From contig JAJCXX010000099.1 of the NCBI GenBank assembly GCA_029263195.1, positions 1-64,000 of the forward strand: DNA of 64,000 nt, in the 5' to 3' direction. Made by a program: the position numbers and the translations under genes. Shown here one piece after another: positions 1 through 64,000 of the stretch (its first letter is position 1; each line of letters starts with the position of its first letter). This DNA is from Acidimicrobiales bacterium (GTDB taxonomy: Bacteria > Actinomycetota > Acidimicrobiia > Acidimicrobiales > Aldehydirespiratoraceae). The notes beneath the pieces are model-generated. The model saw nothing but the letters and a program-made list of their open reading frames with translations, made no database searches and was not told the origin of the DNA.

Positions 1-384
1 GAACTGGCTCGCGACGCCGCCGCCGAAGGGATGGCACGGGCCTTTCAGCGGTGGACCGATGTCAGCACCTATGGCAATCCGTCCGGGTGGGTCTACCGCG
101 TTGGTCTCAACTGGGCGACGTCGCGTCTCCGGAAGTTTCGTCGGGAGGTGTCCCGCGAGGTCTCTCCAGAACAAACGGCTCGGCCGACTCCGGAGATATA
201 TCCCGGTCTCGAAGCGGCAATTGCCGAACTTCCGGTTGAGCAGCGTGCGGTGGTCGTGCTTCGCTATCACCTCGACTGGTCCGAGGCGTCCACGGCCGAG
301 GCTCTCCGGATCGCCCCGGGCACCGTAAAGAGCCGTCTGAGCCGTGCCCTTGGCCGGTTGGCCGTCGCCTTGGACGAACACTGA
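1..384 (+). CDS. ECF-type RNA polymerase sigma factor (C-terminal part; 5' end outside window)
   Basis: The reading frame is open from base 1, so the gene begins before the window and 127 codons are visible. The first part carries a sigma region 2-like WxxRVGLNWA segment. The last about 55 residues form a sigma-70 region 4 helix-turn-helix (LPVEQRAVVVLRYHLDW, then GTVKSRLSRALGRL) that would contact the -35 promoter element. This is typical of SigE/SigJ-like extracytoplasmic-function sigma factors that redirect RNA polymerase to a stress regulon. The next gene follows after 42 bases and encodes a single-pass membrane protein, a position often held by an anti-sigma factor, but no zinc-binding anti-sigma motif is seen there. 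Confidence 0.9.
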   Translation, partial: ELARDAAAEGMARAFQRWTDVSTYGNPSGWVYRVGLNWATSRLRKFRREVSREVSPEQTARPTPEIYPGLEAAIAELPVEQRAVVVLRYHLDWSEASTAEALRIAPGTVKSRLSRALGRLAVALDEH

Positions 385-426
385 TTCTTCGGATTTCTCG
401 GAACCGACCGGACCTCTCGTGCGTCT

Positions 427-2667
427 ATGGGCATGAGCTCCTTCGAAGATGAGTTGAAATCCCATCTGGCGGGTCGTGCGGCATCGATGGGTGTCGAACC
501 GGCGAGCGTGGCCAATGTCGAGCGTCGCGGTCGACGCCGCACCCGACGTGGCCGAGTCGGCGGCGTCGTTGCGGTGGTGGCAGTGGTTCTCGTTGCTGCG
601 GTGGGGATTCGCCCTTTGATCACCGACGACCAGTCGACGCTCGATGTTGCCGCGGGTGTCACAACCACGGTGGCACCGACCACGACGGTGGGCGCGGCCG
701 GCGGCTCCGCCGACTTGGCGATCCCGCCGGCGCCCCGGCCGCTGTCCCAAGGGGAGGCGCTGGAGGCTTCGAGTTCGTACTTGGGTGGCTCGGACTATTC
801 CTACGGCGGTGGAGATTGGGTCGTGCCGTGGGGAGATGGCTTCTTGTCGTTCACGACGGTGTGGGACACGCCGCTGTTGCCCGATCCCGACTCCGAGTTG
901 GCGGCGCTGTTCCCGCCCGAGATAGTCGAAGTGGTGCAGGAATCTGGTGCAACCACGCTGAGCGAAGCCATGGATGCTCTGCAGGCGGCGGATCTGCTGG
1001 ACATGGCCACCAACCTGGTCTCGGATGACCCCGAGTTGTTGAGCGTCTTTGAGTCGCTGAGCGCACGTGGCCCGGCGAGGCTTCTGGCCCAGACCTCGCC
1101 CGACGGTTCGGTCTGGTCCGATGTGGAAGGCTTCGTCTCGCCTCTGGCCAGCGATTCCTTCAGCCAGATCGTCTCTGACGGCACCCATTTGGTGATCGCC
1201 GAGCAGGTGTGGAACAACGAGTTGTCGCTCGACGGCACGGGTCTGGCTTCGGGCTCCGGGAGTTCGATGATCACTGTCTCGGTGTCGACCAACCTCTCCG
1301 ACTGGAAGGCAGTTGAGATCGTTCCTGCGCCCGTCGATCGGCCGGCCTACGTTCACACCGATCACTCGTTGTCGGCTCTGACCATCGGTCCTGATGGCTG
1401 GCTGGTGGTCGTCGCCACGAGCTCCTTCGCTGATACGTGGTCGCTGCTACCGGCGGAGGTTCGCGAGTGGCCGAATGGAGTCAGCATCAGGGAGACCACC
1501 GACGGATTGGAGGTTGAGCTCTATGCAGAGTTCGAGGTTGATCTGGAGGCGGATTTCGGCCCGTCACCAGTCACCACGGTGGCGGCAGCGGATGGTCTCT
1601 CGACCACCGACGTCGCCGGCGTTGAGCCGGCGCCGTTTCTCGGCGAGTCCTGTTGCGAACCAGAGGAGATGAGGTTCTACTCCTGGTCTGATCTGGGCGT
1701 GGATCCCGACGAGTTCGAGACGTTCCGAATGACGCCTGAATCCGATTCGTCGAGCGACTCAATTTGGATTGGTGACTGGAACGGATCGCCGGCCTTTGGT
1801 TTGGACTTCAGTGGGCCGGGCGACCGGATCAATCAGGTTGTGGGCACGGATGCCGGATTCTTGGCCACCAACTACTTGACGGAGTCGGGTTCGCGTGAGT
1901 TGATTTTCTCGGCGGATGGCTTCGTCTGGCTGCCGGCGGAGGCACCGGTCGGTGACTCGATCGAGACCATCATGGCGGTCGATCGAGGCGTATTGGTCCA
2001 GACACGTAGCCAGAGCGAGCTCAATGTCTGGCGTGGGGCGGCCGACGGCACCGGATGGACCAAGGTCGAAGTTCCTGCCGAATTGACCGATGTCGGTTAT
2101 CTCAACGGGTTCTTCGGTGCCAGCCGGGGGTTCGTCGACGTGATCGACACTCACGAGTACACCGACCTGAGCCAGCCCCCGGTTGAGTTCGATGTGGCCA
2201 TCGAACAGGACGGGCAGTCGATCCACCTGTTTGCGCACGACGACGGGACCGCCGACCTGGTGATCACCGATGTGGCAACCGGTGATGTGGTGGCCGAACT
2301 CAGTGGCGACTACGGCGGTTTGTCGGCCGACTTTGTGCGCATTGGCGATACCGGTGAATTCATTGAGATCGTCGACGACGCTGGAAATGTCGTGGTGTTG
2401 ATCCCAATGGATGTCGTAGTCGACGTGGTGCTGTCGGCTCAGCAGGACGCCATAGATGCGTCCGGCTGGGTCCCCCCTCCACCCCTTCTGGAGTCCCCGG
2501 AGTTCACACTCATCGCCACATTCGATGGAGTCCAATGGCTCGCTGTTCCACTCGATGGCGCCGCCGGTAGCGATGGCTATCTTGACTATCCGTCCTCGAT
2601 GGGCATCAACGGAGACACCGTTGTGCTGCAGCGGAGCGGAACATGGGAGAGCTACACCATCGGCTGA
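427..2667 (+). CDS. Large single-pass membrane-anchored protein following the sigma factor; function unknown
   Basis: 746 residues. The N-terminal 38 residues are cytoplasmic-looking and end in an Arg-rich stretch (RRGRRRTRRGR). One transmembrane helix follows (about 40-62, VGGVVAVVAVVLVAAVGIRP), then a Thr/Ala linker and about 650 acidic, presumably extracytoplasmic residues. The outer part repeats an S/DG-x-x-W theme (SPDGSVWSDV, SADGFVWLPA, FDGVQWLAV), suggesting beta-propeller-like blades. Position and topology suit a partner of the sigma factor, but the HxxxCxxC anti-sigma zinc motif is absent. One CCEPEE motif lies mid-chain. I do not recognise a family; a sigma-linked envelope sensor is a guess. 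Confidence 0.75.
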   Translation: MGMSSFEDELKSHLAGRAASMGVEPASVANVERRGRRRTRRGRVGGVVAVVAVVLVAAVGIRPLITDDQSTLDVAAGVTTTVAPTTTVGAAGGSADLAIPPAPRPLSQGEALEASSSYLGGSDYSYGGGDWVVPWGDGFLSFTTVWDTPLLPDPDSELAALFPPEIVEVVQESGATTLSEAMDALQAADLLDMATNLVSDDPELLSVFESLSARGPARLLAQTSPDGSVWSDVEGFVSPLASDSFSQIVSDGTHLVIAEQVWNNELSLDGTGLASGSGSSMITVSVSTNLSDWKAVEIVPAPVDRPAYVHTDHSLSALTIGPDGWLVVVATSSFADTWSLLPAEVREWPNGVSIRETTDGLEVELYAEFEVDLEADFGPSPVTTVAAADGLSTTDVAGVEPAPFLGESCCEPEEMRFYSWSDLGVDPDEFETFRMTPESDSSSDSIWIGDWNGSPAFGLDFSGPGDRINQVVGTDAGFLATNYLTESGSRELIFSADGFVWLPAEAPVGDSIETIMAVDRGVLVQTRSQSELNVWRGAADGTGWTKVEVPAELTDVGYLNGFFGASRGFVDVIDTHEYTDLSQPPVEFDVAIEQDGQSIHLFAHDDGTADLVITDVATGDVVAELSGDYGGLSADFVRIGDTGEFIEIVDDAGNVVVLIPMDVVVDVVLSAQQDAIDASGWVPPPPLLESPEFTLIATFDGVQWLAVPLDGAAGSDGYLDYPSSMGINGDTVVLQRSGTWESYTIG

Positions 2668-2699
2668 CCTCGGCCGGGTTCGCATCCATGGGGTCCGTG

Positions 2700-2705
2700 T
2701 AGCGT
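2700..2705 (+). promoter_or_regulatory. -10 element TAGCGT of a probable leaderless promoter (MBL-fold gene)
   Basis: TAGCGT ends six bases before the ATG at 2712 with no Shine-Dalgarno between, so transcription would begin at or next to the start codon. Confidence 0.6.
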
Positions 2706-2711
2706 CCGGAC

Positions 2712-3584
2712 ATGGCCGGCCCCGAAACGTTGACCGTCACGATCACCGGATCGGGTTGCCCGGTGCCAGATGCCCACCGGGCCGGTCCCGGTGTCCTCGT
2801 TCAATACCGAGATTTGGCACTCCAGTTCGACGTCGGCCGCTCGACGGTTCAACGGTTGGCGGCGTTGGGTCTGTGGCCAGGGGATCTGTCGGCGGTCTTT
2901 CTCACCCATCACCACTCGGACCACACGATCGGGCTGCCCGACCTGGTGCTCACCAGATGGGTGATGGACCGAACCGATTCACTCCGACCTCTACCGATCG
3001 TGGTCCCCGACGGTCCGCTGGTCAGTTTCTCCGAAGGCTTGGTCGACTCGTGGACCGACGATGTCTCGGTGCGTCTGGCACACAACGGCCGAGCTGGCCG
3101 GCCCGAGCCTCATGTCGTTGGATTCGAAGCCACGTCCCAGGTCACTGAGGTCTGGAGTTCTGGGAATGTGACGGTGAGTGCTGTGGCGGTGCATCACGAA
3201 CCGGTACTGCCTGCCGTCGGATTCAGAGTCGACACTCCGTCGGGCTCGGTCGCCATCTCGGGAGACACGGTCGTGTGCGACGAGATACTCCAGCTCGCCC
3301 GAGGAGTCGATGTGCTGGTCTACGAGGCGATGCGGTTCGAACCGATCGAGGCCCTACCCGCACCTCGCCGATTCATACTCGACTACCACGCCGACTCCCG
3401 CCTGATCGGGGCCCAAGCCGCCGCACTCGAGGTCGGAACCTTGGTCCTCACGCACCTGATCCCGGCGCCCGACACTCACGCGGAACGAGCCGCGTTCGTG
3501 GCGGACATCAGGGCCGGCGGCTACCAGGGCGAGATCGTCGTGGCCGACGACCTCGACGTGGTCACGCCAACCAACCAACCCTGA
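2712..3584 (+). CDS. MBL-fold metallo-hydrolase (RNase Z / arylsulfatase AtsA-like)
   Basis: 290 residues. The metallo-beta-lactamase metal-binding motif HxHxDH appears as THHHSDHTIGLPDL (about residues 65-78). Later metal ligands are plausible at AVHHEPVLPAVGF, at the SGDTV motif, and at a C-terminal LTHLIP. Domain order and length match the RNase Z/AtsA-like branch of the MBL superfamily, binuclear zinc phosphodiesterases or sulfatases in the cytosol. The long exosite arm of true tRNase Z is not evident, so the substrate is not predictable. The start is supported by the -10 element six bases upstream. It converges with the Ser/Asp/His-repeat gene, 25 bases away. Confidence 0.85.
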   Translation: MAGPETLTVTITGSGCPVPDAHRAGPGVLVQYRDLALQFDVGRSTVQRLAALGLWPGDLSAVFLTHHHSDHTIGLPDLVLTRWVMDRTDSLRPLPIVVPDGPLVSFSEGLVDSWTDDVSVRLAHNGRAGRPEPHVVGFEATSQVTEVWSSGNVTVSAVAVHHEPVLPAVGFRVDTPSGSVAISGDTVVCDEILQLARGVDVLVYEAMRFEPIEALPAPRRFILDYHADSRLIGAQAAALEVGTLVLTHLIPAPDTHAERAAFVADIRAGGYQGEIVVADDLDVVTPTNQP

Positions 3585-3609
3585 ACCGCCGCCCCGATCC
3601 CAGGTCGTC

Positions 3610-4431
3610 TCACAACGAGAGGCTGGTCGTCGGCGGCACGGTTGTCGTGGTGGTTGTGGTTGTCGTGGTGGTCGTGGTTGTCGTCGTGGTCGTGGTGGTC
3701 GTGGTGGTTGTGGGGGACGTGGTCGTGGTGCTTGTGGTGGCCGGCACGGTGGTTGTGATGGACGTGGGTGGTTCAGAACCGTCGTCGCACTCGTCGTCGT
3801 CGTGGTCCGAGTCGTCATGCTCTGAGTCGTCGTGGTCCGAGTCGTCTGAGTGGTGGTCTAGGTCGTCATGGTCCGAATCGGAGTCGGAGTTGTGATCGGA
3901 ATCGTCGTGGTCGGAGTCGTCTGAGTGGTCGTGGTCCGAGTCGTCATGGTCGGAATCGTGGTCGGAGTCGTCGTGGTCCGAGTCATCATGCTCTGAGTCG
4001 TCATGCTCTGAGTCGTCGTGCTCGGAGTCGTCTGAGTGGTGGTCGAGATCGTCATGATCCGAGTCATCGGAGTCGTGGTCGGAGTCGGAGTCATCGGACT
4101 CGTGCTCGTAGTCCGAATGGCACTCGTCGGACTCCGAGAAGCTGAGTGCCGAAAACCCGCCGGACCCCGAGAGGTCCTCGGCCGACTCTGCTACCCAGCC
4201 GGTCGGAGCAGGTGCCGCCTCATTGTCGTCCACCGATGAAGGTGTGAGCGATACCGGAGCCTGAGATGCGAGCCAGTTTCCGGCGTCCACGGGCGTATAC
4301 GACGCTCCACCGAGCGACATCGAGGCCCACGTGAAGAGGCTGATAGCGCTCCCGATGAGCACCAACCGCTTGAGAAGTGACGGTCGGTTGGTGTTCTGGC
4401 GCTGACGGGAGTTCGAATGACTGGGTCGCAT
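3610..4431 (-). CDS. Secreted or anchored Ser/Asp/His-repeat protein with poly-Thr tail
   Basis: About 273 residues. ATG 4431 is preceded by AAAGGA at SD spacing, so it is preferred over an upstream ATG at 4542. Residues 19-43 form a hydrophobic signal/anchor segment (LLKRLVLIGSAISLFTWASM). After a neutral linker, about residues 100-220 consist almost wholly of S/D/H/E repeats of the type DSDHDDSEHD. A DEC motif flanks the block on each side (Cys about 104 and about 215). The C-terminus is some 40 threonines ending VPPTTSLSL. The acidic-histidine block should bind divalent cations (Ca, Zn or similar); the Thr tract resembles a glycosylatable wall-spanning stalk. No family is recognised. Codons in the repeats are reiterated (GAC/TCC/CAC), so copy number may vary. 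Confidence 0.75.
   Translation of the reverse strand: MRPSHSNSRQRQNTNRPSLLKRLVLIGSAISLFTWASMSLGGASYTPVDAGNWLASQAPVSLTPSSVDDNEAAPAPTGWVAESAEDLSGSGGFSALSFSESDECHSDYEHESDDSDSDHDSDDSDHDDLDHHSDDSEHDDSEHDDSEHDDSDHDDSDHDSDHDDSDHDHSDDSDHDDSDHNSDSDSDHDDLDHHSDDSDHDDSEHDDSDHDDDECDDGSEPPTSITTTVPATTSTTTTSPTTTTTTTTTTTTTTTTTTTTTTTTVPPTTSLSL
3640..4120. repeat. Coding triplet/hexanucleotide repeat tract in the Ser/Asp/His-repeat gene
   Basis: About 3640-3720 is dominated by GTGGTCGTG/GTTGTC units (the poly-Thr codons on the minus strand). About 3790-4110 holds imperfect copies of TCGTCGTGGTCCGAGTCGTC-type units (the S/D/H codons). All lengths are multiples of three, so slippage would change protein length without breaking the frame. 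Confidence 0.8.
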
Positions 4432-4571
4432 GGCACATCCTTTTCGTGTATGCGAGGTTTCGGGTCCTGGGGCTTTCGACTTGATCGGTGGGTAGGCCCG
4501 ATGGCCCACAATGAGCCGAACGACCCAACTCGACTGCCACATTGCTCCGCCAACCCGGTCAGTCTCCCGCT

Positions 4572-4577
4572 TAGTAT
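4572..4577 (+). promoter_or_regulatory. -10 element TAGTAT of a probable leaderless promoter (channel-like gene)
   Basis: TAGTAT, then CCGGCG, then the ATG at 4584. No SD sequence lies between. Confidence 0.65.
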
Positions 4578-4583
4578 CCGGCG

Positions 4584-5672
4584 ATGGTCGTGTTGCAGGT
4601 GCTGGTCGGTGTCGTCGGAGTAGTGCTGGTGCTGGCGACTCTCGGCTCGGCGATTCGCACAGTCGTGGTGCCTCGAGCCGAGCAGGTGTTCATCACTCGT
4701 GTCGTCTTCCTGGCCCTGCGCGGGGCTACTCGCTTCATTGCCGATCGCATGAAGTCATGGGAGGCCCACGACCGGGTCAAGGCCCGTTTCGCGCCATTTG
4801 GCCTCATGATGTTGCCAGTGGTCTGGGCGGTGGTGCTGATCGGGTCGTTTGGGCTGGTCTTCTGGTCGTTGGGCGATCTGTCGGTCGGCGAGTCGCTGGC
4901 ATTGTCGGGCTCGTCTTTGACCACGCTTGGTATCCGCTCGGCCGATGGCGGGGCCCATCTGACAGCGGCGATCGCCGAAGGCCTCATCGGCTTGGGACTG
5001 GTCGGGCTCATGATCAGTTTCCTGCCGACCATCTACGCCGCGTTCTCACGCCGTGAGCTGGCAGTGGCGAAGCTTCACCTGAGGGCCAGCGGACCGGCGG
5101 GGCATTCCGATCCCAGCACCCTTCTCACGAGAGTCCACAACATCGATGGCCTTGATCAGATGCCACAACTCTGGAGCGAATGGGAGGACTGGTTCGTCGA
5201 CGTCGAGGAGACTCACACCTCCTTCCCGATGCTGGTGTTCTTCAGGTCGCCGGTCGCCGAGCGATCTTGGGTGAGCGGGGCTGGGCTGGCCCTCGACACG
5301 GCCGCGTTGTATGCGTCCACTCTCGATCTGCCGCGCGCACCGAGGGCGGAGCTGATGATCCGAACCGGAACTCTGGCCCTACGCCGAATCGCTGACTTCT
5401 TTGGTTTCGAGTTCGATGACGACCCATCGTCCGATGATCCGATCGCGATCGAACGGGGAGAATGGGACGAGGTCTACGCGGAGCTACGCGAGGCCGGATT
5501 GCCGGTTCGCGAAAACCCCGATGAGGCATGGCGCGACTTCTCCGGCTGGCGCGTCAACTACGACCAGCCGCTTCTGCAGATTGCGTCGTACGTGGATGCC
5601 CCCCCGGCGCTTTGGTCATCGGACAGATCTGTGGCATACCGTCGGCCCACGCTCATGCGTCGCCGTCGCTGA
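4584..5672 (+). CDS. Two-pore-helix channel-like integral membrane protein (ion channel family-like), function uncertain
   Basis: 362 residues. Helix 1 is at the very N-terminus (VVLQVLVGVVGVVLVLATLG), followed by a basic loop. A second helix (LMMLPVVWAVVLIGSFGLVFWSL) precedes a re-entrant-looking segment SGSSLTTLGIRSADG and a third helix (IAEGLIGLGLVGLMISFLPT). The TM-pore-TM layout and the TTLG motif resemble the bacterial 2-TM potassium channel fold, but the selectivity filter TVGYG is replaced by TTLGIRS, so conduction of potassium is doubtful. The C-terminal about 200 residues are soluble with conserved-looking Trp/Glu motifs (WSEWEDWFVDVEETH). It is divergent from the repeat-protein gene. 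Confidence 0.7.
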   Translation: MVVLQVLVGVVGVVLVLATLGSAIRTVVVPRAEQVFITRVVFLALRGATRFIADRMKSWEAHDRVKARFAPFGLMMLPVVWAVVLIGSFGLVFWSLGDLSVGESLALSGSSLTTLGIRSADGGAHLTAAIAEGLIGLGLVGLMISFLPTIYAAFSRRELAVAKLHLRASGPAGHSDPSTLLTRVHNIDGLDQMPQLWSEWEDWFVDVEETHTSFPMLVFFRSPVAERSWVSGAGLALDTAALYASTLDLPRAPRAELMIRTGTLALRRIADFFGFEFDDDPSSDDPIAIERGEWDEVYAELREAGLPVRENPDEAWRDFSGWRVNYDQPLLQIASYVDAPPALWSSDRSVAYRRPTLMRRRR

Positions 5673-5722
5673 AGGCACCCCCAAGCGACTCCGGCGGTCC
5701 GCACCAATCAGAGAGACATTCC

Positions 5723-6652
5723 ATGAAGACGCGTGTCACCGAAATGCTGGGTATCGAGATCCCGATCGTGCAGGCCCCGATGGGATGGATTGCCCGGTCT
5801 GCGTTGGCGTCGGCTGTATCCAACGCGGGGGGACTCGGAATCATCGAGACCGCGTCGGGCGACCTCGATGCGGTCAAGGGCGAAATTCGTTCGATGCGCG
5901 ACCTGACGTCGAAGCCGTGGGGGGTCAACATTGCCCAGCACTTCGTACGTGACCCCCAGGCTTTGGTCGATTTCGTGGCCGAGAACGAAGTGGCATTCGT
6001 GACTACATCGGCCGGTGACCCGGCTGTGTTGGTTCCGCGGCTCAAGGAGCGCGGCGTCACGGTGTTTCATGTCGTGCCGTCGCTTCGAGGGGCGGAGAAG
6101 GCGGTAGCGGCCGGAGTCGATGGGATCGTGGTCGAAGGGATCGAGGGGGGTGGTTTCAAGAACGCTGATGGCGCGTCGTCGCTCGTGCTCGTTCCTGAGA
6201 TTGTCTCGCGATTCGATGTTCCGGTGATCGCAGCCGGCGGGTTCGTGGACGGCCGCTCGATGGCGGCAGCTCTGGCGATGGGAGCCGACGGTGTCCAGAT
6301 GGGAACCCGGATGGTGGCCTCGGTCGAGTCACCGATTCACGAGAACTGGAAGCAGGCGATCGTTGCCGCCAAGGAAACCGACACGGTGGTCGTCAATCGA
6401 CGCCACCGTCCGGCGATGCGGACCTTGCGCACCAATCTCACCAGCAGGCTCGAGTCCGAGGACGCGCCGGCGATTCTCCGTTTGGAAGAAATGATGAAGC
6501 TCTACTTCGAGGGAGACATGGAATCCGCCGTGGCCATGGCCGGACAGGTCGTCGGCCGGATCCAGTCGGTCGAGCCGGTTGAGTCAATCCTCAACTCGGC
6601 GTGGGACGACTGCCTCAGCATCCTTCGCGAGTTGGGTGCACGGGCCGACTGA
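5723..6652 (+). CDS. Nitronate monooxygenase / 2-nitropropane dioxygenase family FMN enzyme
   Basis: 309 residues. ATG 5723 is preceded by GAGAGA; the frame is open further upstream, but that extension overlaps the previous gene and is not protein-like. An (alpha/beta)8 barrel is indicated by PIVQAPMGWIA at the N-terminus, SNAGGLGIIE, the substrate/FMN histidine region VFHVVPSL, GIEGGGFKN, and the FMN phosphate-binding IAAGGFVDGRS followed by GADGVQMGTRM. These are the standard NMO family blocks, for FMN-dependent oxidation of propionate-3-nitronate-like nitronates; some members are enoyl reductase-like. The cytosolic detoxification role is inferred from family only. Confidence 0.88.
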   Translation: MKTRVTEMLGIEIPIVQAPMGWIARSALASAVSNAGGLGIIETASGDLDAVKGEIRSMRDLTSKPWGVNIAQHFVRDPQALVDFVAENEVAFVTTSAGDPAVLVPRLKERGVTVFHVVPSLRGAEKAVAAGVDGIVVEGIEGGGFKNADGASSLVLVPEIVSRFDVPVIAAGGFVDGRSMAAALAMGADGVQMGTRMVASVESPIHENWKQAIVAAKETDTVVVNRRHRPAMRTLRTNLTSRLESEDAPAILRLEEMMKLYFEGDMESAVAMAGQVVGRIQSVEPVESILNSAWDDCLSILRELGARAD

Positions 6653-6709
6653 CCAATCTGGTCCGGGTTATCACCTACTCGCGGTCCCGGAGGCTGCACA
6701 CTGGCGGAG

Positions 6710-7942
6710 ATGAAAAGGCCGATGCGTTCGACGGGCTTTCTATCGTCCCTCGCTGGCGGCGACCCTGTCGCGTATCGGGACAGCCTCGCAGCCATGCTGC
6801 TGGCGTCGGTTGCCAGCATCGTTTCGGGTATCACCTTGGCTTCCACCACCGGGACACTGGAAGAACTGCCGGGGTTGCTGATGCTCATACCGGCCGCTCT
6901 GGCCGTGAAGGGCAACGTGTTCGGAGCGCTCGGGAGTCGTCTCGGTACGTCGATCCACACCGGCACTTTCCGTCTTACCCCGCGCCTCGATTCTGTCGTC
7001 ATGCAGAACACGGTCGCCGCGATGATCCTCAGCCTGGCGACATCGGTGCTCCTGGCGGTTCTTGCCAAGTTGGTGGCGATCGTCTTCTCCGTCTCGCCGA
7101 CGATGTCACTCGCCGATTTCGTGGTCGTCTCGGCGGTGGGTGGTCTGCTGGCCTCGGTGGTTGTTCTTGCCATCACCTTGCTGCTGGCCGGGGGCTCCGT
7201 GCGCTACGGGTGGGACCTCGACAACGTCGTCGCCCCGCTGGTCAATGCGGTCGGCGATCTCGTGAGCCTGCCTGCTCTGATGATCGCGGCTCAGTTGGCC
7301 GGGGTTGATCTGGTCACGCCGCTGGTGGCCTTTGCAATGATCGCAGCAACCGCGGCCGTCTCCGGATGGGCCATGTGGTCGCGCCTCGACTTGGTCAGGG
7401 TGATCATGAGGGAGTCACTGCCGATCCTCGCCTTGGCCGGCATCATCGATTTGCTGGCTGGCATAGCGATTGAGAAGCGCCTCGATGACCTGCTTCGATA
7501 TCCCGTGCTGCTCATTCTCCTGCCCGGCTTCTTGAACAAGGCCGGTTCGTTGGGAGGAGTGCTTTCGAGCCGGCTCGCCACCAAGTTCCATCTCGGCCTG
7601 CTCGACCCTGACGGGGTTCCGGGTCGGGGAGTGGGAAGTGATGTTGCCATGATCTTCTCTCTGGCTGTTCCGGTGTTCCTCGTTGCTGCTCTCACCGCGG
7701 AACTCGGAGGCGTCATCACGGGCGACGTCGGTCCGGGTGTGATCAGCGTGATTGCTGCGGCCATGCTCGGCGGCATGATCGCCACAGCGTGCCTTGTCAT
7801 CGTGTCCTACTACTCCACAGTTGTGGCAGTCAGGTTCGGGCTCGATCCCGACACCTACGGCATTCCGGTGGTGGCATCCACTCTCGATTTCGTCGGCGCC
7901 TTCGCGCTGATACTTGCACTCGTCTCGGTTGGCGCCATATGA
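6710..7942 (+). CDS. MgtE/SLC41-like divalent cation transporter with two membrane domains
   Basis: 410 residues, mostly hydrophobic. Two homologous MgtE-type integral domains occur in tandem. The first (about 20-195) includes LIPAALAVKGNVFGALGSRL and the second (about 225-400) includes LILLPGFLNKAGSLGGVLSS; both carry the P...N/K-G signature that lines the Mg2+ path. The cytosolic N and CBS sensor domains of classical MgtE are missing, giving the SLC41-like two-repeat form. The start ATG lies directly behind GGCGGAG. The next gene, 61 bases downstream, encodes tandem PhoU-like and RCK_C modules and is the best candidate for the missing sensor. Confidence 0.85.
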   Translation: MKRPMRSTGFLSSLAGGDPVAYRDSLAAMLLASVASIVSGITLASTTGTLEELPGLLMLIPAALAVKGNVFGALGSRLGTSIHTGTFRLTPRLDSVVMQNTVAAMILSLATSVLLAVLAKLVAIVFSVSPTMSLADFVVVSAVGGLLASVVVLAITLLLAGGSVRYGWDLDNVVAPLVNAVGDLVSLPALMIAAQLAGVDLVTPLVAFAMIAATAAVSGWAMWSRLDLVRVIMRESLPILALAGIIDLLAGIAIEKRLDDLLRYPVLLILLPGFLNKAGSLGGVLSSRLATKFHLGLLDPDGVPGRGVGSDVAMIFSLAVPVFLVAALTAELGGVITGDVGPGVISVIAAAMLGGMIATACLVIVSYYSTVVAVRFGLDPDTYGIPVVASTLDFVGAFALILALVSVGAI

Positions 7943-8003
7943 CAATTCTTGGATTTGGCCGGCCGAGTGGACCTACGATTACCGAACCCAGCAGGGGGAG
8001 TTG

Positions 8004-9245
8004 ATGGACGACAGACCGCGGAATCTCCGAGAGATGTTGGCTGAGGCCAAGGACACGTCGGAGTTGATGGTCGACCTTGCCTATGCGTCGCTGTTTTTCG
8101 GCGATCCCGATATGGCAGAAGAAGTCGACTCCCTCGAGGAGGCGATGAACGAGCTGGTTCAGGACATGCGCGGTGTGTGCGTGATGGCGGTTCGTAGCCC
8201 GAAGGACTCCGAGGGCATGTCGTCGGTGTTGCAGGTCATCAGTGCCATCGAGCGCATCGCCAACGACGCGGTCGACATCGCGAGGATCGTCACCCATCAG
8301 GTCGGCATACCTGCCGAGTTGGTAGCCGACCTTTCCGACGCTGAAGAGGTCAGTCATCGAGTTCTGGTGTCCGATGGTTCGCACATGGCCAACCGTCCGT
8401 TATCGGCCCACGAACTTCCGGTGCAGACCGGAATGCGGGTGATGGCGATCAAACGAGATCGCCGATGGATCACCGATATCGGAGGCGACATCATCGTTGT
8501 GCCCGGCGATGTGATGTTTCTTCGTGGATCGCCCGATGGCATCACTCGGCTTCGGGAGTTGGCGGCGGCGCCGCCGTGGACGCCACCACAGATGCCGGAG
8601 GACAGCTATACAACCGATCTCGATCGTGCCGTCGATGTGCTGGTCGACATGAAGAACCTGTCGGAGGTGGCGGTCGGACTGGCCTACTCCTCCCTGGTCC
8701 TGGGCGACATCGGGCTGGCAGCCGAGGTCTACCAACTCGAGGATCGACTCGACGAAATGAAGGACAAGCTCGAGCTGTGGGTGCTCAAGGCAGCTTCCGA
8801 GAGGGCCGACCCGTCGCCGTTGCGAGGCCTACTCCACCTCTCCCAAGCCGCCGAAGACATCGGGGATCAGGCCCAGCAGATGGTTTGGATCATCGAACAG
8901 CAAGAAGACGTGCATCCGGTGCTCGGGTTGGCCCTGGGCGACAGCGACGACGTCGTGGCGAAGGTCCCGGTGGCGGCCGCCAGCCACGCCGATGGCGCCA
9001 CCCTCGCCGAGCTTCGGCTCAACATCGAACCCGGCTTCACCGTGCTGGCGATTCGTCGCGGCGGACAGTACATCTATCGCCCGCGAGGTGCGGTGCTTCT
9101 GCTCCCACGCGACGAGATCATCGCCAGCGGACCGGACGAAGGTCGCGAGCATCTGGCCTCGATATTCGGGTGGCGACTCGTCGATCCTGATGGCGACGGT
9201 GACCTGCGTCTCGAGCCTCTCGAGACGGCAGTCTCGCCGCGCTGA
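8004..9245 (+). CDS. Tandem PhoU-like / RCK_C (TrkA-C) regulatory protein, likely sensor of the upstream cation transporter
   Basis: 413 residues; ATG 8004 follows a strong AGGGGGAG. Four modules are visible: a PhoU-like helical domain (about 5-105), an RCK_C domain (about 120-195, ending WITDIGGDIIVVPGDVMFLR), a second PhoU-like domain (about 205-305, LYSS-type helices with AAEDIGDQAQQ), and a second RCK_C domain (about 315-395, YIYRPRGAVLLLPRDEIIAS). RCK_C domains bind small ligands or ions and gate transport; PhoU-like domains bind metals and interact with transporters. No membrane helix is present. The adjacent MgtE-like gene lacks its own sensor, so this is probably its cytosolic gating subunit (inference). 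Confidence 0.82.
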   Translation: MDDRPRNLREMLAEAKDTSELMVDLAYASLFFGDPDMAEEVDSLEEAMNELVQDMRGVCVMAVRSPKDSEGMSSVLQVISAIERIANDAVDIARIVTHQVGIPAELVADLSDAEEVSHRVLVSDGSHMANRPLSAHELPVQTGMRVMAIKRDRRWITDIGGDIIVVPGDVMFLRGSPDGITRLRELAAAPPWTPPQMPEDSYTTDLDRAVDVLVDMKNLSEVAVGLAYSSLVLGDIGLAAEVYQLEDRLDEMKDKLELWVLKAASERADPSPLRGLLHLSQAAEDIGDQAQQMVWIIEQQEDVHPVLGLALGDSDDVVAKVPVAAASHADGATLAELRLNIEPGFTVLAIRRGGQYIYRPRGAVLLLPRDEIIASGPDEGREHLASIFGWRLVDPDGDGDLRLEPLETAVSPR

Positions 9246-9280
9246 GAGCCGGTTTGGCTGCCGTTTCTCTTCCCAACGGG

Positions 9281-9286
9281 TATCTT
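9281..9286 (+). promoter_or_regulatory. -10 element TATCTT of a probable leaderless promoter (mca)
   Basis: TATCTT lies eight bases before ATG 9295; no SD is present. Confidence 0.5.
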
Positions 9287-9294
9287 CCACGCCG

Positions 9295-10167
9295 ATGGAC
9301 GATCGACTCTGCCTCCTAACTGTTCATGCGCATCCCGATGACGAGGCCTCGAAAGGGGCGTCGGCGGTTGCGAAGTACCACGCCGAGGGCGTGCACACCG
9401 TGTTGGTCTGCTGTACCGGAGGTGAGGAGGGCGACATCCTTAACCCGGCCATGGACATTGATTCGGTTCGTAGCGACATTCGGTCGGTTCGCATGCGGGA
9501 ACTTGCACTGTCGGCGAGGGTGATCGGCTACGACGAAGTGGTCATGCTCGGATACCGCGATTCGGGAATGTTCGACTCCGATGCCAACGATCATCCGGAG
9601 TGCTTCGCTACAGCGCCGGTCGAAGAGGCGATCGATCGGCTGGTGGCGATCATCCGGAGTGAACGGCCGCAGGTCGTCGTGACCTATCCCAACGATCCCG
9701 GTGGCTATCAGCATCCAGATCACATTCGGGTCCATGAGATCACGCGACCGGCGGTTGATCGCGCCGCCGACGAGATCTGGCGCCCCGAACTCGGATCGCC
9801 GTGGGCGGTATCGAAGATCTATTTCTCAGCCTGGTCGCGTCAACGAATAGTGGCCCGCCACGAGGCGTTCGAAGAACTGGGCCTGGAGTCTCCCTACGAT
9901 GAACGTTGGTTCGAACGGGAGGGCTTCGATCATCTGATCACCACGAGAGTCCCGGTCGACGGATTCGCAGGGGTCAGACGGGAAGCGTTGCTGGCTCACG
10001 CCACTCAAATCGATCCTGGCTCCAACTTCTGGTTCGGTCTGCCAGCCGATGTCGACGATCGCATCCACAGCCACGACGAATTCCGTCTGGCAATGGGGGA
10101 GTCTGGGTCCGACGAACCCGAGACCGACCTATTCTCCGGACTCCGAGACGACCGGACGGTGACCTGA
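9295..10167 (+). CDS. mca: Mycothiol S-conjugate amidase (LmbE/PIG-L family)
   Basis: 290 residues, the usual Mca length (about 290). The zinc motif HAHPDDEASKGA is at residues 10-21, then TGGEEGDILNPAMD, which closely follows the Mca consensus. A second zinc-site HPDHIRVHE and the C-terminal LLAHATQIDPGSNFWF also match Mca rather than the MshB deacetylase. Mca cleaves mycothiol S-conjugates to mercapturic acids and GlcN-Ins in thiol detoxification, a marker of mycothiol-producing actinomycetes. The frame is open about 300 bases further upstream inside the preceding gene; ATG 9295 is chosen from the family N-terminus and the nearby -10 element. It overlaps the next gene by one base. Confidence 0.93.
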   Translation: MDDRLCLLTVHAHPDDEASKGASAVAKYHAEGVHTVLVCCTGGEEGDILNPAMDIDSVRSDIRSVRMRELALSARVIGYDEVVMLGYRDSGMFDSDANDHPECFATAPVEEAIDRLVAIIRSERPQVVVTYPNDPGGYQHPDHIRVHEITRPAVDRAADEIWRPELGSPWAVSKIYFSAWSRQRIVARHEAFEELGLESPYDERWFEREGFDHLITTRVPVDGFAGVRREALLAHATQIDPGSNFWFGLPADVDDRIHSHDEFRLAMGESGSDEPETDLFSGLRDDRTVT

Positions 10168-10532
10168 TGACCGAAGTGGCCAACGAGGAATGGGTGCGGA
10201 CCGCGGGAGAGGCAGTGAAGTCGCTGCCCGCGGCTGGAGATATCGACGCGAGAGTGCAGTACATCGTGACGGGCGGCTCCGACGGAAAGCAGCTGTTCGG
10301 GGTGGTCGTCAGTGAAGGAACCGTCACTGATTTCGAGGTGGGAAAGCTCAGCGATCCTGATTGCAAGGTGTCGCTCAGTCAAGAGACATTCGCCGAGATC
10401 CTCGGGGGATCGGTGTCGCCGGAAGTCGCGTTCATGAGCGGATCGTTGAAGGTCGAAGGCGACCATGCGATCTGGCTGGTCGGTCTTCGTCGGGTGCGTA
10501 CTCAGGCCCTCAGGGCCCTGTCCTCCGACTGA
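10167..10532 (+). CDS. SCP2-like sterol/lipid-binding domain protein
   Basis: 121 residues. The start overlaps the mca stop as TGATG, so the two are probably translationally coupled. The fold pattern is that of the small SCP-2 family: VQYIVTGGSDGKQLFGVVV, then VTDFEVGKLSDPDCKVSLS, then an amphipathic tail with GSLKVEGDHAIWL. Such proteins carry a hydrophobic cavity and bind lipids or acyl-CoA; many actinobacterial copies are uncharacterised. Pairing with mca suggests a role in detoxification or binding of hydrophobic conjugates, which is inference. It converges with the deacetylase gene after 20 bases. Confidence 0.75.
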   Translation: MTEVANEEWVRTAGEAVKSLPAAGDIDARVQYIVTGGSDGKQLFGVVVSEGTVTDFEVGKLSDPDCKVSLSQETFAEILGGSVSPEVAFMSGSLKVEGDHAIWLVGLRRVRTQALRALSSD

Positions 10533-10552
10533 TTCCGGGACGAGTTCCTGGT

Positions 10553-11386
10553 TCAGATACCGGAACGCTGCAGGTCGCGGATCTCTCGATAACCGATCAG
10601 CACCGCGTTGGTGTCGGCAACCAACTTGGCCAACCGGCGGTCGGTCACGAGAGTGAGGTCGTCGACTCGGTGGGTCGCTGAGGGATCGATGGCGCGGAGT
10701 TCCTCGGCGGCGATGGCGGGCTCGAAGACGACCTCGGTGACACCGGGCTCCAGATCGTGCAACGCGGCCATGAAGTGATGTCGGGCGCCGCCCCGAACCA
10801 ACTTGAAGTGATCGGGATACAACACTCCCTCTTCCGAAGCCAACGATCGAAATGGGAATCCGGCGACTTTCTCGGCATCGCGTCCCTCGAGACGTAGAGG
10901 AAGCCTCGCCTCCACTGCGATCTCCAACATCACGTCGAAGAACTCGGGCCTTTGCTGGAGAGCCCCCATGTGGGTGGAAATGTGGGTCAGATCGAAACCC
11001 CACAGGCCGGCGCGGTCGAGTTGAGCGCGGCACTCCCTTCGGACCTCATCGAGATCGGCGTGATCCCACAGATCGGGGAGTGTGCGTGGGAATCCACCGT
11101 CGCCGTCGAGAAGGCTGGGAGCGTAGGTCAGAGGCCCCCAGCGATAGCAGTCGAGCTCGGAGTTGAGAGTGAGGTGGATTCCGATGTCGTCGTCGGCCGC
11201 GGCCCGATCGGCGGCGTGACGGGCCCAGGGTCCTGGCATCATCAGGGTTGCAGTGGTTGCGAGGCCGTCTCTCATGGCCTCGAAACAGCCGGCGGTGGCG
11301 GCGTGGGTCGAGCCGAGAAGATCACTGCTGATGATCAGCAGTCGATCCTTGGCGTCGTAGCCGAGCGCCTTCGAGAGTGACGTCAC
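10553..11386 (-). CDS. ChbG/YdjC-like carbohydrate deacetylase family protein
   Basis: 277 residues from GTG 11386. Family features are the N-terminal LLIISSDLLGSTHAAT with the metal-site Asp, TATLMMPGPWA, IGIHLTLNSE carrying the HxTL metal motif, and HISTHMGALQQRPEF. ChbG/YdjC proteins remove acetyl groups from chito-oligosaccharides through a divalent metal. In the usual motif DDxG the second Asp is not seen (SSDLLGS), a deviation to note. GTG 11386 is selected because a TAGCGT hexamer lies seven bases upstream; the longer frame to 11467 would overlap the SNase gene. Confidence 0.8.
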   Translation of the reverse strand: MTSLSKALGYDAKDRLLIISSDLLGSTHAATAGCFEAMRDGLATTATLMMPGPWARHAADRAAADDDIGIHLTLNSELDCYRWGPLTYAPSLLDGDGGFPRTLPDLWDHADLDEVRRECRAQLDRAGLWGFDLTHISTHMGALQQRPEFFDVMLEIAVEARLPLRLEGRDAEKVAGFPFRSLASEEGVLYPDHFKLVRGGARHHFMAALHDLEPGVTEVVFEPAIAAEELRAIDPSATHRVDDLTLVTDRRLAKLVADTNAVLIGYREIRDLQRSGI

Positions 11387-11393
11387 ATCACAA

Positions 11394-11399
11394 ACGCTA
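11394..11399 (-). promoter_or_regulatory. -10 element TAGCGT of a probable leaderless promoter (ChbG-like gene)
   Basis: On the minus strand TAGCGT is followed by TTGTGAT and then GTG 11386. Confidence 0.55.
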
Positions 11400-11427
11400 G
11401 CTGGGGGCGTCGAGGAAACCTGCCGCC

Positions 11428-12000
11428 TCAGGGGAGCGGGACATCGGGTCCGCCACAAACTCCCCACAGTCCGACCCCGTCGGCCGCGGCGGAGTCGGCG
11501 GCTGATTCGAAAAGGTCGGCGTAGTGATCATTGGGTGGGAAGGAGAGCGGGCCGGCGAAGCCTCCCTCGACGAGGGCGAGGTTGACGAAGAGTTGGTCGT
11601 CGGTGCGGACCACGTAGGCGAGAAGCCGGTCGTACTGATCTCGGGCCTCGACGTCGCGAATTAGGCTGATAGCGGTTCCCGGAGGAAGAAGAGATTCGAG
11701 AAACGTGCTTGCTTCGCTTCCGTAGCACTGCACCGGACGGTTCTGATCGACCGACTCAGGAGTGTCGATTCCTATCAATCGGACCCGTTCTCGTTGCCCG
11801 TTGATGTCGGCGATGATGGTGTCGCCATCAACCACTCGCTCGATCGTGGCGTTGGGCTCGAGCTCCTGAGAGTCGGGAAGAGAGGTGTGGACGGCCGGGG
11901 TCACCTGAACAGCGGTATCTGTCGACCCACATGATGCGGCCAGCACCGCGACCGCCAATGCGGCGGTGAAGATCGCGGACATGTGTCTGACCATGGTCAC
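11428..12000 (-). CDS. Thermonuclease (SNase)-like lipoprotein
   Basis: 190 residues, GTG start. A signal peptide with lipobox LAASC (Cys about 24) predicts an outer-surface lipoprotein. The staphylococcal-nuclease domain starts at VDGDTIIADINGQRERVRLI, then GIDTPES; VDGDT supplies a metal-binding Asp, RVRLIGIDTPE an active Arg and Asp, and ARDQYDRLLAYV the second catalytic Arg region. The protein is expected to hydrolyse extracellular DNA/RNA, possibly for nutrient scavenging. In-frame ATGs at 11994 and 11982 are alternative starts. Confidence 0.85.
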   Translation of the reverse strand: MTMVRHMSAIFTAALAVAVLAASCGSTDTAVQVTPAVHTSLPDSQELEPNATIERVVDGDTIIADINGQRERVRLIGIDTPESVDQNRPVQCYGSEASTFLESLLPPGTAISLIRDVEARDQYDRLLAYVVRTDDQLFVNLALVEGGFAGPLSFPPNDHYADLFESAADSAAADGVGLWGVCGGPDVPLP

Positions 12001-12027
12001 AGTGTGGCGCGAGCCGAGCCGGGAAAT

Positions 12028-12219
12028 TCACGCAGCGTCGGAGATGTGGTGATGGGCCGACAGCAAGGTGGGGTCGGTCTCGGGCCAAACGGTGGACTTG
12101 GAGCGGGACCGGCGAAGCACCTCGCGCGCCTCGGCCACGCCCTCACGCCCTCGTCGACGGGTATTGGGGTCGATACGCCACACCCGGGCTTCTCTGGGGA
12201 TGGTGAGCTGTTCGTTCAT
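12028..12219 (-). CDS. Small hypothetical protein, Arg/Ala-rich, 63 residues
   Basis: ATG 12219 to 12028. The sequence begins MNEQLTIPREARVWRIDPNT and continues into a charged helix (GREGVAEAREVLRRSRSK) and a His-rich end. The pattern of an acidic/aromatic N-terminus with WRID, then an amphipathic helix, looks like a real small protein, and no other gene occupies this interval. No SD and no TANNNT hexamer is seen at the usual spacing. Function unknown. Confidence 0.45.
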   Translation of the reverse strand: MNEQLTIPREARVWRIDPNTRRRGREGVAEAREVLRRSRSKSTVWPETDPTLLSAHHHISDAA

Positions 12220-12322
12220 GGTTCGATAGTGACGGTGGGGTGTGACATTTTCGGGTGGTTCGCCCGGATTCGGACCGAGATGACATGCTTTGGTCTTCCG
12301 ATTGACGACCCCGAGGAGACCG

Positions 12323-13291
12323 GTGAACAGGTATGGCATGACAATCCCGTTCGATGGCCCGCTTCATGCCCAGCGGCCGCGGTTCGAGGAGCTCGCCGAG
12401 CTCGGCTACACCGATCTCTGGTCGGCTGAAGCCATGGGCGCCGATGGCCTGACCCCGCTCGCCCTGGCATCGGTCTGGACGCCGCAGCTACGTCTGGGCA
12501 CGGCCATTCTTCCCGCATACACACGCGGTCCGGCTCTATTGGCGCAGTCGGTGGCGGCACTGGCCTCGGCCGCTCCGGGCCGGTTCGTGTGTGGAATTGG
12601 GTCGTCGTCGAACATCATCGTCGAACGGTGGAACGCCATCGCGTTCGAGAAGCCATATCAGCGAACGAGAGATACGGTCCGTTTCCTTCGTAGCGCCCTG
12701 GCCGGCGACAAGATCACGGAGGACTACGAGACGTTCTCCATCAAGGGATTCAGGCTCGGCATCGAACTCGAGGATCGGGTTCCGATTCTGATCGCGGCGT
12801 TGCGCGAAGGCATGTTGCGGCTGGCCGGTCGAGAGGCCGATGGGGCCATCGTCAACTGGCTGTCGGCTCGAGACGCCGCCACGGTGACATCGTTGGTCAG
12901 AGAGGAGAACCCCGACGCCGAGGTGGTGGCTCGGTTGTTCGTCGTGCCCACCTCTGATCCTGAAACCGCCCGGGCCGTGGGTCGCTACGCGATGGCTGCA
13001 TATCTGAATGTCCCCGTCTACAAGGCCTTCCACGAATGGATGGGTCGAACCGAATCCCTCTCCGAACACTGGAAATTGTGGGCCGCCGGCGACCGTCAGG
13101 GGGCCCTCGCCAAGATTCCGGACCATGTGGTCGACGAGCTGATCATCCACGGGTCCCCCGAGGAGTGCCGAGATCACGTAGCGCGCTACGTCGACAGCGG
13201 GATCGACTGCCCGGCGCTGATGCTCATCCCGGCCCCCGGCATCGATATGGGCCAAGCCGTACGCGATCTGGCTCCGATCAGCCGATCGTAG
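12323..13291 (+). CDS. LLM-class (bacterial luciferase-like) flavin/F420-dependent oxidoreductase
   Basis: 322 residues from GTG 12323, preceded by GAGGAG at four bases; ATG 12338 is an alternative. LLM barrel features: GMTIPFDGPL, ELAELGYTDLWSAEA, the PLALASVWTPQLRLGTAI block, RFVCGIGSSSN, the DGAIVNWLS flavin-site segment near the middle, and a C-terminal GSPEECRDHVARYVDSGID. In actinomycetes most such proteins use F420, but the sequence alone does not separate FMN from F420 users. The 3' end overlaps the convergent glycosylase by 14 bases. Confidence 0.87.
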   Translation: MNRYGMTIPFDGPLHAQRPRFEELAELGYTDLWSAEAMGADGLTPLALASVWTPQLRLGTAILPAYTRGPALLAQSVAALASAAPGRFVCGIGSSSNIIVERWNAIAFEKPYQRTRDTVRFLRSALAGDKITEDYETFSIKGFRLGIELEDRVPILIAALREGMLRLAGREADGAIVNWLSARDAATVTSLVREENPDAEVVARLFVVPTSDPETARAVGRYAMAAYLNVPVYKAFHEWMGRTESLSEHWKLWAAGDRQGALAKIPDHVVDELIIHGSPEECRDHVARYVDSGIDCPALMLIPAPGIDMGQAVRDLAPISRS

Positions 13292-14096
13292 AGGCTGCCA
13301 GATCCGCGGCCCGCCTCAGATGGTCGGTGAGATCCGACAGCGAGCTGTGGGCGTTGAGACCGCTGGTCGACGGCATGACATAGACAGCCGATCCTCCCAG
13401 TGTCTCGGCCTGAAGGCCGGCGCCGGCATGACGGTCGACTGCGGCGCGCCAGCCCGCCAGGCCGACCATGCACACCAAGCCGGGCTGAAGCCATTGGCAG
13501 ATCTCGCTGAGCCGGTCGACCCCCGACCGATACTCGCCGCTGGTGAGTGACGCGGCTCGCGTGGTAGCTCTCTTGACCATGTCGGTCATGCCAACACCGT
13601 GGCGATCGAGGGCATCGCTCGGGTCGCGGTCGATCGAGACGAGACCGGCGGCCAGCGCCGCCGGCCAGAAACGGTTTCCTCGGCGACCAAACCCGACGCC
13701 CATGTCGGCGGAGTGCAGGCTGGGGTTGAGTCCGCAGATCAGGACAGACATTCTGGGCGCCACATAATCTGGGAGGGTCCGCAGGCGAACTGCCTCCACC
13801 GCCATGGGCTCTCCGTGCTTCAACGCTCCGTGGCCGCCCGACAAGAGTTCGAATCCCGCTCCGATCATCAACGTGTCGACATTGGGTGGCGGCCGGTCAT
13901 CAACGGTTTGGACACCACGAGAACGGGTGAGATTGAACTCGGCGGAGAGAATGTCGCCGGGCGAGCATTCCGCGTGGGCCGCCGCGAGAGCGCCCGGGAC
14001 GTCCTCGTAGGCCATGTCGTCGAGCTGCCGACGGTAGGTATTACGCGACTCGTTGCCGTCGTCGGACTCGACCACGAGGTTCCCCACAACTCCCAT
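13278..14096 (-). CDS. Mug/TDG-type mismatch-specific DNA glycosylase with an extra N-terminal domain
   Basis: 272 residues. The C-terminal about 165 residues are a UDG family 2 (Mug) domain: LICGLNPSLHSADMGVGFG (catalytic motif GLNPS, about 118-122), RRGNRFWPA, and the second motif MPSTSGLNA (about 240). It should excise uracil or thymine opposite G. Residues 1-105 are an additional domain (GNLVVESDDGNESRNTYRRQ, later GDILSAEFNLTR) that I cannot assign; its alternation of strands and helices faintly resembles a truncated SAM-methyltransferase half. The start at ATG 14096 is supported by TACCCT five bases upstream. Confidence 0.82.
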   Translation of the reverse strand: MGVVGNLVVESDDGNESRNTYRRQLDDMAYEDVPGALAAAHAECSPGDILSAEFNLTRSRGVQTVDDRPPPNVDTLMIGAGFELLSGGHGALKHGEPMAVEAVRLRTLPDYVAPRMSVLICGLNPSLHSADMGVGFGRRGNRFWPAALAAGLVSIDRDPSDALDRHGVGMTDMVKRATTRAASLTSGEYRSGVDRLSEICQWLQPGLVCMVGLAGWRAAVDRHAGAGLQAETLGGSAVYVMPSTSGLNAHSSLSDLTDHLRRAADLAASTIG

Positions 14097-14101
14097 GAGC
14101 G

Positions 14102-14107
14102 AGGGTA
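14102..14107 (-). promoter_or_regulatory. -10 element TACCCT of a probable leaderless promoter (mug-like gene)
   Basis: TACCCT, CGCTC, ATG 14096 on the minus strand. Confidence 0.5.
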
Positions 14108-14215
14108 CGTCCGAGCTCGAGCGGAATCGAACCTCACGGTGCCAATTGGCCGGGGAGCCTCGACTAGGGTTTCGCGTACGGGACACCCCGAATCCACCAA
14201 CCGAAAGCCAGGTGA

Positions 14216-14389
14216 ATGACCGAGACGCTCGAAACTCCTCGAATCGAAGAAGCACTCGAAGCGATTGATCGAGTCCTCGGAGGTCTGAACCGGCGCGAGT
14301 TGTTGTCGAGCACCGAGGTAACGGACTTGTTACTCGACGTGAGATCGATTCTCACCAGCACGGCCGCCGAGTCGGTCGGGGCTCACTGA
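14216..14389 (+). CDS. Small helical protein of unknown function, 57 residues
   Basis: ATG 14216 follows AGGTGA by one base and the frame ends TGA at 14389. The protein begins MTETLETPRIEEALEAIDRV and is almost entirely helical, with regular acidic and leucine spacing (LGGLNRRELLSSTEVTDLLL, then DVRSIL). Third-position GC is consistent with coding. It is divergent from the glycosylase and its stop overlaps that of the convergent PAP2 gene. Likely a small regulatory or adaptor protein; no family recognised. Confidence 0.65.
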   Translation: MTETLETPRIEEALEAIDRVLGGLNRRELLSSTEVTDLLLDVRSILTSTAAESVGAH

Positions 14390-14946
14390 GACAGCAGCCG
14401 GCGAGCCACGGCGGCTAGCAGCGCTCCGGCGGCCAACCCCCCGGCCACATCAGAGGCATGGTGGATCCTCACGTGGATCCGGCTTGTGGCAACGATCCCG
14501 GCCAGCGCACGCAAGGCCGCAGAGTTTCCGTGCCGAGACAACATGGCGGCTGCGACCACAGCCGCGGAAGCGTGGCCACTCGGGAAGCTGCTGGTCTTGG
14601 GCTGACGAAGATTGTGGGGCCGGGCGGTCTCCTGGATCGGCCGGCGTCGCCGAAACAGCGACTTGACCGGTCCGTTGACCAGAGCCGACTCGACACCCAA
14701 GGCCGCACTCACCTTCACAGCGATCATCGGGTCGTCCTCGATGATCGCCTCGATGACCCCGAGGGTGTGCCAGATGAGAGAGAAGTCAGCGGCCTCGGAG
14801 GCCGTGTAGAAGATCCGGTCGAGGATCGGTCGGCCCCGCAGCGAATCCCACCAGCCGTCGATCTGATCGTCGAGTCGGTCGACCGCACCGATGAGCCCGG
14901 ACGCGCCACTGGGCGATCGTTCGGCAGTGTTGTCGGCGCTGGTCAC
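14383..14946 (-). CDS. PAP2-superfamily phosphatase
   Basis: 187 residues from GTG 14946. The three acid-phosphatase motifs are complete: KSLFRRRRP (Kx6RP), SSFPSGHAS (PSGH) and SRIHVRIHHASD (SRx5Hx3D). Hydrophobic helices around the motifs, and a Gly/Ala-rich C-terminal helix AGGLAAGALLAAVA, suggest membrane association. Likely substrates are phosphatidate or an isoprenoid pyrophosphate. It lies 53 bases after the GG-reductase gene at the end of the lipid cluster, but has its own -10 element eight bases upstream, so the extended upstream frame is discarded. Confidence 0.88.
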   Translation of the reverse strand: MTSADNTAERSPSGASGLIGAVDRLDDQIDGWWDSLRGRPILDRIFYTASEAADFSLIWHTLGVIEAIIEDDPMIAVKVSAALGVESALVNGPVKSLFRRRRPIQETARPHNLRQPKTSSFPSGHASAAVVAAAMLSRHGNSAALRALAGIVATSRIHVRIHHASDVAGGLAAGALLAAVARRLLSQ

Positions 14947-14954
14947 GGGGTCAG

Positions 14955-14960
14955 AGCGTA
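14955..14960 (-). promoter_or_regulatory. -10 element TACGCT of a probable leaderless promoter (PAP2 gene)
   Basis: TACGCT, CTGACCCC, GTG 14946 on the minus strand; an internal promoter within the minus-strand gene run. Confidence 0.5.
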
Positions 14961-14999
14961 GAGGCTGCCAACGCGGGTGCGCCTTCGTGGGTCGGTGAA

Positions 15000-16202
15000 C
15001 TAGTGATCGGCGAAGGCCCCGGCGCCGGCGAACATACCGCGGTGCCATCGGCGAGGCGTGGCGATCATGCCCCGGGGATAGTCCTCGAACATCCAACGGG
15101 CGAAGTTTCGACGGGTCCAGCCGCTCGTCGAAGTGAGCCGGAGAACGGCGCCGGCAATCGCCGGCCGAGCGAGAAGAGGAACCAGCGCTCGGGCCATTCG
15201 GTCGTCGGCAACGAACTTCCGGTTCACCGCTCGTTCGTAGTGAGTAGGGGCTTCGTCGCTCGACAAGATGGCCTCAGCGGCGAGCCGGCCGGTGAGCAAC
15301 GCCTGCCCGATTCCTTCCCCGGTCAGGGGGTCGGTGACTGCCGCCGCATCGCCCACGAACATGGTGTGGGGGCCAACAAGAGGGGAACGCCCGACCCGAG
15401 CGGGAATGGGCCATGCCTTGTGGGTGTCGGACCCGGTGGCCGACTCTCCGATGAACTCACGTATGTGAGGCCGGGCGAGAATATCGGGCCAAAGCCTCGA
15501 CATGGACTGAATCGATTTCGCCCCGCCTCGCTGAATACCGAAGCCGACGTTGGCGACGTTGCCGGGCAGGGGGAACGACCACACATAGCCGGGGAGGATG
15601 TCTGGTTCGAACCAGACGGAGAGCTCGGTTGCGGCACGAGGTCCCACATCATGGAAGTACTGGCGGAAGGCGTGCCACTCCCCTCGATAGCCGTCGATCG
15701 AGAGGCCCAGGGCCCGGCGCAACGGCGACCACATGCCGTCGGCCCCGATCACATGGGAGGCCCTCACCGAGCCCGATAGTCGGAAGGACAGCTCCACTTC
15801 GGCCGGTTCGGCAACCGCATCGAGAAGGGCATCGTCTTCGTGGATCGTCGCCCCGGCTGATCGGGCCAGATCGACCAACGCAGAGTCGAGGTCGGATCTT
15901 TTGGCGATCACAGCATGGTGACCGTGGTCGCTGGGCAGTGGATAGCGGGTCTGTCGGCCCCGCGGCGACGTGAGCACGAACTCGTCGACCGGATTCCAGG
16001 AGGGCACGGTCGATGGCTCGAACCCCAATTTCTCGAGCTCGCGCAGCGCCAGGGAGGTGAGGCCGTCGCCACAACACTTTTCCCGCGGAAACGACGCCTT
16101 GTCGAACACCGATACTGAGCAACCGGCGCGTGCCAGAACGATGGCCGCGGCTGAACCGGCCGGTCCGGCGCCGACTATGACAACCTCGGACTGGTTGGTC
16201 AT
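15000..16202 (-). CDS. Geranylgeranyl-reductase-family FAD-dependent oxidoreductase
   Basis: 400 residues. ATG 16202 overlaps the stop of the upstream acyltransferase as ATGA. The N-terminal dinucleotide-binding motif VVIVGAGPAGSAAA (about 7-20) is followed by the family signature FPREKCCGDGLT (about 39-50). IGADGMWSPLRRALG and the FAD-site block GDAAAVTDPLTGEGIG (about 280) complete the pattern. Members saturate isoprenoid double bonds of chlorophyll, menaquinone or archaeal lipids. The direct coupling to a WS/DGAT gene suggests action on isoprenoid or lipid substrates here, perhaps menaquinone side chains; the substrate is inferred only. Confidence 0.88.
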   Translation of the reverse strand: MTNQSEVVIVGAGPAGSAAAIVLARAGCSVSVFDKASFPREKCCGDGLTSLALRELEKLGFEPSTVPSWNPVDEFVLTSPRGRQTRYPLPSDHGHHAVIAKRSDLDSALVDLARSAGATIHEDDALLDAVAEPAEVELSFRLSGSVRASHVIGADGMWSPLRRALGLSIDGYRGEWHAFRQYFHDVGPRAATELSVWFEPDILPGYVWSFPLPGNVANVGFGIQRGGAKSIQSMSRLWPDILARPHIREFIGESATGSDTHKAWPIPARVGRSPLVGPHTMFVGDAAAVTDPLTGEGIGQALLTGRLAAEAILSSDEAPTHYERAVNRKFVADDRMARALVPLLARPAIAGAVLRLTSTSGWTRRNFARWMFEDYPRGMIATPRRWHRGMFAGAGAFADH

Positions 16203-17623
16203 CGCGGCCCGAGGACCTGACCGAACGCCGCCTTGAGATCGTCGACGAAATCGTCGACCTGGGTGACTGCGGCCGGGTCGCAATTGACTCCGACCTGCAC
16301 TTCGCCGTCGAACGACACCATGGTGACATTGGCGGCACAACCCACGAGCGGTCCGAACGGGATCAGAGCAGAGAGTCGGCGGCCGCAGAGATAGAGCGGC
16401 ACCTGGCTACCCGGAACGTTGGAGGCTGCAACATCGATTCCCACGAACAGAGCCGAAGCGATGGATGTGGAGACGGCCGCCGGGAGAAATCGCAGGACAC
16501 CGGCGATCGGGGATATGAGGTCATTCGCCGGCTCGTGGCGAAGAAGGATCACTTCCCGATGAGCGCGGCGCATCAACTCGTCGGTGTCGACCGTGTCGGT
16601 GTCGAGACGGATCTTCCCGGGCGTGAAGTGGTTGCCGACCGAGTCGCCCGCGACTCGACGGTTGACGGGAATCGACACGCGAAGCGAGTCGATCGAGGAT
16701 CCAAAACGTCGGTGATACGAGGAGATGCCGAGCGCAATGGCAGCCACGAACGCGTCGTTGACGGTGCCGTCGATGCGTTTGCCTGCGGCCTTCATGTCGG
16801 CCAGTGCCACCGAAAACGAGCGGAGCTCAAGGTCGAGCGACCGGCCTTCGATGACGCTGCTGAGAGGGGCTGGAACTGGACTGAGAATTCGTTGAGCCGA
16901 CCCGATGGCCGCTCCGAGTCTCCGAGCTGCGTCGAACGGATCGGAAAGGGCCTGGGCTCCAATGCCACAGGTCGCGGCGATCGTCCGCAGAATCTGTTGT
17001 GCCTCGTATCGGAGTTCGCTGTCGATCGAGCCCGCGGCCGGATCGGGTGCCGGTGGACACGGCGGGATTTCCTTGTGGCGCGCCGGCGGGCCCGGTTCCA
17101 GATCAAACAATTCGAGCATGAGCTCCATGCTGCCGACCCCGTCAGTCAGAGCATGGTGCGTCTTGACGACGAGAGCGCAGCCGCTGTCGGCCATGCCCCT
17201 GACGAGGGTGAGCTCCCAGAGAGGACGAGACCGGTTGAGGGGCTGAGCGGCTATGGCAGCAGCCAGGTCGTGTAGTTGTCCGAGGGTGCCCTGTCCGCCG
17301 AGCGTGGTGATGCGAAGGTGGAATGCGAGTGCCAGATCCGGATCGACCTCCCAACGAGGCGGGGCCATCGGCAGCGAATCGTTGACCACCCGTTGGTGCA
17401 GCCGGGGGACGATTCGCGACGACCGCTGAAGCTGCCGATGTAGATCGGCCGGCTCGATCGGATCGTCGAACATGAGGATCCCGGTGACCGTCGAGGTGAG
17501 CCTGGGGTCGCGTTCGATGTTCCAGACCAGGGTGTCGAGGTCGGACATCCGCTCTTGTGTCGCAGAGACCATGGGTTCATCGTCGCATTCCGATGCCGTC
17601 GATTGCGAGGCGGAGGAACGCAT
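16199..17623 (-). CDS. Wax ester synthase / diacylglycerol O-acyltransferase (WS/DGAT)
   Basis: 474 residues from ATG 17623, whose first base is shared with the stop of the upstream VanW gene; ATG 17572 is an alternative start. The condensing-type active-site motif HHALTDGVG (about 154-162) is present, with the family features PLWELTLVRGM before it and NDAFVAAIALGIS and SNVPGSQVPLYLCGRRLSA after it. These membrane-associated enzymes esterify diacylglycerol or fatty alcohol with acyl-CoA, producing triacylglycerol or wax storage lipid. Frame overlap on both sides indicates an operon with vanW and the reductase. Confidence 0.93.
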   Translation of the reverse strand: MRSSASQSTASECDDEPMVSATQERMSDLDTLVWNIERDPRLTSTVTGILMFDDPIEPADLHRQLQRSSRIVPRLHQRVVNDSLPMAPPRWEVDPDLALAFHLRITTLGGQGTLGQLHDLAAAIAAQPLNRSRPLWELTLVRGMADSGCALVVKTHHALTDGVGSMELMLELFDLEPGPPARHKEIPPCPPAPDPAAGSIDSELRYEAQQILRTIAATCGIGAQALSDPFDAARRLGAAIGSAQRILSPVPAPLSSVIEGRSLDLELRSFSVALADMKAAGKRIDGTVNDAFVAAIALGISSYHRRFGSSIDSLRVSIPVNRRVAGDSVGNHFTPGKIRLDTDTVDTDELMRRAHREVILLRHEPANDLISPIAGVLRFLPAAVSTSIASALFVGIDVAASNVPGSQVPLYLCGRRLSALIPFGPLVGCAANVTMVSFDGEVQVGVNCDPAAVTQVDDFVDDLKAAFGQVLGPR

Positions 17624-19497
17624 CAGGTTGTTGTTGTTGTTGTTGCGGTGGTGGTGGTCGTCGTTGTAGAAGCGGTCGTCGTCGGAGGCATTGAAGTGGT
17701 CGTTGTGGCCGGTGGCACGGTCGTGGCTGGTGGCACGGTGGTTGTCGCAGGGACGACGGTCGTGGCTGGTGGCACGGTCGTCGTCGTAGGTGCCACCGTG
17801 GTGGGAGGTGCCGCGGTGCTGGTGGTGGGAACGCTCGATCCGCCGTTGCAGCCGACCCCCTCGGGACGGTATCGAGCGGTGACGGTGTCGATCTCGGTGC
17901 GGCCATCCTCGACCCAGGTCCGGGTCCGTTCGGTGGTGACGCGCGTGCACGACACCCCCTCACGACGCTTGGTCTGTCCGGTCTGTTCACCGACCGCCCA
18001 CTCGGTCGAGTAGAGCGAGACAGTTATCGACGTGGCGGTGGTGGTGGGCCACAACAACACCCCGAACGGAGTGTTGTTGATGATCTGGAGATCGGGGTGA
18101 GGAAACGACATCGTTGCTTCGCGTCCGTAGGGGTAGCGCGAGATGTAGATCGAGTGGCTCTGGTATTCACCGAAGTCGAGTCCGGCGAAGAACGCCGCGT
18201 TGAACAAGGTGGTGGCGTACTGCGAGATTCCGCCGCCGACCGAGCTGGAGAATACGCCGTTGGAGATCACCCCGGCGGAAACGAAGCCCTTCTCTCGGGT
18301 CCGTCTTCCCACGAACTCATTGATCGAGAAGGTCTCTCCCGGTTCGATGATCGCACCGCGGGTGAGTTCGGAGATGCGGTCGATGTTGGCAACTCGGGTC
18401 TGGCCCGGTTTGAAGTTGGTGGTGAATTCTCCGACGAGTTCATGGATCTCGAGCGATTCGGCCCATGCCGTTCCTTTGGCGTCGGGATCCTCCTGCGGGC
18501 GTAGCTCCACCAGCGGGTCTCCAGCTTCCATCGCGCTCAAAATCTTCTCGATGGTGTCGGTTTCGCAGCAGATGCTGCCGGGAGCACCACCGACTATCCG
18601 AACTCCGCCGACGGAGTCGACCACGAACCGGGGCTCTTCCCCGGACTCCCCGAATCCGACAAAGAGAGAGGAGAGCACGTCCATCACGACCGTTTGGTCG
18701 AGATTGATCTCGGGCTGCTGCCTCGTGCCGGCGAACTCGATCCACGATCGAAGCGTGGGCTGGGGAATGTGAAAGCTGTTGGCCGAGCCCACCAGCGAGA
18801 CGCTGATGCCCCCCCTCGAGAGGCCGTTTGCCAGCTCGGCGAGCTGTGAATCTGCGTCGTCCACCAGTTGGTCGCCAAGAGTCGGGACCTCGATCGGCGG
18901 ATTGTCGGAGTTGGGGCTGACGGCAGCCTCGATGAGTAGGCGGTCGAGTGCCTCGATGTCGACCTGAGGAACGGTCGCCCTCGATACGGCCACGAATTCG
19001 CCAGCCGTGAGCTGGACGTCGGGAAGACCGAATTCGACTCCGAACGCAGAACCGGCTCCTGTGGTGAACAGGTCGTCGAGAGCGGAGTTGTCGACGACCA
19101 TCACCGGGTCGATCGTTCGGTCAGTGAAGAAGCTCCTCATCCAACGGATCGGCCTCGAGAGAGTGTCTCCCCGATCGTCGGCCAGATCGAGAGTCGCTTC
19201 GGTGTCGATTCCCACCCCGAGCTCGGATGAGGTGCTCATCAGGGAGTGGCCGGCCCACGTGAGCTCGATCGCTCGGTTGCCGAGAGGCGATTCGGTGAGC
19301 CGGACCTCGGCCGCGTCTCGATCGGTGCCGCCGATATCGGTGCCGACAACTACTACTCCGCGTGGGATGTCGTGACCGAACGCGACGTCGTCGATGAGCC
19401 AACCGAGAGCAAGGGCCAGAGGGACGGCCAACGCCAGGCTCAGCAGAACCGAGCCGAGGCGTCTGGCTTTCTTTGAGAGCTTGGGCAGGCGTGGCAT
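17623..19497 (-). CDS. VanW-family membrane-anchored protein with Thr/Pro-rich tail
   Basis: 624 residues. A basic N-terminus and one membrane helix (LGSVLLSLALAVPLALALGW) are followed by two peptidoglycan-binding-like repeats. The VanW domain covers about residues 370-520 (GETFSINEFVGRRTREKGF, GVFSSSVGGGISQYATTLFN). A tail of about 70 residues made of Thr, Pro, Ala and Val ends in uninterrupted threonines and the stop. VanW homologues occur in glycopeptide-resistance clusters, but most are of unknown envelope function. The final codons include a (AAC)n-type triplet run that overlaps the WS/DGAT start. Confidence 0.87.
   Translation of the reverse strand: MPRLPKLSKKARRLGSVLLSLALAVPLALALGWLIDDVAFGHDIPRGVVVVGTDIGGTDRDAAEVRLTESPLGNRAIELTWAGHSLMSTSSELGVGIDTEATLDLADDRGDTLSRPIRWMRSFFTDRTIDPVMVVDNSALDDLFTTGAGSAFGVEFGLPDVQLTAGEFVAVSRATVPQVDIEALDRLLIEAAVSPNSDNPPIEVPTLGDQLVDDADSQLAELANGLSRGGISVSLVGSANSFHIPQPTLRSWIEFAGTRQQPEINLDQTVVMDVLSSLFVGFGESGEEPRFVVDSVGGVRIVGGAPGSICCETDTIEKILSAMEAGDPLVELRPQEDPDAKGTAWAESLEIHELVGEFTTNFKPGQTRVANIDRISELTRGAIIEPGETFSINEFVGRRTREKGFVSAGVISNGVFSSSVGGGISQYATTLFNAAFFAGLDFGEYQSHSIYISRYPYGREATMSFPHPDLQIINNTPFGVLLWPTTTATSITVSLYSTEWAVGEQTGQTKRREGVSCTRVTTERTRTWVEDGRTEIDTVTARYRPEGVGCNGGSSVPTTSTAAPPTTVAPTTTTVPPATTVVPATTTVPPATTVPPATTTTSMPPTTTASTTTTTTTATTTTTT
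17627..17645. repeat. Six GTT triplets at the vanW / WS-DGAT junction
   Basis: A perfect GTT microsatellite (plus strand) four bases upstream of the WS/DGAT start. In the vanW frame it encodes threonines. Gain or loss of units would change tail length only. Confidence 0.85.
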
Positions 19498-19519
19498 TTC
19501 GTTGATTTCGGTCCGTCGT

Positions 19520-20185
19520 TCAGAACAGCTTCAGGTTCGGTGATTCGATCCCGCGCAGAGTGTCGTAGTCGATCTCCACCCAATCGATTTCGCGGTCGGT
19601 GGCGAGCACTTTGGCCTGCGGCTTGATCTCCTGGGCGACGAACACGCCGCGAACCGGTCGAAGCATGGGATCGCGGTTTAGAAAGTCGAGATACCTGGTG
19701 AGTTGCTCCACACCGTCGATCTCCCCGCGTCGTTTGACCTCTATGGCCACGGCCACCCCGTCCTTGTCGCGACACATCAGATCCACTGGGCCGATGTCGG
19801 TGGGGTACTCCCTGCGAACCAGCCGGAAGCCGTCCGATATCGAGGTCGGGTCGGCTGCGAGCAGTTCCTGGAGGTGGGCCTCGACGCCGTCCTTCTGAAG
19901 TCCGGGATCGGTTCCGAGGTCGTGGTCGGTGTCGGAGATCACCTCGTGGAGGGTGATCGTGAGGACATCCCCTTTGGGGCTACGCACCGTCCACACGCCC
20001 TTTTTGTCGTCGATGACCAAGCGATTGGGTGAGTTCATCCAGTTGAGGGGCTTGTACGCGCCTCCGTCGGCATGGATGGCTACGCAACCGTCGGCCTTCA
20101 CCATCACCAGCCGTGTTGCCTCGGGCAGGTGCGCTCTGAGTCGACCTTCGTAGTCGACGGTGCACCGAGCGATGACGAGACGCAT
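19520..20185 (-). CDS. nucS: Mismatch-specific endonuclease NucS/EndoMS
   Basis: 221 residues, matching family length. The N-terminal half is the DNA-binding domain ([29 protein letters not shown]). The C-terminal RecB-like nuclease has the PD-(D/E)xK set Asp135, Glu149 and Lys151 (VDLMCRD, AIEVKRR) and Gln161. The C-terminus LKLF matches the short sliding-clamp-binding peptide of NucS. It cuts both strands at G-T, G-G and T-T mismatches and replaces MutS/MutL in many actinobacteria. ATG 20185 has a TATCGT hexamer six bases upstream, so it has its own promoter within the minus-strand run. Confidence 0.96.
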
Positions 20186-20191
20186 CCACTG

Positions 20192-20197
20192 ACGATA
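20192..20197 (-). promoter_or_regulatory. -10 element TATCGT of a probable leaderless promoter (nucS)
   Basis: TATCGT, CAGTGG, ATG 20185 on the minus strand. Confidence 0.65.
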
Positions 20198-20206
20198 GGG
20201 GCCGAT

Positions 20207-21775
20207 TCACGAACCGGTGCGCAGTCGTCGACGGATGACTTCCCGTCGCTCCTGGAGCTGCCGGTAGGTCATCGTCTCGGTCGACTCGTCGACCCCGAAC
20301 GCTGCCCGCACCCCGCTTTCGTCGAATTCGTAATCGGCCGGATCCATTCCCACCTGGGCAGCCAATTCAGCTCCGTGATGGGTGGCGAAGTAGCCGGCGA
20401 CGTGGGCGATTTCGCCGAGGAGATCGAGGTCTGGGGCGAGCTTGGAGATGGCGCCGTCGAGAAACACCATGTTCTTGACGAAGAGCATGAGTTCCTTGGG
20501 CATTCGTGCCCCGTAACCCAACAGGGCCTTCACCACGCGCTGCAGTTCGCCGACGAGTTGCTCGGGCGACATGGTGACGGGGTCGACAACGTCGTCGAAC
20601 ATTCCCAGATCGCGTGCGACCGCCTCGATATCGGTGTCCTCGGGGAGAGCACCCAAGTCGCGGATGGCGGTGAGTTGGCCGATCGGGTCGTTCGTCATGC
20701 CGCCGATGAGAAGCTTCACGAAGGCGAGCCGTCGTCGTTCGCTCATGCGGCCGGTGATGCCGAAGTCGAGCAGAGCGGTGCGACCGTCGGGTCGGGCGAA
20801 GAGGTTGCCACCGTGGAGGTCGCCGTGGAAGATGCCGTGGATCAGCGCCCCCTCCATGAAGCCGATCATCGACGCTCTCACGATTTCGTGGGTGTCGATG
20901 CCGTGGAGTTGGTAGGAGTCGAGGTCGTCGAACTTGAATCCGTCGAGGCATTCCATGACCAGTAGACGGCGGGTCACCAGTGTCGGATGGGGTCTGGGGA
21001 CCACGAACTGGTCCTGCTCGAGTTTGGAGAACACCCGGGCCACGTCGAGCATGTTGTCGGCTTCGATTCGAAAGTCGAGTTCCTCGCTGATGGTGTGGGC
21101 GAACACCTCCACCAGAGCTGGTGGGTTCGCCAAGGCGGCGATGGGTATTCGCCCAACGAAGATGGGGGCGAGCCAAGCCATCGATCGAAGGTCCTGGTGG
21201 ACGAGTTGATCGACCGTGGGGCGCTGAACTTTCACCACCACGCGTGTGCCGTCGAGAAGCGTCGCCTTGTGAACCTGAGCGATCGATGCCGCGGCGATCG
21301 GCACCCGCGAAAATGTCTGGAACACCGATTCGAGCGGAGCCTCGAGGTCGGCCTCCACAACTTCGCGAACCGTGGAGAAGCGCTCGGCCGGAACTTGGTC
21401 TCGGCACTTGGCAAATTCGGCCACGAGTTCGGCAGGAAAGATTCCTTCTCCACTCGAGATGATCTGACCGAGTTTGATGTAGGTGGGGCCGAGCTTCTCG
21501 GCGGCTCGGCGGAGCCGGCGTGACAGGTCCGAGCGGGATTCGGTGCCGCCCTTGCGTCGCGTGGTGAGCCCCCAAGGAGCGATGGCTCGTCCGAGATGCC
21601 AACCGATGGTGAACACCCGCAGTCCGGGGAACTTTCGGGACGGGTTGATCATGGCCGGGAGGCGGCGTTCGGCCTCGGCCCGTAACTCGGGAACCCCGGG
21701 ACGCCACTCGAGTTCGTCCACGACGACGTTCCAAGGGCCGTCGTCGCTGAATGCTCCCCATGAGGTGTCGGTCAC
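20207..21775 (-). CDS. ABC1/AarF (UbiB-like) atypical kinase
   Basis: 522 residues, GTG start. UbiB-family motifs: KLGPTYIKLGQIISSGEGIF (the KxGQ-type inhibitory helix), the Ala-rich loop IAAASIAQVHKATL, the catalytic Lys in VVVKVQRP, the HGDLHGGNLF catalytic loop and LLDFGITGRM (DFG). These atypical kinases/ATPases support isoprenoid quinone or lipid homeostasis. No clear C-terminal membrane helix is seen. It lies between cysQ (19-base gap upstream) and nucS (21-base gap downstream). Confidence 0.9.
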   Translation of the reverse strand: MTDTSWGAFSDDGPWNVVVDELEWRPGVPELRAEAERRLPAMINPSRKFPGLRVFTIGWHLGRAIAPWGLTTRRKGGTESRSDLSRRLRRAAEKLGPTYIKLGQIISSGEGIFPAELVAEFAKCRDQVPAERFSTVREVVEADLEAPLESVFQTFSRVPIAAASIAQVHKATLLDGTRVVVKVQRPTVDQLVHQDLRSMAWLAPIFVGRIPIAALANPPALVEVFAHTISEELDFRIEADNMLDVARVFSKLEQDQFVVPRPHPTLVTRRLLVMECLDGFKFDDLDSYQLHGIDTHEIVRASMIGFMEGALIHGIFHGDLHGGNLFARPDGRTALLDFGITGRMSERRRLAFVKLLIGGMTNDPIGQLTAIRDLGALPEDTDIEAVARDLGMFDDVVDPVTMSPEQLVGELQRVVKALLGYGARMPKELMLFVKNMVFLDGAISKLAPDLDLLGEIAHVAGYFATHHGAELAAQVGMDPADYEFDESGVRAAFGVDESTETMTYRQLQERREVIRRRLRTGS

Positions 21776-21794
21776 CCCGACAGTCTGCCCAGTA

Positions 21795-22556
21795 TCAGTC
21801 CTCGAACGAGGCCAGGGCGGCGAGTACCTGTTCTGCCAGCTCGGGGCGACAAACCAGAAGGTCGGGAAGGTAGGGATCGGACTGGTTGTAGATGAGTTCG
21901 CTGCCGTCGATCCTGCTCACGTGGCAACCAGCCGCGGCTGCGACCGCCACGGGAGCACAGGAATCCCACTCGTACTGACCACCGCTGTGGGCGTATATCT
22001 CGCACTCGCCGCGCACCACGGCCATGGCCTTGGCGCCGGCGGACCCCATCTCCACGAGGTCGGCCCCCAATGCCCGAGCCGCGTGGGTGGCAACCGCAGG
22101 CGGTCGGGTCCGTGAAACGATCATCCGCAGCGGATCCGCGGCATCGGCGGCCAACTCGGGAGGGCTGGCTGTGCTCAGCAGCAACGACAGACCCGGAAGC
22201 GCCACGGCCCCTGCGGCCGGTCGATTGCCGATCGTCAGAGCCACATGCACCGCCCAATCGGTCCTCGGAACTTCAGAGAACTCCCGGGTGCCGTCGAGCG
22301 GGTCGATGATCCAAGTGCGATCGGATTCGAGACGAACGGGATCGTCGATTCCCTCTTCGGAGAGCACGGCATCGCCGGGACGTGACTGGGCCAGTCGCTC
22401 CATCAGATGGACGTGGGCCTGGCGGTCGCCTTCGGCCTTGATCACCGATCCGGGAGCGCCCTCGGAATGAAGCCGGGCCCTCAACGCGACGAGCAACCGT
22501 CCGGCGTCGTCTGCCAATTCTGCGGCCAATCGATGATCGTCAACTGAAGCCGGCAA
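21795..22556 (-). CDS. cysQ: 3'(2'),5'-bisphosphate nucleotidase CysQ-like (inositol monophosphatase fold)
   Basis: 253 residues from TTG 22556, chosen because GGAGG stands seven bases upstream. Motifs: GSVIKAEGDRQAH, LSEEGIDD (metal-binding E-E), the core WIIDPLDGTREF (DPLDGT), and YEWDSCAPVAVAAAAGC (the WDxxA-type third metal Asp). CysQ removes the toxic by-product PAP from sulfate assimilation. It is divergent from cysDNC, which strongly supports this over a plain inositol phosphatase. Confidence 0.92.
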   Translation of the reverse strand: MPASVDDHRLAAELADDAGRLLVALRARLHSEGAPGSVIKAEGDRQAHVHLMERLAQSRPGDAVLSEEGIDDPVRLESDRTWIIDPLDGTREFSEVPRTDWAVHVALTIGNRPAAGAVALPGLSLLLSTASPPELAADAADPLRMIVSRTRPPAVATHAARALGADLVEMGSAGAKAMAVVRGECEIYAHSGGQYEWDSCAPVAVAAAAGCHVSRIDGSELIYNQSDPYLPDLLVCRPELAEQVLAALASFED

Positions 22557-22661
22557 TTCTCTGCCTCCGGTGTGAGCTGCGCGAAGTTCTCGGCGATCGC
22601 GCCAAATGGTCGAAACGAACGAGCGCCGACCGTAACATGCGGTCGACGAACTCGACGTTTG

Positions 22662-23576
22662 GTGTCTTCCTTGGCGTACGACCTCCCATATCTCCGGCAA
22701 CTCGAGGCTGAATCGATCCATATCTTCCGCGAGGTCGCGGCCGAATTCGAGAGGCCGTGCCTGCTGTTCTCGGGAGGCAAGGACAGCATCGTCATGTTGC
22801 GTCTCGCCGAGAAGGCGTTCTGGCCGGCCCGGCTGCCATTCCCGGTGATGCATGTCGACACCGGGCACAACTTCCCTGAGGTTCTCGAGTTTCGCGACCG
22901 TCGGCTGGCCGAGGCCGGAGCCCGGTTGGTCGTTGCTTCGGTGCAGCAGGCGATCGACGACGGAACGGTGGTCGAGGAGACCGGTCCTCGGGCCAGTCGC
23001 AATCGTCTGCAGACACGAACTCTTCTCGACGGCATCTCCGAGCACCGGTTCGACGCACTGTTCGGCGGAGCCCGACGCGACGAGGAGAAGGCACGCGCCA
23101 AGGAGAGAGTGTTCTCCTTCCGTGACGAGTTCGGGCAGTGGGACCCCAAGAACCAGCGCCCCGAACTGTGGAACCTCTACAACGGGAGGCTCAACCAGGA
23201 CGAACACATCCGCGTGTTCCCGATCTCCAACTGGACCGAGCTCGACATCTGGCAGTACATCAAGTCTGAGCAGATCGAGATCCCATCGGTGTACTACGCC
23301 CATGAGCGGGAGGTCTTCGAGCGTGACGGCATGTTGTTGTCGACCAGTCCCTTCATTTCCCTGATCGAGGGGGAGACCCCATTTGTCGAGTCCGTGCGCT
23401 ACCGGACGGTTGGCGATATGAGCTGCACCGGAGCGGTCGAGTCGTCGGCCGAGACCATCGACGCCGTGATTGCCGAAGTGTCGGCCACCCGGATCACCGA
23501 GCGAGGCGCGACGCGGGCCGATGATCGGGTCTCCGAAGCGGCTATGGAAGATCGAAAGAAGGAGGGGTACTTCTGA
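22662..23576 (+). CDS. cysD: Sulfate adenylyltransferase subunit 2 (CysD)
   Basis: 304 residues from GTG 22662 (TTG 22671 also possible); the upstream-extended frame is poor. The PP-loop motif LLFSGGKDSIVML is at residues 33-45, followed by FPVMHVDTGHNFPE and the ATP-site GGARRDEEKARAKERVFS with the Arg-rich lid. The C-terminal YRTVGDMSCTGAVES completes the family. CysD makes adenylylsulfate from ATP and sulfate, with the GTPase CysN driving the reaction. A TAACAT hexamer at 22633-22638 may be its -10, leaving about a 17-base leader. Confidence 0.95.
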   Translation: MSSLAYDLPYLRQLEAESIHIFREVAAEFERPCLLFSGGKDSIVMLRLAEKAFWPARLPFPVMHVDTGHNFPEVLEFRDRRLAEAGARLVVASVQQAIDDGTVVEETGPRASRNRLQTRTLLDGISEHRFDALFGGARRDEEKARAKERVFSFRDEFGQWDPKNQRPELWNLYNGRLNQDEHIRVFPISNWTELDIWQYIKSEQIEIPSVYYAHEREVFERDGMLLSTSPFISLIEGETPFVESVRYRTVGDMSCTGAVESSAETIDAVIAEVSATRITERGATRADDRVSEAAMEDRKKEGYF

Positions 23577-24832
23577 TGGAAATGCTCCGATTCGCAACCG
23601 CCGGAAGCGTCGACGACGGCAAGTCGACCCTCATCGGCCGGCTGCTCTACGACACCAAGACGATCTTTCAGGACCAACTCGAAGCGGTGGAACGGGCATC
23701 GGTCCAAATGGGCACCGAATACACCAACCTGGCGCTGTTGACCGATGGGCTCAGGGCCGAGCGTGAGCAGGGCATCACCATCGATGTCGCCTATCGATAC
23801 TTCTCCACTCCGAAGCGCAAGTTCATCATCGCCGACACCCCGGGCCACACCCAATACACCCGCAACATGGTCACCGGGGCCTCCACCGCCGATCTGGCGA
23901 TCGTCCTGATCGACGCCCGAAAGGGAGTCCTCGAACAGTCGCGCCGCCACGCCTTTCTGGCCTCGTTGCTGCGAATCCCGCACTTGGTGCTGGCCGTCAA
24001 CAAAATGGATCTCGTCGACTACGACGAGGGGCGCTTCGAAGAGGTGAAGGAGGAGTTCAGGGCCTTTGCCATGAAGCTCGACATCGCCGACCTCACGTTC
24101 ATTCCGGTGTCGGCGCTGCACGGCGACAATGTCGTCACCCGCTCGGACAACACCCCCTGGTACGACGGCTCCCCGCTGCTTCACCATCTCGAAGAGGTCC
24201 ACATAGCGTCCGATCGCAACCTGATAGATCCGAGATTTCCGGTTCAGTACGTGATCAGGCCGCAGTCCGATGAGCACCACGACTATCGCGGCTACGCCGG
24301 ATCGATCGCCGGTGGGGTGATGAGGCCCGGAGACAACGTGGTGGTTCTCCCGTCCGGGTTCGGCTCGACGATCAAGAGCATCGATACATTCGATGGTCCG
24401 GTGGAAGAGGCGTTCGCCCCGATGGCGGTCACCGTGAGGCTCTCCGACGAGATCGACATCTCCCGTGGCGACATGCTGTGCCGTCCCAACAACCAGTCGA
24501 CTTCGTCGCAGGACATCGACGCGATGGTCTGCTGGATGTCGGAGAGGTCGGATCTCGTCGCAGGGAGTCGACTGATGATCAAGCACACCACACGATCGGC
24601 CAAGGTGATCGTGAAGCACCTCGCCTACCAGCTCGACATCAACTCTCTGAGTCGGGTCGAGGACGCCACCGAGCTGAAGCTCAACGAGATCGGTCGAGTC
24701 ACGTTGCGCAGCCAGATCCCGCTCTTTTTCGACGAGTATCGACGCAATCGCGTCACGGGAAGCTTCGTTCTGATCGACGAGGCAAGCGGCCACACTGTCG
24801 GTGCCGGAATGATCCTCGGCGAGTCGGACTGA
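23576..24832 (+). CDS. cysN: Sulfate adenylyltransferase subunit 1, GTPase (CysN)
   Basis: 418 residues. The start overlaps the cysD stop as TGATG, with GGAGGGG about 11 bases upstream. The GTPase boxes are G1 GSVDDGKST (10-18), G2 in EQGITIDVAYRYF, G3 DTPGHTQYTRN (about 86) and G4 NKMDLVDYD (about 141), followed by two beta-barrel domains. It ends near the barrel domains, so the kinase domain of CysNC fusions is missing; APS kinase is encoded separately just downstream. Confidence 0.96.
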   Translation: MEMLRFATAGSVDDGKSTLIGRLLYDTKTIFQDQLEAVERASVQMGTEYTNLALLTDGLRAEREQGITIDVAYRYFSTPKRKFIIADTPGHTQYTRNMVTGASTADLAIVLIDARKGVLEQSRRHAFLASLLRIPHLVLAVNKMDLVDYDEGRFEEVKEEFRAFAMKLDIADLTFIPVSALHGDNVVTRSDNTPWYDGSPLLHHLEEVHIASDRNLIDPRFPVQYVIRPQSDEHHDYRGYAGSIAGGVMRPGDNVVVLPSGFGSTIKSIDTFDGPVEEAFAPMAVTVRLSDEIDISRGDMLCRPNNQSTSSQDIDAMVCWMSERSDLVAGSRLMIKHTTRSAKVIVKHLAYQLDINSLSRVEDATELKLNEIGRVTLRSQIPLFFDEYRRNRVTGSFVLIDEASGHTVGAGMILGESD

Positions 24833-24833
24833 G

Positions 24834-25424
24834 ATGGACCGAAGCCCCGACGTGGTCTGGCATCCGGGCCATCTGAGCCAAGCCCGCCGTTGGGCCGAGA
24901 TCGGATTCTCCGGAGCGATCATCTGGCTCACCGGCTTATCGGGATCGGGAAAGTCGACCGTGGCGGTTGAGGTTGAGTCCGCGCTCTTGAGTTCCGGTCG
25001 ACCTGCCTATGTCCTCGACGGTGACAATATCCGGCACGGCCTCAACGGCGATCTCGGATTCACCGCCGCCGACCGTGATGAGAACGTGCGGCGAGTCGCC
25101 GAGGTTGCCCGGCTGATGGCCGATGCCGGCGTGGTGGCACTGGTGCCGCTGGTGAGTCCCTACCGGGCGGCCCGCGCCAACGCCCGAGCTCTCGGCGTCT
25201 CGGCAGGAGTCCGATTCTTGGAGGTGTTCGTCGACACTCCGATCGAGGTCTGCGAGAAGCGCGACCCCAAAGGGCTCTACGCCAAGGCACGAGCCGGCGA
25301 GATCAGCGGATTTACCGGCGTCGACGATCCTTACGAAGCGCCGGCCCAACCCGATCTGCGCCTCACGCCCGAAGACGGAGACCCGGCCGCCATGGCCGAG
25401 CTGGTGCTGGCGTTGCTCAGGTGA
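24834..25424 (+). CDS. cysC: Adenylylsulfate kinase (CysC)
   Basis: 196 residues, beginning one base after the cysN stop. The P-loop GLSGSGKST is at residues 34-42, then the APS-site motifs VLDGDNIRHGLN and GFTAADRDENVRR. VFVDTPIEVCEKRDPKGLY and GEISGFTGVDDPYEAP are family-typical. It phosphorylates APS to PAPS for sulfate assimilation or sulfation. Its 3' end overlaps the convergent membrane-protein gene by eight bases. Confidence 0.96.
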   Translation: MDRSPDVVWHPGHLSQARRWAEIGFSGAIIWLTGLSGSGKSTVAVEVESALLSSGRPAYVLDGDNIRHGLNGDLGFTAADRDENVRRVAEVARLMADAGVVALVPLVSPYRAARANARALGVSAGVRFLEVFVDTPIEVCEKRDPKGLYAKARAGEISGFTGVDDPYEAPAQPDLRLTPEDGDPAAMAELVLALLR

Positions 25425-25929
25425 CTGCGCCGTAATAGATGGCGCCGATGACGATTCCGTAGACGACGTGGGCCATGACCATCCCCATGGGGGTCATCCT
25501 GCCGAAGCCGGTCATGGCGACTCCCGGATCATCGATGGTTCCGTCTTTTACCAACGGGTGAACCATCTTGAGCATCATCGGCATCCCGCCGGTGACCATC
25601 ATTCCGTGCACTGCTCCAAGGAGGATTCCCAACCCGAAGGCGGCACCTCCCGACGTTGGGTCGAACGCATGCAGCAGACCGGCATGAACCAGCCCGAATG
25701 CCGCACCCATCATGAGGTGCATCATGAGCCCGGTTCCGTAGACGACGTTGGTATTGCCCTTGGGTTGCACCATGGTGCCGAGGGTGCGGAGCAGGTCCAT
25801 CTTGGTCATGCCCATGGCACGTCCGCCGTAGATCACAACCAACATGGCGAGGGCGCCAGCGGCGCCTCCGAAGATGGCCCAACCGGCGCTGTAGTTTCCG
25901 GCCAGTGTCGTCGCAAGTATGGAAGTCAT
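25417..25929 (-). CDS. Methionine-rich four-helix membrane protein, function unknown
   Basis: 170 residues. Four hydrophobic helices are apparent: GWAIFGGAAGALAMLVVIYG, LMMHLMMGAAFGLVHAGLL, AAFGLGILLGAVHGMMVTGG and MGMVMAHVVYGIVIGAIYYG. Met and His are enriched within the membrane segments (HLMM, HGMM, MPMM, MAHV), a composition seen in copper- or heme-handling membrane proteins. GGAAGG lies at SD distance from the ATG. No family is recognised; a metal role is a composition-based guess. Confidence 0.7.
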   Translation of the reverse strand: MTSILATTLAGNYSAGWAIFGGAAGALAMLVVIYGGRAMGMTKMDLLRTLGTMVQPKGNTNVVYGTGLMMHLMMGAAFGLVHAGLLHAFDPTSGGAAFGLGILLGAVHGMMVTGGMPMMLKMVHPLVKDGTIDDPGVAMTGFGRMTPMGMVMAHVVYGIVIGAIYYGAVT

Positions 25930-26053
25930 TGCTGTCTACCTTCCGTGTGGCCGCTCATCGGAGCGAACGTCGGGGAAGAAACACAGCAGGTCGCGATTTC
26001 GTTCCGCGTCAACCCAAGAACATCACTTGACCACCCATCGGCGGCAAGGAGGG

Positions 26054-26296
26054 TCAGTCGGAAGGTTCACCGAAGGGGAGCGACGCCTCTTCGTAGCAGG
26101 GGGCGTGGAAGTGTTCCACGTGGTCCCAGCTGCCGGCGATGTAGACGTTGCAGATGACCTGGTAGTTGCGCTCTCGTGCTCGGAACTTCACTCGTTCCTC
26201 GCAGTGAGTGCACTCAGACATCTCTCCGGCTTCGATCAGACGGGTTACCGCCCGACTCTTCCATTTTGTCTTGGTCTTTGTTGCCGACTTGGCCAT
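26054..26296 (-). CDS. Small Cys/His zinc-finger-like protein, 80 residues
   Basis: A Lys-rich N-terminus (MAKSATKTKTKWKSRAV) precedes a compact motif CTHCEERVKFR..., then a distal HFHAPCY, giving a C-x2-C, then H-x3-C arrangement that resembles PARP-type or treble-clef zinc fingers. The Lys-rich N-terminus suggests nucleic-acid contact. It sits alone, 67 bases downstream of ettA, with about 120 bases of non-coding sequence after it. No function is known. Confidence 0.7.
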   Translation of the reverse strand: MAKSATKTKTKWKSRAVTRLIEAGEMSECTHCEERVKFRARERNYQVICNVYIAGSWDHVEHFHAPCYEEASLPFGEPSD

Positions 26297-26363
26297 GCCG
26301 ATCCATCGGACAATGCGGCGTCATCGTGAGGAATTGGTGACGCGCTTCGATCGGGAGTGCTGC

Positions 26364-28064
26364 TCAGGCTCTCGACACCGGCTTGTACTTGATGCGCTGG
26401 GGACGCATGGCATCGACACCGTGCTCGCGCTTTCTGTAGTCGGCGTACTCGGTGAAGTTCCCCTCGAACCAACGCACCACCGAATCACCTTCGAAGGCGA
26501 GGATGTGGGTCGCCACCCGGTCGAGGAACCAGCGATCGTGGCTCACGATCACGGCGCAACCGGCGTAGGCATCGACAGCGTCTTCGAGTGCTCTGAGGGT
26601 GTCGACATCGAGATCATTGGTGGGCTCGTCGAGAAGCAGGACGTTGGCCCCCTCTTTCAGAACCTTCGCCAAGTGGACCCGATTGCGTTCACCTCCCGAG
26701 AGAGTCCCGACCAGTTTCTGCTGGTCGGCTCCCTTGAAATTGAACGATGCCACGTAGGCGCGTCCGTGGATCTCGCGTCCTCCGACCTCGAGATTGTCGA
26801 CACCTCCGGTGATCTCCTCGTAGACGGTCTTGTCGGCGTCGAGCGTTCGGTCCTGGTCGACGTAGCCGAGCTGAACCGTGGGCCCGATTCTCAGTGAGCC
26901 GGAGTCGGGTGTGCTGTCGGGTTCGCCCGTTCCTTCAGCGGCGTCGATGATCATCTTGAACAGAGTCGACTTGCCGGCGCCGTTGGCGCCGATCACACCG
27001 ACGATCCCGGCGGGCGGAAGTGAGAAGGAAAGATCGTCGATGAGCAGTTTGTCGTCGAAACCCTTGGAGACGCCGTCGGACTCGATCACTACGTCGCCGA
27101 GTCTGGAGTCGACCGGAATCATGATCTCGAGATCGGCCGATCGTCCGTCGGCGTCGCGTGCCTCTTCGAGCAACTTGTCGTAGGCCGCCAGCCGAGCCTT
27201 GCCCTTGGCCTGCCGGGCCTTGGGTGCCATACGGACCCATTCGAGTTCGTGCCTGAGGGTTCGCCGGCGGGCGTCGTCGGCCTTCTGCTCGGAGGCCAAG
27301 CGAAGTTCCTTCTGTTCGAGGAAGCCGCTGTAGTTGCCTTCGAACGGGAGACCCTTACCGCGGTCGAGTTCGAGTATCCACTCAGCCACATTGTCGAGGA
27401 AATAGCGATCGTGCGTGATCGCCACGACGGTGCCGGCGTAGTCCTGCAGCGTGCGTTCGAGCCAGGCCACTGATTCGGCGTCGAGGTGGTTGGTGGGTTC
27501 GTCAAGGAGCAGCAGGTCGGGCTTCGACAGCAGGAGCCGAGCCAAGGCGACCCTGCGTCGCTCGCCGCCCGACAGATTCGTGACCGGAGAGTGAGACGGC
27601 GGAGTGCGAAGGGCATCCATGGCTATCTCGACGTTGCGTTGCAGATCCCATGCCCCGATCGCTTCGATCTTGGATTCGATGCCGGCTTGGCGTGCGCCCA
27701 ACTTCTCGTAGTCGGCATCGGGATCGGACCAACCGGCCATAACGGCGTCGTATTCAGCGAGGAGGGTCGCGGCGTCACCAGCGCCGTCCATCACGTTGCC
27801 CAGCACGTCCTTCTCTTCGTCGAGGTGTGGTTCCTGTTCGAGCATCCCGACCGTGAACCCGCCGGTGAGCTTGGCGGTGCCGCTGTAGCCGTCGTCGAGT
27901 CCGGCCATGATCTTCAGCAGCGTTGACTTACCGGCACCGTTGGGGCCGAGTACCCCGATCTTGGCGCCGGGGTAGAACGCCAGGGTGATGTCCTTGAGCA
28001 CATCGCGGTTGGGCGGGATGAACCTGCCGACCTTGTGCATGGTGAAGATGAACTGTGCGGCCAT
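26364..28064 (-). CDS. ettA: Energy-dependent translational throttle protein EttA (ABC-F ATPase)
   Basis: 566 residues against about 555 in E. coli EttA. Two ABC domains are present without membrane helices: Walker A LGPNGAGKSTLL (about 38-49) and IGANGAGKSTLF, signature motifs NLSGGERRRVALARLL and TLSGGERNRVHLAKVL, and Walker B LLLLDEPTNHLDAES and VLLLDEPTNDLDVDT. The P-site-tRNA interaction linker lies between (ELEWVRMAPKARQAKGKAR). The starting VGRFIPPNRDVLKDITLAFYPGAK is EttA-specific. It regulates the first peptide bond in response to ATP/ADP. Confidence 0.95.
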   Translation of the reverse strand: MAAQFIFTMHKVGRFIPPNRDVLKDITLAFYPGAKIGVLGPNGAGKSTLLKIMAGLDDGYSGTAKLTGGFTVGMLEQEPHLDEEKDVLGNVMDGAGDAATLLAEYDAVMAGWSDPDADYEKLGARQAGIESKIEAIGAWDLQRNVEIAMDALRTPPSHSPVTNLSGGERRRVALARLLLSKPDLLLLDEPTNHLDAESVAWLERTLQDYAGTVVAITHDRYFLDNVAEWILELDRGKGLPFEGNYSGFLEQKELRLASEQKADDARRRTLRHELEWVRMAPKARQAKGKARLAAYDKLLEEARDADGRSADLEIMIPVDSRLGDVVIESDGVSKGFDDKLLIDDLSFSLPPAGIVGVIGANGAGKSTLFKMIIDAAEGTGEPDSTPDSGSLRIGPTVQLGYVDQDRTLDADKTVYEEITGGVDNLEVGGREIHGRAYVASFNFKGADQQKLVGTLSGGERNRVHLAKVLKEGANVLLLDEPTNDLDVDTLRALEDAVDAYAGCAVIVSHDRWFLDRVATHILAFEGDSVVRWFEGNFTEYADYRKREHGVDAMRPQRIKYKPVSRA

Positions 28065-28073
28065 AGGCGCTGC

Positions 28074-28079
28074 AATCTA
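28074..28079 (-). promoter_or_regulatory. Possible -10 element TAGATT (ettA)
   Basis: TAGATT lies nine bases upstream of ATG 28064 without an SD; the spacing is at the long end for a leaderless promoter. Confidence 0.35.
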
Positions 28080-28099
28080 TCGCCGCTGGAACCAGCAAC

Positions 28100-30265
28100 T
28101 CAGTTAGCGGAGACGGCAGGATCCGCTTGGCGGCGCAGATGCTTCAGTTGCCCTTGGGTCCAACGCTTGATGTCGGACTTGTACCAGCGAGAGAACCGCC
28201 GGTCCGACGGCCCGCCGACCAGCACCGATTTGAGTCCGGGTTCGCCCATGTCGGCCACGACTCGAAGCGAGGGGGCGAAACTGGTCGGACGTCCGGCTGA
28301 GGAGTACACCTGTCCTTGGTGTGGAGTTGCTCGGCCGCCGGGAAGGGCGACCGGGCCGACGTCGAAACCCAGGAAGCCGGGCAGGCGCCCGCCGATGAGC
28401 ATGTTGGTGAGCGTGACCCGATTGTGATCCCCCCACACCCCATCGGGCGGGCTGGTCTTGTGGAGGGCTGCAGCCCAGACGCCGTCTCGCGTTCGTGATC
28501 CGAGCCATGGAGAAGTCTCGGCCCTGAGCACGTCATCGAAAACCGCATAGAAATCGACGAAGGTTCCGCTCGACTCGATCAGGTGTTGGACGACCTCAGC
28601 GCCGACCTCCTCTGTGGCGAACAACTCCATGATCAGCTGCTCATAGAAGGCTTCGAACACGACCGCCCCTCGTGAGTCGGTCGAGTAGCCGTGGTTCCAG
28701 GCCGCCAATTCGCGATGGGTCGGCGAATCTCCAAGCAGCGGCGAGAGGATCTTCATCATTTCTTCGGCCTGCATCGAGTGGACGCTGGCAAAGATCGAAT
28801 TGAATCGATCTTCATCGCAGGGGCCGGCTTCGATCATCGAGGCGATCTGACGAGCACGGAAGTCGCCCATCGACATGTTGATCGGGTTGGATTCGCCGAG
28901 ATGGTTGAGGTCGTTGTTGGCGGTGACGATGTAGCCCTCGGGTGGGTCGTAGGAATTCGGCAGCTGAGCCGATGGCATCCACCCCTGCCAGTCGTAGGAG
29001 GGATCCCATCCCGGCATCGGAGTGAATCCGGTAGCTCCGGCGTTTCGTACCGGCACCAGCCCCGACATCTGGAATCCGATGTGGCCATCGGTGTCGGCCA
29101 TCACCCAACTGAACGCGATCTCGAAGTCACGCACCGTCTCCATTACTTCGGCGACCGATCGGGCCGACCAGAGACCGATGGTCGCGTTCAGAGAGCTGGC
29201 TCCACCCTCGGCCGGGGCCCATCGGGTGGTCAGGTACTTACCGGCCTTGTTGGGGTCGCCATCGAGCACACCGTGGTCGTTCTCGTAGAACACGACATCG
29301 ACCGGATCGCCACCCTTGACCTTGATCGTCTCGGTGCGTTCACGAAACTCGACCCAGCCGTCCTCTCGTCGGAAGCAACCGTCGCGGCAGTCTTCGATCC
29401 AGGAATCGACGGCATCAACGAACGCGTAGGTTGCTCCTATCGAGACGTTGTCATTTCGTCCGACCACGATCCCGGGAAGGCCCGGCATGTTGGCCGTGAC
29501 GACCGTGTCGTCCGGCAATTCGATCACCTGTTCCACCCAGATGCACGGAAGCCGATTGATCTCGAGATGAGGATCGTTGGCCATCAGGGCGTTTCCGCTC
29601 ACGCTGCGCGAGGGCGACACCGCCCAGTTGTTGGAGGAGATGAAACGTCGGTCCGAAATGCCCCACTTGACCGTGTCGGGGACCTGTCGGGCGCCTCCGA
29701 GTTCGATCGTCTCGATGGTGGGTCTGTCGAACGGGCTCAGCCGACCCGGGAACAACGACTCGAGTTGGTCATCGGTGACTCCGCCCTTCACCATCTCGAC
29801 GAACAGATGCTCGATCTCGCCCTGGGATTGTGCAAGAGACACGTAGCCGGTGGTTCGCATCAGGAGGAGAGTGTCCGCGATGGTCCACGGATCGGGTTTG
29901 TATCGAAGCAGTCGGAACTCCCACGGACGGGCGATCTCGAAGCGGGCGTTGACGCCTCGGCAGTAGGCGGCGTAGAGCGACTGGGCTTGTGTGGTCAGCT
30001 TCGAGATCTCGTTCTCGGTGTTGCCCGACCAGTTCATTCGCCGAAAAAAGGTATCGATTTCGAGTGATTCGGCGCTGGCATCGAGGCATTCGGAGACCCG
30101 GCCTTGTCCGAGGAGTCGGGTCAGACACATCTGAATCGGTCGGTCGAGTGCATGGCAATAGCCCATGCCCCAGTACGCGCCTTCGAGATCGTCGGCTTCT
30201 ATGTGGGGAACGCCGAACTCGTCGCGTGACAATCTCACACCAGTTGGTGTCGGCGCCTTCTTCAT
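28100..30265 (-). CDS. Penicillin-acylase-family Ntn hydrolase, cytosolic form
   Basis: 721 residues from ATG 30265; the frame is open far upstream but only as a shadow of the NYN gene. The pattern is alpha chain (residues 1-210), then the autocleavage and nucleophile site [10 protein letters not shown] with Ser about 211, then the beta chain with [16 protein letters not shown] and NNDLNHLG. Family enzymes hydrolyse amide bonds of beta-lactams, acyl-homoserine lactones or similar. Unlike periplasmic penicillin acylases there is no signal peptide: it opens [18 protein letters not shown] directly. It follows the NYN protein after eight bases, so they are probably co-transcribed. Confidence 0.9.
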
Positions 30266-30273
30266 GGCCTCGC

Positions 30274-31659
30274 TCAGCTTCTTGTCTTGGCCGGCTTCTT
30301 TGCCGCCGTTTTCTTGGTGGGCGGCCGCTTGGCCGAGGTCTTCTTCGCCGGCGCCCTCTTGGCTGCTGGCTTCTTGGGAACTGCCTTCTTGGGAACTGCC
30401 TTCGTGTTGGCTCCGGTCTGTTTGGCCCGGGTCTTCTTCTTGGCCTTTGCCTTCTTGGGAGTTGCCTTCTTGGCGACCGACCGCTTGGCCGCCGCTTTCT
30501 TGGTGACCGGCTTCTTGGCCGCCGGCTTCTTGGCGACCGACCGCTTGGCCGCCGCCTTCTTGGTGACCGGCTTCTTGACAACCGGCTTCTTGGCCGCCGA
30601 CCTCTTGACGGCAACGGTTTTGGACGGAGTCTTCTTGGATGCGGTCTTCTTGACGGCATCGCTTCGGGCGGGTTTGCGGGTCTTCGCTGGGGTCGGCCCC
30701 GTAGCCTTGGTTCGACCTGAGCCGCTGGCCGCAACGAACTTGGTCAGTCCCACATCGATACCGAGGCGAGACTCGTCGAAACCGTGGACGACGAAGTCTC
30801 CGGTATCGCCGAGTGTGACTGCATCGCGGGCTCGCCGTGGTGCAGGATTGCCGAGCAATCGGAGCGGCATGTAGACCGTGACATTGTCGACCGAGCCGTA
30901 GGCGCCGTGGGACGAGAATCGCTCGATGATTGCCGCGACGGTGCTCCCCTCGGGATAGTCGTCGCGGAATCTTTTCCATGCCGCTCGCGTGTTGGAGTCG
31001 GTCTTGGCCTTCCGGCTCGATGCCGTCTTCTTCTTGGGTGGGGCCGACTGGGTCTCGGGCCCAACGGACTTCTTGGGCGGGCGTGTCGGCTTGGCGGCCG
31101 CCTTCTTGGCCGAAGTGGAACGCTTGGTCGGAGGCCTCTTGGAAGCGGTCTTCTTCACCCGGCGGGCGTCGCCCACCTTCGGATTGGCGGGCGCCCGCTC
31201 GACGACGGTCGATTCCCGAACGGCTCGTCGACTGACCGGGCCCCGAACCGGCGAACGAGGCACATAGATCCATCCGACCCCCGGGATCGGCTTGCCGCCG
31301 ATGAGCCGCCCATCGTCGAACAGCCAGTCGTAAGTCCCGTGAAACTCCTGAAATGAGTCGTTGGAGAGCACCACGGCGTTGGCTCGGTCGGCGATCTGGA
31401 GAATGAAAGCGTCGCCGCGGCCGATCACCCCGGCCGGTGGCGTGATCACCTCTCCGTCGTCGATGGCGGCACGCGCGGCATCGCGTTCGTGCTTCTCGAC
31501 ACGATGTTCGAATGTGGCGTCGACGATCACGGTCACGTGTTCGAAATCGTTCTCCTCGATGAAGGTCGTAACCGCCTCGTCGAGCTGAGCGAGACTGGGG
31601 GTGGTACGTCCTTCAGTGGCGATATTCGACCCGTCCACGACGGCATAACCCTTTTGCAT
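30274..31659 (-). CDS. NYN-domain (Zc3h12a-like) RNase fused to an S1-like domain and a histone-H1-like tail
   Basis: 461 residues from ATG 31659; TTG 31671 is an alternative. Residues about 4-133 form a NYN/PIN-like nuclease: [13 protein letters not shown] (metal-site Asp), [29 protein letters not shown] and [11 protein letters not shown], which resembles the Zc3h12a-type RNase family. A K/P/S-rich linker (about 140-220) leads to an S1-like beta-barrel (about 228-290): [38 protein letters not shown]. The last about 160 residues are repetitive Lys/Ala/Pro like histone H1 or HupB tails ([18 protein letters not shown]). It is expected to bind RNA or nucleoid DNA and cut RNA. Confidence 0.85.
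30481..30600. repeat. 60-bp tandem duplication inside the H1-like tail
   Basis: 30481-30540 and 30541-30600 align base for base with six mismatches (54 of 60 identical). The period is 20 codons, so the duplication preserves the frame. Confidence 0.85.
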
Positions 31660-31708
31660 TCCGTTAGTCAACCACGCTGGAGCTGTCGGCGGCCGGATCC
31701 GACAGGCC

Positions 31709-31714
31709 TACGCT
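31709..31714 (+). promoter_or_regulatory. -10 element TACGCT of a probable leaderless promoter (HAD gene)
   Basis: TACGCT, GCCATC, GTG 31721. Confidence 0.55.
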
Positions 31715-31720
31715 GCCATC

Positions 31721-32344
31721 GTGATAAAGGCAGCACTGTTCGATTTTGGTGGCGTGATCCTCTCCAGTCCGTTCGACGCCTTCAACGCCTACGAGCGCGA
31801 AACGGGACTGCCCACCGACACCATCAGGCGACTCAACTCGACCAATCCCGACGACAACGCTTGGGCCCGACTCGAACGAAATGAGCTCGACGCTGGTGGA
31901 TTCATCTCCGAATTCGAGCGTGAGGCCAGGGAGTTCGGTGTGATCCTCGACGCCCAACGAATACTCGCCGGCCTGCGCGGAGAGATTCGTCCGGCGATGG
32001 TCACAGCGGTCGAGAGATGTGGTGACCGACTCGCCACGGCGATGCTCACCAACAATTTTCGCGATCCGTCCACCATTGGCACTGACCCCGCGATCGATCG
32101 GATCTACGGCATGTTCGACGTGGTTGTCGAGTCGAGTGTCGTCGGTGTCCGCAAACCCGAGGTGAAGTTCTACAAGATCGCCTGCAAGGCGATTGGAGTC
32201 CAACCCGAGGAATGCGTATTCCTCGACGATCTCGGGGTGAACCTCAAGCCGGCGAGAGCAATGGGCATGACAACGATCAAGGTTCAGGACCCCGCGGTTG
32301 CGGTCGCCGAACTCGAATCGGTGGTGGGTTTCCCGCTCGGCTAG
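31721..32344 (+). CDS. HAD-superfamily hydrolase (ACAD10/epoxide-hydrolase N-domain-like)
   Basis: 207 residues, GTG start. HAD motif I reads ALFDFGGVILSSPF: the nucleophile Asp is kept but the second Asp (DxD) is Gly, a substitution shared with a HAD branch related to ACAD10/11 and to epoxide-hydrolase N-domains. Motif II is MLTNNF, motif III the Lys of GVRKPEVKFYKIA, and motif IV VFLDDLGVNLKPA. Loss of the acid/base Asp predicts little ordinary phosphatase activity or an unusual substrate. It is divergent from the NYN gene and convergent with kgd. Confidence 0.88.
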   Translation: MIKAALFDFGGVILSSPFDAFNAYERETGLPTDTIRRLNSTNPDDNAWARLERNELDAGGFISEFEREAREFGVILDAQRILAGLRGEIRPAMVTAVERCGDRLATAMLTNNFRDPSTIGTDPAIDRIYGMFDVVVESSVVGVRKPEVKFYKIACKAIGVQPEECVFLDDLGVNLKPARAMGMTTIKVQDPAVAVAELESVVGFPLG

Positions 32345-32349
32345 TCCGT

Positions 32350-35300
32350 CTATCCGGCGGGGGTGAACACGCGATCGAGCAGCTCGGTGAGCTCTTGGGC
32401 GTGGACCTTGGCGCTGCCCGTGGCCGGGCTTCCCGACTCGAATCGGCTCACCCTGCGGATGTCGTGGGTCTCGCCGTGGGCTTCGTAGAGCCGACCCTTG
32501 ATCGAGTTCCATGGTCCCATGTTCTCGGGCTCCTCTTGGAGCCACACGATCTCGGAAGCTCCGGGATATCGGCCCACTTCGGCGGCCACGGCCTCGTAGG
32601 GCCAAGGGAAGAGCTGCTCGACTCGGGCGATCGCGGTGGGGGCCTGGCGTTTCTCGCGTTCGTCCATGGCGTCGTAGGCCACCTTGCCGCTGCAGAAGAC
32701 GATCTGGCGAACCGACGCAGGGTCGGAGACGCTGGTGTCGACCAACAACTCCTCGAAGGTCCCTGTCAGCAGCTCGTCGATCGACGATCGGGAATTCTGA
32801 TGCCGGAGCAGCGACTTCGGTGTGAACACGACCAGAGGCGTCGGAGGCTTCTGCATGGCTTGGCGGCGCAGTAGATGGAAGAGCTGAGCGGCAGTGGTGG
32901 CGTTGCAGATCTGCATGTTGTCCTCGGCCGACAACAGAAGGAACCGCTCGATGCGTGCTGACGAATGCTCAGGCCCCTGGCCCTCGTAGCCGTGGGGCAA
33001 CAACATCACCAGACCGGAGTCCTGATTCCATTTGTCTTTCGAAGCCACGATGAACTGGTCGATGATGATCTGGGCGCCGTTGGCGAAGTCGCCGAATTGC
33101 GCCTCCCAGACGACCAGTGCGTCCTGGTTGGCGACCGAGTAACCGAACTCGAAACCCAGAGCGGCGTACTCCGACAGAATCGAGTCGTATATCCAAAGGC
33201 GCGCTTCTGAGCCGGTGAGGGTCGCCAAGGGAACGTGTTCGGCGCTCGTCTCGTAGTCGACCAGAGTGGAGTGACGGTGAGAGAAGGTGCCACGGCGCGA
33301 GTCCTGGCCGGCGATGCGGATCGATGTCCCGTCGAGCAGCAGCGATCCGAGAGCCATGGCCTCGCCGAGGGCCCAGTCGACCTCGCCCGAGTCGAACATC
33401 TTGTCGCGGGTCACGAACTGGCGAGCCAATTTGGGATGAGTTGTGAAGCCGTCGGGGGTCGATCCGAGAGCGTCGTAGATCCGGTCGACCGTGGAGCGAT
33501 CGATGGCGGTTTGCAAGTGGGGGAGCACGCCCGTGGCCGGAGATTGGGGTAGGGCTCTGGTCGACGGGTCGGGCGCTTGCTCACGTGTCTCGTCGAGAGC
33601 GAACTGCAGTCGGGCTTTGAAATCAGCCAGAGCGTCCTCTTCCTCCGCGGGAGTGAGATCGCCTCGCTTCACCAGCGACGCGGTGTACTGCGCTCGAACC
33701 GTGGGCCTGGCGTTGATTCGCCGGTACATCTCCGGCAGCGTGTAGCTCGGGTCGTCGCCCTCGTTGTGGCCGTGTCGGCGATAGCACACCATGTCGATTA
33801 CGACGTCTTTGTGGAATTGTTCCCGGTAGGCGAACGCCCACCTGGCAACCTGGACGCAAGCTTCGGGGTCGTCGCCGTTGACGTGGAATATCGGCGCCTG
33901 GATCATCTTGGCGACATCGGTCGGGTAGACGCCGGTGCGGGCCATGTCGGGGGTGGTGGTGAACCCGAGCTGGTTGTTGATGATGAGGTGAACGGTGCCT
34001 CCGACTCGGTAGCCGTGGACCTGTGAGAGGTTGAGGGTCTCGGCCACCACGCCCTGGCCGGCGAACGCCGAATCGCCGTGGATCTGCAGCGGTAGCACCG
34101 GGAATGGGGGATGACCGGCGTCGGGGTCGATGGCGTCGAGTCGGGCACGTGTCATACCGACCACGACCGGATCGACGGCCTCGAGGTGCGACGGGTTGGC
34201 TGCCAACTCGACAGGAATCGTTGCTCCGCCGCGACTGGTGAATTCGCCGGTCTGGCCGAGGTGATACTTGACGTCGCCGGATCCTTGGATCATGCCGTCG
34301 CTGATGCTGCCCTCGAACTCGTTGAAGAGCTGGCCGTAGCGCTTCCCGACGACGTTGACGAGCACGTTGAGTCGCCCCCGGTGCGCCATTCCCATCACGC
34401 ACTCGACGATTCCTGCATCGGCCGCTACGTCGAGCAGCGCGTCGAGAAGCGGGATGGTGCTCTCGGCGCCTTCGAGTCCGAATCGTTTCTGGCCCACGTA
34501 CTTGGTGCCGAGGAAGGTCTCCAACGCCTCGGCTGCGTTGAGACGGTGGAGAATGTGTTGTTGCTCGTCGGGAGAGGTGGATCGGGTGGCTCCTTCGACC
34601 ATCTCCTGTATCCAGCGCTTCTCCACCGGGTCCTGGATGTGCATGAACTCGATGCCCACGGTGCGGCAGTAGGCATCTCTCAGAACTCCGAGAAGGTCTC
34701 CGAGCGACATCTTGTGGTGACCGCCGACCGGGGCGTAGCCGCCGGCGTGCCCGCCGGTGAGGAACTCGCGGTCGAGATCCCAGATGGTGAGTCCGTAGGT
34801 GGCCGGGTCGAGTTCGGCGTGCATCTTCGGCTCGTTGACCCGCAATGGGTCGAGGTCGGCGATGAGATGGCCGCGCACTCGGTGCATGTTGATGAGGGAG
34901 TTGACCTGGGCCTGCTTTTCGAGCATGCCGGTCTCGCGGTCTACCGGGTTGACATCACGGTGCCACTTGACCGCTTCGTAGGGCACACCCAAGGATTGAA
35001 AGATCTCGTCGTAGAAGTGGTCTTCGCCCAGTAGTAGTTCGTGAATCTTCTTGAGGAACATGCCCGACTCAGCACCCTGGATGATGCGGTGGTCGTAGGT
35101 CGAGCTGATGGTCATGACCTTCGATACGCCCAGTTCGGCGAGCTTGGCGGGATCGGCGGCCTGGTACTCGGCGGGAAAGGCGATCGATCCAGCCCCGACG
35201 ATCAGCCCCTGGCCGGGCATGAGGCGTGGGACCGACTGGCGGGTCCCTATTGTGCCGGGGTTGGTGAGCGAGACCGTGGTGCCGACGAAGTCGTCGGGGC

Positions 35301-35988
35301 TGAGCTTGTTGGACCTGACCTTGGTGATGAGTTCCTCGTAGGCGGCGTGGAAACCGGCGAAGTCGAGGGTGTCGGCGTCTCGAATGCACGGGACCATCAA
35401 GGTTCGCGATCCGTCGGACTTCTCAACGTCGACCGCGATCCCGAGCCCTACATGCTCGTGTCTGATGAGCCGTGGCTCGCCGTCGGGGCCGTGGACGAAC
35501 GAGTTGTTCATCGCCGGTATCTCCTCGGCAATGGCGCGCACGATCGCGTAGCCGATGATGTGGGTGAACGAGACCTTGCCGCCCTGCTTGCGGGTGAGAT
35601 AGCCGTTGATGACCTTGCGGTTGATTTCGAGCAGCTTCGCGGGGACCTCACGGAAGCTGGTGGCGGTGGGAACGTCGAGGCTGGCTTCCATGTTGGTGAC
35701 GATCCGTGCTCCGACCCCGCGGATCTGGTCGCCCGGGGCCTCGCCGACCCGCGAGGCCTGAGCGGCTACTGCGGGCTGAGGCTCGGTTGACGGGGGCGAT
35801 ACAACCGTGGCGCTTGTATCGATGGTTGTGCGTCGGTATTCGGTAGCCGGCTGCTGGACTGCGTTCTCGAACTCGGCGCGCCACAGGGGATCGACGGACT
35901 CTGGATCGGCAGTCCACAGGGCCCGCATTTCATCGACGAGCCAGGCGTTTGGTCCGAGGTCGGCTGCGGGGTCAACTGCTTCTGGCAT
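32350..35988 (-). CDS. kgd: Multifunctional 2-oxoglutarate decarboxylase / dehydrogenase E2-E1 (Kgd)
   Basis: 1212 residues, close to mycobacterial Kgd (about 1230). Order: an E1 N-terminal helix (NAWLVDEMRALWTADPESV), a linker, an E2 succinyltransferase-like catalytic domain ending in TYDHRIIQGAESG (about 298-302), then the thiamine-diphosphate E1 with HRGRLNVLVN (about 533), GDSAFAGQGVVAETLNL (about 637) and LIINNQLGF. No lipoyl domain is present, as expected for Kgd, which works with a separate dihydrolipoyl carrier. It feeds the TCA cycle at 2-oxoglutarate. TACAAT six bases before ATG 35988 gives a leaderless promoter, divergent from xthA. Confidence 0.96.
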   Translation of the reverse strand: MPEAVDPAADLGPNAWLVDEMRALWTADPESVDPLWRAEFENAVQQPATEYRRTTIDTSATVVSPPSTEPQPAVAAQASRVGEAPGDQIRGVGARIVTNMEASLDVPTATSFREVPAKLLEINRKVINGYLTRKQGGKVSFTHIIGYAIVRAIAEEIPAMNNSFVHGPDGEPRLIRHEHVGLGIAVDVEKSDGSRTLMVPCIRDADTLDFAGFHAAYEELITKVRSNKLSPDDFVGTTVSLTNPGTIGTRQSVPRLMPGQGLIVGAGSIAFPAEYQAADPAKLAELGVSKVMTISSTYDHRIIQGAESGMFLKKIHELLLGEDHFYDEIFQSLGVPYEAVKWHRDVNPVDRETGMLEKQAQVNSLINMHRVRGHLIADLDPLRVNEPKMHAELDPATYGLTIWDLDREFLTGGHAGGYAPVGGHHKMSLGDLLGVLRDAYCRTVGIEFMHIQDPVEKRWIQEMVEGATRSTSPDEQQHILHRLNAAEALETFLGTKYVGQKRFGLEGAESTIPLLDALLDVAADAGIVECVMGMAHRGRLNVLVNVVGKRYGQLFNEFEGSISDGMIQGSGDVKYHLGQTGEFTSRGGATIPVELAANPSHLEAVDPVVVGMTRARLDAIDPDAGHPPFPVLPLQIHGDSAFAGQGVVAETLNLSQVHGYRVGGTVHLIINNQLGFTTTPDMARTGVYPTDVAKMIQAPIFHVNGDDPEACVQVARWAFAYREQFHKDVVIDMVCYRRHGHNEGDDPSYTLPEMYRRINARPTVRAQYTASLVKRGDLTPAEEEDALADFKARLQFALDETREQAPDPSTRALPQSPATGVLPHLQTAIDRSTVDRIYDALGSTPDGFTTHPKLARQFVTRDKMFDSGEVDWALGEAMALGSLLLDGTSIRIAGQDSRRGTFSHRHSTLVDYETSAEHVPLATLTGSEARLWIYDSILSEYAALGFEFGYSVANQDALVVWEAQFGDFANGAQIIIDQFIVASKDKWNQDSGLVMLLPHGYEGQGPEHSSARIERFLLLSAEDNMQICNATTAAQLFHLLRRQAMQKPPTPLVVFTPKSLLRHQNSRSSIDELLTGTFEELLVDTSVSDPASVRQIVFCSGKVAYDAMDEREKRQAPTAIARVEQLFPWPYEAVAAEVGRYPGASEIVWLQEEPENMGPWNSIKGRLYEAHGETHDIRRVSRFESGSPATGSAKVHAQELTELLDRVFTPAG

Positions 35989-35994
35989 TGGCGA

Positions 35995-36000
35995 ATTGTA
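35995..36000 (-). promoter_or_regulatory. -10 element TACAAT of a probable leaderless promoter (kgd)
   Basis: TACAAT, TCGCCA, ATG 35988 on the minus strand: near consensus and without SD. Confidence 0.7.
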
Positions 36001-36050
36001 TGGTGACCGGCTGGACGCGCGGAGAGACGGCCGGATACGCGACCGGGCTG

Positions 36051-36056
36051 TAGTGT
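36051..36056 (+). promoter_or_regulatory. -10 element TAGTGT of a probable leaderless promoter (xthA)
   Basis: TAGTGT, CAGGCG, ATG 36063. Confidence 0.6.
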
Positions 36057-36062
36057 CAGGCG

Positions 36063-36845
36063 ATGCTGCTGGCGACTTGGAATGTGAACTCGCTCAACGC
36101 CCGATTGTCGCGTGTCGAGCGTTGGCTCGAACGGTTTCGTCCCGACGTGTTGTGTCTTCAGGAGACCAAGATGGCCGACGACGCCTTCCCGGCTCTCACG
36201 TTCGAAGCGCTCGGATACGAAGCCTTTCACCATGGTGAGGGCCGCTGGAACGGTGTGGCAATTCTGAGTCGAGTCGGTCTCGATGATCCGGTGGCCGGGT
36301 TCGGTGACAACATTGATCCCGACCCCGATGCTCGTCTGGCGTGGGCAACCTGCGGTGGAGTGCGGGTCGCCTGTTGTTATGTGCCCAACGGACGGTCGCT
36401 CGACAATGATCACTACCAATACAAGTTGAGCTGGCTCGACCGGCTCCGCACCAGCCTCGACCAGTCGTGCGATCCGGCCGACGATGTCGTCGTATGCGGC
36501 GATTTCAATGTCGCTCCAACTGATATCGACGTGTACGACACGAGTTGCTTCGTCGGTGCGACTCATGTGAGCGCGCCCGAGCGTGAACGGCTCGCGAGAA
36601 TTGCTCAGTGGGGCCTGGTCGATGTGTTCCGTGAGCACCACCAGGAGGCAGGTTTGTACTCCTGGTGGGACTACCGCGGCGGGGCGTTCCACAAACGGCA
36701 GGGGATGCGAATCGATCTGTTGATGGTGTCGAATTCAATGGCTGCGGCAACCGAAACGGTTGTCGTCGACCGCAACGAACGCAAGGGCCCCAAGGACGAT
36801 CCGCCCAGCGATCACGCCCCCGTTCTGATGGTCACCGGCGGCTGA
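36063..36845 (+). CDS. xthA: Exodeoxyribonuclease III / AP endonuclease
   Basis: 260 residues. Endonuclease/exonuclease/phosphatase motifs: ATWNVNSLNARL (metal-binding Asn), DVLCLQETKMAD (metal-binding Glu), YVPNGRSLDNDHYQYKL, VVCGDFNVAP (catalytic Asp/Asn), and the terminal PPSDHAPVLMVTGG (catalytic Asp-His). It is an Mg-dependent 3'-5' exonuclease and abasic-site endonuclease. It is one of several repair genes in this window (nucS, mug, uvrD2-like, recG). The next gene starts one base after its stop. Confidence 0.96.
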   Translation: MLLATWNVNSLNARLSRVERWLERFRPDVLCLQETKMADDAFPALTFEALGYEAFHHGEGRWNGVAILSRVGLDDPVAGFGDNIDPDPDARLAWATCGGVRVACCYVPNGRSLDNDHYQYKLSWLDRLRTSLDQSCDPADDVVVCGDFNVAPTDIDVYDTSCFVGATHVSAPERERLARIAQWGLVDVFREHHQEAGLYSWWDYRGGAFHKRQGMRIDLLMVSNSMAAATETVVVDRNERKGPKDDPPSDHAPVLMVTGG

Positions 36846-36846
36846 A

Positions 36847-38976
36847 ATGCTGACACCACTCGACGAACACGAACTCCTCGTCTTCTGGACGCAGCTACTG
36901 GTGTTGGTGGCCACGGCCAGATCGTGTGGTTACCTGATGCGCCGCATCAACCTCCCATCGGTGATCGGTGAACTGGCGGCCGGCGTGATCTTGGGGCCTT
37001 CGATCTTCGGACGGGTCTGGCCCAGCGGATTTCACTGGTTCCTGCCCGATCTCGAGATCTCGTCCGGGGCGCTGTTCGCGGTGAGTTGGCTCGGCGTGGC
37101 GTTGCTGCTGGTCACGGCAGGTTTCGAGACCGATCTTGAGCTGATTTCGAAACTCGGCCGGGCGGCGGCGCTCGTCACCGGGTTCAGCCTCGTGGTGCCC
37201 CTCATTGGCGGACTGGTCGTCGGGTTTTCACTGCCGGAATCATTCGTCGGCGCTGAGGCCGACCGAACCGTTTTCGCCCTGTTCGTGGCGGCAGCTCTGT
37301 CGGTTTCGGCGCTGGCGGTGATCGCCAAGATCCTCTCCGAACTGGGGCTGATGCGGCGGGACTTCGGTCAGATCACCGTGGCTGCCGGTATGGCCAACGA
37401 CGTGGTCGGGTGGCTGATGCTTGCGGTGTTCTCCGGCTTCGCCGTCGAAGGTGAGGTGTCGATCAGCGGGATCGCTCAGACCGTGGGAGGTCTCGCTGTA
37501 TTCGTCTTCCTGGCGATGACCTTTGGCCAGAGAGTGGTTGATAGGTCGTTGCGGTTCGTCCGTCGCGACGGCGCCAACATTGGTGGTGCCATGACCGTCG
37601 TGGTTTTCACCATGCTCGTGTTCGGGGTGGCGACACAGGCTCTCGGGATCGAAGCCGTATTGGGCGCCTTCGTCGCTGGTGTAGTGCTGCATCGTTCGCG
37701 ATTCCAACAATCCGACGTGCTCCACTACATCGAGGCACTCACGACGAGCTTCCTCGCGCCGGTGTTCTTTGCCACGGCCGGCCTTCGCGTCGACCTCGGC
37801 CTGCTCGGAAGCAACGGAGCGGTGGGCTGGGCGGTTCTGGTGGTGGCCGTGGCCATCGGAGCCAAGTTCGCTGGTGCTTTCCTGGGTGGTCGCCTCGCCG
37901 GACAATCGGTTCGCGCGTCGATCGCTCTCGGAGCGGGTCTCAACGCCCGAGGGGCGCTGGAGATCGTGATCGCGTCGGTGGGGCTGACCCTCGGCGTGTT
38001 CTCCGAAACGGCCTACACGGTGATCGTGATAGTGCCGTTGGCCACGTCGCTGTTCGCCGCTGGAAGTCTCATGCTCGTGGTGCGCGGCTGGCGCGGATCT
38101 GCTGATGAACGAAGCCGTCTCGATCGTGAAGAGGCCCTGAGCCGGAATCTTGTGGTGAAGTCCAGTCGCATCCTGCTGGCGTCGCAGGGGTCTCCGGCTT
38201 CGATTGCCGCGGCTCAGATCGCCCATTTCGCCTGGCCGAGCGAGGCTGCGGCCACGATCATGACAGTACGGCCCGACGGCGAGTTCCCGGATGTGAGCGT
38301 CATCGAAAGCGTTCTCGATGAGCGAAGCGTCGAGCACCGCCGTGTCAAGGGTGGGCCGTCGGAGGTGGCCGGGCAGATTCTTTCCGAGTCAGTCCTCGGA
38401 TACGGCGTTCTGGTTGTGGGCGTGGCGGCCCGTCACGAGGGGCAGTTGTACTCCCCGATGGTCGACCAGTTGCTGCTCAACACGTCGGTTCCGTTGCTGA
38501 TTGTGCGCCGGGCCCGGGGCCTCGACCGGCCGTTGCCTGCCGCCTTCAGCCGGGTGTTGGTTCCCGTGGCCGGCACCGCATCGTCGCGATCGGCCCAGGA
38601 AGTTGCGTTCAGCATTTCGGCGGAGCTCGGCACAGAAGCGATCCTCACTCACATCGCCCGGGCCGAAGCGCCTCATCTCCCGAGGCTTCTCACCCGGCAG
38701 CGTGCGAGGGTCGAAGCGGCTGCCGATCTCAGTCCGTTGATCACACCGGCCAAGACGCTGGCCGCTGAGATGGGGATCGAGCCGCGTGTGGTCGTCAGAA
38801 GGTCCGACTCGGTCGGGGAGACGCTGGTCGAGGTGGCGAACGCCGAGAAGGCCGATCTCGTGGTTCTCGGATCACGCGTACGTAACGTCGATGGTCGTCC
38901 CTTCATCGGGCGCGCCGCGGAAACTGTCCTCGAGAACTGCGACGCCACGGTGGTGTTGGTGGCCCGACCGCGCTGA
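36847..38976 (+). CDS. CPA2-family monovalent cation:proton antiporter with two USP-like C-terminal domains
   Basis: 709 residues. The first about 410 residues hold 12 or so helices with CPA2 features: INLPSVIGELAAGVILGPSI, a VSALAVIAKILSELG stretch, GMANDVVGWLMLAV (ND antiporter motif) and LNARGALEIVIASVGL. Two cytoplasmic domains of universal-stress-protein type follow (about 445-570 and 575-708), the second ending VVLGSRVRNVDG and AETVLENCDATVVLVARP. They probably sense nucleotide or metabolite state. Located one base after xthA, which suggests co-transcription. Confidence 0.88.
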   Translation: MLTPLDEHELLVFWTQLLVLVATARSCGYLMRRINLPSVIGELAAGVILGPSIFGRVWPSGFHWFLPDLEISSGALFAVSWLGVALLLVTAGFETDLELISKLGRAAALVTGFSLVVPLIGGLVVGFSLPESFVGAEADRTVFALFVAAALSVSALAVIAKILSELGLMRRDFGQITVAAGMANDVVGWLMLAVFSGFAVEGEVSISGIAQTVGGLAVFVFLAMTFGQRVVDRSLRFVRRDGANIGGAMTVVVFTMLVFGVATQALGIEAVLGAFVAGVVLHRSRFQQSDVLHYIEALTTSFLAPVFFATAGLRVDLGLLGSNGAVGWAVLVVAVAIGAKFAGAFLGGRLAGQSVRASIALGAGLNARGALEIVIASVGLTLGVFSETAYTVIVIVPLATSLFAAGSLMLVVRGWRGSADERSRLDREEALSRNLVVKSSRILLASQGSPASIAAAQIAHFAWPSEAAATIMTVRPDGEFPDVSVIESVLDERSVEHRRVKGGPSEVAGQILSESVLGYGVLVVGVAARHEGQLYSPMVDQLLLNTSVPLLIVRRARGLDRPLPAAFSRVLVPVAGTASSRSAQEVAFSISAELGTEAILTHIARAEAPHLPRLLTRQRARVEAAADLSPLITPAKTLAAEMGIEPRVVVRRSDSVGETLVEVANAEKADLVVLGSRVRNVDGRPFIGRAAETVLENCDATVVLVARPR

Positions 38977-38988
38977 CCAGCGAGTCGT

Positions 38989-40944
38989 CTACCTTTCGGT
39001 GGTGCCCGGCTCGATCAGTTCGAGAACGGTTTTTCCCCAGCGGCGGGTGCGCCCTGATCCGAGAAGTGTTGGATCTTCGAGTTGGGTGAGGGTGGTGGGT
39101 CGCTCTCTCACGCATCGCTCCATGACTTCGTCGGCGAGGATCGCCGCCGGGTCGACCTTGGCGGCTTTCGCCATCGAACGCCGCCAGGCGACCAGTCGTT
39201 CGCGTGTGAGCTCGTCACGATCCGCCGCCGGGTCGGGGGATTCGGTGATCGTCTCGTCGTCGAGTCGGGAACGTATCTCGTCGAGGTGTGGCGGCGCTTC
39301 CACGGTCGCCGGTTCATCGAACTGGAACGCGTCGAGCCACGGAGACGGAACACGGGGGTCCAACTTGTCGCCGCGGGCTCGGCGTCGGCACCAGTAGATG
39401 TGCAGTTCGCTCTCGGCTCTGGTGGTCGCCACGTGCAGCAGGCGGCGTTCCTCTTCGATGGCGGCCCGGGACTTGGCGAAGGAGATCGGCACGAATCCTT
39501 CTTCCAGCCCGATCAGATGCACGACCGGCCACTCGAGTCCCTTGGACGAGTGAAATGTGACCAGCTCCACAGCATCGCCGGTGGTGCTGGTCTGATCGTC
39601 GTTGCGGAGAATCGTGACAAGATCATCGACGGTGGAAGCCGGTTCGAGAGCCAGATGATCGCGGACCATGTCGAGGAAGATCTCGATCATCACACCGCGT
39701 TCGGTGTCTGGGTCGAACTTCAGCTCCGTCAGCTCGTCGGCCAGGACCTTCGACAGGAGTGCTCGATCGTCCCAACCGCCGATGAGGTCGACTATCTCGG
39801 GTCTCCGCAGAATGGCCGAATCGCCGCGGGTGCGGGTCGGTATTCCCGCTCGCTCCAGGGCCCTGCCGATCGGGATGAGCTGAGCGTTGGTGCGGGCGAG
39901 TACCGCTTGGCGGTTCCACGGAGATCCCGGACGGTGGCTGCCGCGCACCGCGCTTGCCAGTGATCGGGCTTCGTCCGGACCGTCGAGAACGGTGATGTCG
40001 GGGAGAGATCCCGATGGCCGGGCCGCCGGTTGCGGTTCTCGGCCGAGCACCCGGCCGGCTGCTTCGAGGATCTCGGGTGTCGACCGGAAGTTCGTTCGTA
40101 GGTGGATCACCGCAGTGCCGTTGAGATGGCGACCGATCTCGCGAATCAGGTCGGGCTCGGCTCCGTTCCATCCGTAGATCGCCTGATCCGGATCGCCCAC
40201 GACCGTGAGGGTAGAGGTCGGGTCGAGCCAGGACTTGAGAAGCGCGAACTGGAGCGGGTTGACATCCTGGAACTCATCCACGAACAGGTGCCGGTGTCGC
40301 CATTTCTGGGCGTCGGCGAACGTCTTGTCTCGTTGCAATGTGGCGTGGCACAAGGCCAGCAGATCGTCGAAGTCGACCAGTCGCCGGCGGCGCTTGGTCA
40401 CCTCGAAGTCGGCGTAGGCCTTGGCCACGAACTCTCTTCCGCGCGTGGGGCGGCGTTGGGACTTCACGGCGGCATCCGGATAACGCTCCGGAGTGATCAG
40501 GCGGGCCCTCGCCCAGCCGATTTCGATGTCGAGGTCGGCAACAGTCGACCGGTCGAGGCGGGGGTTGTGCTTGGCCAGGAAGGCCCGACGGTTGGTGAGC
40601 AGTTCGGGGGCGCTTCGGTCATTGGCCTCCCAGTGGCGGCGGAGCATGGCCAGCGCGGCCGAGTGAAACGTGCCAGCGGCGATTTCGTCGCGGATTCCCA
40701 GTCGGCGAGTGCGCCGACGCAACTCCGCCGCGGCCTTTCGGGTGAAGGTGACAGCCAGCACGCGCCGCGGGTCGATGTGCCCGGACGAAGCCTGCCACGC
40801 GATGCGATGGGTGAGGACCCTCGTCTTCCCGGATCCGGCGCCGGCGATGATGCAGAGCGGTGATGCGGATGTCGTGACCGCGTCGCGTTGTTCGGGCGTG
40901 AGGCCGACGAGCAGCGTGTCGGGATCGTCGATCCTGTCGTTCAC
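38989..40944 (-). CDS. uvrD2: UvrD/PcrA-like helicase with C-terminal HRDC domain (UvrD2-like)
   Basis: 651 residues, GTG start with TAGGGT six bases upstream. Superfamily 1A motifs: Q motif LTPEQRDAVTT, Walker A IAGAGSGKTRVLTHR, Ia TFTRKAAAELRRR, II LFVDEFQDVNPLQFALL, III VGDPDQAIYGWNG, IV LRTNFRSTPEIL, V VTFHSSKGLEWPVVHLIGLE, VI LLHVATTRAESELHI. The C-terminus (LVAWRRSMAKAAKVDPAAIL, RPTTLTQLEDP) is an HRDC domain, the feature that separates UvrD2 from UvrD1 in mycobacteria. It acts in DNA repair and replication. Its mutant phenotype here cannot be guessed from sequence. Confidence 0.9.
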   Translation of the reverse strand: MNDRIDDPDTLLVGLTPEQRDAVTTSASPLCIIAGAGSGKTRVLTHRIAWQASSGHIDPRRVLAVTFTRKAAAELRRRTRRLGIRDEIAAGTFHSAALAMLRRHWEANDRSAPELLTNRRAFLAKHNPRLDRSTVADLDIEIGWARARLITPERYPDAAVKSQRRPTRGREFVAKAYADFEVTKRRRRLVDFDDLLALCHATLQRDKTFADAQKWRHRHLFVDEFQDVNPLQFALLKSWLDPTSTLTVVGDPDQAIYGWNGAEPDLIREIGRHLNGTAVIHLRTNFRSTPEILEAAGRVLGREPQPAARPSGSLPDITVLDGPDEARSLASAVRGSHRPGSPWNRQAVLARTNAQLIPIGRALERAGIPTRTRGDSAILRRPEIVDLIGGWDDRALLSKVLADELTELKFDPDTERGVMIEIFLDMVRDHLALEPASTVDDLVTILRNDDQTSTTGDAVELVTFHSSKGLEWPVVHLIGLEEGFVPISFAKSRAAIEEERRLLHVATTRAESELHIYWCRRRARGDKLDPRVPSPWLDAFQFDEPATVEAPPHLDEIRSRLDDETITESPDPAADRDELTRERLVAWRRSMAKAAKVDPAAILADEVMERCVRERPTTLTQLEDPTLLGSGRTRRWGKTVLELIEPGTTER

Positions 40945-40950
40945 GTTTCG

Positions 40951-40956
40951 ACCCTA
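40951..40956 (-). promoter_or_regulatory. -10 element TAGGGT of a probable leaderless promoter (uvrD2-like)
   Basis: TAGGGT, CGAAAC, GTG 40944 on the minus strand. Confidence 0.6.
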
Positions 40957-41003
40957 CCGACTCGGTGACTGACGCGGAGGAGAACGGAACGCCTTCGGCG
41001 GTC

Positions 41004-41009
41004 TACGAT
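41004..41009 (+). promoter_or_regulatory. -10 element TACGAT of a probable leaderless promoter (PH-domain gene)
   Basis: TACGAT, CCGGGC, ATG 41016. It lies inside the frame that would extend the protein to GTG 40965, and so argues for ATG 41016. Confidence 0.65.
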
Positions 41010-41015
41010 CCGGGC

Positions 41016-41645
41016 ATGCCGTTTCCCCCGCAACTCCTCACCGACGACGAACAACTGGTACTCGATCTCAGGCCTCATTGGTGGTACCTCACACCGGCGG
41101 GCCTCATCCTCGCGGTGGCCCTGGTGATCGGGCTCGCTGCTCTGTTGAACGACTGGTTCAGTGTCGTCAACGCTGCCGTAGGTGTGATGGTGCTTGCCGC
41201 TATCGGCTGGTTCGGTATCACCTACATGAAGTGGACGACCACCAACTTCGTGGTCACGAATGAGAGGGTCATCTCCCGCAACGGGATTGTGGCCAAGCAC
41301 GGCATCGAGATCCCGCTCGACCGGATCAACACCGTATTCTTCAGCCAGTCGTTGTTCGAACGAGTGATCGGAGCGGGCGACCTCGGTATCGAGTCGGCAG
41401 GTGAAGGCGGGAGGCAGACGTTCACCGATATTCGCAGACCGAATCTCGTGCAGAACGAGATCTACCGACAGGTTGAAGGTCTCGAGAATCGAAAGCTGGA
41501 ACGGATGGGGCAGGCCGTGAGCGGAGCCGCTGTGGTCGATTCGATCCCCGAGCAGATCGACAAGCTCGACCAGCTACGTCGACAGGGCGTGCTCACCGAT
41601 GATGAGTTCGAAGCGAAAAAGCGGGAGCTTCTCGATCGGATGTAG
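41016..41645 (+). CDS. Bacterial PH-domain (YdbS/DUF304-like) membrane protein with C-terminal SHOCT motif
   Basis: 209 residues from ATG 41016. Two membrane helices near the N-terminus (LTPAGLILAVALVIGLAALL and VNAAVGVMVLAAIGWFGITY) are followed by a bacterial PH domain (NFVVTNERVISRNGIVAKHG, EIPLDRINTVFFSQSLFERV, GAGDLGIESAGEGG) and a C-terminal SHOCT segment (DQLRRQGVLTDDEFEAKKRE). PH/SHOCT proteins at bacterial membranes are poorly characterised. The 3' end overlaps the convergent MMPL gene by 53 bases. Confidence 0.88.
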   Translation: MPFPPQLLTDDEQLVLDLRPHWWYLTPAGLILAVALVIGLAALLNDWFSVVNAAVGVMVLAAIGWFGITYMKWTTTNFVVTNERVISRNGIVAKHGIEIPLDRINTVFFSQSLFERVIGAGDLGIESAGEGGRQTFTDIRRPNLVQNEIYRQVEGLENRKLERMGQAVSGAAVVDSIPEQIDKLDQLRRQGVLTDDEFEAKKRELLDRM

Positions 41646-44070
41646 TTGCCGTCCCGGCTGGCGGATCGAGAGACCTTGCTCTCCAGTCGTGATAGGTGAC
41701 CCACATCACGAGCATCGGTGGCACCACCACCACGGAGGCAATCAGCGCGAAGAGAATTGTGATGCCGGTGATCAGGCCGAACTGCTGAAATGGGGCCAGT
41801 GGGCTCAACATGAGCACCCCGAAGCCGAGGGCGGTGGTGAGGGCCGAACCGATCAGGGCTGATCCCGTCGTGGCCAGGGTCGATTGGGTGGCGATCGCCA
41901 GGTCCTGGTGCTCTTCGTACTCCGTGCCGAAACGGTGGATGACATGGATGGTGTAGTCGACCCCGATCCCTATCGACAGCGCCGTTATCAAGGCGGTGAC
42001 CACGTTGTAGGGGATGTCGAGGATCGTCATCGTTCCCAGGACCCAGGCCAGCACGAGAACGATTGGTGTCACCGCGATCACCGCGAGCATCGGCTTGAAT
42101 TCGGTGGCCCAGAAAAACAGCGTCAGCACTGTCAGGGCGGCCGCGATGGTCACGACTATCGATGTTGTCTGGCTTTCGGTCATCGAGTTGGTCACCACGA
42201 GACCAATCACGTCGTCGGAGACGAGGGTGATCTCCTCTCGGTCGCCGAACCACTGCCCTTCGATGTCGTCTATCAACTGCTGGGTGCGTTTCTGGTCGCC
42301 GGTGAGGGCGTTGAACTGGATGAGGGTCTTGTCGGCGCCGTTTGGGTTGTTGACCGCCACTTGCTCGAACCCGATGGGGTCGTCTGCCTCGAGTCGGTCC
42401 AGCACTGCCTGCACCCCGGCGGAGTTGAGAGTGAGTCCCTGGTCGAGGCCTTGGGTGACCACCACCAGCTCGGGGTCGAAGTTGTCGCCCGGTTCGCCGC
42501 TGTCGGTGATCCAGTCGGTGAACAGATACCCGAGCGACACGGTGACGTTGCTCGCCGCACCGGCCGGCCTGGTCAGCTCACTGTCGAAGGAATCCATCAC
42601 TTGGAAGATGTTGCGCAGCGTGCGGTCGTCGGTGAGTTCGGACTCCACCAAAAGCGTCGCAACTTCGGTCAGACCTCCGAGCGCCTCATCGAGATCGTCG
42701 ATGTCTTCCAGGGACTCCCCATCCGGTGGAAGGAAGTCGTTGGCGTCGAACTTCGTGGAGATCTGTGTCGCTGCCGCTCCGAGGGCGACGGTGACGATGA
42801 CGGTCGCCCCGAGGACGACCAGAGGATGGCGTGCGACGAACGCACCCGCCCTTTGCACAACCAGGCCGGCGCCGGGAATCGCGTTGGTCATCATCGTTGG
42901 TTCGCTGAGCTTGGCTCTCGACTCGCGTCGGCCGTCGAGAATCGCCCGGGACGCGGACATCAACACGAGCATCACGGTCAGGCCGAAGAAGACCCCGAAC
43001 CCGGCGAGAACTCCGAAGTCCTTGTTGGCCGGGATGGGCGAGGTGAGGTTGGTGAGAAAGCTGATGATGGTGGTTCCAGCGGCCAGTCCGAGCGGCAGGA
43101 GCACTCCTCTGAGCCCTCGACGGGAGGCTTCGGCAACGTTGCATCCCTGAATCCGGAACTCCCGGTAGTGAGAGACCGACTGAAGCGCGTAGTCGACGAC
43201 GAGACCGATCAACATGATCGGGACCATCGTGGTGATCTGGTTCGGAAGTCCGATCACCCCGAGACCGTTTGGCCCGAGATAGCCCTGAAATCCGATGGTT
43301 CCCGCGATCGTCATGGTCAGCCCGACCAGCGCCGTGATGAGATCGAACCCATTCCTGAAAAACACGAGAAGCAGCGCGGCAATGACGACGAGGGCCAGGA
43401 CCATCAGCCTGTTCATCGACGATTCCGACGATGTGGTCGCTTCCTCGTTCATCGTGCCCGCGGAGAGCGCTCTCACCCACAATGGACCCTCGACCGAGGC
43501 CACGGTTTCGGCCAGCGACAACTCGACCTCGCGAAGTCCGTCGAGGTCACCCATCTCCCGCAGGTGAATCGACGAGATCGCCAGACCGGTACCATCGGCG
43601 GTTCCCATTAGCTCTTCGAGGAGCGGCCCGAGCATGGGGTCCGTTCGCAGGGTCGCCTCTGCGGCGTCGATCTGCTCTTGGGAGACACGTGAGAGGTCCT
43701 CGACGGCGAGAGCCTCCCCGAAGATTCCCACCACCGACACGATGGGTCGGTCGAGGGCCAGTCGGCCCGCCACGGCTGGGTCGGAGACGGCGACTTCGAT
43801 TACGTCCTGCATATGGCCGAGTCCAGCAGGCGTGAGGACGGGACCCCGGTGTACGACATTGACATTGGTTAGTCCAGCCGAGTCCGGGAACGAGTCCGAC
43901 AGAACGGTGCTGGCCCGAGCAACCTCGCTGCCGTTGGGCAGGAATACCGATGAATTCGCCTGCGGCCCGAGCAGCAACATGCCGGAGGACAGCCCGGCCG
44001 TGACGATCAGCAGCGCGAGCAGCGACACCCTCGGGTGATCGGCGACAATTCGAGAAACAGAGTCGATCAC
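41593..44070 (-). CDS. MMPL/RND-family transporter
   Basis: 825 residues from GTG 44070, where GGGGGAATAGGGAAA provides a good SD; TTG 44127 gives a longer frame with none. Two RND halves each have a first helix, a large outer loop and five further helices: N-half VSLLALLIVTAGLSSGMLLL and ITTMVPIMLIGLVVDYALQS; C-half PLVVLGATVIVTVALGAA and ALITALSIGIGVDYTIHVIH. The GLVVDYALQ and GVDYTIH signatures hold the proton-relay Asp-Tyr pairs. MMPL proteins export lipids or other hydrophobic compounds. No accessory subunit gene is adjacent. Confidence 0.9.
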   Translation of the reverse strand: MIDSVSRIVADHPRVSLLALLIVTAGLSSGMLLLGPQANSSVFLPNGSEVARASTVLSDSFPDSAGLTNVNVVHRGPVLTPAGLGHMQDVIEVAVSDPAVAGRLALDRPIVSVVGIFGEALAVEDLSRVSQEQIDAAEATLRTDPMLGPLLEELMGTADGTGLAISSIHLREMGDLDGLREVELSLAETVASVEGPLWVRALSAGTMNEEATTSSESSMNRLMVLALVVIAALLLVFFRNGFDLITALVGLTMTIAGTIGFQGYLGPNGLGVIGLPNQITTMVPIMLIGLVVDYALQSVSHYREFRIQGCNVAEASRRGLRGVLLPLGLAAGTTIISFLTNLTSPIPANKDFGVLAGFGVFFGLTVMLVLMSASRAILDGRRESRAKLSEPTMMTNAIPGAGLVVQRAGAFVARHPLVVLGATVIVTVALGAAATQISTKFDANDFLPPDGESLEDIDDLDEALGGLTEVATLLVESELTDDRTLRNIFQVMDSFDSELTRPAGAASNVTVSLGYLFTDWITDSGEPGDNFDPELVVVTQGLDQGLTLNSAGVQAVLDRLEADDPIGFEQVAVNNPNGADKTLIQFNALTGDQKRTQQLIDDIEGQWFGDREEITLVSDDVIGLVVTNSMTESQTTSIVVTIAAALTVLTLFFWATEFKPMLAVIAVTPIVLVLAWVLGTMTILDIPYNVVTALITALSIGIGVDYTIHVIHRFGTEYEEHQDLAIATQSTLATTGSALIGSALTTALGFGVLMLSPLAPFQQFGLITGITILFALIASVVVVPPMLVMWVTYHDWRARSLDPPAGTATTSDREAPAFSLRTHHR

Positions 44071-44172
44071 TTTCCCTATTCCCCCATCCCATCGGTGCAC
44101 GAGGAATTCGCGTCCAAAGTAGGCCAAGCATGGTGAAGGCCAAGAGTTGGGGAGGTCCTGCCGTCGCGGAAA

Positions 44173-45006
44173 TCAGACGGCAACGAGCACGAGAGCGGCG
44201 GCCGCGAGCACCACGCCGCCTACCTGGCTTCGTCCGAATCGCTCCCTCAGTATCAGCCAGGCAAGGACGACGGTGCTCACCGGATACAGCGAACCGAAGA
44301 TCGATGCAACGGCGAGAGGCCCTCGGCGCAGAGCGATGAGCAATAACACGTTGGCCACCATCTCGGTGATCCCGGTCACGGCAGCCAGGTTTCTGGATCG
44401 GCGACCTGACGGTCGCACGGATCCCACGGCTAGTCGAGCGACCACCGCAACGGTCGGAATCGACACCGCTCGTGCCACCACCAGAGGCCAAATACCCGCG
44501 GAGTCGTTGGTGTCGGACAGCGCTATGAAGAAGATCGAGAATCCCAGACCGGCTACGACCGCCAGAGCCAGGGCCCGACGATCGGTTCTCCCGTCATGGT
44601 CGGCGTTGTGGGTCACCAGGACAATCGCGACCGCCGCCAGCAGCAGACCTATTGCCGTTGTGTTGGTCAGGTCCTCGCCTCTGGTGAAGCCCACCACGGC
44701 CGGCACTGCCGCACCAACGATGGCGGTCGTCGGTGCCACCACTCCCATCGAACCACGAGCAAGGGCGGCGTAGAAACAGACGAACGAGAATGTACCCGAG
44801 AGGCCGGCGAGGGCTCCTCCGACCACATCGACGGTTGTTATCGAGGGTGCCGACACGAACCAAACCAATGCCAGGGCGGTGAGCCCACTCCAGAGCTGCG
44901 CCCACACGGTCACGCGAAATGTGGAGTCATCCCTGGTGGCAACTCCGCCGCTGAAGTCACTGCCGCCGATGATCAGGGCCGAGGCAAGGGCGAGAATCGC
45001 GGTCAC
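44173..45006 (-). CDS. EamA-family (DMT superfamily) transporter
   Basis: 277 residues, GTG start. Ten hydrophobic helices in two EamA repeats (first GGALAGLSGTFSFVCFYAAL, second VTGITEMVANVLLLIALRRG and PVSTVVLAWLILRERFG with the conserved E-R). Likely an exporter or importer of a small metabolite. Divergent from the TPP-riboswitch thi operon, but with no sequence sign of thiamine specificity. Confidence 0.88.
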   Translation of the reverse strand: MTAILALASALIIGGSDFSGGVATRDDSTFRVTVWAQLWSGLTALALVWFVSAPSITTVDVVGGALAGLSGTFSFVCFYAALARGSMGVVAPTTAIVGAAVPAVVGFTRGEDLTNTTAIGLLLAAVAIVLVTHNADHDGRTDRRALALAVVAGLGFSIFFIALSDTNDSAGIWPLVVARAVSIPTVAVVARLAVGSVRPSGRRSRNLAAVTGITEMVANVLLLIALRRGPLAVASIFGSLYPVSTVVLAWLILRERFGRSQVGGVVLAAAALVLVAV

Positions 45007-45012
45007 GGCGTG

Positions 45013-45018
45013 AGGCTA
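45013..45018 (-). promoter_or_regulatory. -10 element TAGCCT of a probable leaderless promoter (EamA gene)
   Basis: TAGCCT, CACGCC, GTG 45006 on the minus strand. Confidence 0.6.
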
Positions 45019-45020
45019 CG

Positions 45021-45050
45021 TTGAGCGAGTCGAACTACACTGAATACACA
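45021..45050 (+). promoter_or_regulatory. Probable promoter of the thi operon
   Basis: TTGAGC at 45021-45026, an 18-base spacer and TACACA at 45045-45050. It would start RNA near 45057, exactly at the 5' strand of the riboswitch. Confidence 0.45.
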
Positions 45051-45056
45051 ACTGAA

Positions 45057-45145
45057 TCCGGGGAGCTCGGGCAGCCGGGCTGAGAGGGCGACCATCGCGT
45101 CGTCGACCCGTGTGAACCTGATCTGGGTAATTCCAGCGGAGGAAG
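45057..45145 (+). promoter_or_regulatory. TPP riboswitch (THI element)
   Basis: The conserved aptamer blocks are present in order: CCGGGGAGC, GGGCTGAGAGGG (CTGAGA at 45080-45085), ACCCGTGTGAACCTGATCTG and GGGTAATTCCAGCGGAGGAA. A short P1 can form between TCCG (45057-45060) and CGGA (45137-45140). CGGA runs into the SD GGAGG of thiB, so TPP binding would hide the ribosome-binding site and act at translation. It precedes thiamine uptake genes. Confidence 0.95.
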
Positions 45146-45146
45146 C

Positions 45147-46193
45147 ATGAGACGACCAACAGTTCTCGGGATGGCGACGGTGATCGGCCTGTCTCTTCTG
45201 GCAACGGCTTGCGGGAGCGAGGAGGCTGCCGGACCGGATGGGATCGAGGGCACCACCTTGACACTCCTCACCCACGCCTCGTTCGCCCTGTCTGATTCGA
45301 CCCTGCAGGACTTCACTGATCAGACCGGCGTGAGGGTCGAGATTCTCGAGTCAGGCGATGCCGGCACCATGGTCAGCCAGTCGATCCTGTCGGCCGGTAA
45401 CCCGCTGGGCGACGTGATGTTCGGTATCGACAACACGTTTCTGCAAAGGGGGCTCGACGCCGGGCTCTTCGAGACCTACGCCTCGGCGGGTCTGTCCGAT
45501 GTCCCGGACAGCTTCCAACTCGATCCATTGAACCGAGTAACGCCGGTCGACTTCGGCGACGTTTGCGTCAACTACTGGACCGAGTCTCTCGAGTCGGGCC
45601 CTCCTGCCGACCTGGCCGACCTGACTGAGGCTGAATTCGCTGATCAGCTCGTGGTGGAGAACCCGGAGACGTCGTCGCCGGGATTCGCGTTCTTGCTGGC
45701 GACGATCGCGACCTTCGACGACTGGGAGGGATACTGGGCCGACCTCCGCGCCAATGGCGTCAGTGTCGCCAGCGGCTGGGAGGAGGCCTACAACGGCCAG
45801 TTTGTTTCCGGTGGCGGAGACCGATCACTTGTGGTGTCGTACGCGTCGAGCCCGCCGGCCGAGGTGTTCTACTCCGACCCTCCCGTTGATGTCGCTCCAA
45901 CGGGTGTCATCGACGAGTCGTGCTTCCGTCAGATCGAGTTCGCGGGGATTCTCGCGGGCACGTCCCACCGTCTGGCGGCAGAAGCTCTGATCGACTTCAT
46001 GCTCACGCCGAGCTTTCAGAACGACATCCCGCTGAGCATGTTCGTGTTCCCGGTGATTGATTCGGCCACGCTGCCTACGTTGTTCACCGACAACGTGACA
46101 GTGGTCGACGATCCCCTCACGCTCGATCCGGCTGCCATCGAGGCTGGCCGCGATGAATGGACTGCCCGATGGGCCGAAATCATGTTCGGCTGA
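45147..46193 (+). CDS. thiB: Thiamine ABC transporter substrate-binding lipoprotein (ThiB/TbpA-like)
   Basis: 348 residues. A signal peptide with lipobox LLATAC (Cys about 22) is followed by a type 2 periplasmic-binding fold: LTLLTHASFALSDSTLQDF, ILSAGNPLGDVMFGIDNTFL, VTPVDFGDVCVNYW, SSPGFAFLLAT and DESCFRQIEFAGIL. These blocks are typical of ThiB. The riboswitch directly upstream, with its SD inside the aptamer, fixes both function and start. It binds thiamine or its phosphates outside the membrane. Confidence 0.93.
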   Translation: MRRPTVLGMATVIGLSLLATACGSEEAAGPDGIEGTTLTLLTHASFALSDSTLQDFTDQTGVRVEILESGDAGTMVSQSILSAGNPLGDVMFGIDNTFLQRGLDAGLFETYASAGLSDVPDSFQLDPLNRVTPVDFGDVCVNYWTESLESGPPADLADLTEAEFADQLVVENPETSSPGFAFLLATIATFDDWEGYWADLRANGVSVASGWEEAYNGQFVSGGGDRSLVVSYASSPPAEVFYSDPPVDVAPTGVIDESCFRQIEFAGILAGTSHRLAAEALIDFMLTPSFQNDIPLSMFVFPVIDSATLPTLFTDNVTVVDDPLTLDPAAIEAGRDEWTARWAEIMFG

Positions 46194-46226
46194 TGGGCTG
46201 GGTTCCGTGATCGGTTCGTCTCAGCG

Positions 46227-47828
46227 ATGAAGACGGCTACGAAGTCGATCGCCGCTGTGGTCCCGGCCACGTTCGTGGTCGTCTTCTTCGTGTATCCGGT
46301 GGTCAACGTTCTCTCCACCGGGCTGGCCGGTGACGGACTCGGGTCTCTGGCCGGCCTTTTCGAGTCGCCTCGAGAACGTCGGGTGATGTGGTTCACCGTC
46401 TGGCAGGCAATCGCGTCAACGGCACTGACCCTGCTGGTTGCTCTTCCGGCCGCGGCGTTGGTGGCTGGCCTGAGTGAGCGTCGTCGGCGAATCGTCCGGG
46501 CTCTGGTGACGGTGCCGTTCGTACTCCCGACCGTGGTGGTGGCCGGCGCCTTCGAGGGGGTGTTTCAACGATTCGGTCTCATGTCGGGCACCGTTCGGCT
46601 TCATCACACGGTGTGGGCAATTCTTCTTGCTCACGTGTTCTTCAACTACGCAGTGGTGGTCCGAACAGTCGGTACTCATTGGGCGGGTCTCGACGGGCGC
46701 CTCGAGGAGCAAGCTCGCCTGCTCGGTGCGGGTCGTTGGCGGACCTTCACAGAGGTGACTCTGCCGCGGTTGAAGCCCGCGATCGCGTCAGCGGCGTCGA
46801 TCGTGTTTCTGTTCTCGTTCACGTCGTTCGGTGTGATTCTCATTCTCGGTGGCGCTGGTCGGTCGACCATCGAGACCGACATCTACCGCTTCGCAGTCAC
46901 ACGCGGCGATCTGACCACGGCGGCCTCGTTGGCGGTCGTCCAGATCGTGGCGGTACTGGCCCTCATCTCCCTCACAACTCGGTTGGAACGCCAGCGACCG
47001 GTCGCCACCCGTCAGCCCCGACGAGCCTCACTCGTGGTCGGCCGCGCGTGGCGCTGGGCCAACGTGTCGCTGATGCTGATCCTCCTCGGAACGCCGGTGG
47101 CGGTGTTGGTGGAGCGATCGCTGGCGGTCGGAGAGGGGTACTCGTTGCGTCACTACGGAGCGCTGGTTCATCGCACCCGTCAACTCCCGGTGCCGGCACT
47201 CGTAGCGGTTCGAAACTCGCTCGTATTCGCGGTGGTGGCCACGGCGCTGGCGGTGGTGGTGGGAGGCCTGGCATCACTGGTCGTTGTTCACGGCCGAAGG
47301 GCGTTGAGCCGAGTGTTCGATCTGGGGCTCACACTGCCGCTGGGAACATCTGCGGTGACCATAGGATTCGGGATACTGGTGACGCTCGACGAACCGCCGC
47401 TCGATCTCCGCACGTCGTGGATGATCATACCGATCGCCCATGCGCTCATAGGCGTGCCGTTCGTGGTTCGCACCATGGTCCCGGTCCTGCGTAGCATCGA
47501 CAACTCGCTTCGAGAAGCTGCGGCTGTGCTCGGTGCCGCGCCGGCACGGGTCCGTCGTGAGATCGATCTACCGATCGGGAGCCGTGGACTGGTGGTGGGT
47601 GCCGGATTCGCTTTCGCGGTGTCCATCGGAGAGTTCGGTGCAACGTCGTTTCTGCCTCGCCGCTCCGATTCGATCACAGCCCCGATAGCGCTCTTCCGAT
47701 TGCTGGCAACGCCGGGCGACCTGCTGCGGGGGCAGGCCATGGCACTGGCCGTGGTGCTGATGGTGGTTGTGGCGGCGGCGGTCGTCGCCATCGAATCGGT
47801 GCGCGGTACTGCCGACGGGGGACTCTGA
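46227..47828 (+). CDS. thiP: Thiamine ABC transporter permease (ThiP-like, two MetI domains)
   Basis: 533 residues with about 12 membrane helices. Two permease halves each have an EAA loop: DGRLEEQARLLGAGRWRTFT in the first and NSLREAAAVLGAAPARVRRE in the second. Duplicated halves in one chain match ThiP. It starts 33 bases after thiB and shares one base with thiQ (TGATG). Confidence 0.93.
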   Translation: MKTATKSIAAVVPATFVVVFFVYPVVNVLSTGLAGDGLGSLAGLFESPRERRVMWFTVWQAIASTALTLLVALPAAALVAGLSERRRRIVRALVTVPFVLPTVVVAGAFEGVFQRFGLMSGTVRLHHTVWAILLAHVFFNYAVVVRTVGTHWAGLDGRLEEQARLLGAGRWRTFTEVTLPRLKPAIASAASIVFLFSFTSFGVILILGGAGRSTIETDIYRFAVTRGDLTTAASLAVVQIVAVLALISLTTRLERQRPVATRQPRRASLVVGRAWRWANVSLMLILLGTPVAVLVERSLAVGEGYSLRHYGALVHRTRQLPVPALVAVRNSLVFAVVATALAVVVGGLASLVVVHGRRALSRVFDLGLTLPLGTSAVTIGFGILVTLDEPPLDLRTSWMIIPIAHALIGVPFVVRTMVPVLRSIDNSLREAAAVLGAAPARVRREIDLPIGSRGLVVGAGFAFAVSIGEFGATSFLPRRSDSITAPIALFRLLATPGDLLRGQAMALAVVLMVVVAAAVVAIESVRGTADGGL

Positions 47829-48838
47829 TGCTGTCGGTCGAGGGTGTGTCGGTCAGCTTCGGTGATCATCTGGCGCTTGACGACGTGTCCTTCGATGTTG
47901 GCGACAACGAGATCGTGGTGCTGCTCGGGCCGAGTGGGTGCGGAAAGTCGACCCTGTTGAGAGCCATCGCCGGGCTGCAACCCCTCGACTCCGGTCGAGT
48001 GTTGCGACACGGAGAGGATTTGGCTTCGTCGGCTCCCCACGAGCGTGGCATTGGGATGATGTTCCAGGACCATGCCCTGTTTCCCCATAGAGATGTCGGC
48101 CAGAACGTCGAGTTCGGATTGAGAATGGCGGGAGTGGCTTCGGCCCTGAGGTCGACTCGGGTCGCCGAGATCCTGGAACTGGTGGGGCTCTCCGGATTCG
48201 AGCGCCGCGCCGTCGGGAATCTGTCGGGAGGAGAGGCACAAAGAGTGGCTCTGGCTCGAGCTCTGGCCCCAGAACCGCGCGTGTTGCTTCTCGATGAGCC
48301 ACTCGGATCGCTCGATCGTGAACTCCGCGACCGCCTGGTCGAAGAGCTGCCGGGGCTACTCCGGGAGGTCGGGATCTCGGCCATCCACGTCACCCACGAT
48401 CACGATGAGGCCTTTGCTGTCGCCGAGAAACTGCTGGTGATGGGAGAGGGTCGTATCGTCCGAAGCGGATCACCAACAGACGTCTGGTCCGACCCCCGAC
48501 ACGAGGCGGCGGCGAGGTTTCTGGGTCATCGAAACATCGTCGAGATCGGCCCGAGGGGTGAGGTTCCATGGGGAATCCTGTTGTCCGATCCGGGCCGCGT
48601 CGTGATTCTCCCCGACGCCGCAACGGTGCTCTCCGACACGAATGACCCGGCGGTCCGGTCGGGGCGTGCGGTCGAGGTACGGGTGATTGGTTCGAGGTTC
48701 CGTGGTGCCTCGTGGGAGGTGGACGTCGAGACCGAGCCGGGCGGCGCACGTCTGCACTTCGTGGTTCCCGCTGAGCTCTCGACCGGTCAGAGGGTCTACC
48801 TCGTGATCGACCCGTCGCGAGTGCGTGCCGTCTCCTAG
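47828..48838 (+). CDS. thiQ: Thiamine ABC transporter ATP-binding subunit (ThiQ-like) with C-terminal TOBE-like extension
   Basis: 336 residues. Walker A LGPSGCGKSTLL (about 36-47), Q-loop GMMFQDHALFPHRDV, signature NLSGGEAQRVALARAL, Walker B VLLLDEPLGSLD and switch HVTHDHDEAF are complete. E. coli ThiQ is about 230 residues; the extra about 100 residues (GRAVEVRVIGSRFRGASWEV) look like a TOBE/OB regulatory domain. It hydrolyses ATP to drive thiamine uptake. It converges with the GNAT gene with a four-base overlap. Confidence 0.93.
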   Translation: MLSVEGVSVSFGDHLALDDVSFDVGDNEIVVLLGPSGCGKSTLLRAIAGLQPLDSGRVLRHGEDLASSAPHERGIGMMFQDHALFPHRDVGQNVEFGLRMAGVASALRSTRVAEILELVGLSGFERRAVGNLSGGEAQRVALARALAPEPRVLLLDEPLGSLDRELRDRLVEELPGLLREVGISAIHVTHDHDEAFAVAEKLLVMGEGRIVRSGSPTDVWSDPRHEAAARFLGHRNIVEIGPRGEVPWGILLSDPGRVVILPDAATVLSDTNDPAVRSGRAVEVRVIGSRFRGASWEVDVETEPGGARLHFVVPAELSTGQRVYLVIDPSRVRAVS

Positions 48839-49287
48839 CCCACTGGGCCGACGGGTGGGTTGGCGCGACGCATGGGTATGTGGGGGATTCCATCCTCGAG
48901 GAATTCGGGCCCGGTCTGTGCGAACCCCCGCTCTTCGTACCAGCCGGCGAGATATGTCTGGGCGTCGAGCACCAGATCGCCGTGGTAGTGCGCGAGCACA
49001 TGATCGAGGAGTCGAGCGGCCAGTCCGGATCGACGATGATGGGGCGAGGTCACGACTCGACCGACTCGTGTGGCCTCGGCGTCGTTCAGGAGTCGCAGGT
49101 AGGCGGCGATTCCGTCGCTGCCGTCGCTGATCCAGATGTGCCGAGCGTCGGCTTCGATATCGCGACCATCGAGTTCGGGATAGGCGCACTTCTGTTCCAC
49201 CACGAACACGTCGACGCGGAGCCTCAGGATGTCGTGAAGCTGGCCAGCGGTCAGCTCCGAGAAAGCAAGGTCCTGTAGTGCCGTCAT
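48835..49287 (-). CDS. GNAT-family N-acetyltransferase (ElaA-like)
   Basis: 150 residues. ElaA-like opening LTAGQLHDILRLRVDVFVVE with YPELDGRD, the acetyl-CoA core RVGRVVTSPHHRRSGLAARL, and ERGFAQTGPEFLEDGIPHI. The substrate of ElaA-type proteins is not firmly known. ATG 49287 has TACTCT six bases upstream. Confidence 0.88.
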   Translation of the reverse strand: MTALQDLAFSELTAGQLHDILRLRVDVFVVEQKCAYPELDGRDIEADARHIWISDGSDGIAAYLRLLNDAEATRVGRVVTSPHHRRSGLAARLLDHVLAHYHGDLVLDAQTYLAGWYEERGFAQTGPEFLEDGIPHIPMRRANPPVGPVG

Positions 49288-49293
49288 GTCTGG

Positions 49294-49299
49294 AGAGTA
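49294..49299 (-). promoter_or_regulatory. -10 element TACTCT of a probable leaderless promoter (GNAT gene)
   Basis: TACTCT, CCAGAC, ATG 49287 on the minus strand. Confidence 0.6.
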
Positions 49300-49362
49300 G
49301 TCAACTCATTCGACGTGTCGACGGTGCGGGTGGCCCGGTTCCAGTTGGGCCATCATGTGATC

Positions 49363-50190
49363 ATGCCCCACGCCTTCAACGGACAGATCAGCGTCGAGTA
49401 CGAGGTATTCGGTGATCTCGCTGATCCCACGATCATTGTCTCGCCGGGGCTCGGAAATCAGATGCTGCTCTACCCGGCAGAACTCTGTGAGGCGTTCGTC
49501 GACCGAGGGTTCGCCGTGATTCGCATCGACAACCGCGACGCCGGCTTGTCGTCGGTGACCTCCGACGAACTCGAATACACGCTTCACGACATGGGTGATG
49601 ATCTGATTGCGGTACTCGACGACACCGGGGTCGACCGAGCGGTGGTGATGGGCATGTCATTGGGAGGAATGATCGCCCAGACAGTGGCGATTGATCATCC
49701 CGCTCGGACACTCGCGCTGGTGTCGGTCGGGTCCACGACGGGAGAAGCGTCAGTCGGTGGATCCACCGCCGAAGCGCTGGATGCCTTGATGAAGCCGTCG
49801 GCAACGACCATCGAAGAACAGATCAGGAACGACGTCGAGGTGCGTCGGATCTGGTCCAACACCGACTGGTTCGACGAGGATCAGATCACCGCATACTTCC
49901 GATCGCTCTACGACAGGTCGTTCACGCCGGGTGGCGTCGAACGTCAACTCGCCGCGGTGTTGCGCAGCGGCGATCGGGCCGAGGGACTGGCGGAACTGAA
50001 GGTTCCCACCCTCGTGGTCCACGGGCAAAATGACACGCTCATCGACATCTCGGGGGGTCGACGCACCGCCGAGTTGATCGACGGAGCGGAGTTTCTGGAG
50101 ATCGAGGGAATGTCCCATGACTTCGTTTCGCAGATGTGGCCACCGCTGATTTCCGCGGTCACTGCCCTGGTCGCCAGAAGCCTGACGTGA
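49363..50190 (+). CDS. Alpha/beta-hydrolase
   Basis: 275 residues from ATG 49363. Oxyanion-side SPGLGNQMLL, then AVIRIDNRDAGLSS, the nucleophile elbow VVMGMSLGGMIA (Ser about 98), the acid-region VVHGQNDTLID and the final EIEGMSHDF (His). The closest pattern is bifunctional esterase/haloperoxidase-like or 3-oxoadipate enol-lactonase-like hydrolases; the substrate is not predictable. An upstream-extended frame to 49315 lacks family-like sequence. Confidence 0.85.
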   Translation: MPHAFNGQISVEYEVFGDLADPTIIVSPGLGNQMLLYPAELCEAFVDRGFAVIRIDNRDAGLSSVTSDELEYTLHDMGDDLIAVLDDTGVDRAVVMGMSLGGMIAQTVAIDHPARTLALVSVGSTTGEASVGGSTAEALDALMKPSATTIEEQIRNDVEVRRIWSNTDWFDEDQITAYFRSLYDRSFTPGGVERQLAAVLRSGDRAEGLAELKVPTLVVHGQNDTLIDISGGRRTAELIDGAEFLEIEGMSHDFVSQMWPPLISAVTALVARSLT

Positions 50191-50258
50191 ACGGAGGGCT
50201 TTCGTGGCTGTCGTGGGACGACGCTAACCTCCGGTCCACCTGATTCAGGAGGACACGA

Positions 50259-51401
50259 ATGGGCCCACTTGCCGGGGTGAAGATCATCGAGATCGCGGGG
50301 ATCGGGCCTGGTCCGTTCTGCGCGATGATGCTGGCCGACATGGGAGCCGACGTCATTCGTGTCGACCGGGCCGGCCATGTGCGCGGCGGAGACATTTCGG
50401 TCCCGCCGGCCGACGTGATGAACCGGGGGCGACGTTCGATCGGAGTCGACCTGAAGTCACCCGAGGGCGTCGAGGCTGTGATGAGGATGGTCGATTCGGC
50501 CGATGGTCTGATCGAGGGATTTCGTCCCGGAGTGGCTGAGCGTCTCGGGATCGGACCCGACGAGTGTCTTGCTCGTAACCCGACTCTGGCCTACGGCCGC
50601 ATGACCGGTTGGGGACAAGACGGCCCCTATGCCCATACCGCCGGCCACGACATCAACTACATCGCGCTCGCCGGGGCGCTCGAACCAATGGGCCGCCAAG
50701 GTGAGGCGCCGGTGCCTCCGCTGAATCTCGTCGGCGATTTCGGAGGCGGAGGAATGATGCTCGCCTACGGGATGGTGTGCGCCATTCTCGAGGCGCGTTC
50801 GTCGGGCCATGGCCAGGTCGTCGACGCGGCAATGGTCGATGGAGCAGCCGCGCTCATGACCTTCTTTCACGGCTTCCGTGCCATGGGAATCTGGAGCGAC
50901 GAGCGCGGCACCAACCTGCTCGACACCGGCGCCTATTTCTACGATGTATACGAGACCAGCGACGGCAAGTACGTGTCGATCGGTTCCATCGAGCCGCAGT
51001 TCTATGCAGAGTTGAGAGCCAAACTCCAGCTCGACGATCCCGAATGGGATGCCCAGATGAGCCGCAGCGAGTGGCCGGCATTGAAGGAGAAGCTCGGTGC
51101 GATCTTCCTCACGAGAAGCCGCGATGAGTGGTGCGAACTGATCGAAGGCAGCGATGTGTGTTTCGCTCCGGTGCTCACCATGGCCGAGGCCCCGGAGCAT
51201 CCGCACAACAAGGCGCGAGGTACCTTCACCGAGGTAGCCGGTGTGGTCCAGCCCCGGCCGGCACCCCGCTTCAGTCGAACCGACAGCAGCATTCAGCGGC
51301 CCCCACCTCATGCTGGCCAGCACACCGACGAGGTTCTCGCCGATTGCGGATTCGATGAACATGAGGTGGCAGAGATGCGTGAGTCGGGCGCGGTGGCCTG
51401 A
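50259..51401 (+). CDS. CaiB/BaiF family CoA-transferase (alpha-methylacyl-CoA racemase-like)
   Basis: 380 residues; AGGAGG lies seven bases before the ATG, and TAACCT at 50225-50230 could be the -10. N-terminal [20 protein letters not shown] and [10 protein letters not shown], the VDLKSPEG block, and [20 protein letters not shown] (the AMACR/CaiB site region) are present, followed by [15 protein letters not shown]. Members racemise 2-methylacyl-CoA or move CoA between acids. Two bases separate it from the LmbE gene. Confidence 0.92.
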
Positions 51402-51402
51402 G

Positions 51403-52239
51403 GTGGCCACAGCAGTCTTCTTCCACGCTCATCCCGACGACGAATCGATCTCGACGGCGGGCACGATGATGTTGGCTTCGCGTGCTGGGCATCGGGTCGT
51501 GCTCGTCACCGCCACCGATGGCGCCCTCGGCGAGGCCAGTCCGGACTCAGTGCCGGCCGGCTCCAACCTCGCTGCGGTGCGGGCAGTCGAACTGAGCCGG
51601 GCCGCCGAGGTGATTGGCGTCGATCGAGTGGTGATGCTGGGCTACCCCGACTCCGGGATGGAGGGGGCGTCGAGCAATGAGGTCGCCGGATGTTTCTGGC
51701 AGACGCCGGTCGATGAAGCAGCCCAACGTCTCGCCGACGTTCTCATCGAGGAGCGCGCCGATGTTCTCACCATCTACGACTCCCACGGCAACTACGGGCA
51801 TCCCGATCACATCCAAGTCCATCGGGTGGGTGCGAAAGCGGCCGAGATGGTGGATGTGGGTCGCGTTTACGAATCAACCATGAATCGCGACCATCTGCGG
51901 GCACTGGTCGATGAGGCTTCATTCGCCGAGATCGATGTCGGCGAAGACCTCGAGGCTCGCCGCGAGGAGATCCGAGAGTCGAAGATGGGGACGCCGGCAG
52001 CGATGATCACCCATGGGGTCGATGTGTCGTCGGTCATCGATCTGAAGCGCTCTGCATTGGCTGAGCACCGCTCGCAGATCACCGAGGAGTCGTTCTTCAT
52101 GGCCCTCCCGCCCGAGGCCTTCGTTGCGGCATTCGGCACCGAATGGTTCGTCCGACACGGCTCAGCCGGCGGCGGACCTCCCTATTCCGACGACCTGTTC
52201 GGGTCCGACGACTCGATCACCGGCCCGGAGAACCCATGA
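51403..52239 (+). CDS. PIG-L/LmbE-family deacetylase (second copy)
   Basis: 278 residues from GTG 51403. The zinc motif FFHAHPDDESISTAG is followed by VVLVTATDGALGEASPDS and VMLGYPDSGMEGAS, and by the second metal motif YGHPDHIQVHRVGAKAAE. The TDGALGEAS block is nearer to general PIG-L/MshB-like enzymes than to Mca, which is present separately at 9.3 kb. The N-acetyl sugar or mycothiol-precursor substrate is undetermined. It overlaps the next gene by four bases (ATGA). Confidence 0.87.
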   Translation: MATAVFFHAHPDDESISTAGTMMLASRAGHRVVLVTATDGALGEASPDSVPAGSNLAAVRAVELSRAAEVIGVDRVVMLGYPDSGMEGASSNEVAGCFWQTPVDEAAQRLADVLIEERADVLTIYDSHGNYGHPDHIQVHRVGAKAAEMVDVGRVYESTMNRDHLRALVDEASFAEIDVGEDLEARREEIRESKMGTPAAMITHGVDVSSVIDLKRSALAEHRSQITEESFFMALPPEAFVAAFGTEWFVRHGSAGGGPPYSDDLFGSDDSITGPENP

Positions 52240-52610
52240 TCGGAGTTCTCGCCTCGATCCGATCGTTCCATGACTCCACCGCTTGGATACTCGTCGCGTC
52301 CAACGGCCTAGCGGGGTTGTGGGCGTTGGGCGCACACTTCCTTCCTCGGCTTCGCCATCGAACGATCTGGGGTGCCGTTGTGGTCGCCGAGGCGGTGGTT
52401 ATCACCCAGGTCATTCTCGGTGTGTTGCTCCAGACGTCCGAAAACATCGACCCCGATCGTCACCAGCTCTACGGCTTCTCGGCCTTCATCAGCATCGGGC
52501 TCATCTACGCCTACCGAAACGAGATGAAGGACCGTCCGTATCTCCTCTACGGACTCGGAAGCCTGTGGATCATGGGGTTGGGCCTAAGGGCGATACTCCT
52601 CAGCGTGTGA
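52236..52610 (+). CDS. Small four-helix membrane protein, function unknown
   Basis: 124 residues; ATGA overlap with the LmbE gene and CGGAG at SD distance. Hydrophobic helices: STAWILVASNGLAGLWALG, IWGAVVVAEAVVITQVILGVL, YGFSAFISIGLIYAY, LYGLGSLWIMGLGLRAILL. A short His/Asp-containing loop ENIDPDRHQLYG lies between. It is likely co-transcribed with the deacetylase. Confidence 0.75.
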   Translation: MIGVLASIRSFHDSTAWILVASNGLAGLWALGAHFLPRLRHRTIWGAVVVAEAVVITQVILGVLLQTSENIDPDRHQLYGFSAFISIGLIYAYRNEMKDRPYLLYGLGSLWIMGLGLRAILLSV

Positions 52611-52650
52611 TCAGTCCGACGGGCCCATGCTCTTGCCCGGGATTAATTCT

Positions 52651-52667
52651 CGATACTCTTGATATCG
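52651..52667. promoter_or_regulatory. Dyad CGATA-N7-TATCG in the usp upstream region
   Basis: A perfect five-base inverted repeat with seven-base spacer, 64 bases before the usp start; a possible operator. The AT-rich sequence just before it (GATTAATTC) is rare in this window. Confidence 0.35.
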
Positions 52668-52730
52668 GAACCTCGTAGGCAGACAATCAAGTCAGGGGGG
52701 TTCACCCGATCAGACAGGTAGGTCAATGCT

Positions 52731-53579
52731 ATGACTGACTCAACCGTAATTGTCGGAGTTGACGGCTCACCCGAATCGATGGTGGCACTGCACTGGGCCG
52801 CGAAATTCGCTCCAGCCGATACCCCAATGGTGGCTGTGAGAGCTTGGGATTTCCCCGTATGGTCGGCGTTCCCATCGCCACTCGGGGGTTATCCGGTTCC
52901 CCCGGCCGAGGAAATGCAGGAGGTCGCCGTCGAGCAGCTGGCAACTGCCGTCGAGCTGGTGGATCGGCCCGTTGCGGCCGAGGTGATTCGCGGTGAGCCT
53001 GCGACCTCGCTGATCAGCCGGGCTGGCGTCGATGATCTGATCGTCGTGGGCACGCGGGGCTTCGGAGCGGTCCGGGACTGGTTGATGGCATCGGTGAGCA
53101 CGAGTTGCGCGGCGCATGCCGAGGGCCCGGTGGTGGTGGTTCCGGCCTCGGCCGAGGCCGGCAAACTCGACCATGTCGTGGTGGGCGTTGATGGATCTGA
53201 GAATTCACACCGTGCCGTGCGTTGGGCGCTCGAACATGTCCCGGCACCCACACCCATAAGGGTGATCGCGGCATGGGACACGCCCGTCCTCTACGGATAC
53301 GACCCGATGGTGCCCGATTCGGCTGCCTACGAGGAGGCGGCGCGAAAGCGACTCGAAGAAGTCTGCGACGCGCTCGGGAAGGCCGAGATCGATTGCAGCC
53401 GGCTGGAGACGCTTACGGTGAGAGGAGATCCACGCGCCGCCTTGAGTCACGAATCCGAGCAGGCCGATCTGCTCGTCATCGGCAGCCAGGGTCACGGCGG
53501 GATACTCCACCTAGTGATGGGATCGGTGGCGGCTTCTCTGGTGCACTCACCGAAGTGCCCGCTTGCAGTCGTGAGGTAA
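52731..53579 (+). CDS. Tandem universal stress protein
   Basis: 282 residues, two USP domains. Domain 1 has VIVGVDGSPESMVALHWAA and VVGTRGFGAVRDWLMASVS; domain 2 has VVVGVDGSENSHRAVRWAL and the ATP-binding loop VIGSQGHGGILHLVMGSVAA (G-2x-G-9x-G-S/T). Domain 2 keeps the nucleotide motif; domain 1 is partly degenerate (GTRGFG). Typically induced by stasis or low oxygen in actinomycetes. An AGGTAGGT stretch is near the SD position. Confidence 0.93.
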   Translation: MTDSTVIVGVDGSPESMVALHWAAKFAPADTPMVAVRAWDFPVWSAFPSPLGGYPVPPAEEMQEVAVEQLATAVELVDRPVAAEVIRGEPATSLISRAGVDDLIVVGTRGFGAVRDWLMASVSTSCAAHAEGPVVVVPASAEAGKLDHVVVGVDGSENSHRAVRWALEHVPAPTPIRVIAAWDTPVLYGYDPMVPDSAAYEEAARKRLEEVCDALGKAEIDCSRLETLTVRGDPRAALSHESEQADLLVIGSQGHGGILHLVMGSVAASLVHSPKCPLAVVR

Positions 53580-53587
53580 ATAGAAAC

Positions 53588-53627
53588 ATCGGTTGAGCAC
53601 AATTCTGATCGGTTGAACACGATTCCG
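53588..53627 (+). repeat. Two head-to-tail 20-bp repeats upstream of pckA
   Basis: 53588-53607 and 53608-53627 match at 17 of 20 positions (ATCGGTTGA, then CAC, then ATT shared). Period is 20 bp, about two helical turns, placing both copies on one face of DNA just upstream of the pckA promoter. Confidence 0.75.
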
Positions 53628-53637
53628 CCCGATCGTG
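53618..53637. promoter_or_regulatory. Dyad CACGAT-N8-ATCGTG in the pckA -35 region
   Basis: A perfect six-base inverted repeat that overlaps the second 20-bp repeat and the place of a -35 element; a probable operator. Confidence 0.45.
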
Positions 53638-53653
53638 GTTTCGCGTCGAGGTT

Positions 53654-53659
53654 TACTAT
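53654..53659 (+). promoter_or_regulatory. -10 element TACTAT of a probable leaderless promoter (pckA)
   Basis: TACTAT, GGTTTC, GTG 53666. Confidence 0.65.
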
Positions 53660-53665
53660 GGTTTC

Positions 53666-55393
53666 GTGTCTCCGGGCGAGATTCGTCTGGACCGGTCGAA
53701 CTCGACCGAACCGACCCCGGAGGTCGACGTGGCCAGCGCTTCTGATGCAGCCGACCAACTTCTTGATGCCTTTGGCATTTCAACACCGAATCTGGCATTC
53801 GGATTGAGCCAGGACCAACTGTTTGAAGCGGCGGTGGTCAATGATCGTGGTCGGGTCGAGATCGGTGGGTCGGCCGACCAGCAGAAGGCCTTCGCCACCT
53901 CGCTGGGTGTCGATGGTCCGCTCGTCTACTACACCGATCCTGAATGTACGGGCCGGCCCGTGAAGGACACGTTCTGCGTCGATCGCGCCAGCATCACCGA
54001 CGATGTCTGGTGGAAGGACGGGTTCGCCAAGTTCGACCCCGTAGCGTTCGACCAACTCCTCCCGAGAGTCGTCGAGCATCTCAACTCCACCCAGCCCACG
54101 CTCTACGTCACCGACCTGTTCTGTGGCTGGGAGGCCGAGTTCGCCGAACCGTTCCGGTTCGTGGGCGAATACGCGACCCACGCCTATTTCTGCAACGTGA
54201 TGTTCCCCAGCGACGTGCGCGATGATTCCGATCGAGCCGACACCGGATGGACTCTGATCAACGTTCCGTCGTTCATCTGCGACCCAGAGCGTGACTCCAC
54301 TCGTTCGAATCGCGCAGTGATCATCGATATCGAGGGCAAGGTCGCCCTCGTGCTCGGCCCGGCCGACTATTGCGGCGTCAACAAAAAGACGATGTTCACC
54401 GTGATGAACTTCGTTCTGCCCGGCAAGGGCCAGCTCTCCATGCATTGCTCCGCCAACGTCGGAGACGATTTCGACAGCGCCATCTTGTTCGGCCTCAGCG
54501 GCACCGGGAAGACCACGCTCTCAGCCGACCCCGACCGCCAGCTGATTGGCGACGACGAGCACGTCTGGACCGACGCGGGCATTTCCAACTTCGAGAACGG
54601 GTGCTACGCGAAGCTGATCGATCTCGACAAGGACGACGAACCGGTGATAGCCGCGGCGCTGTCCATGAAGGGAACGTTGATCGAGAATGTGCCTCGATTG
54701 CCGGGCAGCGAGCTGTCCGATACCCGGCCCGACGAACTCGACCTCTTCGATTCATCGGTCACCGAGAACACGAGATTCGCCTACCCGCTCACGTGCAACC
54801 CCAACGTGGCACTCGGAGCCAAGGGCCCTCACCCGCAGACGATCGTGTTGCTCACCGCCGATGCGTTCGGTGTGCTTCCTCCAGTGTCGATTCTCGATCG
54901 TGCCGAGGTCATGTACCACTTCGTCATGGGATTCACGTCCAAGCTCGCTGGCACCGAGGTAGGAGTCGTTCACCCAGAGCCGAGCTTCTCGTCGTGCTTC
55001 GGAGCACCGTTCATGTCGCGGGGCCCCTACGACTACGCCGAGCTGTTGGCCGATCGAATGGACCATCACGACACGCGATGTGTTCTGCTCAACACGGGAT
55101 GGACCGGTGGAGCCCATGGCACCGGCAAGAGAATGTCGCTCGAGCACACTCGCGCGATCCTTCGAGCCGCGCTGTCCGGCCAACTCGACGATGTCGAGGT
55201 TGTGCAACATCCGATACTCGGTCTGAAGATGCCGGTCTCGTGTCCGGGAGTTCCGGCAGAGATTCTTTCGCCCAGAAACACCTGGTCCGACTCCGACTCC
55301 TACGACGAGGCCGCTACGAAACTACGCGAAATGTTTCGCGGCCACTACGAGAAGCAGGGGTACGAATCACACGGCATCACGGCCGCGATCTGA
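53666..55393 (+). CDS. pckA: Phosphoenolpyruvate carboxykinase (ATP)
   Basis: 575 residues, GTG start; about 35 longer at the N-terminus than usual ATP-PEPCKs (about 535-540). ATP-type features: kinase-1a loop GLSGTGKTTLSAD (about 275-287), metal-binding region LIGDDEHVWTD, and TYPLTCNPN-like YPLTCNPNVALGAKGPHPQT; the GTP-type signature FGPASSGKTN-like loop is absent. It converts oxaloacetate and ATP to PEP in gluconeogenesis. Actinomycetes more often carry the GTP enzyme, so this is a noteworthy type. Control is suggested by the repeats and dyad just upstream. Confidence 0.95.
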   Translation: MSPGEIRLDRSNSTEPTPEVDVASASDAADQLLDAFGISTPNLAFGLSQDQLFEAAVVNDRGRVEIGGSADQQKAFATSLGVDGPLVYYTDPECTGRPVKDTFCVDRASITDDVWWKDGFAKFDPVAFDQLLPRVVEHLNSTQPTLYVTDLFCGWEAEFAEPFRFVGEYATHAYFCNVMFPSDVRDDSDRADTGWTLINVPSFICDPERDSTRSNRAVIIDIEGKVALVLGPADYCGVNKKTMFTVMNFVLPGKGQLSMHCSANVGDDFDSAILFGLSGTGKTTLSADPDRQLIGDDEHVWTDAGISNFENGCYAKLIDLDKDDEPVIAAALSMKGTLIENVPRLPGSELSDTRPDELDLFDSSVTENTRFAYPLTCNPNVALGAKGPHPQTIVLLTADAFGVLPPVSILDRAEVMYHFVMGFTSKLAGTEVGVVHPEPSFSSCFGAPFMSRGPYDYAELLADRMDHHDTRCVLLNTGWTGGAHGTGKRMSLEHTRAILRAALSGQLDDVEVVQHPILGLKMPVSCPGVPAEILSPRNTWSDSDSYDEAATKLREMFRGHYEKQGYESHGITAAI

Positions 55394-55416
55394 TCGGGTT
55401 CGTGAGGTTCGACTGC

Positions 55417-55638
55417 TCAGGTCTCGGGGGTCGACATGTCGACCTCGGAGCCCAAGCGGAGATTGGTAGCGAGACCCTGCGGGTCGAGGTCGAATTGCAC
55501 CCGCTGACCCTGTCGGAGCAGCCGAAGAATCGAACCCTCGAGCGCGTTCTCGGCCAGATCGACGTCGGCGAGGTCGGCTTCATTGATGATCACGCCATCG
55601 TGGCTGACCGGGTCGTAGCTCTTGATTACACCCTGCAT
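55417..55638 (-). CDS. Small cold-shock-domain-like protein
   Basis: 73 residues from ATG 55638. MQGVIKSYDPVSHDGVII resembles the CspA opening (GxVKWFNxxKGxGFI), and GQRVQFDLDPQGLATNLRL resembles the CSD end (VxFxxxxGxxxxxAxxV). The aromatic RNP residues FGFI/FVH are replaced, so classical RNA stacking is weakened. It is divergent from fakA with a TACGCT -10 seven bases upstream. Best read as a degenerate CSD protein. Confidence 0.65.
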   Translation of the reverse strand: MQGVIKSYDPVSHDGVIINEADLADVDLAENALEGSILRLLRQGQRVQFDLDPQGLATNLRLGSEVDMSTPET

Positions 55639-55645
55639 CGGGCAA

Positions 55646-55651
55646 AGCGTA
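55646..55651 (-). promoter_or_regulatory. -10 element TACGCT of a probable leaderless promoter (CSD-like gene)
   Basis: TACGCT, TTGCCCG, ATG 55638 on the minus strand. Confidence 0.6.
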
Positions 55652-55686
55652 GCGGTCCGAGATCCACGTGGTCGACGCGCGGCCGG

Positions 55687-55692
55687 TACGAT
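55687..55692 (+). promoter_or_regulatory. -10 element TACGAT of a probable leaderless promoter (fakA)
   Basis: TACGAT, CCGTCGCC, GTG 55701. Confidence 0.55.
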
Positions 55693-55700
55693 CCGTCGCC

Positions 55701-57338
55701 GTGACCATCGAGCAACTGGATGCCTCATCGCTCAGGTCGATCATTGTCGTATTCAGCGATGCACTGATCGAACATCGCGAGGCGATCAACAATCTCAACG
55801 TCTACCCGGTGCCCGACGGCGACACCGGCACGAACATGTCTCTGACGTTGCGTTCGGTGGTCGAGGAGATCGACTCGAGAGACAACGATCTCGAGTCGGT
55901 GTGCGATGCGATCGCCCACGGCTCGCTCATGGGCGCCAGAGGTAACTCCGGCGTGATCATGTCCCAGGTTCTTCGTGGGTTCGTCGGTGTGGTCTTGTCT
56001 GCACCCGACATCGGAGCAACAGCATTCGCCGACGCGTTGTCGGCGGCTGCCGCTGGAGCGTATGGAGCGGTGGGAAACCCGGTGGAAGGAACGATCCTCA
56101 CCGTCGCACGCGAGGCCGGTGAGGCCGCGTCGACGGCCTCCGCGGCCGGAGCCGACCTGCTCGGCGTCGTCACCGCCGCACACGACGAGGCCACGGCATC
56201 TCTCGAGCGCACGCCACTGTTGTTGCAGGTCCTAGCCGATGCTGGTGTCGTCGATGCCGGTGGAGCTGGCTTCTTGTTGTTGCTCGACGCCACGCTCAAC
56301 GTCATCGACGATCGGCCCATGCCCGAGCCGTCGATCTCCAGTCCGCCGGCCGATCCGTCTCGCCCCGAAGGCGACGACCATGGCGATTCGATTGCCGATC
56401 TCAAATACGAGGTGATGTTCTTCCTCGACGCCCCGGACGATTCGATCGGCAACTTCAAGTCGGCCTGGGCCGACGTCGGCGATTCGATAGTGGTAGTGGG
56501 CGGCGATGGAATCTGGAACTGCCATATCCACACCGACGACATCGGTGCGTCGATCGAAGCCGGTATTGCGGTCGGTCGTCCTCACGAGATCCGTGTCACC
56601 GACCTGCTCGACGAGTTGGAAGAACGAGCCCGTCTGTCCGCGGAGACCGGTGCTCCCGCCGACGCCGCTGCCGGAGATCCGGTCCCGACCGCGGTCGTCG
56701 CGGTCGGCGTGGGTGCCGGAGTGGTCGCGATCCTGCGATCAATGGGAGTGCGTGTGGTCGTCACCGGTGGCCAGTCGATGAACCCGTCGACCGCCGACCT
56801 GGTCGCGGCCGTCGAATCAGTTCCCGCGCCGGAGGTGGTGATCCTCCCCAACAACAAGAACATCATTCCGGTGGCCGAACAGGTCGACGCCCAGTCGAGC
56901 CGCACGGTGAGGGTTGTCCCCACTCGAGGAGTCGCTGAGGGAATGGCGTCGTTGATGGCCTACGACCCGCAGATTTCCGCCGATCAGAACGCGGCAGCAA
57001 TGGGATCGGTAGCGAGCGACGTGGTCGCGGGCGAGGTCACCCAGGCCGTGCGCGACTCAGTGTCCGACGCCGGTCCGATCACCGCCGGCGACTGGTTGGG
57101 CATTTGCCGCGAAGGGATTCGCAGCGTCGCCCCGACGCTTCTGGATGCGGCCACCGGGCTGCTCGACGTGATCATCGACGATGAGCACGAACTGCTCACC
57201 GTGATCGGCGGGGTCGACGCCGATGAGGATGTCACCCGCCAGATCGTGGAATGGCTCGAGGAGCGTCATCCTGAGATCGAGGCCGAGGTCCACGACGGAG
57301 GCCAGCCGCTCTACCCCTACTACTTCGGGCTCGAATAG
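55701..57338 (+). CDS. fakA: FakA-like fatty acid kinase / DhaL-domain protein
   Basis: 545 residues from GTG 55701. An N-terminal DhaL ATP-binding domain (NNLNVYPVPDGDTGTNMSLT, LMGARGNSGVIMSQVLRGF, VGNPVEGTILTVAREA) is followed by a linker and a C-terminal FakA-type domain (ILPNNKNIIPVAEQ, GVAEGMASLMAYDP). With a FakB carrier it phosphorylates fatty acids for phospholipid synthesis through PlsX/PlsY. No fakB is adjacent, but plsX and acpP lie 5-6 kb downstream. The frame upstream of GTG 55701 has no family match. Confidence 0.92.
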   Translation: MTIEQLDASSLRSIIVVFSDALIEHREAINNLNVYPVPDGDTGTNMSLTLRSVVEEIDSRDNDLESVCDAIAHGSLMGARGNSGVIMSQVLRGFVGVVLSAPDIGATAFADALSAAAAGAYGAVGNPVEGTILTVAREAGEAASTASAAGADLLGVVTAAHDEATASLERTPLLLQVLADAGVVDAGGAGFLLLLDATLNVIDDRPMPEPSISSPPADPSRPEGDDHGDSIADLKYEVMFFLDAPDDSIGNFKSAWADVGDSIVVVGGDGIWNCHIHTDDIGASIEAGIAVGRPHEIRVTDLLDELEERARLSAETGAPADAAAGDPVPTAVVAVGVGAGVVAILRSMGVRVVVTGGQSMNPSTADLVAAVESVPAPEVVILPNNKNIIPVAEQVDAQSSRTVRVVPTRGVAEGMASLMAYDPQISADQNAAAMGSVASDVVAGEVTQAVRDSVSDAGPITAGDWLGICREGIRSVAPTLLDAATGLLDVIIDDEHELLTVIGGVDADEDVTRQIVEWLEERHPEIEAEVHDGGQPLYPYYFGLE

Positions 57339-57345
57339 GTTCGGC

Positions 57346-59484
57346 GTGGCAGCCGACGATCCACCGCTGACCCTCGGCGAGCTGGCTGAGATCCCGGTTC
57401 AGCGCCTCCGCGGTGTCGGCGAGAAGAAGTCCAAGGCACTCGCCGCGCAGGAAATCTTCAGCGTTCTCGACTTGTTGCAGCACTACCCGCGCCGCTATCT
57501 CGATCGCACCCGGCAGGCCCGCATAGAGGAGTTGGATCCGGGATCCGAGGCGACGGTTCTCGGTGAGGTGCGAAGCATCTCGACTCGCCGCACCCGGAAT
57601 GGACGGACCCTCACGACAGTGGAGTTCGGGGACGGCACCGGACGGCTGTCGCTCACATTCTTCAATCAGCCCTGGAGGGAACGTCAGCTCAGCGAGGGAA
57701 CCGAGGCGATCGTCTACGGCAAGGTCGACCTCTATCGAGGGCAGCGTCAGATGACGAATCCGGTGGTCGATCTCGTGGGTGATCGCACCGGTCGGATCAT
57801 TTCGGTCTATCCCCAGTCGGAGAAGGCCGGCCTCCACACGTGGGACCTGGCTGCGTTCGTAACCGAGGCCCTGGCTCGTTGTCAACCAAGGGGAATCACC
57901 GATCCGGTTCCGTCGTCGGTGCTCGACCGGTTCGACTTCATCGACCGCGAGGCAGCGTTCAGAGGCATTCATCATCCCGAGTCGATGACGGAGAAGGCTG
58001 AGGCTCGTCGGCGTCTGGTTTTCGATGAATTGCTGCGGGTACAGCTCGAATTGGTGCGGCGCAAGCGGCGAATCGAACGTGATACGGCCGGACTCGCTCA
58101 CCAGGTCGACGGCGAACTGGTGTCGGCATTCCACGCTCGACTTCCGTTCGGTCTCACCGGAGCGCAGCAACGCACCATCGAGGAGATCAACACCGACCTC
58201 GTCGAGGCTCGGCCGATGCATCGGCTTCTTCAGGGAGATGTCGGATCGGGCAAGACCATTGTGGCGGTGTCGGCTCTGCTGGTCGCGGTCCAGGGTGGAA
58301 TGCAGGGCGCGCTGATGGCCCCCACCGAGGTCCTGGCCGAACAGCACTTCCTGGGCGTGAGTCGGCTTCTCGAGGGAATGAACGTGGAGGATCCATCGAC
58401 GCTCATGGGTGATCGGCCGCTGGCCGTCGAATTGTTGGTCAATCGGATCGGGGCCGCAGAGCGACGGCGTGTCCTGGCCGATTTGGCGACTGGAAAGGTC
58501 GACATCGTGATCGGAACCCATGCCCTGATTCAGGAGAAGGTCGAATACCGGTCCCTGGGCGTGGTCGTCATCGACGAACAACACCGTTTCGGAGTGGAGC
58601 AGCGGGCGGCGCTGCGCGACAAGGGAGACGCAACCGCGGCCCCCGACGTTCTGGTGATGACCGCCACCCCCATACCGCGCACCGCCGCGATGACGGTCTA
58701 CGGCGATCTCGATGTGTCGGTGCTCGACGAGATGCCGCCCGGCCGCACTCCGATCGCCACGTTCTGGGCCCGAACCGATCTGGAGGAGGTCGGGGTGTGG
58801 GCCGACGTCCGCGACACCGTCGCCGACGGCCGACAGGCCTACGTGGTGTGTCCGCTCATCGACGAGTCGGAGGCACTCGATGTGAGCTCCGCGGAAGAGA
58901 CCTACGAACGGCTCGTCAACGATGAGCTGTCCGGCGTGCGGGTGGGCCTGCTTCATGGCCGAGTTCGTCCGGCCGACAAGGAGGCCACGATGGAATCGTT
59001 CCGCTCCGGTGACATCGATGTGCTGGTTGCAACGACGGTCATCGAGGTGGGTGTCGATGTTCCCAACGCCACGGTCATGGTCGTGCTCGACGCCGGACGA
59101 TTCGGAATCGCCCAACTCCATCAGCTGAGAGGACGAGTCGGTCGTGGTGCCCACGAGTCACGCTGCTACCTGGTTGGGGATCCGGTCACCTCCGACGGCC
59201 AAGCTCGTTTGGAGGCCCTCGTTGCGAGTACCGACGGCTTTCATTTGGCGGAGGTCGACCTCGAACTGCGGGGCGAGGGCACGATTATGGGAGAACGTCA
59301 GAAAGGCCGGAGCGATCTGAAGCTGGCCTCGCTGCGGCGCGACCGGGAATGGGTCGAATCAGCCCGTCAGGTCGCGTTCGAGATCATCGACTCCGACCCC
59401 GAGTTGGACGACCATCCGAGCCTTCGCGACGAGATCGATCTGCTTCTCGCCGACGACGAGGCTGAGTTCCTGATGAAGAGTTGA
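57346..59484 (+). CDS. recG: ATP-dependent DNA helicase RecG
   Basis: 712 residues from GTG 57346, seven bases after the fakA stop; the upstream frame would overlap fakA. An N-terminal wedge domain (LLQHYPRRYLDRTR, DGTGRLSLTFFNQPW) precedes helicase motifs: Walker A GDVGSGKTIVAVSALL (about 298), motif II VVIDEQHRFGVEQR (about 409), motif III VMTATPIPRTAAMTVYGDLD, motif V ATTVIEVGVDVPNATVM and motif VI QLHQLRGRVGRG. RecG remodels stalled replication forks and Holliday junctions. Confidence 0.95.
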   Translation: MAADDPPLTLGELAEIPVQRLRGVGEKKSKALAAQEIFSVLDLLQHYPRRYLDRTRQARIEELDPGSEATVLGEVRSISTRRTRNGRTLTTVEFGDGTGRLSLTFFNQPWRERQLSEGTEAIVYGKVDLYRGQRQMTNPVVDLVGDRTGRIISVYPQSEKAGLHTWDLAAFVTEALARCQPRGITDPVPSSVLDRFDFIDREAAFRGIHHPESMTEKAEARRRLVFDELLRVQLELVRRKRRIERDTAGLAHQVDGELVSAFHARLPFGLTGAQQRTIEEINTDLVEARPMHRLLQGDVGSGKTIVAVSALLVAVQGGMQGALMAPTEVLAEQHFLGVSRLLEGMNVEDPSTLMGDRPLAVELLVNRIGAAERRRVLADLATGKVDIVIGTHALIQEKVEYRSLGVVVIDEQHRFGVEQRAALRDKGDATAAPDVLVMTATPIPRTAAMTVYGDLDVSVLDEMPPGRTPIATFWARTDLEEVGVWADVRDTVADGRQAYVVCPLIDESEALDVSSAEETYERLVNDELSGVRVGLLHGRVRPADKEATMESFRSGDIDVLVATTVIEVGVDVPNATVMVVLDAGRFGIAQLHQLRGRVGRGAHESRCYLVGDPVTSDGQARLEALVASTDGFHLAEVDLELRGEGTIMGERQKGRSDLKLASLRRDREWVESARQVAFEIIDSDPELDDHPSLRDEIDLLLADDEAEFLMKS

Positions 59485-59514
59485 GTCGGCCGAGTCGCTG
59501 GTCAGACGATGGAC

Positions 59515-59682
59515 TCAGTCGTCGAGATCCTCGGCTACGACCTCGAGGTCCCATCGGTCGAGGCAGTCGCTGCAGCGGTAGGCGACAAAGTCGCCCGGGG
59601 CGAATCCGTCGTCGGGTATGTATGAGATCAGGTGGCAGTCGCCCCCACAATCGACACAAATGATCATCTTCGCCAGTGCCAC
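59515..59682 (-). CDS. Small zinc-ribbon protein, 55 residues
   Basis: From GTG 59682 with TACGGT seven bases upstream; ATG 59667 is an alternative giving 50 residues. Two Cys pairs, IICVDCGGDCHL and YRCSDCLDRWD (C-x2-C twice, with an extra Cys), are separated by IPDDGFAPGDFVA. The tail is acidic. This is a stand-alone rubredoxin-like zinc ribbon with no assigned role, located between recG and the divergent rsmD. Confidence 0.72.
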   Translation of the reverse strand: MALAKMIICVDCGGDCHLISYIPDDGFAPGDFVAYRCSDCLDRWDLEVVAEDLDD

Positions 59683-59689
59683 GAAGTGG

Positions 59690-59695
59690 ACCGTA
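59690..59695 (-). promoter_or_regulatory. -10 element TACGGT of a probable leaderless promoter (zinc-ribbon gene)
   Basis: TACGGT, CCACTTC, GTG 59682 on the minus strand. Confidence 0.5.
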
Positions 59696-59743
59696 CCCCG
59701 GCCCGGGCCACACTGGTGCAATGGCTATGTACAGGAGCTGCGA

Positions 59744-60274
59744 ATGAGGGTGGTGTCCGGCACTGCCGGAGGACGACGTCTCAAGGTGCCCGAGGGCACC
59801 AACACCCGTCCGTCCACCGACCGAGTGCGCGAAGCGATGTTCAACTCTCTCTACTCGCTTGGTGCGGTCGAGGGGGCGAACGTTCTCGACCTGTTCGCCG
59901 GCTCCGGCGCACTGGGCATCGAGGCTTTGTCGCGTGGGGCATCGAGAGCGACCTTCGTGGAGAACGACCGATACGCCCGAGCGGTCATCGAAGACAATCT
60001 CGACACTCTCGGGATGGACGACATCGCCGATGTGGTCTCGGCCGACGGCCCCAACTATCTGGCCCGATCGGCCCCATACGACCTTCTGCTACTCGACCCG
60101 CCCTACGACTTCGAGGGCTGGGATGATCTGCTCAGTCAGGTCACCGACGCGATGGTGGTCATCGAGTCGCGTAGAGAGATCGATGTGCCGTCAAATTGGG
60201 TTGTCCACCGCGTGCGCCGCTACGGCGGTACCGTTGTGACTCTCGCAACCGCAACGGGTCAACCTGGGGAGTGA
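59744..60274 (+). CDS. rsmD: 16S rRNA (guanine966-N2)-methyltransferase RsmD
   Basis: 176 residues; ATG 59744 has AGGAG at good spacing. MRVVSGTAGGRRLKVPEG and STDRVREAMFNSL are the RsmD opening, VLDLFAGSGALGIEALSRGA the SAM-binding motif, and LLLLDPPYDFEGW the N6/N2-methyltransferase DPPY motif. Five bases separate its stop from the coaD start. Confidence 0.94.
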   Translation: MRVVSGTAGGRRLKVPEGTNTRPSTDRVREAMFNSLYSLGAVEGANVLDLFAGSGALGIEALSRGASRATFVENDRYARAVIEDNLDTLGMDDIADVVSADGPNYLARSAPYDLLLLDPPYDFEGWDDLLSQVTDAMVVIESRREIDVPSNWVVHRVRRYGGTVVTLATATGQPGE

Positions 60275-60279
60275 CAAGA

Positions 60280-60756
60280 GTGGCTCGCGTTCTGTATCCC
60301 GGATCCTTCGATCCCGTCCACAACGGCCATGTCGAGATCATCGAGACCGCGGCGTCCCTGTTCGACGAGGTGGTTGTCGCGGCCATGAGGAACACGCAGA
60401 AGGGCGACGGCATTTTCGACCTCGACGACCGGGAAGAGATGTTGGTCGAGTCGACCAGTCATCTCCCCAACGTGTCGGTCACCATGTTTTCGACGCTGGT
60501 TGTCGATCTTGCCCGCGAGGTTGAAGCCGATTTCATCATCAAGGGACTCCGGGCCGTGTCCGATTTCGAGAACGAGCTTCAGATGGCCCAGATGAACAAC
60601 TCGGTGTCGGGAATCCACACGGTGTTCATCCCGTCTGCTTCGCGCAGCTCGTTCCTGGCCTCCAAGTTCATTCGTGATTTCGCCCGTTTCGGAGGCGACA
60701 TCTCGAGCATGGTTCCAGCGTCGGTCGACCGACGCATGAAGGAGCGATTCGGATGA
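60280..60756 (+). CDS. coaD: Phosphopantetheine adenylyltransferase (CoaD)
   Basis: 158 residues from GTG 60280, eight bases after the SD GGGGAG. The nucleotidyl-transferase motif YPGSFDPVHNGHVEI carries HxGH, and VVDLAREVEADFIIKGLRAVSDF and ASKFIRDFARFGGDI are typical. It converts phosphopantetheine to dephospho-CoA, the fourth step of CoA synthesis. Its 3' end overlaps the next start by four bases. Confidence 0.96.
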   Translation: MARVLYPGSFDPVHNGHVEIIETAASLFDEVVVAAMRNTQKGDGIFDLDDREEMLVESTSHLPNVSVTMFSTLVVDLAREVEADFIIKGLRAVSDFENELQMAQMNNSVSGIHTVFIPSASRSSFLASKFIRDFARFGGDISSMVPASVDRRMKERFG

Positions 60757-61331
60757 CCGAAGCCCCTCAAGGCGACACCGGCGCTTCGGCCCCGCCGCAG
60801 TACCGCCCCCCCGAGACCGAGTCGTTGCTGCGCCGATCGATCGACATCGTGAGCGACGCCCGGCCCGTTCCGTTGTCGGCATCCTCGATGATCAACAAGG
60901 AAGAGCTCCTCGAGTTGCTTCAAGCAGCGGCCGACGGGCTTCCCGACGAGCTACGAGCAGCCCGATGGCTGCTCAAGGAGCGCGACGACTTCCTGGCGAG
61001 AGTCCAGCGCGAGGGCGACCAGATCGTCACCACATCGAGGGCTCGTGCCGAACAGATGGTCCAACGCACCGAGGTGGTCAAATCGGCCAACGAGCACGCC
61101 CGAAAGGTCGTATCCGAAGCTGATTCGGCCGCCCAGCGTCTTCGTCTCGAAACCGAGGACTGGTGCGATCAGAAGCTCGGCGGGCTCGAAGTCGTGCTTC
61201 AGCGGACCCTTCGCACCGTCGACTCGGGCCGTTCTCGGCTGCAGGGCGCCCGCACCGAAACTGCCGACGTGATCAGCGAGGCCGATGAGCAGGCCGCAGT
61301 TGACGAGTTCTTCGACCAGGACGATGGGTGA
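60753..61331 (+). CDS. SepIVA-like DivIVA-family coiled-coil protein
   Basis: 192 residues, ATGA overlap with coaD. A Pro-rich start (TGASAPPQYRPPETESLLRR) is followed by a long helical region (ADGLPDELRAARWLLKERDD, VVSEADSAAQRLRLETED) with DivIVA/ATP-synthase-b-like coiled-coil periodicity, and an acidic end. Mycobacterial SepIVA, a divisome/elongation factor, is also encoded next to a YceD homologue and rnc, so position supports the call. Direct sequence match to SepIVA is not asserted. Confidence 0.75.
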   Translation: MTEAPQGDTGASAPPQYRPPETESLLRRSIDIVSDARPVPLSASSMINKEELLELLQAAADGLPDELRAARWLLKERDDFLARVQREGDQIVTTSRARAEQMVQRTEVVKSANEHARKVVSEADSAAQRLRLETEDWCDQKLGGLEVVLQRTLRTVDSGRSRLQGARTETADVISEADEQAAVDEFFDQDDG

Positions 61332-61828
61332 ACGATTCCTCTGGTCTGATCCTCGATGTCGTGGCGATTCGCCGTCGGGCCGGGTCTCGTATCGACTTCA
61401 CGACCCGCGCCGGGGTGGGTGAGACCTGCGTCGGTGACGTCGATGTCGACGGCGGATTGGTCGATGTCGATCTGCTGGTCGAGACCGTCGTCGGCGGTCT
61501 GACCGTGTCAGGCACGGTGCGGGCCCACTGGTCGGGTCCTTGTCGGCGCTGCCTGATCCCGGTCGAAGGGGATGTCGAGTCCGAGCTTCATGAGGTCTTC
61601 GAGGTCGAACCGACCGAGGGTGAGACGTGGCCGATCGTCGACGAGAGGATCGACCTGACGCCGTCGGTTCGTGAGGCGGTCATGTTGTCGTTGCCGCTCG
61701 CTCCGTTGTGCCGAGAGTCCTGTCGCGGGCCCGAACCCGATCGGTTTCCCACCGGCGTTGCCGATGAGGGCGAATCGTCGGGCGACCCGAGATGGGCGGC
61801 CCTCGATGAAATTCACTTCGATCAGTAG
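61328..61828 (+). CDS. yceD: YceD/DUF177 family protein (23S rRNA accumulation)
   Basis: 166 residues, GTG overlapping the previous stop. Two cysteine pairs CRRCLIPVEGD and CRESCRGPEPD resemble the DUF177 zinc-like site; the middle holds an E-rich LHEVFEVEPTEGE. YceD proteins accompany rpmF in most bacteria and are needed for normal 23S rRNA levels. It ends 74 bases before rpmF. Confidence 0.9.
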   Translation: MNDSSGLILDVVAIRRRAGSRIDFTTRAGVGETCVGDVDVDGGLVDVDLLVETVVGGLTVSGTVRAHWSGPCRRCLIPVEGDVESELHEVFEVEPTEGETWPIVDERIDLTPSVREAVMLSLPLAPLCRESCRGPEPDRFPTGVADEGESSGDPRWAALDEIHFDQ

Positions 61829-61877
61829 TTGTCGAGGGGTGCTGTCGGTGCGCCGGGTCGGTAGTATTTCTTGTTCG

Positions 61878-61883
61878 TACGAT
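61878..61883 (+). promoter_or_regulatory. Possible -10 TACGAT and SD for rpmF
   Basis: TACGAT 19 bases before the rpmF ATG, with AGGAACG at SD position between; a short-leader promoter. Confidence 0.45.
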
Positions 61884-61902
61884 CTGATACCAGGAACGCG
61901 AA

Positions 61903-62082
61903 ATGGCAGTCCCAAAGAAGAAGATGTCGAAGTCGAAGAGCCGAAGCCGCAAGGCTTCTGCTTGGACCGTTGGGGCCTCCGCTCGTAGCGCCTGCCCACG
62001 ATGTGGGGCTACCAAGCGCCCTCATCGTGCCTGCGGCAACTGCGGCTGGTACGCCGGCCGTCAGGCCATTGAGGTCGACTGA
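61903..62082 (+). CDS. rpmF: 50S ribosomal protein L32
   Basis: 59 residues. MAVPKKKMSKSKSRSRKASA is the universal L32 start, and C31-x2-C34 with C44-x2-C47 (ACPRCGAT, ACGNCGWY) gives the zinc-binding form of L32. It ends GRQAIEVD. Located between yceD and plsX as in many bacteria. The plsX start follows after four bases. Confidence 0.96.
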   Translation: MAVPKKKMSKSKSRSRKASAWTVGASARSACPRCGATKRPHRACGNCGWYAGRQAIEVD

Positions 62083-62086
62083 GTCG

Positions 62087-63073
62087 ATGCTTCCAATAGC
62101 GGTCGACGCGATGGGCGGCGATCGTGCACCAGGCGAGATAGTTGCGGGGGCGCGGCGCGCTGTCGAGGAATTCGGTATTCCCGTCGTGTTGGTGGGACGG
62201 CCCGAGGATCTCCCCGACACGGGCGATCTCGAGGTGATCGCGGCCAGCGAGGTCATAGCGATGGACGCTGAGCCCGGTGCCAGTGTTCGCCGCATGAAGG
62301 ATTCGTCACTGGTGCGGGCTGCCGAGGCCGTACGCGACGGGCGGGCATCGGCCATGGTGTCGGCCGGAAACACCGGTGCCACGATGGCATCTGCGCTGCT
62401 GCGAATGGGCCGCATCAAAGGCATCAGCCGACCGGCCATCGCAACCCCGATACCCGTTCCGGGCAGCACGCCCACCACTCTTCTCGACGCCGGTGCCAAT
62501 TCGGAGTGTCGTCCGGAATGGCTGGTGGAGTTCGCCCGCATGGGCTCGATCTATGCCCGTGATCGTTTCGGCATCGAATCTCCCCGAGTTGGCCTGCTCT
62601 CGATCGGAGAGGAAGCCGGCAAGGGAAGTCCCTTCGTGAAGGAATGCTTCGAACTTCTCTCCAGCCCGGAATGGGCGGCTGCCACCGGCTCCGAATGGAT
62701 CGGAAACGTGGAGGGCCGCGACGTGATGACCACCGACGTCGACGTGATCGTGACCGACGGGTTCACCGGCAACGTGACGCTGAAGACTCTCGAAGGCGCC
62801 ATGAATTCGCTCCTCGGTCAGCTGTTGATCGCCATCGACACCGACGACGACACCAGGGCCGCGGGGGCCACTCTCGGTCCTGCGCTCGATTCGATGGTCG
62901 CCGAGTTTCATCCCGACTCCACCGGCGGCGCCATGCTGCTCGGTGTGAAGGGGGTGTGTGTGATCTCCCATGGCTCGAGTTCCGCCACTGCGATGCTCAA
63001 TGCCATCAAGGTCGCTTCGGAGATGGTGCAGGTCTCGATGGTGGATCATCTCGCTTCAGCGGCAATCCGCTGA
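62087..63073 (+). CDS. plsX: Phosphate acyltransferase PlsX
   Basis: 328 residues from ATG 62087. PIAVDAMGGDRAPGEIVAGA is the family start, with SAGNTGATMASALLRMGRI, LLDAGANSECRPEWLVEFA, LLSIGEEAGKGS and VTDGFTGNVTLKTLEGA. PlsX makes acyl-phosphate from acyl-ACP for glycerol-3-phosphate acylation. It links to acpP just downstream and functionally to fakA. Confidence 0.95.
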   Translation: MLPIAVDAMGGDRAPGEIVAGARRAVEEFGIPVVLVGRPEDLPDTGDLEVIAASEVIAMDAEPGASVRRMKDSSLVRAAEAVRDGRASAMVSAGNTGATMASALLRMGRIKGISRPAIATPIPVPGSTPTTLLDAGANSECRPEWLVEFARMGSIYARDRFGIESPRVGLLSIGEEAGKGSPFVKECFELLSSPEWAAATGSEWIGNVEGRDVMTTDVDVIVTDGFTGNVTLKTLEGAMNSLLGQLLIAIDTDDDTRAAGATLGPALDSMVAEFHPDSTGGAMLLGVKGVCVISHGSSSATAMLNAIKVASEMVQVSMVDHLASAAIR

Positions 63074-63125
63074 CGCCAGCGGCCGCCCCCGACCGATTCA
63101 CAAGCGCACAAGTTGACGACGGCGG

Positions 63126-63131
63126 TAGTGT
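63126..63131 (+). promoter_or_regulatory. Possible -10 TAGTGT for acpP
   Basis: TAGTGT lies 31 bases before ATG 63163; AGGA precedes the ATG by about eight bases, so this would be a leadered transcript. Confidence 0.4.
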
Positions 63132-63162
63132 CGGCGTTCAAGGCAACGAATAGGAATACCTG

Positions 63163-63453
63163 ATGCCAGCGGAAACCCATGTCGAGAACAGCCCGATGGG
63201 ACGTGACGAGATCCTGTCGATGGTCAAGGAACGACTCGCCGACATTCTCGAGGTGGAGCCCAGCTCCATCAACGAGGGTGACGCGTTCCAGGACGACCTC
63301 GACGCCGACTCATTGGCGTTGATCGAACTGGTCGAGGCCATCGAGGAAGATGTCGGCGAGCGTACGGTCGGCTTCCGAATCGACGACGAGGATCTCGAGG
63401 ATCTTCGCACGGTTCGTGATGCCGTCGATTACGTAGTCGCAAAGCTGGGCTGA
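63163..63453 (+). CDS. acpP: Acyl carrier protein
   Basis: 96 residues. The phosphopantetheine site is DADSLALIELVEAIEED (Ser in DSL), with LADILEVEPSSINEGD before it and IDDEDLEDLRTVRDAVDYVV after it. The N-terminus is about 15 residues longer than E. coli AcpP. It is the carrier for fatty acid synthesis and PlsX; coaD nearby supplies the CoA needed for its modification. Confidence 0.95.
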   Translation: MPAETHVENSPMGRDEILSMVKERLADILEVEPSSINEGDAFQDDLDADSLALIELVEAIEEDVGERTVGFRIDDEDLEDLRTVRDAVDYVVAKLG

Positions 63454-63466
63454 GACCCTGACCACA

Positions 63467-64000
63467 GTGGCTTCGGCCGGTTCTCTGGAAAGTCGTCTTG
63501 GTCACCGGTTCGACGATCCTGATCGACTCGTTCTCGCGCTCACCCACAGGTCATGGTGCGCCGAACATCCCGGTGAGCAGTCCAACGAGCGGCTCGAGTT
63601 CCTGGGCGATGCCGTTCTCGGCATCGTCGTCACCGACCACATCTTCAATCGCTTCCCCGATCTTCCGGAGGGGATGCTCGCGAAGACCAGAGCCGCGGTG
63701 GTGAGTTCGGCAAGTTTGGCGTTGGTCGGTGACGAACTCGACCTGGGCCAATCGCTTCGGCTTGGTCGAGGGGAAGACGTGTCCGGAGGTCGATCGAAAC
63801 CCTCGATCCTGGCCGACGCTGTGGAGGCGGTGATCGGAGCCATCTACACCGACGGCGGAATGGAGCCGGCACGCGAGTTCGTGCTCGGCCAACTCGGTCC
63901 ATCGATCGATGTGGCGGCTCTTCGGCCGGGCGAGAGCGACTACAAGACCCGATTGCAGGAGATGGCCGCGAGAGAGGGACTGGTCGCGCCCCGCTACGAA
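63467..64000 (+). CDS. rnc: Ribonuclease III (3' end outside window)
   Basis: 178 codons visible from GTG 63467, 13 bases after acpP, open to the window edge. The RNase III signature NERLEFLGDAVLG is at residues 40-52, followed by GMLAKTRAAVVSSASLA and SILADAVEAVIGAIYTDGG, which holds the second metal site; the double-stranded RNA-binding domain begins about DYKTRLQEMAA and runs off the end. It processes rRNA and structured mRNA. Confidence 0.95.
   Translation, partial: MASAGSLESRLGHRFDDPDRLVLALTHRSWCAEHPGEQSNERLEFLGDAVLGIVVTDHIFNRFPDLPEGMLAKTRAAVVSSASLALVGDELDLGQSLRLGRGEDVSGGRSKPSILADAVEAVIGAIYTDGGMEPAREFVLGQLGPSIDVAALRPGESDYKTRLQEMAAREGLVAPRYE

Follow-up and report, generated by a model that had tools for sequence, protein, structure and literature searches.

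A putative NYN-S1 endoribonuclease family of Acidimicrobiia with a histone H1-like tail that about half of its members may also translate on its own

The window, meaning the whole stretch of 64,000 nucleotides that was analysed (contig JAJCXX010000099.1 of an Acidimicrobiales bacterium, assembly GCA_029263195.1), holds a gene in which a nuclease domain, an S1 domain and a Lys/Ala/Pro-rich (KAP) tail are joined in one protein. The gene, its parts and its neighbours are as follows.

26364..28064, minus strand: EttA, the ABC-F translational throttle (TIGR03719, 877 bits, over the cut-off of 807)
28100..30244, minus strand: gene of the penicillin amidase family, lying between ettA and the NYN gene (PF01804, 483 bits)
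30274..31659, minus strand: NYN-S1-KAP gene (P0001), 461 amino acids, with its ATG at 31659 and its stop codon at 30276-30274
30277..30723, minus strand: histone H1-like Lys/Ala/Pro tail, residues 313-461 (149 residues; Pfam HC2)
30652..30654, minus strand: Val336 (GTC), the counterpart of an internal start codon in relatives
30724..30993, minus strand: S1 (OB-fold) RNA-binding domain, residues 223-312 (family profile, predicted structure)
30994..31239, minus strand: Lys/Arg-rich linker, residues 141-222, predicted to be disordered except for a helix at 141-151
31240..31659, minus strand: NYN (Zc3h12a/Regnase-type PIN) nuclease domain, residues 1-140 (profile, predicted structure, invariant residues)
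31666..31674, minus strand: upstream motif TGGTTGACT, common to many relatives and lying close before the native start
31721..32344, plus strand: HAD-family hydrolase, divergent neighbour (TIGR02247)
32350..35988, minus strand: multifunctional 2-oxoglutarate dehydrogenase/decarboxylase of the Kgd type, upstream neighbour (NF008907)

Translation of the NYN-S1-KAP gene could alternatively start from a TTG at 31671. The original prediction had read the protein as a nuclease, a K-rich linker, an S1-like barrel and a histone H1-like tail, and this order was borne out at the coordinates above. When we searched for the same domain order elsewhere, it proved to be kept in relatives across Acidimicrobiales, and therefore a chance fusion or an assembly artefact can be excluded. 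The original prediction did not include an internal start of the tail in relatives, lineages that lack the tail, or KAP tails on unrelated proteins of the same genome, all of which are described below.

The N-terminal domain matches the profile PF11977 (RNase_Zc3h12a) over residues 6-107 with 37 bits against a cut-off of 23, and the same profile was present in all 28 relatives that were scanned. In an alignment of 60 homologues, D9, N12, D47, D83 and D101 are invariant, and alignment with ZC3H12C places D9, D83 and D101 at three of the four catalytic aspartates of Regnase, the fourth being replaced by Gly82. The glycine counts against activity, yet a CRISPR-associated NYN enzyme that is reported to have three clustered conserved aspartates is active, and RNA cutting is lost in its D13A mutant (PMC11346440). 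The predicted fold is PIN-like, and a Foldseek search with it retrieved the PIN domains of ZC3H12/Regnase proteins at about 1e-6. Thus, the proposed Zc3h12a-like nuclease with acidic metal residues was confirmed as far as fold and residues go, and the protein, described earlier as an RNA-degrading enzyme, would be expected to cut RNA. It shares with the Zc3h12a/Regnase NYN ribonucleases (PF11977; ZC3H12A-C, KHNYN) the fold, the DGSN and SND motifs and three of the four aspartates; however, those proteins carry a CCCH zinc finger or a KH domain, whereas this bacterial protein carries S1 and polycationic segments.

The middle domain is a true S1 domain rather than merely S1-like: PF00575 was matched in 13 out of 14 family members that were scanned (no Pfam S1 match is obtained with the window copy by itself), a family profile searched against the PDB hit several repeats of bacterial ribosomal protein S1 (4e-34), and Foldseek matched bS1 repeats at about 1e-6. 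It corresponds to a single S1 repeat, closest to those of bS1, but differs from ribosomal protein S1 in being one repeat fused to a nuclease. The structure predicted with AlphaFold2 from an alignment of 60 sequences has a mean pLDDT of 83.6, with the NYN and S1 blocks mostly above 90 and the linker below 60, so that the model consists of two confident domains, a NYN and an OB fold, joined by the disordered Lys/Arg-rich linker that had also been foreseen. This domain content argues for a putative endoribonuclease acting on single-stranded or ribosome-associated RNA, in which the NYN domain would be the catalytic part and the S1 domain would hold RNA or dock at the ribosome. NYN domains of PRORP were also among the Foldseek matches, and S1 and basic tails would suit structured RNA; it is thus conceivable that the enzyme matures stable RNA, processing tRNA or rRNA in the manner of protein-only RNase P with S1 and tail as RNA-binding additions. 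However, the PRORP matches were weaker than the Regnase ones, and several genera within its own family do without the gene, which would be odd if the maturation step were essential. We regard this as the least probable of the readings considered here.

Homologs of the NYN-S1 protein were found in 42 of the 61 genomes searched among relatives. A search of 296 genomes taken from the phylum gave full-length matches only in the same order and in one genome of the same class, and the other matches were rpsA-like S1 repeats. A scan of a sequence collection returned at least 575 related stretches, of which 80 were kept, overwhelmingly from Acidimicrobiia by title. Three MAG records titled Bifidobacterium breve (L048, L053, L089) are evidently misnamed Acidimicrobiia, since their sequences nest within the NYN-S1 family tree. 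The NYN and S1 domains are constant across the family, and the tail is of variable length, being absent altogether from six genes, five of family f23 (L112, L113, L121, L122, L124) and one of f28; in place of the tail, some of these have a basic linker, such as L112, L113 and L121, with Lys-rich repeats between NYN and S1. Read from these sequences, the NYN-S1 protein is a vertically inherited Acidimicrobiia family and the KAP tail is its variable part. The gene as a whole is absent from several genera of the window's own family, and is therefore not essential.

In most relatives' loci, the Kgd gene and the divergent HAD gene lie upstream, as in the window. Directly downstream of the NYN gene, ettA is found in 33 loci and exonuclease III (xthA) in 27. 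The presence of the NYN gene and of EttA correlates both over the 61 genomes (37/5/6/13, Fisher 2e-5) and at the level of 34 genera (p 0.004), and joint deletion of neighbours may contribute to this correlation. As a partner gene, EttA points to translation, and we infer from this link that the enzyme acts at or near the ribosome. Rae1/YacP is a ribosome-associated NYN endonuclease of another NYN family that has neither S1 nor a tail. Its likeness to the present protein lies in the proposed mode of action, that of a NYN nuclease which would work on translated mRNA. The earlier suggestion of a defence effector was not supported: no PADLOC defence model matched the NYN-S1-KAP gene, its neighbourhood (kgd, HAD, EttA, xthA) is a conserved housekeeping one, and its descent lies within one class.

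The tail, residues 313-461, is rich in Lys, Ala and Pro as had been described, and it matches Pfam HC2 (PF07382) with 49 bits against a cut-off of 40, a score that is largely explained by low-complexity composition; unrelated proteins match too. KAP tails are also found on unrelated proteins of the window's genome, a GAPDH (L141, C-terminal tail, G000:C79, about 51412-51537) and a TraR/DksA-type protein, and therefore the tail need not be RNA-specific. Since they occur on such different proteins, it is probable that these basic segments increase the affinity for polyanions generally. In the NYN-S1-KAP protein, the disordered polycationic linker and the tail would likewise favor polyanions such as rRNA, mRNA, DNA or polyphosphate, and might tether the enzyme to the nucleoid or to ribosomal RNA, as proposed earlier. 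The tail resembles bacterial H1-like proteins (HC2, AlgP) in its Lys/Ala/Pro composition, but differs from them in being the C-terminus of an RNase and, in relatives, in also following an internal start.

Several further repeat proteins were noted in these genomes. TraR/DksA-type proteins whose long N-terminal KAP extensions range from tens of residues to several hundred are a common feature of genomes in this family (e.g., L139, L142, L143, L145, L176, L177, L178), valS is a further KAP-tailed gene, and one protein of the window's genome (L140, G000:C75) is made of AIPSN/ALPAS pentapeptide repeats. In one NYN-S1 relative (L026), the KAP repeat of the tail shifts frame midway, from KKAPAKK to EEGLCPEGRQ-type repeats, and the frame stays open.

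At the junction of S1 and tail, many relatives show one of two protein patterns, AEEA-x-M/V-A-x-KK or TRR/TRS-xxxx-V-A-T-KK. These patterns arise because the DNA at this point consists of a Shine-Dalgarno (SD) sequence followed by a start codon, as in gccGAGGAGGcaccc ATG gca, acaAGGAGactgaca GTG gcc and aatAAGGAGGcacag GTG gca. The frequency of start codons rises to a peak of 18-20% at 3-4 codons ahead of the K-block, compared with about 2% elsewhere. Counted over 106 non-redundant genes, the head of the block is M, V or L in 72, and 59 of these 72 use ATG, GTG or TTG; 43 also carry an SD, and all 43 SD-bearing block heads are start codons. This count of SD plus start lies well above that in 500 synonymous-codon shuffles within each gene (mean 14.7, maximum 21), and such an SD precedes only 2.6% of the 1,779 other in-frame start codons. 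With a relaxed SD search, an SD and an in-frame start head the tail in 51 of the 106 genes, using GTG in 33, ATG in 16 and TTG in two; L125, a probable false positive, was left out of this set. One example is the internal ATG of Aquihabitans sp. G128, at NZ_CP077604.1:1473154 on the minus strand of that record, from which a short product of 145 amino acids beginning MAVTKKAPAKK is predicted.

These internal starts have further marks of genuine gene starts. GC3 drops to 0.14 at the second codon and 0.33 at the third, as at genuine starts, and the region is less folded than its shuffles (z of +0.77 +/- 0.12, against +0.22 +/- 0.17 for a control 25 codons upstream). The spacing from SD to start is mostly 6 or 9-10 nt. 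The tree implies at least six changes of start codon, at least five of SD phase and at least 11 of spacing, and the signal was kept throughout. Related sequences are not independent, and parsimony requires 12 label changes on the tree, six of them forced by well-supported branches.

It might be argued that the full-length protein is the sole product, that the KAP tail is a promiscuous targeting tag grown by repeats, and that the SD-like DNA is a by-product of the AEEA and TRR/TRS residues. The KAP tails on GAPDH and TraR/DksA-type proteins would fit this explanation, as would the 49 tailed genes without the signature, the window's included. However, the reading frame passes through the same SD DNA in three different codon phases (37/12/2), which vary between clades, so that the encoded residues differ (EE, RR/RS, KE); Val at SD-bearing sites is always encoded by GTG and never by GTC; and both the second-codon GC3 and the count of SD plus start, which exceeds that of every synonymous shuffle, would be left unaccounted for. 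We therefore consider a sole product in all members unlikely. These comparisons show that, in about half of the relatives, selection acts on the DNA sequence of the SD and the internal start itself, and we infer that a short, free H1-like protein is really made from them.

The fusion frame is kept as well, since the stretch from S1 to the internal start holds no stop in 2,265 codons of the 51 genes, against 37 and 73 in the other frames, a contrast that is partly conditional on the choice of ORF. A stop between S1 and the KAP block was seen in no gene. Complete predicted short products have a median length of 112 amino acids (roughly 40-210 residues overall), with 41% K+R, 0.3% D+E and a mean pI of 11.9, a value close to 12 that they have in common with bacterial H1-like proteins.

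Other arrangements that could supply a separate tail were looked for and rejected. There was no positioned TANNNT signal of an internal promoter before the internal start. No gene that was read is split, with a separate KAP ORF after a stop, and tail-less relatives run straight into the next gene. A stand-alone short protein in genomes without the NYN gene was not found either, the KAP-rich ORFs inspected in three of them (G004, G008, G019) being of TraR/DksA type. In the Aquihabitans clade, GC-rich inverted repeats (e.g., gctCCCCgccGGGGagc) lie just before the internal SD (L065, L084, L086, L056).

The internal start was also looked for in the window's own copy, and is absent. Its tail has no in-frame ATG, GTG or TTG anywhere, and no SD precedes Val336 (GTC, 30654-30652), the counterpart of the internal start. 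A 90%-identical sister (L002) lacks the internal start too, and a relative of the same genus (L003) carries acaAGGAGactgaca-GTG, that is, SD and start. The claim of two products therefore concerns the relatives, and the window copy is predicted to be the single-product version.

Before the native start, by about 6-16 nt, many relatives across families have the motif TGnTTGACT. Across the genome, TTGACT shows no enrichment ahead of ATGs (58 occurrences, with 55 for a reversed-pattern control), which rules out a general start-proximal signal of this genome. Since it is not enriched elsewhere, the motif looks specific to the NYN-S1-KAP gene, and it may be a regulator site or an unusual promoter of this gene.

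The closest precedent for two products of one nuclease gene is known from rpn, where an internal in-frame start is used to produce a short C-terminal antitoxin; the short product is folded and dimerises (PMC10327210). The likeness is that a nuclease gene has its C-terminal part translated separately as well, which here is predicted. By analogy, the short KAP product might inhibit or titrate the full-length nuclease, in the manner of a toxin-antitoxin or defence module. However, rpn encodes a PD-(D/E)XK DNase and a folded, dimerising product, whereas here we have a putative NYN RNase in a housekeeping locus and a disordered polycation, for which no dimerisation fold is expected. The lack of a PADLOC match and the descent within one class also speak against such a module, as do the many relatives that keep the nuclease without the short product, some of them without any tail, and we find it quite improbable.

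We thus favor the reading that Acidimicrobiia have a putative endoribonuclease family in which about half of the relatives of the window's gene also translate the KAP tail alone, with the window copy as a single-product version, and we place its probability at about 0.62. In those relatives, the internal SD with ATG, GTG or TTG would yield a free H1-like protein, so that one gene would encode both the tailed RNase and its histone-like part as a separate protein. The short product may compact DNA, coat polyphosphate or compete with the nuclease; for the second of these, AlgP, which acts on polyphosphate granules, offers an analogy (PMC9239181). More tentatively, and with some doubt on our side, many Acidimicrobiia might have a housekeeping two-in-one RNase gene whose products bind the same polyanions and compete for or share a scaffold (ribosome, nucleoid or polyphosphate), with their ratio setting the access of the nuclease to RNA, beside the throttle EttA.

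Each element is known already, whereas the combination and the hidden second gene appear to be new; in the open-licence literature, we found no description of such a NYN-S1 protein, of H1-like tails in Acidimicrobiia, or of a gene of this type with an internal start. If true, standard annotation would overlook a histone-like protein hidden within an RNase gene, in an environmental class that is widespread and hard to culture, and the expression of a nucleoid-type protein could in this way be tied to that of an RNA-decay enzyme. A second kind of nuclease would then join the genes-within-genes known from rpn.
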